Origin: Acidobacteriota bacterium
GTDB lineage: Bacteria > Acidobacteriota > Vicinamibacteria > Vicinamibacterales > CAVVIG01
Length of the DNA stretch: 48,746 nucleotides
Assembly: GCA_003222535.1 (NCBI GenBank)
Contig: QHWJ01000327.1
Span: 1 to 48,746, forward strand
Direction: 5' to 3'
How positions within the stretch are numbered: the first letter of the stretch is position 1; each line of letters opens with the position of its first letter. The translations under genes were made by a program, and so were the position numbers. Below, piece by piece: positions 1-48,746 of the stretch. Below the pieces are notes generated by a model. The model was not told the origin of the DNA. It did no database searches and was given only the letters and a program-made list of their open reading frames with translations.

Positions 1-20
1 GCTCCAAGCACAGTCTGATA

Positions 21-26
21 TATAGT
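21..26 (+). promoter_or_regulatory. -10-like box of padR
   Basis: TATAGT ends 10 nt before the padR ATG at 37, and there is no Shine-Dalgarno between them. The spacing would give a transcript starting at or near the ATG. The -35 region falls outside the window. This is inference from sequence and spacing only. Confidence 0.4.
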
Positions 27-36
27 CACGCCACAT

Positions 37-381
37 ATGGCCACGACGTCGCTCGAGCGTGAGCTGAAGCGGGGCAGCACGGAGGTGCTCATCCTGGCAC
101 TGCTCGACGAGCGCCAGCGCCACGGTTACGACATCAGCCGCCTGATCGACAAACGGTCCGGCGGCACCATCACCTTTCACACCGCGTCGCTGTACCCCAC
201 GCTCTATCGCCTCGAAGACAAGGGGCTGATCGAAGGCCGCTGGGTAGAACGCGCCGGCCAGCGGCGCCGCCGCTATTACCGGCTCACCCCCGCCGGTCGC
301 AAGATGCTCTTCGAGCAGCGGACCATCTGGGAAACGTTCTTCCTGGCCCTCGACCGCGTGGCACGGATCAGCCATGCCTGA
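37..381 (+). CDS. PadR-family transcriptional regulator
   Basis: A 114-residue winged-helix DNA-binding protein of the PadR family, full length for the small subclass. HGYD (29-32) lies in the first helices, SLYPTLYRLE (51-60) is the typical recognition helix, and the basic stretch RRRRYYRLTPAG (about 77-88) forms the wing. Such proteins usually repress their own operon and release DNA when a small molecule binds. The last codons overlap the ATG of the permease at 374 by 8 nt, so the two are translationally coupled; PadR followed by an ADOP permease is a recurring acidobacterial pair. The ligand cannot be read from the sequence. The family call is secure, and control of the downstream permease is inferred. 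Confidence 0.93.
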   Translation: MATTSLERELKRGSTEVLILALLDERQRHGYDISRLIDKRSGGTITFHTASLYPTLYRLEDKGLIEGRWVERAGQRRRRYYRLTPAGRKMLFEQRTIWETFFLALDRVARISHA

Positions 382-3118
382 GTGGAAATCGCTCCTTCGC
401 GCGTCTTTCGCCGCCGGCGGGCATGACCCCGGCGACGACATCATCGAGGAGCTGAACGCGCATGCCGAGATCGCGTACGAGTCGGCGCGAGCCGATGGCT
501 GCGATGCCGCGGAGGCCGGGCGGCGCGTCGATGCGCTCATCCACACGTGGACGCGCGACGCCGAGTCGTTACGGAGGCGGCCGAAGCGCGCGCCGGCTGT
601 CGTGGCGCCGTCTGCAGAGCGCGTCAGGCTCGCCGGCATCATCCAGGACGTGCGTTACGCCATTCGCCTGCTGAGGCGCGGGCCTGGATTCGCTGCCCTG
701 GCGATCCTCACGATGGCGCTCGGCATCGGCGCGACGACGACATTGTGGAGCGTCGTCAACGGCGTGCTGCTCAAGCCGTTGCCATGGCCGGAGGCCGACA
801 GGCTCGTGCGAGTCACGGAAACGCGCGACGGTCGGGCCGGTCGCGTCCGCGGGACGGTGATGAACGGTACGTTTGTCGCGTGGGCCGATCATCCGGGGAC
901 GATCGACGCGCTGGCCGGGTGGACGCGGCAGACCAGGACCATGACGGTGCGCGGTCGCGGCGAACCGAGCCGCGTGCCGGCAGTTCCGCTGACGCCGAGC
1001 GCCTTCGCGATGCTCGGCGCGCGTCCGCTTGTCGGCAGGCTGTTTGCGGCGGACGAAGGAGCGCGCGGCGCGCCGGGCGTCGCACTGCTCTCGTACGGAC
1101 TGTGGCGGGAGCAGTTCGGCGGACGTCCGGAGGTCGTCGGAGAGGCCGTTCAACTCGACGATCAACCGTACACGATCGTCGGCGTGATGCCGCGCGCATT
1201 CGAGTTTCCCGATCGCGAGGCGCGCCTGTGGACCGCGTGGACGGTGCCCGGCGTGGTCGGAGAGCAGGGCGCGCAGGTTGGCGTGATTTTTTCCGCGATG
1301 GCACGGCTGCGCACGGGCGCGACCCTGGCACAGGCAGCCGCCGAGGCCACGGCACGAGCACGAGCAGCCCCCGATTCGGCCCTTGTCGCGATGGCGTTGT
1401 TTGGCGCGAAGGGGCCAATCGACGTGCAGATGACACCTGCGCGCGAGGCGCTGACGGCCGACGTCCGCCCCGCGATTCTCGTGCTGCTCGCCGCGGTGGC
1501 TCTGCTCCTCGTGACGGCGACGGCGAACGTCGCAAGCCTGCAGCTCGCGCGCGCAACGACGAGACGCCGCGAGCTGGCGGTGCGCGCGTCCCTCGGCGCC
1601 GGGCAGTCCCGTCTGATTCGGCAGCTGCTCGTCGAGAACGCGATCGTCGGCCTGTCCGGCGGCGCCGCAGGGTTCGGGTTCGCCGTGGCGCTGCTGCACA
1701 TCCTGCCGTCAGTGCTGCCCGTCGACTTCCCACGGATGGACGCGGTGACGATTGACATGGACGTCGCGGCATTCGCCCTGGCACTCTCGCTGGTCACGAG
1801 CGTCGCGTGCGGGATGATCCCGGCGTGGCATATGCGAAGGTTGAACCTGGTCGAAACGCTTGCCGAAGACGGCGTTGCGCCGGTCGGCGGCACCCTGCGC
1901 CTGTCCATCGCGCGCACGCGAGCGTGCATCATGGCCGGCCAGGTCGCGGTGGCATGCATGCTGCTCATCGGCGCCGCGCTGCTCACGCGCAGCTTCGTCG
2001 CCCTGATGCGAGCCGACCGCGGCTACGATCCGGTCAACGTGCTCACGGCGCGATTGCCGCTTCCGACCGGCTACGCGGCCGAGCGGCGCCTGCAGCTGCT
2101 CGACAGGTTGATCGAGCGTCTCCACGTCGTGCCCGGAGTCACCCACGCGGCGTACAGCACGGCGTTGCCGTTCGTCTCTGCCGGCGGCTTTGCCGCGTTC
2201 ACGATGCGGTCGCCCCGAAACCCCGGCGTCGAGATGGATGTGCAGGCGACCCAGCGCATTGTCAGCCCGGACTACTTCGCGGCGATGCGCCTTCGTCTGG
2301 TCGCCGGTCGAACGCTTTCGGTCACGGACACAGCGGTGACGCCGCCCGCGATCGTCGTCAACCAGTCGTTTGCGAGAAAGTACCTCGGCGATCACCCGAT
2401 CGGCTTTCACATCCCGCAGCGGCGAGGACGGGCCGGAATCCGTTTTCGCGACGACCGCACGGACTGGGAAGTCGTCGGCGTCGTGGACGACATGCGTCAA
2501 GACAACGTCGACGCGGCTCTCCAGCCAGAGCTCTTTGCGTCGTTCACGCAGATCGCACCTGTTGGAATCAGGAACTTCGATCCCATTCTCGTGATCCGGA
2601 CGGCGGCCGATCCTGCGTCCTACGTGCCGACGCTCCGCACCCTCGTGCGGGAAGAAGCGCCGGCGATGGCGCTCGATTCGGTGATGACGATGGAGGATCG
2701 CGTGATGACGAGCCTGGCAAGACCCCGGCTCTATGCCGCCGTGCTCGTGGGCTTCGCCGTGTTCGCGCTGCTGATTGCCGGCGTCGGACTCTTCGGCGTC
2801 CTGTCGTACAGCGTTGCGCTGCGCACGCGTGAGATCGGCGTGCGCACGGCGCTCGGTGCGCAGGCGCGCGACATCGTCTGGCTCGTGCTCGGTCAGGCGG
2901 CGGTCATTGCGGTCATCGGGATCGCCGTCGGGCTCTGGACATCGTTCGCGGGATCGCGTTACTTGTCGGCGTTTCTCTACGGCGTGGACCCACACGACGC
3001 GGTCAGCTTTGGGGCAGTGTCGGCCCTCCTCCTCGTCGTCACCATTGCCGCATGCCTCGTCCCGGCCCGTCGGGCGGCGAGGGTGGATCCGCTGCAGGCG
3101 CTCAGAGGGCGATGGTGA
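374..3118 (+). CDS. ADOP-type FtsX/MacB ABC permease
   Basis: A 914-residue inner-membrane permease built as two MacB/FtsX modules. Residues 1-70 form a soluble N-terminal region typical of acidobacterial duplicated orphan permeases. A membrane segment follows near 104-130, then a MacB-like periplasmic domain (about 130-360) and a membrane cluster near 368-485. The layout repeats from about 515, and the last three helices lie at about 795-905, including the motif REIGVRTALGA. No ATPase gene is adjacent, as is usual for this 'orphan' group, so any ATPase must be encoded elsewhere. MacB relatives are mechanotransmission machines for export or lipoprotein handling. The substrate is unknown. The gene is intact and co-transcribed with padR. 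Confidence 0.9.
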   Translation: MPEWKSLLRASFAAGGHDPGDDIIEELNAHAEIAYESARADGCDAAEAGRRVDALIHTWTRDAESLRRRPKRAPAVVAPSAERVRLAGIIQDVRYAIRLLRRGPGFAALAILTMALGIGATTTLWSVVNGVLLKPLPWPEADRLVRVTETRDGRAGRVRGTVMNGTFVAWADHPGTIDALAGWTRQTRTMTVRGRGEPSRVPAVPLTPSAFAMLGARPLVGRLFAADEGARGAPGVALLSYGLWREQFGGRPEVVGEAVQLDDQPYTIVGVMPRAFEFPDREARLWTAWTVPGVVGEQGAQVGVIFSAMARLRTGATLAQAAAEATARARAAPDSALVAMALFGAKGPIDVQMTPAREALTADVRPAILVLLAAVALLLVTATANVASLQLARATTRRRELAVRASLGAGQSRLIRQLLVENAIVGLSGGAAGFGFAVALLHILPSVLPVDFPRMDAVTIDMDVAAFALALSLVTSVACGMIPAWHMRRLNLVETLAEDGVAPVGGTLRLSIARTRACIMAGQVAVACMLLIGAALLTRSFVALMRADRGYDPVNVLTARLPLPTGYAAERRLQLLDRLIERLHVVPGVTHAAYSTALPFVSAGGFAAFTMRSPRNPGVEMDVQATQRIVSPDYFAAMRLRLVAGRTLSVTDTAVTPPAIVVNQSFARKYLGDHPIGFHIPQRRGRAGIRFRDDRTDWEVVGVVDDMRQDNVDAALQPELFASFTQIAPVGIRNFDPILVIRTAADPASYVPTLRTLVREEAPAMALDSVMTMEDRVMTSLARPRLYAAVLVGFAVFALLIAGVGLFGVLSYSVALRTREIGVRTALGAQARDIVWLVLGQAAVIAVIGIAVGLWTSFAGSRYLSAFLYGVDPHDAVSFGAVSALLLVVTIAACLVPARRAARVDPLQALRGRW

Positions 3119-3239
3119 AGATCGCCGTTGCCGTGACGCCAGGCTGCTTTGCGGACGACCGAATCGCATACCTCAGATCATGGAGAAGTACACCCGTGAT
3201 TCACCACCTCGGGAATGGCGCAGCGTGGGCGCGGGGAAA

Positions 3240-3245
3240 TAGAAT
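3240..3245 (+). promoter_or_regulatory. -10-like box of the HDAC-family gene
   Basis: TAGAAT is followed by 8 nt and then the GTG start at 3254, with no Shine-Dalgarno between. This suggests a leaderless transcript, and it supports the GTG over the in-frame upstream ATG at 3215, which would lie upstream of the box. Confidence 0.45.
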
Positions 3246-3253
3246 GCAGTCGC

Positions 3254-4282
3254 GTGTCTGTCATCCTGATTCACTCCGAGCGGTTCGCTGAACACCAGAC
3301 GCCTCCCGGCCATCCGGAACGCCCCGAGCGCGCAGAGGCCATGGACGCCATCGCCAATCGCTGGCGGGCGCGCGGCATCGAGATCGTCGCGCCCCGCGCG
3401 GCGACGGTCGAGCAGCTCGCGCGCGTCCACGACGTCGACTACCTGCGGCGGATCGCAGAGACCGCCGGACGCGCCACGGCGCTCGATGCCGACACCTACA
3501 CGTCGCCGGAGTCCTGCGAGATTGCGCTGCTCGCCGCCGGCGCCGCCGTCGATGCCGTCGAGCGCGTGATGGGCGCATCGCGCTCGAGCGCGGTGGCGCT
3601 CGTGCGGCCGCCGGGCCACCACGCCGAGCGCGATCGCGCGATGGGCTTCTGCCTGTACAACAACGTCGCCGTGGCGGCGGCGCATGCGCGCGCACAGGGC
3701 GCCGGCAAGGTCGCGATCGTCGACTACGACGTCCATCACGGCAACGGCACGCAGCACACCTTCGAGGCCGATCCACACGTCCTGTACATTTCGACGCATC
3801 AGTTTCCGTACTACCCGGGCACCGGCGCCGCCGGCGAAGTTGGCCGGGTGGCCGGACGAGGATTCACGGTCAACGTCCCGATCGAGGTCGGCGCGTCCGA
3901 CGAGGACTATCAGACGGTCTTCGCCCATATCGTGCTGCCGGTACTGCGTCAGTTCGAGCCGGATCTGCTGATCGTCTCGGCCGGGTTCGATGCGCACGAG
4001 CGCGATCCGCTGGGCGGCATGCGACTCACGACGCCGGCGTTCGCGGCGATGACGCTGGAGCTGAGGGCAGTAGCGGAGGCATGCTGCTTCGGCCGGATCG
4101 TTGCGGCTGTGGAAGGTGGTTACGACCTGCACGCGTTCGCGGCGTCGCTCGACGCCGCGATCGGGGCGTTGAGCGGACCGCCCTCCGAGGCGAACTGGCC
4201 GGCGTCCGGAATCGCGTCGACGCGCGGAGACGCGGCGGTAGCTGCGGTGCGGCCGGTTCAGGCGGCTTTCTGGACACTTTAG
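3254..4282 (+). CDS. histone deacetylase-fold (AcuC/HdaH-like) deacetylase
   Basis: A zinc deacetylase of the arginase/HDAC fold, 342 residues from GTG 3254. The reading frame is open back to an ATG at 3215, but family homology begins at VILIHSERF. The active site is complete: the paired histidines in PPGHHAE (H122, H123), the zinc ligands in DYDVHHGNG (D159, H161), the third ligand D246 in SAGFDAHERDP, and the late EGGYD tyrosine motif. Bacterial members deacetylate acetyl-CoA synthetase (AcuC), acetylpolyamines or other small amides, and sequence alone does not separate these. It stands alone between the ADOP operon and a TolB/TPR gene, with no acetoin or acs genes nearby. Family is secure; substrate is unknown. 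Confidence 0.9.
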   Translation: MSVILIHSERFAEHQTPPGHPERPERAEAMDAIANRWRARGIEIVAPRAATVEQLARVHDVDYLRRIAETAGRATALDADTYTSPESCEIALLAAGAAVDAVERVMGASRSSAVALVRPPGHHAERDRAMGFCLYNNVAVAAAHARAQGAGKVAIVDYDVHHGNGTQHTFEADPHVLYISTHQFPYYPGTGAAGEVGRVAGRGFTVNVPIEVGASDEDYQTVFAHIVLPVLRQFEPDLLIVSAGFDAHERDPLGGMRLTTPAFAAMTLELRAVAEACCFGRIVAAVEGGYDLHAFAASLDAAIGALSGPPSEANWPASGIASTRGDAAVAAVRPVQAAFWTL

Positions 4283-4354
4283 AGCGGTTGCAGCGCGAGA
4301 TCGATCGGCTGACGCGACGACGCGTGCCACGGACGCATCGGTTGAGTGCTCGTC

Positions 4355-4380
4355 ATGGCTGATGGTCGATGGCTGATATG
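4355..4380. repeat. short copy of the GGCTGATGG word repeat
   Basis: Reads ATGGCTGATGG, then a variant, then ATGGCTGATATG. The same word is iterated inside the prmA coding sequence at 29030-29095. This is the only word repeat seen in the first 13 kb. Confidence 0.55.
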
Positions 4381-4466
4381 AACGGTCTTTTTGGTAGGCA
4401 CAGGAGATACTGTGCCCGTACTATGGACCGGCCGGCGCGCGATAATCGGCTCGCTCGAACGACACC

Positions 4467-6359
4467 ATGGACGACCAGACGACCGATCAGCCTGAGGCGG
4501 GCGCCGTCCGCGCCGAGCTCGAACGCATCTGCGCCCATCCGCTGTTCGCCCAGGCCGAGCGGCTCAAGCGGCTTTTCCGTTTCGCGGTCGACGAGACGCT
4601 GGCCGGTCGCAGCAATTCGCTGAAGGAACACACCCTCGGCGTGAACGTCTTCGATCGCGGTCTGTCGTACGATCCGGCCACCGACCCCACAGCGCGCGTG
4701 TACATGGCGCGCCTGCGATCGAAATTGATCGAATACTACGCCACCGCAGGCAAGGACGATGAGGTCGTCATCGAGATCCCCAAAGGCGGCTACACGCCGG
4801 TGTTCAGGCCCGGGGCACGCGTCGGGCCGCCGCCCGTGGACCCGCCGCGCGCGATTCCTGCCGTCACTCGTCGCCGCGTGCCCTGGTCTGCAGCGGCCGC
4901 GCTGGTCGCGCTCGTCGGAGTCGGCGCGTACTGGTACACGCACCAGCCGACGCCAACGTCATCGGTCGCCGTCCTGCCGTTCGTGAACATGAGCCCGCAG
5001 CCGGAGACCGAGTACTACAGCGACGGCCTGAGCGAGGAGATCATCAACGCGCTCAGCCAGCTCCCGGCGCTGCGCGTCGTGGCCCGCACGTCGACGTTTC
5101 AGTTCAAGGGAAAGCCGCAGGACGTCCGACGCATCGGGAAACAGCTGAATGTGGGCGCGGTCCTCGAAGGGAGCGTCCGCCGCGACGGGTCGTCGCTGCG
5201 CGTGACGGCGCAGCTCATCGAGACGACCAGCGGCTATCACTTGTGGTCGGGCACGTACGACCGGTCGATCGATCAGATCTTCACGACGCAGAACGAGATC
5301 GCTCAGTCGGTCGCGCGGACGCTTCGCGCGGCGCTCGTCGAGGGTCGGCCGCGTCCACTCGTACGGCCCGCGACCGAAAGCGTACAGGCGTACGACCTGT
5401 ACTTGAAGGGCCGGTACGCGTGGAACCGCTGGACCGACGTCGGTTTCGAAAAGGCGATTTCGTTGTTCGACCAGGCGATCGCCGCGGACCGCAACTTCTC
5501 GCCGGCGTATGCCGGCCTCGCCAACTGTTATTCGCTCCTGGCGCTCTACGGGGTCATCGCGCCGCGTGACGCGATGCCGAGGGCCGAGGCGGCGGCATCG
5601 AGAAGCATCGCCCTCGACGACAGCCTCGCCGAGGGCCACAGCGCGTCGGGGCTCGTCAAGTACCTGCTCGAGTGGGATCGCGACGGAGCCGGACGCGAGA
5701 TGAGACGCGCCCTGGAACTGAATCCGGGGTACGTCGACGCTCACCATTTCTATTCACACATCCTCCTGCTCGATGGACGCGTCGACGACAGCATGCGCGA
5801 GCTCCAGAAAGCCCGCGCGCTCGACCCGCTCTCGCTCGTCCTCCAGAGCGACGTTGGCTGAACGTACTACCTGACGCACCAGACGGCTCGCGCCGAATCC
5901 GAATTGAAGCAGACACTTGGCCTCGACCCGAACTTCAACGAAACGTTGTACAACCTGGGCGTCACTTACATTCAGTCGGGCCGCTTTTTGGAGGCCATCG
6001 ACGTCCTGGAGAGGGCGCGCTCGCAATTTGCTACCCAGCAGATCTTCGGCGCGCTGGGATTCGCCTATGCGCGCGGCGCCCGCCAGCACGACGCGCGCGC
6101 GCTCGTCGGCGGCCTGGAGCGAGCGTCGCGCGAGCGATACGTGTCAGCCTCGAGCATCGCCCTCATCCACATGGCCCTCGGGGACGCCGATCAGGCGTTC
6201 AAGTGGCTCAATCGCGCGGTCGAGGCTCGCGATCCGCTCCTGCTGTTGATCGACGTCGACTCCATCTTCGACCCGTTCAGGCCCGACCCGCGCTTCGCGG
6301 CGATCCGAAATCGAGTCGTCCCGCCAGCAGCCGCTAAATGGTTGTCCCGCCGGCAGTAA
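4467..6359 (+). pseudogene. TolB-like/TPR regulator interrupted by in-frame TGA
   Basis: One continuous 630-codon frame is broken by TGA at 5859-5861. Residues 1-113 form the N-terminal module seen in many acidobacterial TolB/TPR proteins (KEHTLGVNVFDR, DPATDPTARV). A membrane helix lies at about 139-158 and a TolB-like domain (VAVLPFVNMS) at about 166-290. TPR repeats run from about 305 past the stop to 6359 (for example DPNFNETLYNLGVTY). The stop falls at SDVG*TYYL, where relatives usually carry Trp (GWTYYL), so a single TGG to TGA change explains it. The upstream part (4467-5861) could still make a 464-residue protein with fewer TPRs; the rest has an ATG at 5904. TGA is a normal stop here (padR ends with it). 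Sequencing error or readthrough is possible. Confidence 0.8.
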
Positions 6360-6460
6360 CAGGACGATACATACCGTAAGACACTGGCCCCCGTGTCGGC
6401 CGCGCGTGCAAGCTGCGCTCGAAAGCAGTGGAGCTTTCCATTTGCCGTGAGGAGGATCTC

Positions 6461-6940
6461 ATGAAGCGCCTGGCACTCATCTCCGCTCTCGTCGCGCTCA
6501 CCGCAGTAGCCATGAACACGGTTCGCGCCGACTCGCCGGAGGGGCACCGGATCGAAGGCGCCTGGACGGCGACCTGGACGTTCACCAGATCGTCGCTGCC
6601 GTTCGTTCCCGTCGGTTCAGGCTTCTCGGCTCTGCACGCCTTCCATCGGGGCGGCGCGCTCACGTCGGTCGACGACGACTTCTTCGACAGCACGGGTGTG
6701 GGCGCGTGGACCGAGACAGGCGAACGGAAGTACCGGTTCGCATTCGACTTTTTCGTTGCGGACGACCAGAGCCCCAGCCACTCGGCCCCGCTCGTCGGAC
6801 ATGTCGTCGGAACGATTCGCTACGACGCGGCGCTGGATCGCTGGAGCGGCACGTTTCAATCGGCGCTCCGCGATCGGGCTGGCAATGTCGTTGGGGAGTT
6901 TGCCGGGACAGTCGTCGCGGCCCGGATCGCGACTCTGTAG
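6461..6940 (+). CDS. small secreted protein of unknown function
   Basis: A 159-residue protein with a clear signal peptide: a KR n-region, a hydrophobic stretch at about 4-20, and likely cleavage after VRA near residue 24. The start at 6461 is chosen because GAGGAG lies a few nucleotides upstream; the frame runs back to 6428 without signal-like features. The mature part is rich in aromatic and small residues (EGAWTATWTFTR, GVGAWTETGERKYRF) and alternates in a way that suggests a beta-barrel or lipocalin-like sheet. I do not recognise the family. It follows the interrupted TolB/TPR gene on the same strand by about 100 bp. Secretion is well supported; function is not known. Confidence 0.7.
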   Translation: MKRLALISALVALTAVAMNTVRADSPEGHRIEGAWTATWTFTRSSLPFVPVGSGFSALHAFHRGGALTSVDDDFFDSTGVGAWTETGERKYRFAFDFFVADDQSPSHSAPLVGHVVGTIRYDAALDRWSGTFQSALRDRAGNVVGEFAGTVVAARIATL

Positions 6941-7053
6941 CGTGTGCGTCGATTCGCCGCGCCTGGGCCGGCGTACCTGCGTCGGCCCAGCGGCCGGGGA
7001 CGCGTCGTAAGGGGGGCGTGCAGTCCCAGATCAACCGTCGCTCCTGCAGAAGG

Positions 7054-7400
7054 TCACCTATAGACCATCTCGCCGAGCTGCTGGGCGCCGAGGACTTCGC
7101 TGGCGTGCAGGCCGCCGTCGATCCAGAGCAGGGCCTTTCCTTCCTTCGCCAGCGCGCGCGCCTGCGCGTCGCTGAGGCCGTCGACGGAGGCGAGGCGCCG
7201 CGAGATTTCCTTGTAGTGCGCCAGGTTCCGGTGGTTCTCGGGCGACGTGACGATCGCCATCAGGTGCGGCCGCCCCTCGGACGTCCGGCCGATCTCCTCC
7301 ACGGTGATGCGATCGGATTCGCGATCCAGCTTCTGACAATACGCGGCGCGCTGTGTGTAGGTGGCGAGCTGGTAGTCGTCGCCGAAGTTGAAAAGCAACC
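7054..7400 (-). pseudogene. N-terminal stump of an M14 zinc carboxypeptidase
   Basis: About 115 codons match the start of the long acidobacterial M14 metallopeptidases: GDDYQLATYTQ, the block IGRTSEGRPHLMAIVTSPEN, and the zinc-ligand region LLWIDGGLHASEVLGAQQ (His and Glu of HxxE). The frame stops right after GEMVYR, where full proteins continue for several hundred residues with the remaining zinc ligand and catalytic Glu. No continuation is visible in any frame between 6941 and 7053. On the other side the frame runs back to 7560, but that part does not look like a signal peptide or family sequence. It is the remnant of a gene cut by a deletion and cannot be active. Confidence 0.8.
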
Positions 7401-7565
7401 GGCGGGACAGAAGACAGCACGGCCAGAAGTGGCACCCCGGGCCTGTGGGCGCGCCGTGACTCATCGACGAACGGCCACGAACGACGTCAGTTGACACGCC
7501 CTCCAGCCACACATAGGATCGCGCCAGTTCGCTGAACCGTGGTCTCGCCGCAAGGAACATTTTTC

Positions 7566-8690
7566 ATGCGCGCATCAATAGCACTTTCATTGGCTCTTGC
7601 GCTTTCCGCGATGTTTCCAGCCGAGCAGACACGAACGGCGAAGACGTTGGACGTCTACGTCGTCGACGTGGAAGGCGGAAACGCCACGCTCTTTGTCTCG
7701 CCGTCAGGCGAATCGATGCTCATCGATTCGGGGAATGCCGGTGCAGCCGCGGTCAGGGATGCGGACCGCATAATGGCCGCCGTCAAAGATGCGGGCCTCA
7801 GCCAGATCGACAATCTGATTACCACGCACTGGCACGGCGATCATTTCGGTGGCATGGCCGAGCTCGCGGCGCGCATCCCGATCCGACAGTTCATCGACCA
7901 CGGCCCGAACGTTCAGCCTGCCGCCGCCGCTGATGATTTTCTGCAGAAGACGTATCCGCAGCTCTACGCGAAAGGAAAGCACACGGTAGCAAAACCGGGC
8001 GGCAAGATATCCGTGTCAGGCCTGGATGTGCTCGTGGTGACGTCAGCCGGTGAGACGATCAAGGCGGGATTGCCCGGAGCCGGCGGGGTGAATCCCTATT
8101 GTGCGGGCTTCAAGCCGGGAGAGAACAATGCCGAGGACCCGATGTCGGTCGGAACCTACGTGAGGTTCGGAAGCTTCCGCACGATTCATCTGGGCGATCT
8201 CACGAAGAACAAGGAATTCGAGCTGATGTGCCCGAACAACCGCGTCGGCACCGTTGATGTGCTCCTGGGTTTGCATCACGGAGTGGATTCATCGAATTCG
8301 CACGTGCTCGTTCACGCCCTCCGGCCCCGCGTTGCGATCATGAACAACGGCACTCGCAAAGGCGGACAACCCGAGGTGATGATGACGCTGCATTCATCCC
8401 CCGGTCTCGAGGATCTGTGGCAGATGCACTTCTCGGAGCTCAGCGGGCAGGAGTACACCGTACCGGGAATGTTCATCGCCAACGTGCTCGACGAGCCGTT
8501 GGCGGCAATGCCGGTGGCTCCGATGGCACCTCCGCAGCCCGGACCGGGCGCGCCTGCGGCGCCTCTCCACAATGGAACGGCCTACTGGATCAAGGTGTCG
8601 GCACAGACGGATGGATCGTTCACCGTGACCAACGGCCGTAACGGCTTCAGCAAGACGTACAAGGCAAGTCTCAGAGCTGGAACCAACTAG
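7566..8690 (+). CDS. secreted metallo-beta-lactamase-fold hydrolase
   Basis: A 374-residue MBL-fold protein with an N-terminal signal peptide (residues 1-21). The start at 7566 follows AAGGAA; the frame opens at 7539 but the signal begins at MRASIALSL. Metal ligands are visible: H88, H90, D92 and H93 in THWHGDHFGG, D211 in HLGDLT, and H237/H238 in GLHHGVDSS. The opening YVVDVEGGNATLFVSPSGE resembles the ComEC-type MBL branch rather than beta-lactamases. A Pro/Ala-rich linker at about 318-335 separates the catalytic domain from a short C-terminal beta segment (SFTVTNGRNGFSKTYK). It is probably periplasmic or secreted. The substrate could be a nucleotide, phosphoester or lactone. The gene is convergent with the tannase-like gene. 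Confidence 0.85.
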   Translation: MRASIALSLALALSAMFPAEQTRTAKTLDVYVVDVEGGNATLFVSPSGESMLIDSGNAGAAAVRDADRIMAAVKDAGLSQIDNLITTHWHGDHFGGMAELAARIPIRQFIDHGPNVQPAAAADDFLQKTYPQLYAKGKHTVAKPGGKISVSGLDVLVVTSAGETIKAGLPGAGGVNPYCAGFKPGENNAEDPMSVGTYVRFGSFRTIHLGDLTKNKEFELMCPNNRVGTVDVLLGLHHGVDSSNSHVLVHALRPRVAIMNNGTRKGGQPEVMMTLHSSPGLEDLWQMHFSELSGQEYTVPGMFIANVLDEPLAAMPVAPMAPPQPGPGAPAAPLHNGTAYWIKVSAQTDGSFTVTNGRNGFSKTYKASLRAGTN

Positions 8691-8715
8691 CCGCCTGGGC
8701 AATGCCTCATCGCCG

Positions 8716-10236
8716 CTACGGTGCCTTGCACTCGAAGTTCGCTGCCTCGTCCGTGCTTCCCATGCCTTTATAGACAGCGATCTGCGGATATGGACAAAGC
8801 GGCCGTGTGCGGTCGACGACGCCGTTGGTCGAGTGTGACGCAAGAATCCGATCGGGTGCCTTGCCGTGTTCGACCCACTGCTCGAGTGCACTGACCATGT
8901 CGAATGAGCTCGGCCCTTCTCCACCGCCGCAGTGCGCCATGCCCGGCGCCATGAACAGCCGGTAGGAATTCCGGATCCTGGCCGCGCCGCCGAGCACCTC
9001 CAGCACGCGCGTGTAATACTGCGTGCTGTTTCCAGGCGAGATCTGTGGATCGCTCCAGCCGTGATACTGAACCAGCTTGCCGCCGCGATCGATGAAGGGC
9101 TTCAGGTTCGGATCGAGTGCGTTGAGGGTGTTGTCGTCCGTATCGTCTGCCCGCGCGATGTCTGTCTCGAAGTTGAACTTCTGGACATCCCAAGCCGGAT
9201 CGTTGAAGACGATGAAGCGGAACTGGTCGAGCCCGGTCGCTCGAGCCGATGCGCTCCATCCCATCGGGGTCCATCCCAGCTCACTTCCTGGCGCGAGGCC
9301 CGCGATCTCCCGTTTGGTCCTGGTGTTTGCGGTAGACGAGTACATCAACCGCGCCGTCTCGACCTGCGCCGTTGTCAGACACGCGGCCTCATCGGAGCCC
9401 TGGCATTGCAGGACGGCCGGATCAAACTTGCACCGCGCCGGGTCCTGGATCAGGCCATCCTTCAGGCCGTCCAGGGCATCGCACGCCTGAACCACCGCCC
9501 GGTGGAGCAGTTGCGTCTGGGTCTGTGACAGGCGCGCCGACTCGGTCTTCTCCAATGCCTTCGCGACGCGCACCGCCTGCGCCGCACGCCCGGTCCAATC
9601 GAGACCCGGCGCGCCCGCGATGATGCCGTCGAAATCCGGCGGGAAGCGCTGCGCTTCCTTCATCGCCTGTCGTCCGCCGGCGGAGCAGCCGTTCCAGTAC
9701 GAGAATTTCGGGGCGGTGTCGTAGTAGGCTGCGATGATTTTCTTTGACGTCGTGGTCATCTCGTGGACGGCGCGCCACCCGAAATCGATCAGTTTCTCCG
9801 GGTGTCCGAGCGCAAAGCTTGCGCTGCCGCCGACATGGCCGGTGTCTGTGGAGCTCGTGGCATAGCCCCTGCCAAGGGCCGCCATCATCGCCGGATAAGC
9901 GATCGCACCACTGAACGCGCCGTTGCCGACGGCCTGGAGCTTCCCGTTCCAGCCGGACGTTGGCATCCAGACCTCGATCCTGATATCGGAGTCGCGCGAC
10001 GGCTTCAGCGTCGCGGCGACGCGGCAGAACGCCGGCAGCGCGCGAGAGGTTTCCGCAGCGTTCCCTTGAGCCGGTGGCGTGAAAGGCCCGGCCTCGACCG
10101 CTTGCGCAAGCGTGATCGTCGTGTTCGGCAGCGCCAGCGTTGAGAGGGCCCCGCATGAGGCGCTGGCCTGGAGAGCTCGATCGGGAACCAACGTCGCGAG
10201 CAACAGCGCACACAAGCTGGCGGGCAGGATTTTCAT
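8716..10236 (-). CDS. tannase/feruloyl esterase family hydrolase
   Basis: A 506-residue secreted alpha/beta hydrolase. The ATG at 10236 is preceded by GGAG and begins a signal peptide (MKILPASLCALLLATLV). The nucleophile is S185 in GCSAGGRQ, with the adjacent C184 that in this family pairs with the Cys next to the catalytic His (GMAHCGGGEG). The catalytic Asp lies in YHGWSDPQISPG. Family members hydrolyse esters of gallic or ferulic acid, or related aromatic esters such as MHET, so plant-phenolic ester degradation outside the cytoplasm is the likely role. It sits alone, divergent from leuS. The family is secure; the exact ester is not known. Confidence 0.9.
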   Translation of the reverse strand: MKILPASLCALLLATLVPDRALQASASCGALSTLALPNTTITLAQAVEAGPFTPPAQGNAAETSRALPAFCRVAATLKPSRDSDIRIEVWMPTSGWNGKLQAVGNGAFSGAIAYPAMMAALGRGYATSSTDTGHVGGSASFALGHPEKLIDFGWRAVHEMTTTSKKIIAAYYDTAPKFSYWNGCSAGGRQAMKEAQRFPPDFDGIIAGAPGLDWTGRAAQAVRVAKALEKTESARLSQTQTQLLHRAVVQACDALDGLKDGLIQDPARCKFDPAVLQCQGSDEAACLTTAQVETARLMYSSTANTRTKREIAGLAPGSELGWTPMGWSASARATGLDQFRFIVFNDPAWDVQKFNFETDIARADDTDDNTLNALDPNLKPFIDRGGKLVQYHGWSDPQISPGNSTQYYTRVLEVLGGAARIRNSYRLFMAPGMAHCGGGEGPSSFDMVSALEQWVEHGKAPDRILASHSTNGVVDRTRPLCPYPQIAVYKGMGSTDEAANFECKAP

Positions 10237-10467
10237 GACAGCTCCGTTTGAAGCGGTGCCAGAGAGGCAATGAGCTCGGATCTGGTCAGGACCATGCTTT
10301 GCTCCGAGGGGAAAGTCGGGCTGCAGGATATCACGTACCGCTGGCCAGCAGCCCCTGGTGAAAGTCTGGCGTCGCACCGAGACGGGCGAGGCGCCCCGAG
10401 GATCAACGCCGCCAAACGGGCCCCCGATGGGCTGCAGCGCGCTCGGTGGAGGCCGGGGCCCCCGCGC

Positions 10468-10473
10468 TAGAAT
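10468..10473 (+). promoter_or_regulatory. -10-like box of leuS
   Basis: TAGAAT ends 14 nt before the leuS ATG, with no Shine-Dalgarno in between, suggesting a very short or absent leader. The rest of the 251-bp divergent gap (10237-10487) shows nothing else recognisable. Confidence 0.35.
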
Positions 10474-10487
10474 AGGCCCACGTCCCC

Positions 10488-13001
10488 ATGACCGACTTCA
10501 GACCGCAACAACTCGATAAGAAGTGGCAGCAGCAGTGGGCGTCGTCGAAGACGTTCGAGGTCGACGAAGACGCGTCGCGGACCAAGTTCTACTGCCTGGA
10601 AATGTTCGCCTATCCGTCCGGCTATGCGCACGTCGGCCACCTCCGCAATTACATCATCGGCGACGTGATGGCGCGCGCGAAGTGGATGCGCGGCTTCAAC
10701 GTGCTGCATCCGTTCGGCTGGGACGCGTTCGGGCTGCCGGCGGAGAACGCGGCGATCAAGACCGGCACGCATCCCGAGACGTCGACGCTCGAGAACATCG
10801 CCCACATGAAGGGGCAGCTGCAGCGCCTGGGGATCAGCTACGCGTGGGAGCGCGAGATCGCCACGTGCCTGCCGGAGTACTACAAGTTCAACCAGTGGAT
10901 CTTCCTGAAGATGCTCGAGCGCGGTCTGGCGTATCGCAAGCGCTCGACCGTCAACTGGTGCCCGAGCTGCAACACCGTGCTCGCCAACGAGCAGGTGATC
11001 GACGGCGCCTGCTGGCGCTGCGGCACCATCGTCGTCGCCCGGGATCTTGAGCAGTGGTTCTTCCGCATCACGCAGTACGCCGACGAGCTCCTCGAGGGGC
11101 TCGAGTCGCTGACCGGCTGGCCCGAGAAGGTCGTCGTGATGCAGCGAAACTGGATCGGGCGATCGGAAGGCGCCCGGGTGACGTTCCCCGTCGCCGGCAC
11201 CGATGCGGCGATCGAGGTCTTCACGACGCGCATCGACACGATTTACGGCGCGACGTTCGTGCTCCTGGCGCCGGAGCATCCGATCGTCGATCGGTTCGTG
11301 AAGGAGAGTGCCGACGCCGCCTTTCGCGAGCGGGTCGCAAGCTTCCGCGCGCTCGATCGGGAGGCCAGGCGCGACGGCAAGGAAGGCTTCGACACCGGGC
11401 GCAGCGCGCTCAACCCCTTCACCGGCGAGGAGGTGCCGATCTGGATCGCGAACTTCGTCCTGGCCGAGTACGGCACCGGCGCGATCATGGCCGTGCCGGC
11501 GCACGATCAACGCGATTTCGAGTTCGCGCGCAAATACACGCTCCCCATCCGCGTCGCCGTCCAGGCCGGCAACGAAGCGGTCACGGTCGAGACGATGACT
11601 GAAGCCTCGACGAACTATGGACGCCTCGTCGATTCCGGCGACTACACGGGTCAGGAGGCGCCGGCCGTGATCACGCGGATGATTGCCGACGCTGGGAAGC
11701 GGGGCATCGGCACCGGCGAAGTGCAGTACCGGCTGAAGGACTGGGGCATCTCGCGGCAGCGCTACTGGGGCACGCCCATTCCGGTCGTGCACTGCGAGAA
11801 GGACGGCGTGGTGCCGGTCCCGTACACAGATCTGCCGGTCGAGCTGCCGAAGATCGCGACCTTCACCGGCCTGGGCGACTCGCCGCTGGCGCAGGCGTCC
11901 GAGTGGGTCAACGTGAAATGCCCGGCGTGCGGCGGTCCGGCGAAGCGCGAAACCGACACGATGGACACGTTCGTCGACTCGTCGTGGTATTTCCTCCGGT
12001 TCTGCGATCCGGGGAACACCGAACGGCCGTTCGATCCCGCGGCGGCCGCGTACTGGATGCCGGTCGATTTCTACGTCGGCGGCGTCGAGCATGCCATTCT
12101 CCATCTGCTGTACTCGCGCTTCTTCACGCGCGTGTTGCGCGATATCGGGCTGGTCGACTTCGACGAGCCGTTCACGCGCCTGCTGACGCAGGGCATGGTG
12201 CTCAACAACGGCGCCGTCATGTCGAAGTCCAAGGGCAACGTCGTCGATCCCGACGACATGCTGGCGAAGTACGGCGCCGACGCACTGCGGCTCTACGTGA
12301 TGTTCGTCGCGCCGCCGGAGAAGGAGATCGAGTGGAGCGACGCCGGCCTCGAGGGCAGCTTCCGTTTTCTCGTCCGCGTGTGGCGCCTGGTCGATCACTG
12401 GGCGGAGACCATCGGCGGCGAGGCGATACCCGAATGCGGTGACGACTGCACCGACACCGAACGGGCGGTCCGCCGCAAGGCCCACGAGACGATCCGACGC
12501 GTCACGACCGACATCGAGGACCGCATGCATCTGAACACGGCGGTGTCGTCGCTGATGGAGCTCGTCAACGAGTTGTACTCCTTCAGCGATGGGACGGCGC
12601 GCGGCGCCCCCACGCGCGTCGAGGCCCAGGTCGGCGTGATGGAGCGGACGCAGACGATCGCGGTCCTGCGGGAGGCGATCGACGCGCTCGTGTTGATGAT
12701 TTCACCTTTCGCGCCGCACACGGCGGAGGAGCTGTGGCACATGCTTGGGCACGCCGGCGGGCTCGCCGCGGCGAAGTGGCCGTCGTTCGATCCCAAGGTC
12801 GCGCGAGCCGACCAGGTCGTCGTGCCGGTGCAGATCAACGGGAAGTTGCGCGCCCGGGTGAAAGCGCCGGCGGACGCATCCGAGGACCAGCTGAGCGAGA
12901 TCGCCCTGGCCGACGCCACGGTGCGCACGTACACAACGGGGAAGACGATCCGCAAGGTGGTGGTGGGGAAGGGCCCGCTGGTGAGTCTTGTTGTGCAATA
13001 G
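10488..13001 (+). CDS. leuS: leucyl-tRNA synthetase
   Basis: Charges tRNA-Leu. The 837 residues are full length for bacterial LeuRS. The HIGH motif is HVGH at 48-51 and the KMSKS motif appears as VMSKSKGN (MSKSK at 578-582). Between them lie two CxxC zinc-type pairs (CPSCNT with CWRC, and CPACGG) and the CP1 editing domain ([25 protein letters not shown]). The WFLRFCDP and [12 protein letters not shown] segments are typical. The C-terminal anticodon-binding and LeuRS-C domains end at 837. It is first in a leuS-lptE-holA cluster, the same order as in E. coli, with 12 bp to lptE. No insertions or breaks are visible. Confidence 0.98.
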
Positions 13002-13013
13002 GACAACGTCAAA

Positions 13014-13574
13014 ATGTTGATCCGAACGAAAGCTTGGGATGCCTCCCTTGGTGTCCTTTGTCTCCTTTGCGTCCTTTGTGCCGCAGCCGAAGGCTGCGGC
13101 TATGCCTTGGCGGGCCACGGTTCTTTCCTTCCCGCCTCCATCCGCACGATCGGGGTGCCGACCTTTCTCAACCGCACGACGGTCTTCAACCTCGAGACGA
13201 TGCTGACGCAGAAAGTGCGCGCAGAGCTCATCGGTCGAGGGAAATACCAGATCCTGCCGCAGAACAGCGGTGTCGATGCGCTGCTGACCGGCGAGGTGAC
13301 CGCCGTGTCGATCACGCCCGCGAGCTTCAATCCGCAGCAGCTTGCGACCCGGTACGCGATCACGATGACCGCGAAGATCGAGCTGCGCGACCTGCGCGAG
13401 AACACCGTCCTCTGGGAGAACGCCAGCGTGATGTTCCGGCAGGAGTACGAAGCGACGGCCGCGACAACCGCCATCGACCCCGCGGCGTTCTTTCAGCAGG
13501 ACGTCAACGCGTTCGAGCGCATGAGCACCGAGTTCGCCCGGACCATCGTCAGCGCCATCCTCGAAGCGTTCTAG
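13014..13574 (+). CDS. lptE: LPS-assembly lipoprotein LptE
   Basis: An outer-membrane lipoprotein that plugs LptD and helps insert lipopolysaccharide. It has 186 residues. A lipobox-like AEGC gives lipidation at C28, and CGYALAGHG directly after it is the usual LptE start. The beta-rich LptE body follows (TIGVPTFLNRT, ALLTGEVTAVSI). The h-region (LGVLCLLCVLC) is encoded by the dispersed TCCTTTG word repeat, and the lipobox by a 9-bp hairpin, so the signal peptide looks repeat-derived. The -3 residue of the lipobox is Ala rather than Leu, which is weak. Position between leuS and holA strongly supports the call. Confidence 0.88.
   Translation: MLIRTKAWDASLGVLCLLCVLCAAAEGCGYALAGHGSFLPASIRTIGVPTFLNRTTVFNLETMLTQKVRAELIGRGKYQILPQNSGVDALLTGEVTAVSITPASFNPQQLATRYAITMTAKIELRDLRENTVLWENASVMFRQEYEATAATTAIDPAAFFQQDVNAFERMSTEFARTIVSAILEAF
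13041..13100. repeat. TCCTTTG word repeat and hairpin inside lptE signal sequence
   Basis: Four iterations of a TCCTTTG-type word (13041-13080) are followed by a perfect 9-bp hairpin with a GAA loop (GCCGCAGCC/GGCTGCGGC, 13080-13100). The same words form the carB-comEC gap at 46104-46200. Here they are read as signal peptide. Confidence 0.7.
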
Positions 13575-13576
13575 AA

Positions 13577-13650
13577 ATGCGGAATGCGGATTGCGGAATG
13601 CGGACCTGAATCCGCAATCTCAATCCGCAATCCGCAATCCGCATTCCGCA
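13577..13650. repeat. word hairpin, word GCGGAAT/GCGGATT
   Basis: Three and a half copies of a GCGGAATGCGGATT-type word (13577-13604), a 6-nt loop, then the complementary TCCGCAATCCGCATT word (13611-13650). It starts 2 nt after the lptE stop and ends 8 nt before the holA ATG, so the whole gap is hairpin. Confidence 0.85.
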
Positions 13651-13658
13651 ATACGATC

Positions 13659-14669
13659 ATGTCAACACTGACGCCAGCCGCCCTTCGGAAGCAAATCCAC
13701 TCAGGCACGCCCGAGCCGATTTATCTCCTCCAGGGCGAGGACGAAATCGAGAAGTCGGCGCTCGCGGCGGAGCTCGCGGGGCTGGTCGACGAAGAGCTCC
13801 GCGCCTTCAACGTCGACCGCATCCACGCTGGCGACTGGACCACCGGCGACCGGCTGGAGGACGGCGTCGCGTCGATCATCGCCGCGGTCCGGACGCTGCC
13901 GATGATGGTGCCGCGGCGTGTCGTCACCGTTCTGCAGGCGGAGACGCTGCTCGCGCCGAAGCGTGACAGCGAAGCGGCGACCCGGGCGCTCGAGGAGCTT
14001 GAAGCGATCGTCAAGCATCCGGAAGCGCAGACCACGCTGGTGCTCGTGGTGACCGCTCTCGACAAGCGCAGCCGCATGTTCAGGCTCCTGCAGAAGCAGG
14101 CGACGATCGTCGACTGCGGATCACCGGAAGATGTCGCAGCCGCCGAGCGCTGGGTGCGCACCAGGCTGGGCGCGAAGGGGGTCGACATCGACCCGGCCGG
14201 CGCCCGGGCGATGGCCGTCCGCGCGGGCTTTCCGCAGCGCGCGCGTGACGACAGGAAGAACGGCGACGTGAATCGGCTTCGCGGGGAGATCGATCGGCTC
14301 TTGCTCTATGCGCTTGGGCAGAAGCGCATTACCGTCGAGGACGTGCGGGCGGTGGCCGGACCGGAGGCCCTGCAGGACGACTGGGCAATGACCAACGCGA
14401 TCGAGGCGGGACAGGCGGGCGAGGCGCTGCGGCAGCTCGCGCTGATGCTGGACTCGGGTGCGGCGCCCGAGAAGGTCCTCGGTCAGATCGGATGGATGGT
14501 GCGGTCGAAGTTTCCCGCGCTCGCTCCGGGCGACCTGCGCCCGGCGATCGAAGCGGTTTTCCGCACCGACGTCGACCTGAAGCGGTCCGCCGGCGACGCG
14601 CGGGTGCTGCTCGAGCGTCTCGTCGTCGAGTTGTGTGCGGGGAAGAGGACCGCGGCGCGGCGCTGGTAG
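13659..14669 (+). CDS. holA: DNA polymerase III delta subunit
   Basis: Clamp-loader subunit that opens the beta clamp. It has 336 residues from ATG 13659. The frame runs back to 13584, but that part is only translated repeat. The N-terminal domain begins with PIYLLQGEDEIEKSALAAEL, the degenerate AAA+ fold of delta, followed by RRVVTVLQAETLL and TTLVLVVTALDKRSRMFRLL. The collar domain includes DVNRLRGEIDRLLLYALGQ and ITVEDVRAVAG. Third gene of leuS-lptE-holA; the gap to lptE is filled by a word hairpin that could attenuate or process the message. Intact. Confidence 0.95.
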   Translation: MSTLTPAALRKQIHSGTPEPIYLLQGEDEIEKSALAAELAGLVDEELRAFNVDRIHAGDWTTGDRLEDGVASIIAAVRTLPMMVPRRVVTVLQAETLLAPKRDSEAATRALEELEAIVKHPEAQTTLVLVVTALDKRSRMFRLLQKQATIVDCGSPEDVAAAERWVRTRLGAKGVDIDPAGARAMAVRAGFPQRARDDRKNGDVNRLRGEIDRLLLYALGQKRITVEDVRAVAGPEALQDDWAMTNAIEAGQAGEALRQLALMLDSGAAPEKVLGQIGWMVRSKFPALAPGDLRPAIEAVFRTDVDLKRSAGDARVLLERLVVELCAGKRTAARRW

Positions 14670-14682
14670 GACGCTCGTAGCA

Positions 14683-14815
14683 CGCTCGGCTGAAGCCTTC
14701 GCGCTCCGAGACTCGGGCGGATGCGCGCTGGCGATTCAGCTTTATACCTTTATACGTAGCACGAAGGCTTTAGCCGAGCGCCAGCGTTTGGGAGCGCGAA
14801 GACTTCAGCCGAGCG
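14683..14815. repeat. 25-nt element pair in inverted orientation
   Basis: A 25-nt sequence starting CGCTCGGCTGAAGCC (14683-14707) is matched 24/25 by an inverted copy at 14791-14815; a third partial inverted copy lies at 14762-14780. The pair sits between the convergent holA and rpsT genes and could fold as a two-way terminator. Exact copies occur at 21820-21844 and, inverted, within comEC at 46737-46761. Confidence 0.85.
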
Positions 14816-14821
14816 ACGCCG

Positions 14822-15085
14822 TTACGCGCGGGCTGCCAGACGCGTGGTGAGGCGCGACTTGTAGCGGCTGGCGGCGTTCCTGTGAATAATCCCTTTGCTC
14901 GCCATCTTGTCGATGAGCGAGATGGTCTCTTTCAGCGCGGTCTTCGCGGCACCCGGGTCGCTGCCGTCGATCGCCGTGCGGACGGTCTTGAGGGCGCCGC
15001 GCAGGCGCGAACGGAACTGGCGGTTGTGCTCGCGGTTCTTTAGACTCTGACGATGCGCCTTGAGCGCAGATGCGTGCGTGGCCAC
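14822..15085 (-). CDS. rpsT: 30S ribosomal protein S20
   Basis: An 87-residue primary 16S rRNA-binding protein of the small subunit. It has the usual lysine/arginine-rich helices (SALKAHRQSLKNREHNR; SLIDKMASKGIIHRNAASRYKSRL). The GTG at 15085 is chosen because GGAGGT (15096-15101) lies 10 nt upstream. The alternative GTG at 15097 sits inside that Shine-Dalgarno and would add IDHV, which the family lacks. It is divergent from the ABC ATPase across a 38-bp gap and convergent with holA. holA next to rpsT is a common bacterial neighbourhood. Confidence 0.95.
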   Translation of the reverse strand: MATHASALKAHRQSLKNREHNRQFRSRLRGALKTVRTAIDGSDPGAAKTALKETISLIDKMASKGIIHRNAASRYKSRLTTRLAARA

Positions 15086-15123
15086 GTGATCAATCACCTC
15101 CGAAAACCCCTAATCTTAGCACA

Positions 15124-15882
15124 ATGGCCATTGCCGTCGAACACTTCAGCCGCACCTATGCGACGTCCGGCGGAGATTTCACCGCCGTCAACGATCTGTC
15201 GTTCGACGTGGCCTCCGGCGAGATCGTCGGCCTCATCGGTCCCAACGGCGCGGGGAAGACCACCACGCTGCGGTCGCTGGCGGGTATTCTGCGGCCGACG
15301 TCCGGCCGCGTCCGCATCGACGGACACGACATCATCGAGGACCCGCTCGAAGCCAAGCGCCGGCTGGCGTTCATGCCGGACGAGCCGCACTTGTTCGAAT
15401 ATCTCACGGTCGACGAGCACCTGCGGCTGGTCGCCCGGCTGTACGGCGTGACCGACTTCGCCAGGAGGTCCGCGGTGCTGATCGAGGAGCTCGAGCTGAA
15501 GGGCAAGGAGCAGTCGCTCCCGGGAGAGCTGTCGCGCGGGATGCGACAGAAGGTGATCATTGCGTGCGGCCTCGTGCGCGAGGCCACCACGCTGCTGTTC
15601 GACGAGCCGCTCACGGGGCTGGATCCGCTCGGCATCCGCCGCATGCGCGAGACGATCGTCGCGCGCGGGCGGGCCGGCGCAGCGATTCTGCTCTCCTCGC
15701 ACCTGCTGCACCTGGTCGAGGAGATCTGTACGCGCGTCATCATCATGGATCGCGGCAACAAGATCGCGGACGGGACAGTCGAGGAGCTGCGCGCGCGCGC
15801 TGATCTCGCGGAAGCCGGCTCGAACCTGGAGCAGATTTTCCTGCGCGTGACCGGACAGCGCGATCCTTCGGGGCAGATGTGA
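15124..15882 (+). CDS. ABC transporter ATP-binding protein
   Basis: Nucleotide-binding subunit of an ABC exporter, 252 residues. Walker A GPNGAGKTT is at 39-47, the signature LSRGMRQ (variant of LSGGQ) at 136-142, Walker B TLLFDEP at 156-162, and the H-loop His in ILLSSHLLHLVE. The Q-loop position reads FMPDEP without the usual Gln, as in several ABC-2 ATPases. The ATG at 15124 has no strong Shine-Dalgarno. The stop overlaps the permease GTG (15879) by 4 nt, so the subunits are co-translated. The substrate is not evident; ABC-2 type pairs like this export drugs, polymers or lipids. Confidence 0.93.
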   Translation: MAIAVEHFSRTYATSGGDFTAVNDLSFDVASGEIVGLIGPNGAGKTTTLRSLAGILRPTSGRVRIDGHDIIEDPLEAKRRLAFMPDEPHLFEYLTVDEHLRLVARLYGVTDFARRSAVLIEELELKGKEQSLPGELSRGMRQKVIIACGLVREATTLLFDEPLTGLDPLGIRRMRETIVARGRAGAAILLSSHLLHLVEEICTRVIIMDRGNKIADGTVEELRARADLAEAGSNLEQIFLRVTGQRDPSGQM

Positions 15883-17636
15883 CCATGTTCGCCGCGAGCC
15901 TCTACATCATCGTGTGCAGCGCCAGGAACCGGGCGCGCGCGCGGCTGCGGCGGCTGCGCGAGCCGCGCTATTTCATCGGCGCCATCGTCGGTGCCGCGTA
16001 TATGTATTTTTCGTTCTTCGGCCGGCTGCGCAGTGCACGCTCGTCCGCCGCGCGCGACTCCGCGCGGGCCCGAGGCACCGGCGATCCCGCCCTCGCCGCC
16101 GGTCCGGCGCTCGTGGCGGCCGGGCCGGCGCTCGCGGGCATCTCGCTCCTCGTCGTGACGGTGGTGAGCTGGCTCGCGCCCTTCGACAGCGGCCTGCTCG
16201 ATTTCTCGGACGCCGAAGTCGAGTTTCTGTTTCCCGCCCCCGTCTCCCGCCGGCAGTTGCTGATCCACCGGATGCTGCGATCGCAGATCGGTCTGTTGTT
16301 CGGCGCGATCATCCTCGGCATCGCGGTCCCGTCCCCGTACGGATTCGGACGGCTGCGCATGGGCGTCGCGATGTGGTTCCTGCTGGTCACCGGGAAGGTC
16401 TACTTCACCGGCGTGTCGCTGGCGCGCGCGCGGCTGCGATCCGCGAGCGCCAGGACTCGTCGCGTCGCGTGGCTGCCGGTGGCCGTGCTGACGGCGGCAA
16501 TCGCGATCGTGGCGTCCGCGATCGCGCGCGCATTCCTCGCGGCGCCGCCGTCGAGCGTCCGCAGGGCCCTCCAACTCCTCAGCGAAGTCTCGCTCCAGCC
16601 GTTGCCGCGCATCGTCTTGTGGCCGTTCGCGGCGATCACGAGCCCCCTGTTTCTGTCTTCGGCGCCGGCGGGCGCCTACCTCGCGGCGCTCGCGGGGTCC
16701 GCCGTCGTGCTCGCGCTCAGCACCGCATGGGTGTTGAAGAGCGACGAAGCGTTTCAGGACGCCGCGGCCGAGGCCGCCCAACGCCGCAAGCGGCAGCCGC
16801 AAGGGCAGCTGGCCGTCAGCTATCGCACGCGCTCGGCCGGCTGGACGCTGGCCCCCACCGGGCGTCCCGAAGCGGCGTTCGCATGGAAGGCGGCGATGCA
16901 GACGCTGCGCGTCGTGGACAAGCGCGGCCTTGCCCGGTTCGTGGCGATCCTGTTCGTCCTGACCCTCGCGGCCACCTCGGTCGGACGTGAGGGCCCCGCG
17001 GCAACGCTGGGCGCTTTTGCCATCGCCGCCGCGCTGTTTGCGATCCTGATGGCGCCGCAGATCCTCCGCGTGGACATGCGTCAGGATCTGCGTCATCTCG
17101 AGCTGCTCAAGACGTGGCCGGTGAAGTCGTCCGCGGTCGTGCGCGGCGAGCTGCTCTGGCCCGGCGTTTTCCTCACCGCGATCGCCTGGACGATGATCGC
17201 CGTCGCGATGACGCTGTCCGGCACCGTGATGCCAAAGGTGGGCCTGGGCTGGCGCCTGGGGGGCGGCGGCGCCATCGCAATCGTGGCTCCCGCGCTCGTC
17301 TTCGCACAGCTCACGATTCAGAACGCCGTCGCGCTCGTGTTTCCCGCCTGGGTGCCGCTCGGCAATCAGCGGCCGCGCGGCCTCGACGCCATGGGGCAGC
17401 GCCTCATCATGCTCGGCGGCACCTGGCTGTCGCTCGTCGTCATGGCCCTTCCCGGTGCGCTTGCGGGCGCCATCATCTGGTATGCGCTGGGACGGTTTCT
17501 GGGGCCGGCAGTGCTGGTGCCGGCCGCGGCGGTCTGCACGGTAACTATCGCGCTGGAGGTGCTGCTCGCCACCGAGGCGCTCGGTCCTGCTTACGAACAG
17601 CTGGATCTGATGGCGGTCGAGCGCGACGAACAGTGA
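15879..17636 (+). CDS. ABC exporter membrane subunit
   Basis: A 585-residue polytopic membrane protein, partner of the ATPase just upstream. It resembles the 'putative ABC exporter' permease group rather than classical six-helix ABC-2 permeases. Hydrophobic segments appear near 30-47 (IGAIVGAAYMYFSFF), 80-105, 145-165, 205-225, 245-290, 355-395 and in the last 150 residues. The N-terminal region is very Arg-rich on the cytoplasmic side (RNRARARLRRLREPRYF). The start is GTG 15879, or ATG 15885 two codons later. It ends 1 bp before the stop of the convergent transglycosylase gene. Substrate unknown. Confidence 0.85.
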   Translation: MTMFAASLYIIVCSARNRARARLRRLREPRYFIGAIVGAAYMYFSFFGRLRSARSSAARDSARARGTGDPALAAGPALVAAGPALAGISLLVVTVVSWLAPFDSGLLDFSDAEVEFLFPAPVSRRQLLIHRMLRSQIGLLFGAIILGIAVPSPYGFGRLRMGVAMWFLLVTGKVYFTGVSLARARLRSASARTRRVAWLPVAVLTAAIAIVASAIARAFLAAPPSSVRRALQLLSEVSLQPLPRIVLWPFAAITSPLFLSSAPAGAYLAALAGSAVVLALSTAWVLKSDEAFQDAAAEAAQRRKRQPQGQLAVSYRTRSAGWTLAPTGRPEAAFAWKAAMQTLRVVDKRGLARFVAILFVLTLAATSVGREGPAATLGAFAIAAALFAILMAPQILRVDMRQDLRHLELLKTWPVKSSAVVRGELLWPGVFLTAIAWTMIAVAMTLSGTVMPKVGLGWRLGGGGAIAIVAPALVFAQLTIQNAVALVFPAWVPLGNQRPRGLDAMGQRLIMLGGTWLSLVVMALPGALAGAIIWYALGRFLGPAVLVPAAAVCTVTIALEVLLATEALGPAYEQLDLMAVERDEQ

Positions 17637-17637
17637 A

Positions 17638-18384
17638 TTATCTGGTGCGCGCGATTTCGTAGGCGCCGGTCGACGGCTTTTTGTCCGTGTAGCGCACGAT
17701 GGGACGGCCGTCGATCGTCTCCGTCACCTTGTAGATCGAGTTGGCCTGCATCTGGGGTGGCCTGGCGGCCATCTGGTTGATCTGCGCGACGTAGTTCCGC
17801 GTTTCGCGGTAGGGTGGCACGCTCTGACCGTGTTTGTCCACGGCGCCCGGTCCCGCGTTGTACGCGGCGAGCGCCAACATCTCGTTGTCCTCATACCGGT
17901 CGAGCAGGTGGCGCAGATACGCGACGCCGGCGCGGACGTTTTCGGACGGGTTGAACGGATTGGTCACGCCGTATTCCCGGGCCGTCGCCGGCATCAGCTG
18001 CATCAGCCCGAGCGCGCCTTTCGGCGACCGTGCGTAGGGGTTGAACGCCGACTCGACCTGCATGACGGCGCGAACCAGGTCCGCCCGCACGCCGTTCAGC
18101 CGGGAATGCACACTGATGATGTCGTCGAACGCATGACCCCGTTCGGCGGTGACGTACCGCGTCGCCCGGACGTTGTCGGCCTTCGGGACAGCGTAAGACC
18201 GGACCGCCGAGCTGCCCGGCTGGGGGCGGTTCGACAAGACGAGGTTGCCGTTGGCGTCCCTCCATGTATAGATCTGACCCGAAGCCGGCGCGGCCACGCC
18301 GAAGAACAGCGCGGCACCCACGGCCACCGCAAACCCCCTGCCGCGCAGCAGCTTGGCGGAGCCCGTAGCGATACGGATGAGCAT
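17638..18384 (-). CDS. lytic transglycosylase (SLT domain, DUF4124)
   Basis: A periplasmic murein hydrolase that cleaves the MurNAc-GlcNAc bond. It has 248 residues from ATG 18384, with a signal or anchor helix at 18-36. A short DUF4124-type segment (IYTWRDANGNLVLSNRP) comes next. The Slt domain follows at about 85-205, with catalytic E111 in MQVESAFNPYARSPKGALGLMQLMP and the AYNAGPGAV motif. The C-terminal tail contains YKVTETIDGRPIVRYTDKKP, a second DUF4124-like strand. A TTG at 18429 could extend the start but adds nothing signal-like. It lies downstream of alaS on the same strand. Confidence 0.92.
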   Translation of the reverse strand: MLIRIATGSAKLLRGRGFAVAVGAALFFGVAAPASGQIYTWRDANGNLVLSNRPQPGSSAVRSYAVPKADNVRATRYVTAERGHAFDDIISVHSRLNGVRADLVRAVMQVESAFNPYARSPKGALGLMQLMPATAREYGVTNPFNPSENVRAGVAYLRHLLDRYEDNEMLALAAYNAGPGAVDKHGQSVPPYRETRNYVAQINQMAARPPQMQANSIYKVTETIDGRPIVRYTDKKPSTGAYEIARTR

Positions 18385-18476
18385 GTCGAGCAAAGTCAAC
18401 AGTTTACACCCCGACACTTCAGGGAACAACCTATGGAGGATCTATCGGCCGGAAAGGCTCGCCGCTGCAGGGCTGG

Positions 18477-21134
18477 CTACGTCAGGAGCTTGACCATCAC
18501 GGCCTCGGTGGCCTTGAGCATCTCGTCGATCTTCTCGGGCTGCTTGCCGCCCGCCTCCGCGAAGTCCGGCCGTCCGCCGCCGCCGCCGCCGACGATCGGC
18601 GCGATCTCTTTCACGATCTGGCCGGCCTTGATGCGTCCGGTCAGATCCGCCGTCACCGACACGACGATCTGCACTTTGCCGTCGTGCTCCGACGCGATGA
18701 CGACGACACCGCTCTTGATCTTCGCCTTGAGTGAGTCCGCGAGCCCTCGCAGCGCGTCCTTGTCGAGGTCGCTGACCTTCCGCCGCGCCAGCCTCACTCC
18801 GGCGACCACCATGGTGTCGTCGGCGCCAGGCCCTCCGCCGTCCGCGCCACCGCCTAACGCGGCTTTTGTCTTGAGCTGCGTGACCTCGCGCGCGAGCCGC
18901 CTGACCTCGGCCTGCAGCTTTTCGACGGACTCCACGGCCTGAGGCTCGCTGACGTGCAGCGCCTCGAGGATGGACGATAACGCCGCGCGCTGATGCTGCG
19001 CCCACGCGACGGCCCCCGATCCGGTCACCGCCTCGATGCGCCGGACGCCCGCCGCCACGCCGCCTTCGGCGACGATGACAAAGAACCCGATGTTGCCGGT
19101 CGCGGCGACGTGCGTGCCACCGCACAATTCCATACTGAAGCCGGGGACACTCACAACACGAACCTTGTCGCCGTACTTTTCGCCGAACAGCGCCATCGCG
19201 CCCGCCTCGATCGCCTCCTCGGTGGACCGCACCTCGGTCGTCACCGTCGTATTGCGGCAGACCTGCTCGTTGACGATGCGCTCGATCCGATCGACCTCGT
19301 CGCGGGTCACCGGCTGGAAATGCACGAAGTCGAACCGCAGGCGATCCGGCGCCACGAGCGACCCGGCCTGCTTGACATGCGGGCCGAGCACCTCTCGAAG
19401 CGCCGCATGGAGCAGATGCGTCGCCGTGTGGTTCCGGCGTGTCGCGTCGCGGACGCCGGCGTCCACTTCGGCGGTGACGATGTCCCGGACGCGAAGCTGA
19501 CCTGAGGTCACGCGGATCCGGTGCGCGCGTGGCAGCCCCGGCCGGATTCGGGTCAAGCCTTCCACGGTCGCCGACGCCTTCGTCGCCTCGTTGACCATGC
19601 GGCCGACATCCGACACCTGACCGCCTGCTTCGAGGTAGAAGGGCGTCTCGGCGAGGGCGACGTAACCGAGTTGTCCCGCGTCGAGCTCCTCGACCGGGTC
19701 GCCGTTCCCGTTCCAGGCCGCGAGGATCCGAGACGCCGCGCGCGTCGTGTCATAGCCGACGAATTCGTCTTTGGCTTTGAGGATCTCCTTGCCGGACTCG
19801 TCCTCGAGCGACAAGGCGAACTTCGCGCTCTCTTTGCCGAACGCGCTTCCCGCCCGTGCCTTGCCGCGCTGCGCTTCCATCGCGACATCGAAGGCGGCGC
19901 GATCGACGGTCACGCCCTGCGTCGCCGCCGTGTCCTCGATGAAGTCGTACGGCACGCCGAACGTGTCGTAGAGCTGAAACGCCGCCGCGCCGGACAGCAC
20001 CTTCGACCTGGTTCCGACCACCTTCGCGATCTCCGCTTCGAGACGGGGGAGGCCTTCGGTCAGCACCGCCTCGAACCGGTTCTCTTCCGACAGAATCGTT
20101 TTCTCGATCATCCCGCGATTGCGGCGGACCTCGGGGTACGCGTCGCCCATCTCGCGATCGAGGATCCGGACCAGGCCGTGCATGAACGGCTCCGTGAAGC
20201 CGAGATGCTTGCCGTGCCGCATTGCGCGCCGCATGATTTTCCGGAGCACGTACCCGCGCCACTCGTTCGACGGGATCACGCCGTCGGCAATCAGAAGCGT
20301 CGTTGCGCGGACGTGGTCGGCGACCACCCGCATCGAAACATCCGGCGGGCTCATCCCGCCGGTGTGCACGTGGCCGGAGAGCCGGGCGATCTCGGCCAGA
20401 ATCGGCGTGAAGACATCCGTGTCGTAGTTGGAGTCCTTGTCCTGGAGCACGGCCGTGATGCGTTCGAGGCCCATGCCGGTGTCGATCGACGGCGCCGGCA
20501 ACGGCGTCAGCGTGCCGTCGGCGCCGCGCTCGAACTCCATGAACACGTTGTTCCAGATTTCGATTTCGGGATCGGTTCCGGTGCCGCGCACGAAATAGAT
20601 CTCCGAGCAGCGGCCGCACGGTCCCGTGTCGCCCATCTGCCAGAAGTTGTCGTCCGAGCCGAGCTCGAGGATCCGGTCTGCCGGCACGCCCAGCCTCCGC
20701 CAGGTGTCGTACGCCTCGGCATCGCGCGGGATGCCGTTCTCGCCTTTGAAGATCGACACGACGAGCTTCTCGGCCGGCATCCTCCAGCCGTCGGTGAGCA
20801 GCGTCCACGCGAAGGGCAGCGCGTCCTTCTTGAAGTAGTCGCCGAACGAGAAGTTCCCGAGCATCTCGAAGAACGTATGGTGGCGGAAAGACGGTCCGAC
20901 GTTGTCCAGGTCGTTGTGCTTGCCGCTCACGCGCATCACCTTCTGCGACGTGGTCGCGCGCGTGTACTCGCGCTTCTCGCGCCCCAGAAACAGGTCCTTG
21001 AACTGATTCATCCCGGCGTTGGTGAAGAGCAGCGTCGGGTCGTCCGCCGGCACGAGGGGAGAGCTGGGCACCACGCGGTGGCCGTTCTTCTCGAAGTATT
21101 TCAGGAAAGACGCCCGGATCTCGTTCGCCGTCAT
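18477..21134 (-). CDS. alaS: alanyl-tRNA synthetase
   Basis: Charges tRNA-Ala and edits Ser/Gly mischarging. The 885 residues are full length. The class II catalytic core is at the N-terminus (IRASFLKYFEKNGH, FTNAGMNQFKDLFLG). The editing domain carries the zinc ligands HTATH (about 565) and CGGTH (about 668). A coiled region and the C-Ala domain follow, with the Gly-rich VGGGGGGRPDFAEAGG typical of the end. A TAGAAT box lies 6 nt before the ATG. recX lies 210 bp upstream on the same strand, matching the common recA-recX-alaS neighbourhood, although recA is not in the window. Confidence 0.97.
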   Translation of the reverse strand: MTANEIRASFLKYFEKNGHRVVPSSPLVPADDPTLLFTNAGMNQFKDLFLGREKREYTRATTSQKVMRVSGKHNDLDNVGPSFRHHTFFEMLGNFSFGDYFKKDALPFAWTLLTDGWRMPAEKLVVSIFKGENGIPRDAEAYDTWRRLGVPADRILELGSDDNFWQMGDTGPCGRCSEIYFVRGTGTDPEIEIWNNVFMEFERGADGTLTPLPAPSIDTGMGLERITAVLQDKDSNYDTDVFTPILAEIARLSGHVHTGGMSPPDVSMRVVADHVRATTLLIADGVIPSNEWRGYVLRKIMRRAMRHGKHLGFTEPFMHGLVRILDREMGDAYPEVRRNRGMIEKTILSEENRFEAVLTEGLPRLEAEIAKVVGTRSKVLSGAAAFQLYDTFGVPYDFIEDTAATQGVTVDRAAFDVAMEAQRGKARAGSAFGKESAKFALSLEDESGKEILKAKDEFVGYDTTRAASRILAAWNGNGDPVEELDAGQLGYVALAETPFYLEAGGQVSDVGRMVNEATKASATVEGLTRIRPGLPRAHRIRVTSGQLRVRDIVTAEVDAGVRDATRRNHTATHLLHAALREVLGPHVKQAGSLVAPDRLRFDFVHFQPVTRDEVDRIERIVNEQVCRNTTVTTEVRSTEEAIEAGAMALFGEKYGDKVRVVSVPGFSMELCGGTHVAATGNIGFFVIVAEGGVAAGVRRIEAVTGSGAVAWAQHQRAALSSILEALHVSEPQAVESVEKLQAEVRRLAREVTQLKTKAALGGGADGGGPGADDTMVVAGVRLARRKVSDLDKDALRGLADSLKAKIKSGVVVIASEHDGKVQIVVSVTADLTGRIKAGQIVKEIAPIVGGGGGGRPDFAEAGGKQPEKIDEMLKATEAVMVKLLT

Positions 21135-21140
21135 CGTTTC

Positions 21141-21146
21141 ATTCTA
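21141..21146 (-). promoter_or_regulatory. -10-like box of alaS
   Basis: On the minus strand TAGAAT, overlapping TATAGA, is followed by 6 nt and the alaS ATG at 21134, with no Shine-Dalgarno. This is consistent with a leaderless alaS message. Confidence 0.45.
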
Positions 21147-21344
21147 TACGGCGTGACGCGTTCAGCGGCGCTGCGGGACCGCGGAAGTCGGCATTCGGAT
21201 GGGCGCTGGGCGGGGCCCGGGGACATCCCGCCGCTCGCGATGCGCCAGGCCGTCGTCTCAGCGGCTCCGGCCGCGATCGGATCCGCGATCTGCGATCTGC
21301 GCGACGCCGACGGTCGACCAAAGGAGGGCGTCACGGCGCCGTGC

Positions 21345-21803
21345 TCATTCGCGCCGCTTTCGCGCGGCCAGCGCTCTCATGATGCAATCGGACTCGAACC
21401 CCTGGCCGGCGAGATAGCGAAACAGCCGGTGGAGCTCGCGATCGTCCGCGATGGTCTCGCGGCCGCGCAGGCGTTTCTTCAGCGATGCCTCGATGTGCGC
21501 CTCGTCTTCGATGTGGTCGAAGACCTCGTCGACGACGCGGGACGAAATCTCCTTTGCGATGCCGGCGCGCTCGATCTGCATCCGCACGCGGATCTTCCCG
21601 CGGCGGTGAATGGAGGTTTCCGTTCGCGCGATGGTCTCGGCGACGCGCACGTCGTCGATGGCGCGCTCCTCCCGGAGCCGCGTGATGGCCGCGTCGATGT
21701 CGTCGGCTGGGTGATCCTTTCGTGCCAGCCGCTGGCGCACTTGCGCTTCGGACAGCTCGCGGCGCGAGAGCATTTTCAGTCCGTCGATGTACGCGTTGCT
21801 CAT
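21345..21803 (-). CDS. recX: RecX family recombination regulator
   Basis: A 152-residue all-helical RecX protein that modulates RecA filaments in the cytoplasm. The three tandem three-helix repeats are visible: LKMLSRRELSEAQVRQRLARKDHPADDIDAAITRL, then a second around REERAIDDVRVAETIARTETSIHRRGKIRVRMQIERAGI, and a third ending with YLAGQGFESDCIMRALAARKRRE in the usual C-terminal form. The start is ATG 21803. recA is not adjacent within the window, but alaS is, as in many genomes. A 25-nt repeat element lies 17 bp upstream. Confidence 0.9.
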   Translation of the reverse strand: MSNAYIDGLKMLSRRELSEAQVRQRLARKDHPADDIDAAITRLREERAIDDVRVAETIARTETSIHRRGKIRVRMQIERAGIAKEISSRVVDEVFDHIEDEAHIEASLKKRLRGRETIADDRELHRLFRYLAGQGFESDCIMRALAARKRRE

Positions 21804-21819
21804 ATCGCGCGACGAGAGT

Positions 21820-21844
21820 CGCTCGGCTGAAGCCTTCGCGCTCC
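21820..21844. repeat. 25-nt element, exact copy
   Basis: Identical over 25 nt to 14683-14707 and to the reverse complement of 46737-46761. It lies in the 85-bp gap between recX and pilT. Confidence 0.85.
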
Positions 21845-21888
21845 GTCGATCGGGCTACGAGAAGATCAGGCGGATTATAGTGGAGGTG

Positions 21889-23034
21889 TTACGAGCCGAA
21901 ACGGGTGATCTCGGGCGCGCCGACCAGGGTCCTGGCCATCTGATTCCGGCTCATCTCGGACGTCGACGAGATGCCCTGGACACGCAGCTTGAACTCGTCG
22001 ATGTTGCTCGCCCAGCGGAGCGCTTCCTCGTAGGACACCAGTTTCTTCTCGAACAGGCCGAAGATCGACTGGTCGAACGTCTGCATCCCGTACTGCGACG
22101 TGCCCGCCGCGATGGCGCCGTGGATCAGGTGCGCCTTCTCTTTGTCGACGATGCAGTCGCGGATGAAGGCGGTGCTGATCATGATCTCGACGGCCGGCGC
22201 GCGCCCCTTGCCGTCGATCCTCGGCATGAGGCGCTGCGAGACGACCGCCTTCAGGACACTCGCCAGCTGCAGGCGGATCTGCTTCTGCTGGTGCGGCGGA
22301 AACACCGCGATGATGCGGTTGATCGTCTCGGTCGCGTCGAGCGTGTGCAGGGTGGAGAACACGAGGTGGCCGGTCTCGGCCGCGAGCAGGCCGGTTTCGA
22401 TCGTCTCGAAGTCGCGCATCTCGCCGACCAGGATGACGTCGGGATCCTGCCTCAGCGCGCTGCGCAGCGCCTGCGCGAACGACCGCGTGTCCACCGCCAC
22501 TTCGCGCTGGTTGACGATCGACTGGTTGTCGCGGTGCAGGAACTCGATCGGATCTTCGACGGTCATCACGTGCGCCGAGCGCGTCTTGTTGATGTGATCG
22601 ATCAGCGCGGCGAGCGTGGTGCTCTTGCCGCTGCCCGTCGTGCCGGTGACCAGGACGAGCCCGCGCTCTTCCTCCGCGATCTTCTTGAGGACCTCGGGCA
22701 GCCCCAGCTCGTCGACCGTCCGGATCGTCATCGGGATGATGCGCAGGACGAGGCCGACCGTGCCGCGCTGCTGGAAGATGTTGCAGCGGAAGCGGCCGAG
22801 GCCCGGCACGCTGTAGGCGAGGTCGACTTCCTGGGTTTCCTTGAACCGCTGGCGCTGTGTGGTCGACATCACCGCGGCGCTCATCGCGACGACATCCTCG
22901 TGATCGAGCTTCTTCATGTCGCTCGCTGGCGTCAGCACGCCGCGCACGCGCATCATCGGCAGGCTGCCGACCTTCAGGTGCAGGTCGGAGGCGCCGCTCT
23001 CCACGGCAGTTTTCAGGAGATCGTTGACATGCAT
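21889..23034 (-). CDS. pilT: type IV pilus retraction ATPase PilT-like
   Basis: A hexameric secretion-type ATPase that depolymerises type IV pili and drives twitching. It has 381 residues. An N-terminal PAS-like domain (SGASDLHLKVGSLPMMRVRG) comes first. Then Walker A GTTGSGKST (131-139), the Asp box (TVEDPIEF), Walker B DVILVGEMRD (199-208) and the His box GHLVFSTLHT. The canonical AIRNLIR motif of PilT reads FIRDCIVDKEKAHLI here, so it could be a PilT paralogue. No other pilus genes are in the window. A word hairpin fills most of the 57-bp gap to ilvE, upstream on the same strand. Confidence 0.92.
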   Translation of the reverse strand: MHVNDLLKTAVESGASDLHLKVGSLPMMRVRGVLTPASDMKKLDHEDVVAMSAAVMSTTQRQRFKETQEVDLAYSVPGLGRFRCNIFQQRGTVGLVLRIIPMTIRTVDELGLPEVLKKIAEEERGLVLVTGTTGSGKSTTLAALIDHINKTRSAHVMTVEDPIEFLHRDNQSIVNQREVAVDTRSFAQALRSALRQDPDVILVGEMRDFETIETGLLAAETGHLVFSTLHTLDATETINRIIAVFPPHQQKQIRLQLASVLKAVVSQRLMPRIDGKGRAPAVEIMISTAFIRDCIVDKEKAHLIHGAIAAGTSQYGMQTFDQSIFGLFEKKLVSYEEALRWASNIDEFKLRVQGISSTSEMSRNQMARTLVGAPEITRFGS

Positions 23035-23040
23035 ATCTTC

Positions 23041-23098
23041 TGTGGGGACCTGGGGACTCGGGGAGTCCCCAGTCCCTCTAGTCCCCAGTCCCTAGCCC
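23041..23098. repeat. word hairpin, word GGGGACT
   Basis: GGGGACCTGGGGACTCGGGGA is followed directly by its complementary words (AGTCCCCAGTCCCT, twice). It fills the ilvE-pilT gap and reaches into the ilvE 3' end, supplying the TAG stop and its neighbours. The same word is used between carA and carB (42690-42814). Confidence 0.85.
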
Positions 23099-24069
23099 CT
23101 GGCTCCGGTCACTGTCCTCTGCGGCGAGCGAAGCGACGCCTCCTCGGAGTACACGTATGTGAGCCAGCCGTGCGTGTCGGGCACGTCGCCGTTGATCACG
23201 TCGAAGAAAGCGCGCTGCAGCGCTTCGGTGACGGGGCCGCGGCGGCCGGGGCCGATCGCGATCTTGTCGATCGATCGGATCGGTGTCACCTCGGCGGCGG
23301 TGCCGACCACGAAGACCTCGTCGGCGATGTAAAGCAGCTCGCGCGGCAGTACCGTCTCGGTGACGGTGTAGCCGAGATCGCGCGCGAGCGTCGTCACCGT
23401 GTCGCGGGTGATGCCGCCGAGGATCGACGAGCCGATGGACGGCGTGTACAAGGCGCCGTCGCGCACGAGGAAGATGTTCTGCCCGCTGCCTTCGCTGACG
23501 TTGCCGTGGACGTCGAGCGCGATGCCTTCGGTGTAGCCGTCGGTGATCGCCTCCATCTTGATCAGCGCGGAGTTCGCGTAGTTCGCGGCGCTCTTCGCCA
23601 TGGCGGGCAGCGTGTTCGGCGCCATGCGCGACCACGACGCGATCTGGACATCGCACCCTTCCTCGAGCGCCTCCTTGCCCATGTAGGCGTCCCAGTTCCA
23701 CAGCATGATCGCGGCGTCCACAGGACAGGTGAACGGGTTCACCCCCAGCGATTCGTAGCCGCGATACACAATCGGCCGGATGTAGCAGGCCTGCATCTGG
23801 TTCGCGCGGATCGTGTCGAGCACGGCGTGCTGCCAGCCGGCCAGGTCGAGCGGATACTCCATGCGATAGATCTTCGAGGACTCCTGGAGACGCCGCATGT
23901 GGGCATCGAGGCGGAAACAGGCGGAGCCTTTCGGCGTGGCGTAGCAACGTGCGCCTTCGAAGACGGCGCTGCCGTAGTGGATCACGTGCGAGGCGACGTG
24001 GATCGTCGCATCCTTCCAGTCCACCAGCCTGCCGTTCATCCAGATCCTGCCCGTGCCCGGAAACGCCAT
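23092..24069 (-). CDS. ilvE: branched-chain amino acid aminotransferase
   Basis: A PLP-dependent class IV transaminase for the last step of Val, Leu and Ile synthesis. It has 325 residues from ATG 24069, chosen because AGGAG lies 7 nt upstream; a GTG two codons earlier (24075) is possible. PLP lysine K159 lies in AMAKSAANY. The HYGSAVFEG motif (31-39), RPIVYRGYESLGV, GYTEGIALD and GNVSEGSGQNIF all match the family. The final ARG and the TAG stop are encoded by the GGGGACT word repeat, so the natural terminus has probably been replaced. Confidence 0.95.
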   Translation of the reverse strand: MAFPGTGRIWMNGRLVDWKDATIHVASHVIHYGSAVFEGARCYATPKGSACFRLDAHMRRLQESSKIYRMEYPLDLAGWQHAVLDTIRANQMQACYIRPIVYRGYESLGVNPFTCPVDAAIMLWNWDAYMGKEALEEGCDVQIASWSRMAPNTLPAMAKSAANYANSALIKMEAITDGYTEGIALDVHGNVSEGSGQNIFLVRDGALYTPSIGSSILGGITRDTVTTLARDLGYTVTETVLPRELLYIADEVFVVGTAAEVTPIRSIDKIAIGPGRRGPVTEALQRAFFDVINGDVPDTHGWLTYVYSEEASLRSPQRTVTGARG

Positions 24070-24098
24070 CTCCACACTCCTCGAATGATTCTAGTTCA

Positions 24099-24203
24099 AT
24101 TGGTGAGCTCGCGATTTGGTGACTTGGTGACTCGGTGACTTGGCAAGTGGGTGAATGAATTGCCGACTCAACTCACCAACTCACCAATTCACCAACTCAC
24201 CCA
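24099..24203. repeat. word hairpin, word TTGGTGAC/CTCACCAA
   Basis: Iterated TTGGTGACTTGGTGAC (24099-24150), a short turn, then CTCACCAACTCACCAATTC (24156-24203). It fills most of the gap between the kinase stop (24217) and ilvE. The same word reappears in the dnaJ-prmA gap. Confidence 0.85.
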
Positions 24204-24216
24204 CTGCGCTGTGGCG

Positions 24217-25191
24217 TTACTGGGCCTCTCCACAGAAGGGGCAGCGATCGGATCGGGCGTGGAGTGGCTTCCGGCAGTGCCAGCAGAAGCGTGGCTGCGG
24301 CGCCTCGCGTGCCTTGAGGCGGACGTGGATGTCCTCGGCGGCGCGATCGACCCGGTCCGCCCGCGCATCGGTCGTGGGCGTCCGGCGCGGGCCGCTCGTC
24401 CGCGCGGCGATCACGTCGTGCAGGAGATCGCCGGCGCGCTGGTAACGCGCATGAATCTCGGGCGCCATCGCCTTCATGACGATATCGTTGATGGCCTTCG
24501 GGATCCGGGGGTTCTTGAGACGAGGGTCGGTGACGAGATCGCCGCTCATCAGGCGATCCATGTCGTCGGGCGACGGCGCGTCGTACGGCAGCACGCCGGT
24601 CAGCATCTGATACATGGTGACGCCGAGCGAGTAGATGTCGGAAGCGAACACCGCCTTGCCGTGAAACTGCTCGGGCGCCATGTATGGCGGGCTGCCGATG
24701 ACCGTCGTGCCGTGCGCGGCAATCTCGAGAAAGCGCGACGTTCCGAAATCGGCCACCTTGAGCATCCCGCTCTCGGCGACGATCATATTGGAAGGCCGGA
24801 GGTCGCGGTGGAGCACACCCTGGCGGTGCGCGTGGTCGACGGCGTTGCTGATCTGACAGCCGTAGTCGAGCGCGCGCGCCACACCGAGCGCGCCTTCGCG
24901 CGAGATCACCGTCTCGAGCGTCTCGCCGGGCACGAACTCCATCACGATGAAGAAGACGTGCTCCTGCTTCTCCGCAGTCAGGATCGTGACAATGTTCGGA
25001 TGATTGAGGCTCGCGAGCAGCCTCGGCTCACGCAGCAGCTCGCCGAAGTCGACGCTCTGCTTGTGCGGGACCTTGAGCGCGACCTTCTTGTCGATCCAGG
25101 TGTCTTCCGCGAGGTAGACGGTGCCGAAGCCGCCGCTGCCGATCGTGGACAGAATCTTGTATTTGCCCAGGATTTGTCCGCGGAAGAACAT
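24217..25191 (-). CDS. Ser/Thr protein kinase with C-terminal zinc ribbon
   Basis: A 324-residue cytoplasmic Hanks-type kinase without a membrane anchor. Gly-rich loop IGSGGFGTVY (17-26), VAIK lysine K40, HRDLRPSN (128-135), DFG (148-150) and APE (172-174) are all present. The catalytic-loop Lys is Arg (HRDLR rather than HRDLK), which may lower or alter activity, though the Asp remains. The C-terminus carries CWHC and CPFC pairs, a small zinc ribbon. The start at 25191 lies 8 nt after a TATACT box. The frame continues upstream to 25407 only through repeat sequence. Substrate unknown; ilvE lies downstream on the same strand. Confidence 0.92.
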   Translation of the reverse strand: MFFRGQILGKYKILSTIGSGGFGTVYLAEDTWIDKKVALKVPHKQSVDFGELLREPRLLASLNHPNIVTILTAEKQEHVFFIVMEFVPGETLETVISREGALGVARALDYGCQISNAVDHAHRQGVLHRDLRPSNMIVAESGMLKVADFGTSRFLEIAAHGTTVIGSPPYMAPEQFHGKAVFASDIYSLGVTMYQMLTGVLPYDAPSPDDMDRLMSGDLVTDPRLKNPRIPKAINDIVMKAMAPEIHARYQRAGDLLHDVIAARTSGPRRTPTTDARADRVDRAAEDIHVRLKAREAPQPRFCWHCRKPLHARSDRCPFCGEAQ

Positions 25192-25199
25192 GCGCGCGA

Positions 25200-25205
25200 A
25201 GTATA
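25200..25205 (-). promoter_or_regulatory. -10-like box of the kinase gene
   Basis: TATACT on the minus strand ends 8 nt before the ATG at 25191, with no Shine-Dalgarno. A leaderless transcript is likely, and this helps fix the start. Confidence 0.45.
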
Positions 25206-25218
25206 TCAGTCCAGAATG

Positions 25219-25440
25219 CTTCACCACGAAAACACGAAAGACGCGAAGGTCACGAAAAAGAAAACACTCAGAGTCACCGAGCCACAGAGGAAGGCGTTCA
25301 ACGCAGAGCTCGCAAAGCCCGCAGAGCACAGCGCGCCGGATCGATTCGGCGGGCGCCCCGAAGCGGCGGCACGGCCGGGATCGAACCGAGATACGAGCCG
25401 CAAACAATTCCCGCTGGTTCGTCTCTCGGTTCGATCCCGG
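25219..25440. repeat. repeat-filled divergent gap: CACGAAAAC words and a 17-bp inverted repeat
   Basis: The 311-bp gap between the kinase and rsmE holds no gene. 25219-25329 is a run of related words (CACGAAAACACGAAAG, GTCACCGAGCCACAGAGG, GCAGAGCTCGCAAAGCCC). 25375-25391 and 25424-25440 form a perfect 17-bp inverted repeat (CCGGGATCGAACCGAGA and its complement) with a 32-nt spacer. Frames reading through this block are not genes. Confidence 0.75.
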
Positions 25441-25502
25441 ACGTGCTCGTCGGCCTGCGTTGCAGGCCGGCCCCGCCGAATGACCCGCGCGCCTCTCGCG
25501 CT

Positions 25503-26243
25503 GTGCACCGATTCTTCGCGCCCTCTTTGGATTCCGGCGACGAGACCGTCCTGCTGCCGCGCGAGGAGGCGGAGCACCTGACGCGCGTGCTGCGGCTCGG
25601 CGTCGGAGACACCGTCGCGGTGTTCGACGGGCGCGGTCAGGAATTCCTCGCGCGCGTGGCGAGCGCGATTCGCCGCGACGTGCGCGTGCAGCTCGTGTCG
25701 CGCGTGGAGCCGGCTGCGGAGTCCCGAGTCGGGTTGACGCTCGCCCAGGCGGTGCTCAAGGCGGACAAGATGGACGACGTCATCCGGGACGCGGTGATGC
25801 TCGGCATCTCGGCGATTCAGCCGATCGTGACGAAGCGGACCGAAACGACGGTTGCGGCCCTGATGAAAGGTGCGCGCCTGGATCGCTGGCGGCGCGTGGC
25901 CCTCGCGTCGGCGAAGCAGTCGCGACGCGCGGTGCTGCCCGAAATACGGATGCCGCTGACGCTCGAGACCATGCTCGACGAGCCGGTCGCGGCCCTGCGG
26001 TTGATGCTGGTGGAACCGGGCGCGTCAGCCGGCGCCGAGCGGGTCTCGGTGATTCAACAGCTGCCGACGCCGAACGACGCCACGCTCTTCGTCGGCCCGG
26101 AAGGCGGGTGGACCGAGCCGGAGTGCTCGGCCGCGGCTGCGCACGGTATGCGCCTCGTGACGCTCGGCGAACGCACCCTTCGCGCGGACGCCGTCCCGGT
26201 CGCAGCGATCAGCGTCCTGCAGTTTCTGTGGGGGGATTTGTGA
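25503..26243 (+). CDS. rsmE: 16S rRNA m3U1498 methyltransferase
   Basis: A SPOUT-class methyltransferase, 246 residues from GTG 25503 (VHRFFAP, the typical start); the open frame to 25443 is repeat. A PUA-like N-terminal domain (EEAEHLTRVLRLGVGDTVAVFDG) precedes the trefoil-knot domain. Family marks include LAQAVLKADKMDDVIRDA, LGISAIQPIVTKRTE, RWRRVALASAKQSRRAVLPEI, the SAM-site FVGPEGGWTEPE, and the C-terminal LGERTLRADAVPVAAISVLQ. In Gram-positive bacteria rsmE follows prmA in the hrcA operon. Here it is close to that operon but inverted and separated by a CarboxypepD-reg gene. Confidence 0.95.
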   Translation: MHRFFAPSLDSGDETVLLPREEAEHLTRVLRLGVGDTVAVFDGRGQEFLARVASAIRRDVRVQLVSRVEPAAESRVGLTLAQAVLKADKMDDVIRDAVMLGISAIQPIVTKRTETTVAALMKGARLDRWRRVALASAKQSRRAVLPEIRMPLTLETMLDEPVAALRLMLVEPGASAGAERVSVIQQLPTPNDATLFVGPEGGWTEPECSAAAAHGMRLVTLGERTLRADAVPVAAISVLQFLWGDL

Positions 26244-26250
26244 ACCAGGC

Positions 26251-26329
26251 AAGTCTGAAGTAGGAAGTCTGAAGTCTGAAGTCTGTGGAGCCTCTCAGAC
26301 TTCAGACTTCAGACCAGACTTCAGACTTA
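26251..26329. repeat. word hairpin, word AGTCTGAAG
   Basis: Four copies of AGTCTGAAG (26251-26285), a 9-nt loop, then CTTCAGACT four times (26295-26329). It lies between convergent rsmE and the CarboxypepD-reg gene. The same word forms 33875-33951. Confidence 0.88.
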
Positions 26330-26390
26330 CTTTGAAGTCCTGAGTCTTGACCTCTTACTTCACACTGACTTTGAAGTCCTGAGTCTTGAC
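26329..26390. repeat. 23-bp duplication of a gene terminus
   Basis: The 23 nt beginning ACTTTGAAGTCCTGAG occur at 26368-26390 (coding 3' end of the CarboxypepD-reg gene) and again exactly at 26329-26351, beyond its stop. The extra copy runs straight into the AGTCTGAAG word hairpin. Confidence 0.85.
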
Positions 26391-28160
26391 GTCGCCGTCG
26401 CCGAGGGTGAGGCGCGCAGCGCCCGCGCGGTGTTCGTCGAGATACGTCGGCTCGAACCACTCGCCCTGCTCCGCCGGATCGACCGTCACCACATAGTACT
26501 GACCGGGCGGCAGGCCGCGGATCCTGTACTTGCCGGTCTGATCGGGCCGCGCGGTCATGATCTGCCGCGCCTGCGGCCGCCACAGCGACGAGTCGGTGGG
26601 GAAGGCGAGGACGGTGTAGTCGGGCATCGGCGAACCCGACTCGTTGGTGACCGTGCCGTTGAGCTCGTTCTGCTGATCGGTGAAGACGACGGTGACGTTC
26701 GCGAGATTCTCGCCGCTGCGCAGCTGAATCGGCGTGTCGGTCACGTCGCGGCCGCCGACGACCACCGATTTGAGGATCCAGCCACGCGCGTTGCCGCCCG
26801 ATCGAATGAGGTGGGCGCCCGCTGACACGCCGCTCAGCGTGAAGTGCCCTTCTTTATCGGCCCGCGCGTTCGGTTGCGGACCAAAATCGGAGCGGTCGGT
26901 CGACGGCGCAAGAATCCGGAACTGCGTCAGGTTCGGCACGGGCGACTGGCCGGGCAGGAACGTGAGCGTCCCGCTCACGGTCGCGCCGGCTGACAGAATG
27001 ACGGTAAAGTCCGCGACGTCCTCGCCGTTCAAGCTCACCGGCTGTGCGGCGAACTGCGGCGTCTCCGAATCGTCGCCTCTCGCGCGGAGAATGTAGCGGC
27101 CCGGCGGCACGCTGTTGATCGCGAACGCGCCGTCCCACTGGATGCGGCCGCCGATATTGGTGCCGATCTGGTTGGCGCGCCCGACCGCGGCGTCCGACAT
27201 CAGATTCACATTGCCGCTCGTGACCGGCGTGCCGTCAGGGTTGGTGACATGCCCGCTGAGGCGCGACATCCGCACGAGCTGCATGCTGAAGCTGATGTCG
27301 AGCACCTCCTGGCTGAGCCCGACGGTGATCGCCTTCGCTTCGTTCACCGAGGCGACGCCGGGATAGTAGGTCGGCGCGTAGTTGATCTGCTCCTGATCGT
27401 TCCCGCCACCTGTCGGTGGACCGTTGGGCCCGCCGCCTCCTGGCCCGCGCCCGCCGCCGCCGAACCCGCCCGGTCCGCCGGGCCCGGCAAAGCGTCCGCC
27501 GAACGGCCCGGCGAAGTTCCCCCCGCGCGCGACCGCGCTGACGTAGTAATCCCCGGGCAACAAGCCCCAGACCCGGTACTGCCCCTTGTCGTCGGTCTGC
27601 CCGGTACCAGACGGCGTCAGGCGGCGCTCGCCCTGCTGATACTGATAGCGCATGACGCGGACGATGACGCCCGGCATCGCGTCGCCATCTTCGTCCAGAA
27701 CATGTCCGCTGACGACGCTGCCGCGAGGCAGCTGGAACTGAATGCCGGTCAACTGCTGGCCGTCGGCGAGCTGCAGGGGCGTGCCGGCCTGGAGCGGACG
27801 CCGCTGTCCATACGACAGCGACACGAACCCCGACTTCGACACGGTGAGGTTGTATCGTCCAGCCGGCAGCTCCGTGAGATCGAAGACACCGGCGTCGTCG
27901 GTCATCATGCCGCGCCCGCCCGAAAGCTCGGCCGCCGTGACGAACACGCGGGCGCGCTTGACCGGCCGCCCCGTGTCGGCCGCCACGACGCGGCCGGTGA
28001 TGCGTCCGGTGGGCACTGGGGGCGTGTCCTTCGGAAGCGCCGGCGTATCGCGAGCCGGCTGCTGCGAACCCGGACCGGGACGCTGACCCGCGGTCTGTTG
28101 CGCAAGCACTCCGACGCCGAGCGAGGCGATGAGGACGGACACGGACAAGACGCGAATCAT
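26355..28160 (-). CDS. secreted carboxypeptidase-regulatory-like domain protein
   Basis: A 601-residue exported protein with a signal peptide (residues 1-20, ending GVLAQQ). It consists of several CarboxypepD-reg/CNA-B-like beta-sandwich repeats. The clearest are about 52-130 (GRITGRVVAADTGRPVKRARV), 150-200 (GSVVSGHVLDEDGDAMPGVIV), 300-360 (LSGHVTNPDGTPVTSGNV), 390-470 and 500-590 (ELNGTVTNESGSPMPDYTV). A Gly/Pro-rich linker (about 225-250) divides the first two from the rest. No peptidase residues are present. Such proteins are surface or periplasmic and may bind sugars or peptides; the role is unknown. It interrupts the usual prmA-rsmE neighbourhood. Confidence 0.85.
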   Translation of the reverse strand: MIRVLSVSVLIASLGVGVLAQQTAGQRPGPGSQQPARDTPALPKDTPPVPTGRITGRVVAADTGRPVKRARVFVTAAELSGGRGMMTDDAGVFDLTELPAGRYNLTVSKSGFVSLSYGQRRPLQAGTPLQLADGQQLTGIQFQLPRGSVVSGHVLDEDGDAMPGVIVRVMRYQYQQGERRLTPSGTGQTDDKGQYRVWGLLPGDYYVSAVARGGNFAGPFGGRFAGPGGPGGFGGGGRGPGGGGPNGPPTGGGNDQEQINYAPTYYPGVASVNEAKAITVGLSQEVLDISFSMQLVRMSRLSGHVTNPDGTPVTSGNVNLMSDAAVGRANQIGTNIGGRIQWDGAFAINSVPPGRYILRARGDDSETPQFAAQPVSLNGEDVADFTVILSAGATVSGTLTFLPGQSPVPNLTQFRILAPSTDRSDFGPQPNARADKEGHFTLSGVSAGAHLIRSGGNARGWILKSVVVGGRDVTDTPIQLRSGENLANVTVVFTDQQNELNGTVTNESGSPMPDYTVLAFPTDSSLWRPQARQIMTARPDQTGKYRIRGLPPGQYYVVTVDPAEQGEWFEPTYLDEHRAGAARLTLGDGDVKTQDFKVSVK

Positions 28161-28189
28161 TGTGATAATCCCCGATCTACCCGACTTGA

Positions 28190-28345
28190 CGCTCGGCTGG
28201 AAGCCTTCGCGCTCGGGGTCGGACCTGCCTGACAGACGCGACCCACGTGACCTACGCGACCTACGCGACCTACGCGACCCACGCGACCCACGCGACCCAC
28301 GCGACCCACGCGACCCACGCGACCCACGCGACCCACGCGACCCAT
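28190..28345. repeat. 25-nt element variant followed by a 9-bp tandem array
   Basis: 28190-28215 is a diverged copy of the 25-nt element (one inserted G). 28238-28345 is about twelve tandem 9-bp units, CGACCTACG changing to CGACCCACG. The unit matches the word arrays at 34774-34877 and inside comEC (46650-46690). The block occupies the gap between the CarboxypepD-reg start and the prmA stop. Frames reading RDPRDP through it are not genes. Confidence 0.85.
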
Positions 28346-28376
28346 TAGACCCGAAGCGGGCCTCCGAGGTTGAGTG

Positions 28377-29372
28377 TCATGGTTTTTTCATGGCCAGACC
28401 GACCCAGCCGTCCTCTTCCTGCTCCCAGACCACAGTCGCTGGCGCGAAGGCGCGGCAGACCTCGTCCCGTTCGTCCGCGAGCAGCCCGCTGAGAATCAGG
28501 GTACCGCCCCTGCGGACCTTCGCGAGGAGCGCCCTCGCAGACCGAACAAGCAGCGCGCCGGTGAGATTCGCGGTCGCGACGTCGGCCTGCGCTGAATGAG
28601 TTTGGAGGGCGAGCCTTTCAGGTGAGCCGGTCTCGCTCGGCTGACCAGCCTCCGCCAAGGCTTCGGCGGTCCGCCGTAGCTTGAGCGAAGGCGGAAAGCC
28701 TCGCGCTCCATCTGTCTCGTGGGGGGCGATCCTGCCACGCTGCTCAGGCCAGGCCGTCAAATCGCCGAGGGCGAACGTCACACGGCGGACGGCGGGATTG
28801 ACATCGAGGTTCTCGCGCGCCGACTGAATCGCATCCTTGTCGTTGTCGATCCCGCTCGCGCGCCTCGCGCCCAGTCGCTCCGCCGCGATTGCGAGCACGC
28901 CGGAACCCGTGCCGACATCCAGTACCACCTGATCCGTCAGGTCGATCGCCTGCAACGCGGCCAGACACAAGCGGGTAGTTGCGTGGTGCCCAGTCCCGAA
29001 TCCCATGGACGGGGCTATGACGATAAGAATGGCTGATGGCTCACGGCTGATGGCTGATGGCTCGCGGATGGCTGACGGCTGAAGCCTGAGGGCTGCCCAG
29101 GGAGTCGCGACGATGATGCGGCCGATGGTAATCGGCTCGAGACCTTCCTGCGAGCGGCGGGCCCAGTCTTCGTCAGGGACGTCGAGGGCGGTGACGTCGA
29201 AGCTCGCGGCAAGTGCGGCGCAGGCCGTGTCACGGTCCTCCGGCGTGGAGAAGAACACGCGAATATCTGACTCGCGCGATTCAATCGCCGTCGGTGAGAA
29301 TCCGTCGACCGCGGCGGCGAGGACGTCGGGATCGGCGACGTGGCCTACGTTGATTGCTGGGTACTGCTTCAA
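28377..29372 (-). CDS. prmA: ribosomal protein L11 methyltransferase with two repeat-encoded insertions
   Basis: A SAM-dependent methyltransferase that trimethylates L11. It has 331 residues. Motif I is VLDVGTGSGVLAIAA (150-164), preceded by MGFGTGHHATTRLCL, and the catalytic NLTGALL block is at about 269-275. Two stretches are absent from normal PrmA: residues about 95-115 (repeats of PSAIREPSAI) and about 210-262. Both are encoded by dispersed repeats and keep the frame. The start TTG (29372) sits at the edge of a word repeat whose GGTGAG may serve as Shine-Dalgarno. It follows dnaJ by 32 bp in hrcA-grpE-dnaJ-prmA. Whether the protein folds with these loops is not known. Confidence 0.92.
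   Translation of the reverse strand: MKQYPAINVGHVADPDVLAAAVDGFSPTAIESRESDIRVFFSTPEDRDTACAALAASFDVTALDVPDEDWARRSQEGLEPITIGRIIVATPWAALRLQPSAIREPSAISREPSAILIVIAPSMGFGTGHHATTRLCLAALQAIDLTDQVVLDVGTGSGVLAIAAERLGARRASGIDNDKDAIQSARENLDVNPAVRRVTFALGDLTAWPEQRGRIAPHETDGARGFPPSLKLRRTAEALAEAGQPSETGSPERLALQTHSAQADVATANLTGALLVRSARALLAKVRRGGTLILSGLLADERDEVCRAFAPATVVWEQEEDGWVGLAMKKP
28587..28745. repeat. composite palindromic element in frame within prmA
   Basis: Contains GTGAGCCGGTC (as in the array at 32203-32436), GACCAGCCTCCGC (as in comEC at 47530), and the hairpin core CGGCGG-T-CCGCCG (28664-28676) with outer CCGCC/GGCGG arms. It encodes about 50 extra residues between the SAM domain and the NLTGALL motif. 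Confidence 0.8.
29030..29095. repeat. GGCTGATGG word array in frame within prmA
   Basis: Six imperfect copies of a GGCTGATGG word, read on the minus strand as a PSAIREPSAI-type repeat just before the conserved GFGTGHH motif. It matches the intergenic copy at 4355-4380. Confidence 0.8.
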
Positions 29373-29404
29373 CTCACCAATTTACGAACTCACCAACTCA
29401 CCAA
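29373..29404. repeat. CTCACCAA word repeat filling the dnaJ-prmA gap
   Basis: The 32 bp between the dnaJ stop and the prmA TTG start are four copies of the CTCACCAA word. On the coding strand it reads GGTGAG just before the start codon. Confidence 0.75.
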
Positions 29405-30565
29405 TTAGCCAAACATGTCTTTGACGCGATCGAACAGATTGCGCTCGTCCTGCGCGTCGTTCGCTATATGCGGACGCGGCTCGAACTCTTCCTTCGGGAG
29501 CGCCCTGGCGAGCTGCTCGATGAGTTGCCGCTGATCGCGGGTCAGCTTCTTCGGTGTCTGGACCTGCACGGTCGCGAACAGGTCGCCTCGCCCGCGCCCG
29601 TTGACATCCGGCATGCCCTTGCCTTTCAACCTGAGCGTGGTGCCGGTCTGCGTTCCCTCGGGGACCTTCACGGTTTCGGGCCCGTCGAGCGTCGGCACCT
29701 GGATGTCGCCGCCAAGCGCCACCGTCGTGAAGTTGACGGGGATCTCGCAGAACAGGTTGATCCCGTCGCGCCGGAAAAACTCGTGCTCGTGCACGTGGAC
29801 GACGACGTAAAGATGACCGGCCGGACCGCCGGCGGAGCCGGCTTCGCCTTCGCCCTGAAGGCGGAGCTGCTGCCCGGTTGCGATCCCACCGGGAATCTTG
29901 ACGGTGATTTTTCGCTCGCGCGTCACGCGTCCCGCGCCGCGACAGGTCTGGCAGGGCTTCGTGATGATCTGTCCGGCGCCGCCGCATTGCGGGCACGTAC
30001 GCGCGACCGTGAAGAAGCCCTGCTGGAAACGGACCTGGCCGTGACCCTTGCACTGCGGGCACGTGCTCGCCGACGATCCCTTGGCCGCGCCCGAGCCGTT
30101 GCACGTCCCGCAGTTCTCCTGGCGCGGAATCTGAACCGTCGTCTCGGCGCCGCGAGCCGATTCTTCGAAAGAGATCTCGAGGTCGTACCGCAGGTCGGCG
30201 CCGCGCCGAGGCCCGCCGCGCCGGCGTCCGCCGCCGCCAAACACGTCGCCGAACCCGAACATGTTGCCGAGGATATCGGCGAAGTCGCCGAATTCGGCGA
30301 ACACGGACGGATCGAAGCCCGCGCCGCCGCCCGGCGCGGAGCTGACGCCGGCGTGCCCGAAGCGGTCGTACAGGCTGCGCTTCTGCGCGTCCGCGACGAC
30401 GGCATACGCCTCGGACGCCTCCTTGAACTTTTCTTCCGCGAGCTGGTCGCCCGGATTGCGATCCGGGTGGTATTGCATCGCGAGCTTCCGGTAAGCGCTT
30501 TTGATTTCGATGTCGGTCGCCGTGCGCGCGACGCCGAGGATTTCGTAGTAATCGCGTTTGCTCAC
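29405..30565 (-). CDS. dnaJ: chaperone DnaJ
   Basis: Co-chaperone that delivers unfolded proteins to DnaK and stimulates its ATPase. It has 386 residues. The J domain (1-70) has HPD at 33-35. A Gly/Phe-rich region follows (GGGAGFDP; GFGDVFGGGG). Four zinc-binding repeats are intact: CGTCNGSG, CPQCKGHG, CPQCGGAG and CQTCRGAG. The C-terminal substrate domains (GQQLRLQGEGEAG; RLKGKGMPDVNGRGRGDLFATVQV) complete a class I DnaJ. The GTG start overlaps the grpE TGA by 2 nt (GTGA), showing translational coupling. dnaK is not part of this operon. Confidence 0.97.
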   Translation of the reverse strand: MSKRDYYEILGVARTATDIEIKSAYRKLAMQYHPDRNPGDQLAEEKFKEASEAYAVVADAQKRSLYDRFGHAGVSSAPGGGAGFDPSVFAEFGDFADILGNMFGFGDVFGGGGRRRGGPRRGADLRYDLEISFEESARGAETTVQIPRQENCGTCNGSGAAKGSSASTCPQCKGHGQVRFQQGFFTVARTCPQCGGAGQIITKPCQTCRGAGRVTRERKITVKIPGGIATGQQLRLQGEGEAGSAGGPAGHLYVVVHVHEHEFFRRDGINLFCEIPVNFTTVALGGDIQVPTLDGPETVKVPEGTQTGTTLRLKGKGMPDVNGRGRGDLFATVQVQTPKKLTRDQRQLIEQLARALPKEEFEPRPHIANDAQDERNLFDRVKDMFG

Positions 30566-31062
30566 GCCTTTGCCACCTTCACCATCGCCGGCCGCAGCAG
30601 GCGGTCGTTCATCATGTAGCCCTTCTGCAGCTCTCCGATCACCTCGCCCTCGCGATGCTCCGGGCTGACCTCATGCATCACCGCCTGATGGATATTCGGA
30701 TCGAAGTCGCAGCCCAGCGTGTCGAACGGCTTCACGCCGTATTTGCGCAGCAGATCGTTCAGCTTGCCGTGGATGAGCTCGACGCCTTTCCGGTACGCCC
30801 CGCCCTCTTCGCCGGCATCCACGGTCAGCGCGCGGTCGAAGTCGTCGACGACGAGCAGCAGCTCCTGCAGCAGGTCGACGACGGCCTGATCGCCCTGCTC
30901 GCGGCGCTCACGCTCGATGCGCTTGCGGTAGTTGTCGAACTCGGCCGTCTTTCGCAGCCAGCGATCCTTGTAGTCGTCCCGCTCGTGCTGGAGGTCGGTG
31001 ATCTCGGACGAAATGGGATCGGCGGGCGCGTCCGGCGCGTCGGTCATGGGTTCATCAGCCAT
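30562..31062 (-). CDS. grpE: nucleotide exchange factor GrpE
   Basis: Exchanges ADP for ATP on DnaK. It has 166 residues. An acidic N-terminal tail (ADEPMTDAPDAPADP) leads into a long coiled-coil helix (about 20-75, including ERDDYKDRWLRKTAEFDNYRKR). A C-terminal beta domain follows (DTLGCDFDPNIHQAVMHEVSPEHREGEV and IGELQKGYMMNDRLLRPAMVKVAK). The ATG at 31062 lies 18 bp after hrcA, with AGGA about 8 nt upstream. It is co-transcribed with hrcA and dnaJ and thus under HrcA control. Confidence 0.97.
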   Translation of the reverse strand: MADEPMTDAPDAPADPISSEITDLQHERDDYKDRWLRKTAEFDNYRKRIERERREQGDQAVVDLLQELLLVVDDFDRALTVDAGEEGGAYRKGVELIHGKLNDLLRKYGVKPFDTLGCDFDPNIHQAVMHEVSPEHREGEVIGELQKGYMMNDRLLRPAMVKVAKA

Positions 31063-31080
31063 AGGGATATCCTGGCGACA

Positions 31081-32121
31081 TCAGTTTGGATCGCGCAACA
31101 TGCGTGACACCGCCTGCGCCGCATCGTCGACGGCGGCGATGGCGCGCGAGTAGCGCATGCGGGTCGGTCCAATCACGCCGACGGTCCCGATGCCGGAGCC
31201 ATCGTCGTAGGTCGACAGGACCAGGCTGAAGGGGCGCAGATTGGGCTCGAGGTGCTCGGCCCCGATGACGACGGTCAGCCCCGGACCGTCGATGTATTCG
31301 TTCAGCAATCGGAGGAGCTTCTGCTTTTCGTCGATCATCTGGAGCAGGGCCTGCAGCGTCTGCATCGTCAGGCCGGTCGCATCGTCGAGGAGCGCCGACG
31401 CGCCTTCGACATGAATCGTACGGTCGTCCGGCAGATCGGAAAACGTCGAAGTCGCGAGACGCATGGCCCGGGCGATCAGCGCGTTGCACAGCAGGCGTTC
31501 CTCGTTCATGCGCTGGAGGACCGCCTCGCGCGCGCGGTGGAGCGGCAGGCCGGAGAATTCCGCGTTGAGGTAGTTCGCCGCCGCGCGCAATTCGTCGGCA
31601 TCGATCGGTTCGCCGACATCGATGACTTTCTGAATCACGTGCCCGCCGCTGGCCACGATGACGACCAGCACGCGCGTCGCGCTCAGCGGCACGAACTCGA
31701 CGCGGTCGAACACGGCGGCTTCGTGCGCCGGCCGGATCGCGAACCCGACGCTGCGCGACGCCTGCGACAGCATGTGCGACACCTGGGGCAGCAGTGAATC
31801 GAGCAGCCGATCCGGGCTCCCGCGGCGGAGCCGCGCTTCGACCGAAATCGTGGCGCGCCGCGGCCGCTTCGAATCGAGCAGGAGGTCGACGTAGAAGCGA
31901 TAGCCCCGATCGGTCGGGATCCGCCCGGCAGAGGTGTGCGGCTGCTGGAGGTATCCCTCCTCTTCGAGACGCGCGAGGATGCTGCGGACGGTGGCCGAGG
32001 ACAGACCCAGGCCGGCGGCAGTGACCAGCAAGGATGACGCGATCGGCTCGCCCGACGCGATGTACTCGCGCACGAGAGCGGCCAGCACCCGCCTCGACCT
32101 ATCTGCGGTGGCTTGTGTCAT
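31081..32121 (-). CDS. hrcA: heat-inducible transcription repressor HrcA
   Basis: Represses class I heat-shock genes by binding CIRCE operators. It has 346 residues. The N-terminal winged helix (about 5-75) carries GLGLSSATVRSILARLEEEGYL and PHTSAGRIPTDRGYRFYVD, which are family signatures. A GAF-like dimerisation domain follows, with FSGLPLHRAREAVLQRMNEE and a C-terminal GTVGVIGPTRMRYSRAIAAV. The ATG at 32121 is 6 bp downstream of a CIRCE-like operator and 36 bp from a TATAAT box, so the gene is autoregulated and drives hrcA-grpE-dnaJ and probably prmA. Confidence 0.97.
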   Translation of the reverse strand: MTQATADRSRRVLAALVREYIASGEPIASSLLVTAAGLGLSSATVRSILARLEEEGYLQQPHTSAGRIPTDRGYRFYVDLLLDSKRPRRATISVEARLRRGSPDRLLDSLLPQVSHMLSQASRSVGFAIRPAHEAAVFDRVEFVPLSATRVLVVIVASGGHVIQKVIDVGEPIDADELRAAANYLNAEFSGLPLHRAREAVLQRMNEERLLCNALIARAMRLATSTFSDLPDDRTIHVEGASALLDDATGLTMQTLQALLQMIDEKQKLLRLLNEYIDGPGLTVVIGAEHLEPNLRPFSLVLSTYDDGSGIGTVGVIGPTRMRYSRAIAAVDDAAQAVSRMLRDPN

Positions 32122-32127
32122 TTAGGG

Positions 32128-32154
32128 TTGGCAATCGCTGCGATCGACTGCCAA
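32128..32154 (-). promoter_or_regulatory. CIRCE-like operator
   Basis: TTGGCAATC-N9-GACTGCCAA on the plus strand: two 9-nt arms (8 of 9 complementary) with a 9-nt spacer, the exact geometry of CIRCE (TTAGCACTC-N9-GAGTGCTAA). It differs from the consensus mainly at arm positions 3 and 7. It lies 6 bp upstream of the hrcA start and covers the expected transcription start. Confidence 0.88.
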
Positions 32155-32157
32155 GTC

Positions 32158-32163
32158 ATTATA
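32158..32163 (-). promoter_or_regulatory. -10 box of the hrcA operon
   Basis: A perfect TATAAT on the minus strand just upstream of the CIRCE-like operator. Transcription would start inside the operator. No convincing -35 hexamer is visible at 16-18 bp. Confidence 0.7.
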
Positions 32164-32202
32164 ACGCGATCGCGGTCCGGTCGGCCTGGTGAGTGCGAGA
32201 TA

Positions 32203-32500
32203 CCTGGACATTCGCTCGTGGTGAGCCGGCCGATGTGTGGACATCTACTCGTGGTGAGCGCCCGTCGATCTGTGGACATCCGCTCGTGGTGAGCCGGTCG
32301 ATCTGTGGACATCCGCTCGTGGTGAGCCGGTCGATGTGTGGACATCTACTCGTGGTGAGCGCCCGTCGATCTGTGGCCATCCGCGCGTGGCGAGTCGATA
32401 TGTGGACATCCGCTCGTGGTGAGCCTGTCGAACCACGAGCCACACCGCTCGTCCTTCGACAAGCTCAGGACAAGCTCAGGACAAGCTCAGGACGAGCGAG
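32203..32500. repeat. 33-35 bp tandem array plus 11-bp tail, upstream of hrcA
   Basis: The 371-bp gap between the hrcA promoter and the amidohydrolase gene contains no gene. GTGGACAT marks unit starts at 32237, 32272, 32305, 32338, 32373 (as GTGGCCAT) and 32402, giving unit lengths of 35, 33, 33, 35 and 29; a diverged unit begins at 32203. Units read like GTGGACATCCGCTCGTGGTG followed by AGCCGGTCGATCT. The last unit ends in GCTCGTGGT...ACCACGAGC, then three 11-bp copies of GACAAGCTCAG. Units are contiguous, without spacers. Confidence 0.88.
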
Positions 32501-32525
32501 TGTATGAAACCGTCAGCCCCGCCGA

Positions 32526-33854
32526 TTAGCTCGTCAGTTCCGCGCGGCGGGCGAGGTCGACGGCGGCGGCGCGCGCCTCGACGGCGATCTCGGTGCGGTC
32601 CACGCGGACCGGCAGGAAATCGTCGACGAGCAGCTCGCCGTCGACGATCGTGGTCCTGACGTCGCTCCCCCTCGCGGCGTAGACCAGCGTCGAATAGACC
32701 TCCGATCCGGGGGCGAGGTGCGGCCGATCGCGCTCGACGATGATGACGTCCGCGCGCTTGCCCACCTCGAGCGATCCGATCTCGTGCTCGAGGCCCAGCG
32801 TGCGCGCGCCGGAACGCGTCGCCATCCACAGCACGTCGCGCGCCGGCAGGACGCCGGGCCGCTTTCGCATCGCCTGGAGAACGGCCGCGAGCCGCATTTC
32901 CTCGAACATGTCGAGCCGGTTGTTGCACGCGGCGCCGTCGGCGCCGAGCGACACCGTGATGCCGCGCGCGCGCATCTCCGGCACCGGCGCGATCCCGGAG
33001 CCGAGCTTGAGGTTCGAGCCGGGGCAGTGCATCACCTTGATGTCGTGGTCCCCGATCAGCTCCTGCTCGCGATCGTCCACCCAGACGCAGTGCGCGGCGC
33101 ACAGGTGCGGCGACGCGAGGTGGACGCTGGCGAGGTACTCGAAGTTCGTCATGCCGCCCGAGATCTTCCTGACGATGGCGATTTCCTCGCGGGATTCCGA
33201 GGCGTGCGTGTGCACGAGCGCGTGCTGCTCGTCCGACAGGCTTCCGACCGCTTCGAGCAGCTCTCGGGAGCATGACACGGCGAACCGCGGCGCAAACGCG
33301 GCGTGCAGGCGACCGTTCTCCGCGCCGTGCCAGTGCTTGCGGATCGCGACGCTTTCGTCGAGCGACGACCGCGTCGCTTCCCTCAGGCGCCTCGGGACCT
33401 CCGCGTCGGAGTCCATCATGCACTTGCCGATCGTTGCGCGGAGACCACTCTCAGCCACCGCTTCGAACACCACATCCGTGTCATGCACCGTCTCCATCGT
33501 CAGGACGGCGGTGGTACCGCTCGACAGGAGCTCGGTGGCCGCCAGCCGCGCAGCGGCACGCAGGGTCGTCGGCGTGTGCGCCGCCTCCATGGGCCAGATT
33601 CGCGTCCGCAGCCAGTCCATCAGCGGCAGATCGTCGGCGAATCCGCGAAACAGCGTCTGGCAGAGATGAATGTGCGTCTGGATGAGGCCCGGCAGCACGT
33701 AGCCGCCGCGCGCGTCGACCACGCGGTCGTGGCGCTCGGCGATGTCCGATCCGATGGCGGCGATGCGGCCGTCCTTGATCGAGACGTCGCCGTCGATGAT
33801 GTCGTGGCGGTCGTTGAGCGTCACGATCTGACCGCCGCGGATCAGGAGAGACAT
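32526..33854 (-). CDS. metal-dependent amidohydrolase, guanine deaminase-like
   Basis: A 442-residue cytoplasmic hydrolase of the amidohydrolase superfamily, TrzN/GuaD/SAH-deaminase branch. Metal ligands H61 and H63 (THIHL), H216 with E219 (HTHASE), H254 (AAHC) and D305 (GADGA) are visible. The sequence GKCMMDSD and the end module GSLEVGKRADVIIVERD suit aminohydrolases acting on purines or related rings. xdhC lies just upstream on the same strand, which fits purine breakdown (deamination to a xanthine dehydrogenase substrate). Alternatives are 8-oxoguanine or 5'-deoxyadenosine deaminase. The region before the ATG is poly-pyrimidine and word repeat, with no Shine-Dalgarno. Confidence 0.85.
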   Translation of the reverse strand: MSLLIRGGQIVTLNDRHDIIDGDVSIKDGRIAAIGSDIAERHDRVVDARGGYVLPGLIQTHIHLCQTLFRGFADDLPLMDWLRTRIWPMEAAHTPTTLRAAARLAATELLSSGTTAVLTMETVHDTDVVFEAVAESGLRATIGKCMMDSDAEVPRRLREATRSSLDESVAIRKHWHGAENGRLHAAFAPRFAVSCSRELLEAVGSLSDEQHALVHTHASESREEIAIVRKISGGMTNFEYLASVHLASPHLCAAHCVWVDDREQELIGDHDIKVMHCPGSNLKLGSGIAPVPEMRARGITVSLGADGAACNNRLDMFEEMRLAAVLQAMRKRPGVLPARDVLWMATRSGARTLGLEHEIGSLEVGKRADVIIVERDRPHLAPGSEVYSTLVYAARGSDVRTTIVDGELLVDDFLPVRVDRTEIAVEARAAAVDLARRAELTS

Positions 33855-33874
33855 GAGGGAAAAAAGAAAAAAGA

Positions 33875-33951
33875 AAGTCTGAAGTAGGAAGTCTGAAGTA
33901 TGAAAGTCACAGCCCCCAGACTTCAGACTTCAGACTTCAGACTTCAGACTT
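33875..33951. repeat. word hairpin, word AGTCTGAAG (second copy)
   Basis: AGTCTGAAG three times (33875-33905), an 11-nt loop, then CTTCAGACT four times (33917-33951). It fills the amidohydrolase-xdhC gap and runs over the xdhC stop codon, encoding its last residues. Confidence 0.88.
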
Positions 33952-34757
33952 GTGGGAGTCCACTTCATCGACGTCGGGTGGCCCTTGCCATGTTTCACGG
34001 CAATGAGCTCGGCCAGGATGCTGACGGCGATTTCCTGCGGCGTCACCGCGCCGATGTCGAGGCCGATCGGCGCGTGGACGCGCTTCAAGGCGACAGCGGG
34101 GATCCGGTCGGCCACCAGCGCGTCGTAGATGCGCGCGACCTTCGCGCGGCTGCCGATCAGGCCGAGATAGCGCAGCTCCCGGGGCGCGAGTGCGCGCAGC
34201 GCCTCGAGGTCGTTGGTGTGGCCACGCGTGACGATGACGGCGTAAGCGTGCGCGGGGAGGCTGACGCGAGCGATCCACGAGGGGATGTCGTCGACGATCA
34301 CTTCCGCGGCCGTCGGGAAGCGCTCGGCGTTCGCGAACTTCTCGCGGTCGTCGATGACATGAACGCGGAATCCGACTTCGTGCGCGACGCGCGCGAGGTG
34401 GAATCCGACATGGCCGCCGCCGATGATGTACAGCTCCGGCGACGGCTCGATCGGCTCGATGTAGACGTCCATTTGTCCGCCGCAGATGAGACCAGTCTCC
34501 TGCGCGAAGTCGTCCGACAGCTCGTAGTGCACGACCTGTGGCGTGCGACTCGCGATCGCCTCGCGCGCTTTCCCGAATGCGTCGTTCTCGTAGCAGCCGC
34601 CGCCGATGGTGCCGACGATCCGCCCGTCGCCGAATACGAGCATCTTGGCGCCCACGCGCTGCGGCGTCGATCCGGTCGTTGAAACAATCGTGACGAGCGC
34701 CGCCGGCTCCCCGCGCTCGAGCGCGTCGGCGACGGCGGCGAAGACTTCTCTGTTCAT
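33930..34757 (-). CDS. xdhC: XdhC/CoxI family molybdoenzyme maturation protein
   Basis: A 275-residue protein that in relatives binds molybdenum cofactor and hands it to xanthine or CO dehydrogenase. The N-terminal XdhC_CoxI domain has STTGSTPQRVGAKM (26-39) and GTIGGGCYEN (49-58), with ICGG at 91-94. A Rossmann domain follows (IIGGGHVGFHLARVAHEVG, 111-129). The family marks GLIGSRAKVARI and HAPIGLDIGAVTPQEIAVSILAE are present. The last residues (LKSEV) and the TGA stop are read from the AGTCTGAAG repeat. No xanthine dehydrogenase subunits are in the window; the neighbouring amidohydrolase suggests purine use. A TATAAT box ends 9 nt before the ATG. Confidence 0.92.
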   Translation of the reverse strand: MNREVFAAVADALERGEPAALVTIVSTTGSTPQRVGAKMLVFGDGRIVGTIGGGCYENDAFGKAREAIASRTPQVVHYELSDDFAQETGLICGGQMDVYIEPIEPSPELYIIGGGHVGFHLARVAHEVGFRVHVIDDREKFANAERFPTAAEVIVDDIPSWIARVSLPAHAYAVIVTRGHTNDLEALRALAPRELRYLGLIGSRAKVARIYDALVADRIPAVALKRVHAPIGLDIGAVTPQEIAVSILAELIAVKHGKGHPTSMKWTPTSLKSEV

Positions 34758-34766
34758 GTAATCACA

Positions 34767-34772
34767 ATTATA
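34767..34772 (-). promoter_or_regulatory. -10 box of xdhC
   Basis: A perfect TATAAT on the minus strand, 9 nt before the xdhC ATG, with no Shine-Dalgarno. It predicts a leaderless xdhC transcript. Confidence 0.55.
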
Positions 34773-34773
34773 G

Positions 34774-34877
34774 AGGTCATGTGGGTCACGTGGGTCGGGT
34801 GGGGCAGGTGGGTCGGGTGGAGCAGACCTACCCGACCTACGCGACCTACGCGACCTACTGGGGACCTACGTGACCTA
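34774..34877. repeat. word hairpin, word GTGGGTCG/CGACCTAC
   Basis: GTGGGTCACGTGGGTCGGGT-type words (34774-34820) face CCTACCCGACCTACGCGACC-type words (34826-34877). It fills the gap between the PBP stop and the xdhC promoter. The right arm matches the tandem array at 28238-28345. Confidence 0.8.
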
Positions 34878-34881
34878 ACGG

Positions 34882-37278
34882 TCACCGGTGCAGCTCGCAG
34901 TATTTCGTGGGCTCCGTGCCGCTCAGGAATGCTTCGTTGAACGTCCGCGGACAAAGGGGACTTGTCAGCTTGCCGGTCTCCGGGTCGATATCGACAAACG
35001 TGATGCCTCCAGGGACGTCGAACGGGACGCTGGCGCGCCCGGCGAGGGCCGTTTTCATGAACTGCGTCCAGATCGGCAGCGCCGCCTGGGCGCCGCTGAG
35101 GCCGACCGGCTGATTGTCGTCGAAGCCGACCCACACCACCGTCAGCAACTCGGGCGTGAAGCCGACGAACCAGGCGTCACGCAGGTCGTTCGTCGTCCCC
35201 GTCTTCCCCGCGGCGTCGAGCGTGAAGCCGAGCGCGCGGGCGCCTGCCGCGGTCCCCTCGTTCAGCACGCTCCGCATCATGTTCGTCACGAGGAACGTCG
35301 TCTCGGGACGCGCGACGCTGCGCGGCCCGGCGGCGTCCTTCTTCAGGATGTCCTTCCCGCCGGACGTGATTCGCGTGATGTGCCTGAGCGGCCGGATGGT
35401 GCCGGCGTTCGCGAACAGTGTGTAGGCCGTGGCGATCTCGTACGGCGTGGCTTCGAAGACGCCGAGGGCGATCGACGGATACGCTTTCGGCGGATTGCCG
35501 ACGCCCAGCTTCTTCCAGAACGCGGCGACGCGGTCGTACCCCGCGGCCTGCGCCACGTGAATGGTCGCCAGATTGCGCGAGTGGGCCAGCGCGCGGCGCA
35601 AGGTGATCGGGCCGTCGTACTTGTTCTCGTAGTTCTCCGGCGTCCACTCCTGATCGTCGAACTCGAAGGTCTCGGGCTCGTCGGCCACGATCGACGCCGG
35701 CGTGACGTCGGTGCGTCCATGGTCGGCCGCCTCCTCGAACGCCGTCAGGTAAACGAAAGGCTTGAAGACCGACCCCGGCTGGCGCCGCGACAGAATCACG
35801 CGATCGTATTGCGACTGGTTGTACGAACGGCCGCCGACCAGCGCGACGATCTCTCCCGTCCGCGGATCCACGGCGATGAGCGCCGCTTCCGCCTTTCCGC
35901 GGCGCCGGCGGCGCGAGAGCAGCTGGTCGACGCTCGTCAGGCCCGCGCGGACCGCGTCCTGCGCGAGGCGCTGGAGATGCAGATCGAGCGTGGTGTAGAC
36001 GTCGACCGCCTGGGTCGTGGTCGTCGTCAAGCCGGGATAGCGGTCGATGAGCGTCTGGCCGACGAAATCGACGAAGTGGGGCGCTTCGGATTCGAGCGCG
36101 CGCTGGACGACGACGAGCGGCTCGTGCGCGGCGCGATCGGCGACGTCCTGCGCGACGTAGCCGGTGTCGACCATGGCCTGCAGCACGATGTTTCGCCGAT
36201 CCCTGCATCGCTCCGCGTTGTTGAAAGGCGACAGCGCCGACGGCGACTGAAACACTCCGGCGATCGTCGCCGCTTCGGCGAGCGTGACGTTGCTGACGTC
36301 CTTGCCGAAGAACAGCCGCGACGCTTCCGGGACGCCGACGATGCCGAACGACCCGCGCTGGCCGAGCGCCATGTCGTTCAGGTACATCTCGAGAATCGCG
36401 TCCTTCGACGCGCGCGTCGTGATGATGACCGACACCCACATTTCGAGCAGCTTGCGCCTCCACGATTTCTCCCGCGCGTCCTTCAGCGTCATCCCGGGAA
36501 ACATCTTCGGCAGAAACACGTTGCGCGCGACCTGCTGCGTGATCGTGCTGGCGCCGGCTGTATACGCCCGCCTGCCGCGAATATTCGAGAGGATGGCGCC
36601 GACGATGCCGATCGGGTCGATGCCGGGGTGATCGTAGAAGCGGCGATCCTCGATGGCGAGGACCGCCTGCGTCATCTGCTGCGGAACGGCGGCCAGCGCC
36701 ACCGGCCGTCGCTTTTCGCGCTCGCCACCGCCGAGCGCCGTCAGCACCGGCGCGTCGAGCGTCAGCCGCTCGCTCACCCTGGTGCCCAGCTCGAGCCGCA
36801 GCACGCGATCGGGAGGACGCGGCGCTGGACGCCTTTCCGCGGCTTTCCCGGCATTCCTGACATCCGGGACCGCCGGCCGCTGGAAGACGACACGGACCAC
36901 CTGGCCCCTGAGCTCCGGGGCGCGCGGCATGATGGCGACCGCGCCGGCGCCGACCGCGAACTCGCCGGGCTTTTCCGGACGCGCGCGCTGCGCATACCCG
37001 AGCTCGTTGAGGCGATCAATCAATTGCCGATCCGTCATTCCCTGTCCGCGACGCAGCTCCAGCGGTCGTGCGAACACCCGCGGAAACACCGTGGCGCGCT
37101 CGCCGTGCAGACGCTCGTCGATCAGGTGCGCGAAGCGGACGTAGTAATAGCCGGCCACGAAACACAGGACGACCATCGGGACGGCGAGCGCCAGAGCGGC
37201 CAGTCGCACCCAGCGTTTCCGCCCCGCCGCCCCCATTTGAATTCTGAGCCGTGCGATTCGAGAACGGGTCTTCGCCAC
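34882..37278 (-). CDS. class A penicillin-binding protein (PBP1 type)
   Basis: A bifunctional peptidoglycan synthase, 798 residues, inner membrane with one anchor helix (about 25-45). A UB2H-like segment (about 65-135, FARPLELRRGQGMTDRQL) resembles PBP1b. The GT51 domain has catalytic E210 in AIEDRRFYDHPG and GASTITQQVARN. The transpeptidase has S503-VFK506 (SxxK), S567-R-N569 and K692-TG. The start is GTG 37278; an internal ATG at 37236 would drop the basic cytoplasmic tail. It is flanked by word repeats on both sides. Neighbours (bshC, xdhC) give no functional link. Confidence 0.95.
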   Translation of the reverse strand: MAKTRSRIARLRIQMGAAGRKRWVRLAALALAVPMVVLCFVAGYYYVRFAHLIDERLHGERATVFPRVFARPLELRRGQGMTDRQLIDRLNELGYAQRARPEKPGEFAVGAGAVAIMPRAPELRGQVVRVVFQRPAVPDVRNAGKAAERRPAPRPPDRVLRLELGTRVSERLTLDAPVLTALGGGEREKRRPVALAAVPQQMTQAVLAIEDRRFYDHPGIDPIGIVGAILSNIRGRRAYTAGASTITQQVARNVFLPKMFPGMTLKDAREKSWRRKLLEMWVSVIITTRASKDAILEMYLNDMALGQRGSFGIVGVPEASRLFFGKDVSNVTLAEAATIAGVFQSPSALSPFNNAERCRDRRNIVLQAMVDTGYVAQDVADRAAHEPLVVVQRALESEAPHFVDFVGQTLIDRYPGLTTTTTQAVDVYTTLDLHLQRLAQDAVRAGLTSVDQLLSRRRRRGKAEAALIAVDPRTGEIVALVGGRSYNQSQYDRVILSRRQPGSVFKPFVYLTAFEEAADHGRTDVTPASIVADEPETFEFDDQEWTPENYENKYDGPITLRRALAHSRNLATIHVAQAAGYDRVAAFWKKLGVGNPPKAYPSIALGVFEATPYEIATAYTLFANAGTIRPLRHITRITSGGKDILKKDAAGPRSVARPETTFLVTNMMRSVLNEGTAAGARALGFTLDAAGKTGTTNDLRDAWFVGFTPELLTVVWVGFDDNQPVGLSGAQAALPIWTQFMKTALAGRASVPFDVPGGITFVDIDPETGKLTSPLCPRTFNEAFLSGTEPTKYCELHR

Positions 37279-37289
37279 GTTGCCTGATT

Positions 37290-37400
37290 AGCCCCAGGTC
37301 GACTTCACCCTGACAGGGTCGACCTACATCTTCCTGCGAATAGGGTCGGCCTGCACCTGCCTCCGAGTGTAGGGCGACCCTTTCAGGGTCGCCTGCACGT
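37290..37400. repeat. GGGTCG word repeats with 8-bp hairpin
   Basis: The PBP-bshC gap holds several GGGTCGACC-type words and the hairpin GCGACCCT-TTC-AGGGTCGC (37374-37392). A related hairpin with longer arms lies at 39282-39328. Confidence 0.75.
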
Positions 37401-37440
37401 GAGCTTGCAAGGCTCGTCCTGCAGCCGTTCAATGTCGATC

Positions 37441-39120
37441 TTAGATCGTGACGATCCAGTGCCGTCCCAGGTCGAGCGGCAGCTCTTCATCCAGACGCTC
37501 GACGAGCGCCGGACCGTACTGATTCAGGAAGGAGACGAACCCGATCGTCCGTTCCTGCGCGTGGCCGCCGGGGAAGGCGAGCGCGCGTGCATGGATGAAT
37601 TGACGGCGCAGTGTTTCGTCGCGGCGTTTTGCCGCTTGAATCATCTTGCCGTGAAGGGTCTGGAGGTCGCGCTGCATGCGCTCGAGCGTCGAGCGAGCGG
37701 CGCCTTCGAGCGTCGGATCCAGCGCGGGAATCGTCTGGATGAAGCGCGCCATGTGGGTCTCGATGGTCTGCGCGGCTTCGGCGAACGCGTCTTCGACCGC
37801 CTGCGGGACCTGCGTCTTCAGGAGATCGTTCAGCGCCGCCTCGTCCTGCGCCTGAAGCGCTTCGAGCGGCAGCTTGTACTTCGTCAGGAAGCGCAGCGCG
37901 GCGGAATCCAGGACCGTCGCCGTCGCCCGCGGATAAAAGAGCGGCATCGGCACGCCGAAGTGCTCGTAGACGCCGCGCAGCTGGCCGAGGTAGGCCAGCT
38001 CGTTCGGGCCCGCCACGTAACAGATCGTCGGGAAGAGCGTGTCCTGCACGATCGGCCGCAGCAGCACGTTGGGGCTGAACCCGGCCGGACGCTCCGTGGC
38101 CTGCGCGACGAGTGCCGCCGCCGGGTACTGCTGGTCGCCGACGAGGAAGCGGCCATCCTGCTGGCGGATGGCGCGGCGACCGCCGTCGTCCTGGTTCAGG
38201 TGAAACAGCGCCAGGCTGTCGTCCTGCGCGTGCACCTGCGCGTGGTACCCGCGCGCCGTGAGATCGGATCCGGCGAGGGCGGCGATCTTGACCGTCTGCC
38301 CCGGCATCGACAACTCGCGCGCGAACACCTGGCTGACGAGCGGCTTCGACGCGGGATCCGACGAGTCGTACACGATCAGCCCGCGGTTCCCGAGCAACTC
38401 CTCGAGCCATCGGCCGAACGCGTCGGCCATGCCGCTGCCCGGCGTGTAGGCGCGGCGCAGTCCGGCGACGACCGACGATCGGAATTCGGTCGCCGGCAGG
38501 AGACGTTCGATTTCCGCGAGGACGTCGGCGATGGAGGTGTCGACGCGAATGGTGGCGACGGGCGCCGGATCCGCGCCCGGCCGCGCGGGCAAGGACACGG
38601 TGCGCGGCGTGAGCGTTTCGTCGAGCACCGTACACGATCGGACCTCTTCCCAGTCGTGGTCCTCGGCATCGATCCAGAAGATGGCCGCAGCGGGGACGCG
38701 GTGATCGCGCGATACCTTGTCGGCGAGCTTGATCGCGGTCAGGGCCTTGAACAGCGTGAACAGCGGACCGCCGAAGAGCCCGGCCTGCTGACCAGTGACA
38801 ACCGCGACGGTGCGCGGATCGGCGAGGGATCGGCCCGCTTCACGCGCGCGCGGCGGCGCCTGACGTTGCGCCTGCTGGGCCGCAATGACCGCGGCGATCT
38901 CGTCCCGCCGGCGGGTGTGCGCCTGAGAGCGCGCGATCGCGTCGGCCCACGCCGCGCGATCGGCCGGATCACCCGAAAAAAACGGCGCGACGGCGCGGAA
39001 GTCGTACGCGTAGTCAGCGGCGAGCCGGCGAATCCAGGGAAACCTCCGGACGTCGACCGGAATCCGCACGGAAGGCCCGTCAGAAGATGTGGAGGGTTGT
39101 GCGGCTGAGTTGACGTGCAC
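37441..39120 (-). CDS. bshC: bacillithiol synthase BshC-like
   Basis: A 559-residue cysteine-adding enzyme of bacillithiol synthesis: it joins Cys to GlcN-malate. Recognised by VVTGQQAGLFGGPLFTLFKA, FWIDAEDHDWEEV, GRWLEELLGNRGLIVYDSSDP and CYVAGPNELAYLGQLRGVYE, followed by a long C-terminal coiled coil (about 395-500) and QERTIGFVSFLNQYG near the end. Length matches the family. The start is GTG 39120. BshA and BshB are not in the window. Presence implies a bacillithiol-type low-molecular-weight thiol, known outside Firmicutes from Deinococcus, Bacteroidetes and some Acidobacteria. Its biochemical step has been hard to reconstitute in vitro for some members. Confidence 0.92.
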   Translation of the reverse strand: MHVNSAAQPSTSSDGPSVRIPVDVRRFPWIRRLAADYAYDFRAVAPFFSGDPADRAAWADAIARSQAHTRRRDEIAAVIAAQQAQRQAPPRAREAGRSLADPRTVAVVTGQQAGLFGGPLFTLFKALTAIKLADKVSRDHRVPAAAIFWIDAEDHDWEEVRSCTVLDETLTPRTVSLPARPGADPAPVATIRVDTSIADVLAEIERLLPATEFRSSVVAGLRRAYTPGSGMADAFGRWLEELLGNRGLIVYDSSDPASKPLVSQVFARELSMPGQTVKIAALAGSDLTARGYHAQVHAQDDSLALFHLNQDDGGRRAIRQQDGRFLVGDQQYPAAALVAQATERPAGFSPNVLLRPIVQDTLFPTICYVAGPNELAYLGQLRGVYEHFGVPMPLFYPRATATVLDSAALRFLTKYKLPLEALQAQDEAALNDLLKTQVPQAVEDAFAEAAQTIETHMARFIQTIPALDPTLEGAARSTLERMQRDLQTLHGKMIQAAKRRDETLRRQFIHARALAFPGGHAQERTIGFVSFLNQYGPALVERLDEELPLDLGRHWIVTI

Positions 39121-39281
39121 GGGAAGCCTTACTGTCTCAAAGCGTTGCGCGGACTGTCAAGCGCAGGACGCGCTATTCGCTTGATGTGACAGCACTAAGA
39201 CGCACACAAGGGATCCCCGGTTCCAGGTTTCAGCGTCCAGGGCTCAACGTTCATTGTTCAGCCGTTCAGGATCCTTTTCGT

Positions 39282-39328
39282 AGGGCGACCCTTTCAGGGT
39301 CGCCAGGCGAGCCTGAAAGGGTCGCCCT
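39282..39328. repeat. perfect 17-bp inverted repeat
   Basis: AGGGCGACCCTTTCAGG (39282-39298) and its exact complement (39312-39328) with a 13-nt loop, in the 270-bp divergent gap between bshC and the pseudokinase. The rest of the gap has loose TTCAGCGTTCA-type words at about 39220-39270 and nothing else recognisable. Confidence 0.9.
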
Positions 39329-39390
39329 CCATCAGCCATGTCGTTTGCCAGTCGCCCGAATCTGATTCAGACAGGTTCGGTGTTACGATA

Positions 39391-41334
39391 ATGCGCCTCC
39401 AGAGGAGTCCTTCACTGCACACGGAAGCTGCCGGCGCCTCGCCTCCTGACGCGTTCGGGCCGTTTCGGGTTCTTCATCAGATTGGAGCGGGGACGCTCGG
39501 GCCGGTGTTTCGCGCGTATGATTCGCGCCGCGAGCATCTGGTTGCCGTCAAGCTGTTCAAGCTCGATCTGCCGCCCGAGCGTGTCCACCGGTTGGTGGCT
39601 GAGCTCGACCGGATCATTTCTGCCGGCCTGACGCACCCGGCTCTCGCCGCGCCGCTCGAAACCGGCATCCACGACGTCTGCGCGTATCTCGTCCAGGATT
39701 ACGTTGCGGCCGAATCGCTCGACCTCGCGGTCCGAGAATGCGGGCCGGCGCCGGCGGCCGATGCGCTGCGCGTCGCGGCACGGATCGGCGGTGCGCTCGA
39801 CGTCGCCGCCGCCGCGAACATCGCCCACGGGTCGCTGCATCCACGTGACGTGCTGCTCTCGTCCGACGTCACGCAGCTGACCGGCATTGGTGTGGCGCGT
39901 GCGCTCGAGCGCGTCGGAGTGCAGCCTCCCGTCCGGCGGCCCTATACCGCGCCGGAGCGCTCGGCCGGCGGGGAATGGGATCGCCGCGCGGACGTGTTCA
40001 GCCTGGCGGCGCTGATGCACGAATTGCTTTGGGCGCGCCGCGTCAGCGGCACGGGCGCCCGGGCGGTCGAGAGCTTGACAGCGATCGATGGCGGCGATTT
40101 GTCCGCGCTGCGTGCGACGTTCGCGCGGGCGCTGGCCGAGGATCCGGCCGAGCGGTTCCCCACCGCGATCGAATTCGCCGAGGCGCTCGAGCTCGCATTT
40201 CCCTCGATCACGCTCGCCCGTCCGCAAACGGTGGCCGACAGGCGTCCGTCGACGAAGAGCCGAACCACGGCCGCCGAGCCGCGGCTGCCGCTGCTCGACG
40301 GGCCGGCACGCGAGGCGAAGTCCACCGAGCCGCCTTCGAACGTCGCGCGGCCGCCGTCGCAAGCCGCCGGCGAGCCGCGCCGTCGATCATCAGAGCAGGA
40401 TGCTTACGGCGGCGGGCTTTTCAGGAGTGCGGAAGAAGATGCGGCAGCCGTGGATGATCTCGCGCTTTCCATTGCCCAGGCGGAGGACGAGAGCTTCGAC
40501 GACGTCGAGGTCCGAGCCGCGATCGTCGATGTGCACTCCCGATCGCGGACAAGCATGTGGCCGGCCGTGTTCACGCTCATCGTGGGGCTCATGATTGGAT
40601 TTGCCGGCGGGTACGGCGTCGGCACGCACACGCGACCCGGAGCCAGCGTCGCGGCCGGCGCCACCGCTCAGACGCCGCCTGCAGTCGCCGGACGCGAGTT
40701 CACGGAAAGCGCGGTGGCGGCGCCGGCGAAAGCGGCGTCCTCCGATCGTGGTGTCCGGCTTCAGCCGGACCCGCAACGGCAGCCCGACTCGGTCCGCCTG
40801 AAGGCGGACCCCACGAGTGTTGGCGGTTTGCCTGAAGACGCTGGCCGCCTGCTCGTGCGGTCGACGCCATCGGGGGCGACTGTTTTCGTGGACGACCGCG
40901 AGTACGGACAGACGCCTGTTGCCGTCCGGAATCTCGCGCCCGGTGCCCATCGCGTCCGGATCGCCCGCGACGGTTATGCCGCGGAGGAACGCCGCGTCGC
41001 GATCACGCCGTCGCGGCTGGCGCATTCGATGATCGTCGCGCTCGAGCGGCCCGGCGATGCGGCCTCGCGCAATGGGCCGACGACGACGGGCGTGCCGGCG
41101 CCGCCCGGCACCGACCAACGGGTCACTGGCGCGCTCATGGTCGACTCACGGCCCGCCGGCGCCAGAGTATTCATGGACGGCGAGCTCGTGGGTGCGACGC
41201 CGCTCGCGCTGCCAACGGTGCGCGCGGGCGAGCATGCGATTCGCCTCGAGCGCGACGGCTACCGCCGCTGGTCGTCGTCGGTCCGCATCGTCGCCACCGA
41301 ACGGAACAGGGTGACGGCGTCGTTGGAGCGATGA
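39391..41334 (+). CDS. membrane pseudokinase with two PEGA domains
   Basis: A 647-residue protein. Residues 23-280 have a Hanks kinase fold: IGAGTLGPVF loop (31-40), K54 in VAVK, and an APE-like APER (187-190). However HRD is replaced by HGSLHPRD (146-153) and DFG by TGIGVA (164-169), so the catalytic Asp and Mg-binding Asp are gone. A low-complexity linker and one membrane helix (about 389-411) follow. Residues about 452-476 (VRLQPD...VRLKADPT) are encoded by a palindromic repeat. Two PEGA domains follow outside the membrane (about 482-540 and 570-640; STPSGATVFVDDREYG, SRPAGARVFMDGELVG). It is likely a sensor or scaffold. carA is 243 bp downstream. Confidence 0.88.
   Translation: MRLQRSPSLHTEAAGASPPDAFGPFRVLHQIGAGTLGPVFRAYDSRREHLVAVKLFKLDLPPERVHRLVAELDRIISAGLTHPALAAPLETGIHDVCAYLVQDYVAAESLDLAVRECGPAPAADALRVAARIGGALDVAAAANIAHGSLHPRDVLLSSDVTQLTGIGVARALERVGVQPPVRRPYTAPERSAGGEWDRRADVFSLAALMHELLWARRVSGTGARAVESLTAIDGGDLSALRATFARALAEDPAERFPTAIEFAEALELAFPSITLARPQTVADRRPSTKSRTTAAEPRLPLLDGPAREAKSTEPPSNVARPPSQAAGEPRRRSSEQDAYGGGLFRSAEEDAAAVDDLALSIAQAEDESFDDVEVRAAIVDVHSRSRTSMWPAVFTLIVGLMIGFAGGYGVGTHTRPGASVAAGATAQTPPAVAGREFTESAVAAPAKAASSDRGVRLQPDPQRQPDSVRLKADPTSVGGLPEDAGRLLVRSTPSGATVFVDDREYGQTPVAVRNLAPGAHRVRIARDGYAAEERRVAITPSRLAHSMIVALERPGDAASRNGPTTTGVPAPPGTDQRVTGALMVDSRPAGARVFMDGELVGATPLALPTVRAGEHAIRLERDGYRRWSSSVRIVATERNRVTASLER
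40747..40815. repeat. double hairpin with compensatory changes, in frame
   Basis: Hairpin 1 GTCCGGCT-TC-AGCCGGAC (40753-40770); hairpin 2 GGTCCGCCT-GA-AGGCGGACC (40791-40810, minus outer pair). They differ by a paired G/C to C/G swap. Outer CGTGG/CCACG (40747-40751, 40811-40815) closes the unit. Read as VRLQPD...VRLKADPT in the pseudokinase linker. Confidence 0.8.
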
Positions 41335-41336
41335 AC

Positions 41337-41577
41337 CTGGTCCTTGGTGCTTGGTGCCTGGTCCGTCCCTGGTCCTGGGTCCGTCCCTGGTCCTGGGTCC
41401 GTCCCTGGTCCTGGGTCCGTCCCTGGTCCTGGGTCCGTCCTTGGTCCTGGGTCCGTCCTTGGTCCTGGGTCCGCCCTTGGTCCTGGGTCCGCCCTGGGTC
41501 CGAGGACCAGGGACAGGGACGAGTGACCAGGGACTAAGAACGGACTAAGAACCAGGAACAAAGGACCAAGGACTAAA
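41337..41577. repeat. word hairpin, word GGTCCTGGGTCC/GGACCAGGGAC
   Basis: From 3 nt after the pseudokinase stop, about a dozen GTCCTGGGTCCGTCCCTG-type units (41337-41500), then complementary GGACCAGGGACAGGGAC and GGACCAAGGACTAA words (41501-41577), ending at the carA GTG. The final AAGGAC may act as the carA ribosome-binding site. Confidence 0.88.
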
Positions 41578-42714
41578 GTGGAAGCAATCCTGGCGTTGGA
41601 AGACGGCACGTTTTTCCGGGGCGCCGCCGCGGGCGCGGAAGGGGTCGCGGGCGGCGAGGTGGTATTCAACACCGCCATGACCGGCTATCAGGAAGTGCTG
41701 ACCGATCCGTCCTATGCCGGACAGATCGTCACGATGACGTGCCCGGAGATCGGCAACTACGGCGTGTCGGTCGGGGATGTCGAGTCGCGCGCGCCGCAGG
41801 TGGCCGGCTTCATCATCCGCGACGAGTCGCCGATGGCGAGCAACTGGCGCTCGGAGATGACGCTCCGCGACTACCTCGTCGCCAACCATATCGTCGCCAT
41901 CTCCGACATCGATACGCGCGAGCTGACGCGGCGTCTTCGCTCAGGCGGCGTGATGCGCGGCGTGATTGTCACCGGCAGCTCGCTGGACCCGAATGCCCTC
42001 GTCGAGCGCGCACGGGCGATTCCGAAAATGGAAGGCTCGGATCTCGTCAGCGGCGTCACGTCGGAGCGGGTCTTCGACTGGCCGGAGGAGGACCCCGGCG
42101 AATTCGGCGTCGTTCCCGCCCGCCGGTCCGAGCGGCGGATGAAGATTGCCGCCTACGACTTCGGGATGAAGCGGAACATCCTGCGCCGGCTGAGCGCGCA
42201 CGGCTGCGATGTCCGCGTCTACCCGGCGGCGACGCCGGCGTCAGAGCTGCTCGCGACCGGTCCCGACGGCGTGTTCCTGAGCAACGGCCCCGGCGATCCC
42301 GCGCCGTTGAGCTACGCGATCGACAACGCGAAGGCCCTCGTCGCCTCCGACGTGCCGGTGTTCGGGATCTGTCTCGGTCATCAGATTCTGGGCCTCGCGA
42401 TGGGCGGCACCACGTTCAAGCTGAAGTTCGGCCACCGCGGCGCGAATCATCCGGTCAAGCAGCTCACGACCGGCAAGGTCGAGATCACGTCGCAGAATCA
42501 CGGCTTCGCCGTCGATCCGGCGTCGCTGCCCGCCGACGTCGAGGTGACGCACGTGAATCTGTACGACGGAACGGTGGAAGGACTGCGTCACAAGACGCAT
42601 CCGGTGTTCTGCGTGCAGTATCATCCGGAGGCATCGCCCGGGCCACATGACGCGGATTATCTGTTCGATGACTTCTTGCGTCTCATTGAGGGGACTAGGG
42701 GACTAGGGGACTAG
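41578..42714 (+). CDS. carA: carbamoyl-phosphate synthase small subunit
   Basis: Glutaminase subunit supplying ammonia to CarB for pyrimidine and arginine synthesis. It has 378 residues from GTG 41578. The N-terminal CPSase_sm domain ([33 protein letters not shown]) precedes the class I amidotransferase domain, with C265 in GICLGHQ and the H349/E351 pair in [12 protein letters not shown]. The last residues (EGTRGLGD) and TAG stop are encoded by the GGGGACT word repeat that fills the gap to carB. The start lies directly after another word array. Paired with carB 107 bp downstream. Confidence 0.97.
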
Positions 42715-42814
42715 GGGACTAGGGACCGGGGACCGGAAACTACGGACTGAGGGGGCTGCCACAACGGCTAGTCTCTGCGGTCCTCAGTCCCCAGGCCCCA
42801 AGTCCCCAGTCCCT
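42690..42814. repeat. word hairpin, word GGGGACT, between carA and carB
   Basis: GGGGACTAGGGGACTAGGGG (continuing to 42733), a loop of about 37 nt, then AGTCCCCAGGCCCCAAGTCC-type words (42771-42814). It begins inside the carA reading frame and ends 8 nt before the carB ATG. Confidence 0.88.
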
Positions 42815-42821
42815 TTAAAAG

Positions 42822-46070
<3,249 letters not shown>

Positions 46071-46103
46071 GCTCGCTTAGATTCTGCGCTCGCTCGCTCA
46101 CGA

Positions 46104-46200
46104 ACAAAGCCAAGGACACAGAGGGTTTCAAAGGACACAGAGGGAGAACCCCTTTCGCGTCTGACCTTTGTGTCCTTTGTTTCCTTTGTGTCCTTTGTGA
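46104..46200. repeat. word hairpin, word AAAGGACACAGAG/TCCTTTGTG
   Basis: CCAAGGACACAGAGGGTTTC and a second copy (46104-46146), a loop, then four TCCTTTGTG-type words (46164-46200), between carB and comEC. The TCCTTTG words also form the lptE signal region. Confidence 0.88.
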
Positions 46201-46236
46201 TGGCGCACCGGTCGAGCTTTTGCACCCAGGCGCGCC

Positions 46237-48746
46237 ATGCGGAACATCGCGGCTGTTCCAGCGGTCGGCATTCTCGGCGGCGCGGTGTTTGGTCTCCTCG
46301 TTCCCGACCTCCCTCGCGATCTCGCCAGCGCGCTTCTGATTGCGTGCGCCGCGTTTGCGTGGTGGGCGTGGTGGACCGCGCGCAGCCGGCGGCTCGCCGC
46401 AGTCATCGTCGCGGCGTTTTTCGTGGGCGGCGCGCTCCTGGCCGCCGACGCCTGGCAGCGTGCATGGCGGCCGTCGCTGCGTGTCGCCTTCGAGGAGCGG
46501 GCGCGCGAGGCGCGTGCGCAGGCCGCCGCCGAAGGCCGCCGGCTTCCTGAAGACGATGAGGCGTTCGTAGTCGTCGAAGGAGTGCTTCGCGCGGACGCCG
46601 CCGCGACAGCGAGCGGCGTTTCGCTCAGCGTGAACGTCGATGGGCTCGCAGGTCAGGTAGGTCGCGTAGGTCAGATAGGTCAGATAGGTCAGGCGGGGCG
46701 GGAGGGGCAGGACGGGCAGGAAGGGCGGGAGCGGAAGGAGCGCGAAGGCTTCAGCCGAGCGTCGGGCGGCATCCTCGTCACCGTCGTGGGCTCGTTGGCT
46801 GCTGGCCGCGTGCACGAGTGGCGCACCGGGCGACGCGTGCGCCTCGCGGTGCAGCTGCGGCGCCCGTCACGGTACCTCGATCCCGGCGTCCCGGATTACG
46901 AGCGGGCGCTCGCGCGACGGGGAGACGCGCTGGTGGGGACGGTGAAGAGCGGCGAGCTCGTGGACGTGTTGGCGCGCGCCGACTGGTTCGACGAGAGGAT
47001 GGGCGAGGCGCGAGCCTTTGCGCGCCGCGCGATCGACGACGCCGTCGGAGGCTGGAGCCCGCAGTCGGCCGCGATCGTGGCGGCGATCGTCATCGGCGAT
47101 CGCGCCGGGCTCGGCGACGCCGTCCAACGGCGGCTGCAGGAAGCGGGCACGTATCACGTGATCGCGATCTCCGGCGGCAACATCGCGATTCTTGCCGGCC
47201 TGCTGCTGGGCGCATTTCGACTGGCCGGATGGCTGGGGCGGACGGCGATGCTCGCCGCGATCGTCGCGCTTGTCGCGTACGGCGAGCTGGTCGGCGGCGG
47301 CGCGTCAGTCGATCGCGCGACGCTGATGGCGACCGTGTACTTCGGCGCGCGCGCGTTCGATCAGCGAAGCCCGCCGCTCAACGCATTGGCCGTCGTCGCC
47401 GCGGCGCTGGTCGCGGCCGATCCGCTTTCGATCGCCGATCCCGCATTCGTCCTCACGTTCGGCGCCACCCTCGCGATCCTCCTCGTCATGCCGACCGTCG
47501 CCTCCCGCTTCGCTCGTGGTGAGCTTGTCGACCAGCCTCCGCGCTTCGCGCTACGGCGGTCCGCCGTAGCTTTAGCGAAGTTTCCCGTCGGGGCGCTGGC
47601 ATTCTCGTGCGTGACGTTCGCGGGGCTCGGGTTGAACTTTCTCGCGATTCCGCTGATGGGCGTCGCGCAGATTGCCGGCATGGCCGTCGTGCCCGCGGCG
47701 ATCGTGTCGCCGCGCCTCGCGGCGGTTGCGGGGTGGGCGGCGCATCTGGGTGCCGCCGGGCTGGTGCGGTCGGCCGATCTGGTCGGCTTTGCACCGGGGC
47801 TGACCTACCGCGTCGCGCCGCCGTCCTGGATCGCGGTCTCTATCTACTATGGCGCCGCGGCGCTGTGGTGGACGTTGCGGCGCTCCTCGACGGTGTTTGG
47901 GAGACGTGCGTCGGCGCTCCTCGCGGTCGGCGCTGCCCTGTGGATCCTCGTTGATCCGCGTACACTCATCGCCCGGCGCGGCGACGGGATGCTGCACGTC
48001 ACGTTCATCGACGTGGGCCAGGGCGACTCGGCCTTCGTCGTCTTTCCGCGCGGGTCGACGCTGCTCGTCGACGCCGGCGGCCTCGCATCCTCCTCGTCCT
48101 TCGACATCGGCGATCGCGTCGTCGCGCCGGTCGTCCGCGACGCCGGATTCCGCCGGCTCGACTACGTCGCGCTGACGCACGGCGATCCCGATCACATCGG
48201 CGGCGCCGGATCGATCCTGCGTGAGTTCCGGCCGCGGGAGGTGTGGGAAGGCATCCCCGTGCCGCGGTTCGAGCCGCTGACGGCGTTGCGCCTCGCCACC
48301 CAGGCCGCGGGCGCACGCTGGGCGAACGTGCATGCGGGCGATCGCCTCGTCTCGGGTGACGTCGAGATCGTCGCGCGGCACCCGACGGTCGAAGACTGGG
48401 AGCGGCAGAAGGTCCGCAACGACGACTCCATCGTTCTCGAGCTGCGATGGCGCGAGGTCTCCGTGGTTCTCACCGGCGATATCGGGAAGGCCGTCGAACG
48501 GACCGTCGCGTCAGCGATTCCGCCGGCACGGCTGCGCATCATCAAGGTCCCGCATCACGGCAGCCTCACCTCGAGCACGCCGGCGTTCCTGAACGCTCTG
48601 CGGCCGCAGATCGCGGTCGTCAGCGCCGGGCGCAGCAACCATTTCGGACATCCGGTCCCTGAAGTGCTCGATCGCTATCGATCGGTCGGCGCCGAGGTGT
48701 TCCGAACCGACCAGGACGGGGCAGTGATGGTCGAGAGCGACGGGCA
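46237..48746 (+). CDS. comEC: ComEC/Rec2 DNA-uptake channel (3' end outside window)
   Basis: Inner-membrane channel that takes single-stranded DNA into the cytoplasm during natural transformation. 836 codons are visible from ATG 46237; the frame is open at the window edge. N-terminal helices and an OB-like DUF4131 region (to about 225) come first. The competence domain starts at about 285 (GDRAGLGDAVQRRL, AGTYHVIAISGGN) with many membrane helices. A C-terminal MBL domain follows, with FIDVGQGDSAFVVFP, LTHGDPDHIGG and VPHHGSLTSS. Two in-frame repeat insertions are present, at residues about 138-175 and 426-448. Both lack family counterparts as far as I can judge. Confidence 0.93.
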   Translation, partial: MRNIAAVPAVGILGGAVFGLLVPDLPRDLASALLIACAAFAWWAWWTARSRRLAAVIVAAFFVGGALLAADAWQRAWRPSLRVAFEERAREARAQAAAEGRRLPEDDEAFVVVEGVLRADAAATASGVSLSVNVDGLAGQVGRVGQIGQIGQAGREGQDGQEGRERKEREGFSRASGGILVTVVGSLAAGRVHEWRTGRRVRLAVQLRRPSRYLDPGVPDYERALARRGDALVGTVKSGELVDVLARADWFDERMGEARAFARRAIDDAVGGWSPQSAAIVAAIVIGDRAGLGDAVQRRLQEAGTYHVIAISGGNIAILAGLLLGAFRLAGWLGRTAMLAAIVALVAYGELVGGGASVDRATLMATVYFGARAFDQRSPPLNALAVVAAALVAADPLSIADPAFVLTFGATLAILLVMPTVASRFARGELVDQPPRFALRRSAVALAKFPVGALAFSCVTFAGLGLNFLAIPLMGVAQIAGMAVVPAAIVSPRLAAVAGWAAHLGAAGLVRSADLVGFAPGLTYRVAPPSWIAVSIYYGAAALWWTLRRSSTVFGRRASALLAVGAALWILVDPRTLIARRGDGMLHVTFIDVGQGDSAFVVFPRGSTLLVDAGGLASSSSFDIGDRVVAPVVRDAGFRRLDYVALTHGDPDHIGGAGSILREFRPREVWEGIPVPRFEPLTALRLATQAAGARWANVHAGDRLVSGDVEIVARHPTVEDWERQKVRNDDSIVLELRWREVSVVLTGDIGKAVERTVASAIPPARLRIIKVPHHGSLTSSTPAFLNALRPQIAVVSAGRSNHFGHPVPEVLDRYRSVGAEVFRTDQDGAVMVESDG
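46650..46761. repeat. GTAGGTCG words plus exact 25-nt element, in frame in comEC
   Basis: CAGGTAGGTCGCGTAGGTCA-type words (as in 28238-28345 and 34774-34877) run into GGGCAGGACGGGCAGG words and then an exact inverted copy of the 25-nt element (46737-46761). Translated as Gly-rich GQVGRVGQIGQIG and then EGFSRAS. Confidence 0.85.
47513..47580. repeat. palindromic element in frame in comEC
   Basis: GCTCGTGGTGAGCTTGTCGA (as in the 32.2-kb array), GACCAGCCTCCGC (as in prmA), then a perfect 10-bp hairpin GCTACGGCGG-T-CCGCCGTAGC (47550-47570) flanked by CTTCGC/GCGAAG. It encodes about 22 residues between two membrane helices. Confidence 0.85.

Follow-up and report, generated by a model that had tools for sequence, protein, structure and literature searches.

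A dispersed REP-type palindromic element in frame in prmA of an acidobacterium, with candidate Y1 mobilizers in related genomes

Rickettsia is the best-known source of palindromic inserts that sit in frame in conserved proteins. The accessible parts of two sources describe the Rickettsia palindromic elements (RPEs) as palindromes of 105 to 146 bp (or about 150 bp) with inverted ends and long stem-loops, present between genes and, in many copies, in frame within conserved genes unrelated to one another, and describe a Rickettsia guanylate kinase that is made and active with its insert, its substrate affinity being changed (PMC2229807, PMC10969869). The accessible part of one of them also cites a counterpart in Wolbachia and reports in-frame fusions of the bacterial MITEs ERIC and the Yersinia repeats, which are small and non-autonomous (PMC2229807). 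REPs inside open reading frames, often coding for 20 to 30 residues, are reported from several species in the accessible part of a third source (PMC3733652). A literature search, outside of which lay most subscription journals, found no published case of in-frame palindromic inserts in Acidobacteriota. We describe here such inserts in an acidobacterium with a large genome and in its relatives, together with candidate mobilizers in the relatives, and so make it a testable question whether these inserts persist as harmless loops or by doing something.

The window, i.e., the whole stretch of 48,746 nt that was analyzed, corresponds to contig C9 in a metagenome-assembled genome of 8.06 Mb that is 95.5% complete. 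The relatives used for comparison are Acidobacteriota, several labeled as Vicinamibacterales and some labeled as other groups. The gene prmA, for the ribosomal protein L11 methyltransferase (positions 28380 to 29372, − strand), runs for 331 codons from a TTG start without an internal stop, the insert included, and matches the PrmA Pfam family at 156 bits; the frame is therefore kept, as the original prediction had it. A search of the same 95.5%-complete genome found no second prmA. Eight PrmA-family matches were obtained, two of them pieces of prmA itself and six weak (26 to 36 bits), which is the level typical of generic methyltransferases. A stray tblastn match on contig C23 was rejected as a second prmA fragment, its similarity covering the 108-bp element described below alone.

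Linker length was counted from the.DL. stretch to the DVxxANLTG motif in a set of 86 distinct PrmA rows that included the window. These remained from 109 rows after 23 duplicates were removed; the frameshifted row L037 was omitted, the same gene being represented by L152. The linker before DVxxANLTG has 7 residues in 69 of the 86 rows and 9 to 22 in another 16; only the window has 57, a surplus of about 50 residues. In the window, the linker comprises residues 207 to 263 (28584 to 28754, − strand), as delimited by the alignment of the 86 rows and by the gap in the PDB alignment. The original prediction had placed about 50 surplus residues at 28587 to 28745; the surplus stands against the 7 to 22 residues of the other 85 rows, and the position was correct to within a few bases. 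The insert is not phylum-wide, the 57-residue linker occurring in 1 of the 86 rows.

Thirty-six of the roughly 50 surplus residues are accounted for by a dispersed 108-bp element (36 codons) at 28603 to 28710 (+ strand), which has the inverted ends TGGAGGGCGAG and CTCGCGCTCCA and forms one branched hairpin; about 14 residues lie outside it. An example of the peptide encoded by the prmA insert is TAEALAEAGQPSETGSPER. The DNA fold of the element (−37 kcal/mol; z, −5.1) and its RNA fold (z, −4.9) were each equaled in stability by 0 of 200 shuffles. The prmA copy can be read from end to end without a stop in two of its six frames, both on the − strand, and prmA uses one of these. No Rfam family was found in the window at its gathering score, and inspection of the copy alignment by eye noticed no target duplication at the element copies.

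Read on the + strand, the element opens with a REP-type module (28603 to 28628, + strand) that consists of GGAGGGCGAGCCTTTCAGGTGAGCC after one T; the corresponding sequence beside Y1 transposase genes in relatives is GTAGCGCGAGCCTTTCAGGCGAGC. A five-base spacer separates it from a second, inverted REP-type module, CGCTCGGCTGA...AAGCCTCGCGCTCC, the tip of which is occupied by a 51-bp core. In the + reading, this part is made up of the inner arm CGCTCGGCTGA (28634 to 28644, − strand), the core hairpin CCAGCCTCCGCC...GAAGGCGGA (28645 to 28695, + strand), and the outer arm AAGCCTCGCGCTCCA (28696 to 28710, − strand). The ends of the prmA copy are GGAG, not GTAG, on both sides, so this copy lacks the literal GTAG tag.

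Different REP hairpins carry the core in their tips, as shown by paired flanks and by arms that differ while the core stays alike. Flanks that pair across the junction for 8 bases or more were found in 21 of 73 core copies with distinct flanks from the own and related genomes, a set in which a few entries are the near-palindromic core matched in its reverse reading; shuffling of left and right flanks among the copies gave a mean of 3.6 and a maximum of 9 in 500 rounds, and distant flanks gave 3 of 219. The pairing arms are, for example, GGCGACCCT/AGGGTCGCC at locus L206 of the own genome and GTCCGGCT/AGCCGGAC in relatives G023 and G025. The prmA copy has mismatched arms and a junction-pairing score of only 4, and the nested reading for this copy therefore draws on the element family.

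A search with 171 bases around the insert, in which 40 of 235 first-pass candidates were scored, returned at least 45 matches in the own genome, itself included. The non-self matches, at least 44, have 82 to 97% identity and lie at about 40 separate places, and the best eight cover nearly the whole unit from 28603 to about 28710 at 89 to 95% identity. Matches to the element occur in 17 of 27 family genomes, the own included; outside the own genome, most of the matches listed span the core and its surroundings, not the whole element. A census of copies by coding context covered the retrieved parts of the own genome and used hexamer-model coding scores, with flank thresholds set after the scores had been seen. 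It distinguished 39 copies of at least 45 bases, 12 of which, prmA included, are in frame within coding-like sequence. The other 27 have one coding flank (10 copies), genes of opposite strands on either side (5), no coding flank (5), or two coding flanks on the same strand with the frame not kept (7). Pfam results for the frames flanking five of these seven gave clearly different families for three pairs; copy L212 has one flanking frame without a Pfam family, and copy L060 lies at the border between a glutamine amidotransferase frame and an AIR-synthase-like frame. On these results, none of the five looks like a split gene. In-frame copies form the smaller share: within 311 kb chosen independently of the element, 4 of 24 matches to three repeat kinds are in frame, 2 of these belonging to the prmA element.

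Among the proteins that carry the element in frame are ComEC, MurF, a MtaB/MiaB-like radical SAM protein, a nitrate-type ABC ATPase, a lipase maturation factor, and a SelB-like factor. A Pfam domain spans the element in the MtaB-like protein and ComEC, and Pfam domains flank it on both sides in MurF, the lipase maturation factor, and the SelB-like protein. At the element, alignments with solved structures are interrupted in the ABC ATPase (between residues 197 and 252, versus 184 and 189 of the structure), MurF (83 and 119 versus 70 and 81), the MtaB-like protein (218 and 262 versus 244 and 248), and PrmA (194 and 264 versus 167 and 186, the second stretch scoring only 3 bits). A search of the assembly found no second MurF: the copy on C68 is the only MurF-level match in the own genome, and the ten other matches of that search (E values of 2.8e-15 or worse) look like other Mur-type ligases or the repeat. 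The gene of the ABC ATPase (L050, 901 to 1899) carries, before the VTHD motif, the core and a ETGGQASQAGGDRETGGRAFQASRD stretch that looks repeat-coded, with about 50 surplus residues in total. An FtsX-type permease frame of 1,234 residues (L210, 7520 to 11221) holds two element copies in two different element frames.

An AlphaFold2 model of PrmA built with 41 aligned rows has a pLDDT of at least 90 at 232 of 331 residues and below 50 at residues 217 to 247, and PrmA structures make up its top 17 fold matches in the PDB. A structure model had been proposed as a means of seeing whether the insert forms a surface loop; as modeled, the insert is probably an unstructured loop, with the reservation that its low pLDDT comes in part from the lack of aligned rows covering it. 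The residues invariant in the 41 rows are kept in the window PrmA, among them G124 to H130, D152, G154, G156, and N269. Since these family-conserved residues are kept and the loop site separates the SAM-binding half from the NLTGALL stretch, the insert-bearing PrmA is probably still functional.

Further repeats lie in the window. Both GACCAGCCTCCGC and the CGGCGG-T-CCGCCG motif, which the original prediction had named, are present in the prmA insert, and the latter recurs exactly in comEC at 47554 to 47566. It has 8 matches at one mismatch or fewer versus 1.35 expected, the prmA and comEC sites being counted twice (both strands). The comEC site belongs to a copy of the core with 82% identity (47530 to 47580, + strand), in frame inside the Competence domain. 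A proposed tie of the insert to an array at 32.2 kb through GTGAGCCGGTC did not hold up and looks like chance: there are 6 matches at one mismatch or fewer versus 2.4 expected, 4 of the 6 being the array's own units, and ten other element copies with this part (L040 to L047, L053, and L055) have GGCGAGCC in 7 cases and GTGAGCC in none. Two repeat stretches had been overlooked. One is encoded within prmA itself, an ATGGCTG-type tandem (29029 to 29095) in the other PrmA linker, before PSMGFGTGHH, with similar arrays elsewhere in the genome; the second lies in frame in the sequence for the N-terminal portion of ComEC (46650 to 46761, + strand) and combines 9-mer tandem repeats with a REP-type module (46739 to 46761). 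A stand-alone GTAG-REP, GTAGGGCGACCCTTTCAGGGTCGCC, of the same kind as the REP modules of the element, lies at 37368 to 37393 (+ strand), and an inverted pair of GTAG-REPs lies at 39279 to 39331 (+ strand). Directly downstream of prmA, there is a 12-copy tandem array of ACGCGACCC (28236 to 28344), with related arrays at 34825 to 34877 and, inverted, at 46650 to 46692. The window is also rich in 7-to-18-base tandem arrays that differ widely in their units, seen at 13576 to 13652, 26251 to 26328, 33875 to 33951, 41360 to 41497, and 42689 to 42724.

The same loops are filled by repeats in relatives. The MurF loop, which holds the core in the own genome, contains GTAGGGGCCGACCTTGGTCGGCCC and a second palindrome in G016, GTAGCGCGAGCCTTTCAGGCGAGCG in G014 and G026, the GCGCGAAGGTTTTAGCCGAGCG type in G005, and the CTTCGACAGGCTCAGG type in G017. 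A loop was counted as a repeat when its best non-self match in a sample of the same genome (79 to 490 kb) exceeded that of every control window from the same gene region. By this measure, the MurF loop is a repeat of the same genome in 6 of 7 genomes tested, from 5 genera (G016 and G026 share a genus, as do G017 and G025), with at least four repeat kinds; the loop of G025 had no detectable repeat in its genome sample by the best non-self score. Best non-self scores were adopted, after the counts had been seen, because match counts are noisy in GC-rich DNA and the contrast was sometimes absent: with counts, the value of the MurF loop was reached, for instance, by 22 of 39 control windows in G026 and 16 of 38 in G017. 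For the other linker of the own PrmA, the one before PSMGFGTGHH, 8 of 75 control windows score as high by the best non-self score, which is probably due to overlap with the element in the insert linker. Repeat matches of the other PrmA linker exceed all controls in G025, G014, and G005 and do not in G026, where this linker had no detectable repeat in the genome sample by the best non-self score. In several relatives, the other PrmA linker consists of tandem repeats of the GAATCCC, CAACCTC, or GACCC type or of GTAG-REPs, the latter in L118 and L141.

In the own genome, the end motif of the element matches at 197 sites, 108 of them in forward and 89 in reverse orientation, and a reversed control at 2. 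These include stand-alone REPs and the inverted pairs at 28603 to 28710 and 39279 to 39331, and GTAG with the same kind of palindrome is found at window positions 37369 and 39280 and in relatives. Y1 transposase genes (PF01797) are present in 18 of 27 family genomes. In G026, one has GTAGCGCGAGCCTTTCAGGCGAGC on both sides and another is flanked by GTAGCGCGACCCTTTCAGGGTCGC; in G014, a Y1 gene sits between arrays of GTAGCGCGAGCCTTTCAGGCGAGC; and in G025, the core, in a REP tip, adjoins a Y1 gene. The REPs flanking the Y1 genes of G026 and G014 are of types found in MurF of these two genomes and are kin of the prmA element ends and of the window repeats at 37368 and 39279. Most other Y1 loci have none of the five repeats sought or have the CGTCCGGC type. 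The Y1 genes of the relatives are candidate RAYT-like genes, an assignment based on PF01797 and the REP flanks. In the own genome, the only Y1 transposase gene found (L089, 1324 to 2030; C216) is flanked by palindromes of a different type, CGTCCGGCTTCAGCCGGAC, and the link to a mobilizer is therefore made by analogy with the relatives. These CGTCCGGCTTCAGCCGGAC-type palindromes look CGTC-tagged; CGTC repeats are said, in the accessible part of the source, not to be tied to transposase genes (PMC3733652).

Probably, the surplus PrmA residues are the translation of a layered, mobile REP-type palindrome that was spread by a RAYT-like transposase and kept where tolerated. Its layers are two inverted REP-type hairpins (ends TGGAG...) and a separate 51-bp core hairpin in one tip. 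Its spread through the genome would most likely have been in the form of single-stranded hairpins, with a RAYT-like (Y1 HUH) transposase as the mover. Genic copies would be retained only where the frame was open and the product was able to bulge as a loop; the prmA copy, at 108 bp, has 36 codons and two stop-free frames of six and occupies the PrmA loop that joins the SAM-binding half to the NLTGALL stretch. In an alternative origin, the element would be no REP but a MITE derived from a classical DD(E/D) insertion sequence that bears terminal inverted repeats; the clear inverted ends and the 108-bp size agree with this. Such an origin is unlikely, given the 197 end-motif matches versus 2 for the reversed control, with stand-alone REPs among them, the same kind of module at the flanks of Y1 genes in relatives, and the lack of any noticed target duplication.

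Whether the insert does something bears on a different alternative, namely, that it was recruited, as a repeat-encoded loop selected in PrmA that, for example, tunes L11 binding. The intact frame and the presence of repeats in the same PrmA and MurF loops in several genera are in line with recruitment, which we nevertheless regard as very unlikely: the peptides at the same loops are unrelated in different genomes, the same element is copied in unrelated proteins, and the insert is modeled at very low confidence, weak evidence, since the aligned rows have no counterpart of the insert. Recurrent insertion of mobile DNA that the proteins tolerate is a likelier account than function. It is least credible, and highly improbable, that prmA is a decaying pseudogene or the insert an assembly error. 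The genome is a metagenome assembly and repeats are the usual points of assembly failure, but prmA has an open frame of 331 codons with its conserved residues retained and coding signal on both sides of the insert, eleven further in-frame copies occur in the own genome, and other repeats occupy the MurF and PrmA loops of other genomes. The original prediction had paired a pseudogene with a functional second copy elsewhere; the own genome was found to have no second prmA.

Tentatively, the translated mobile palindrome in PrmA may belong to a two-tier mobile system, in which GTAG-REPs moved by Y1 enzymes and a 51-bp core jumping between their tips feed loops into conserved or essential enzymes across the order. 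The GTAG-REPs of such a system would possibly differ between genomes, with some shared, and the 51-bp core would be widespread. If this is true, permissive sites of essential proteins could be read from genomes, since the PrmA and MurF loops would have been entered repeatedly by different repeats. Three aspects are new as far as we have seen: the occurrence in this phylum, a core placed at the tips of REPs, and the filling of one and the same enzyme loop by different repeats.

Among known systems, the MITEs with in-frame fusions (ERIC and the Yersinia repeats) resemble the window element in that it is small and non-autonomous and has terminal inverted repeats, and differ in that no target duplication was noticed by eye for it. 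The RPEs and their Wolbachia counterpart are matched in layout by its 108-bp length, inverted ends, long hairpin, and intergenic plus in-frame copies; unlike the RPEs, the element is from another phylum, is GC-rich, and is built of two REP-type modules and a core shared with other REP tips. The resemblance to RPEs given in the original prediction thus stands for a dispersed palindrome in frame in conserved genes, in the sense that the element works like an RPE, whereas the closer kin are GTAG-REPs with their Y1 transposases. With the GTAG-REP/RAYT systems (REPtrons) it shares short palindromes that occur as singletons and inverted pairs; palindromes of its kind at 37369 and 39280 and in relatives bear a GTAG tag, and related REPs flank Y1 genes in relatives. 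It departs from these systems in the GGAG ends of the prmA copy, the large core in a tip, and the filling of one protein loop by different repeats in different genomes.
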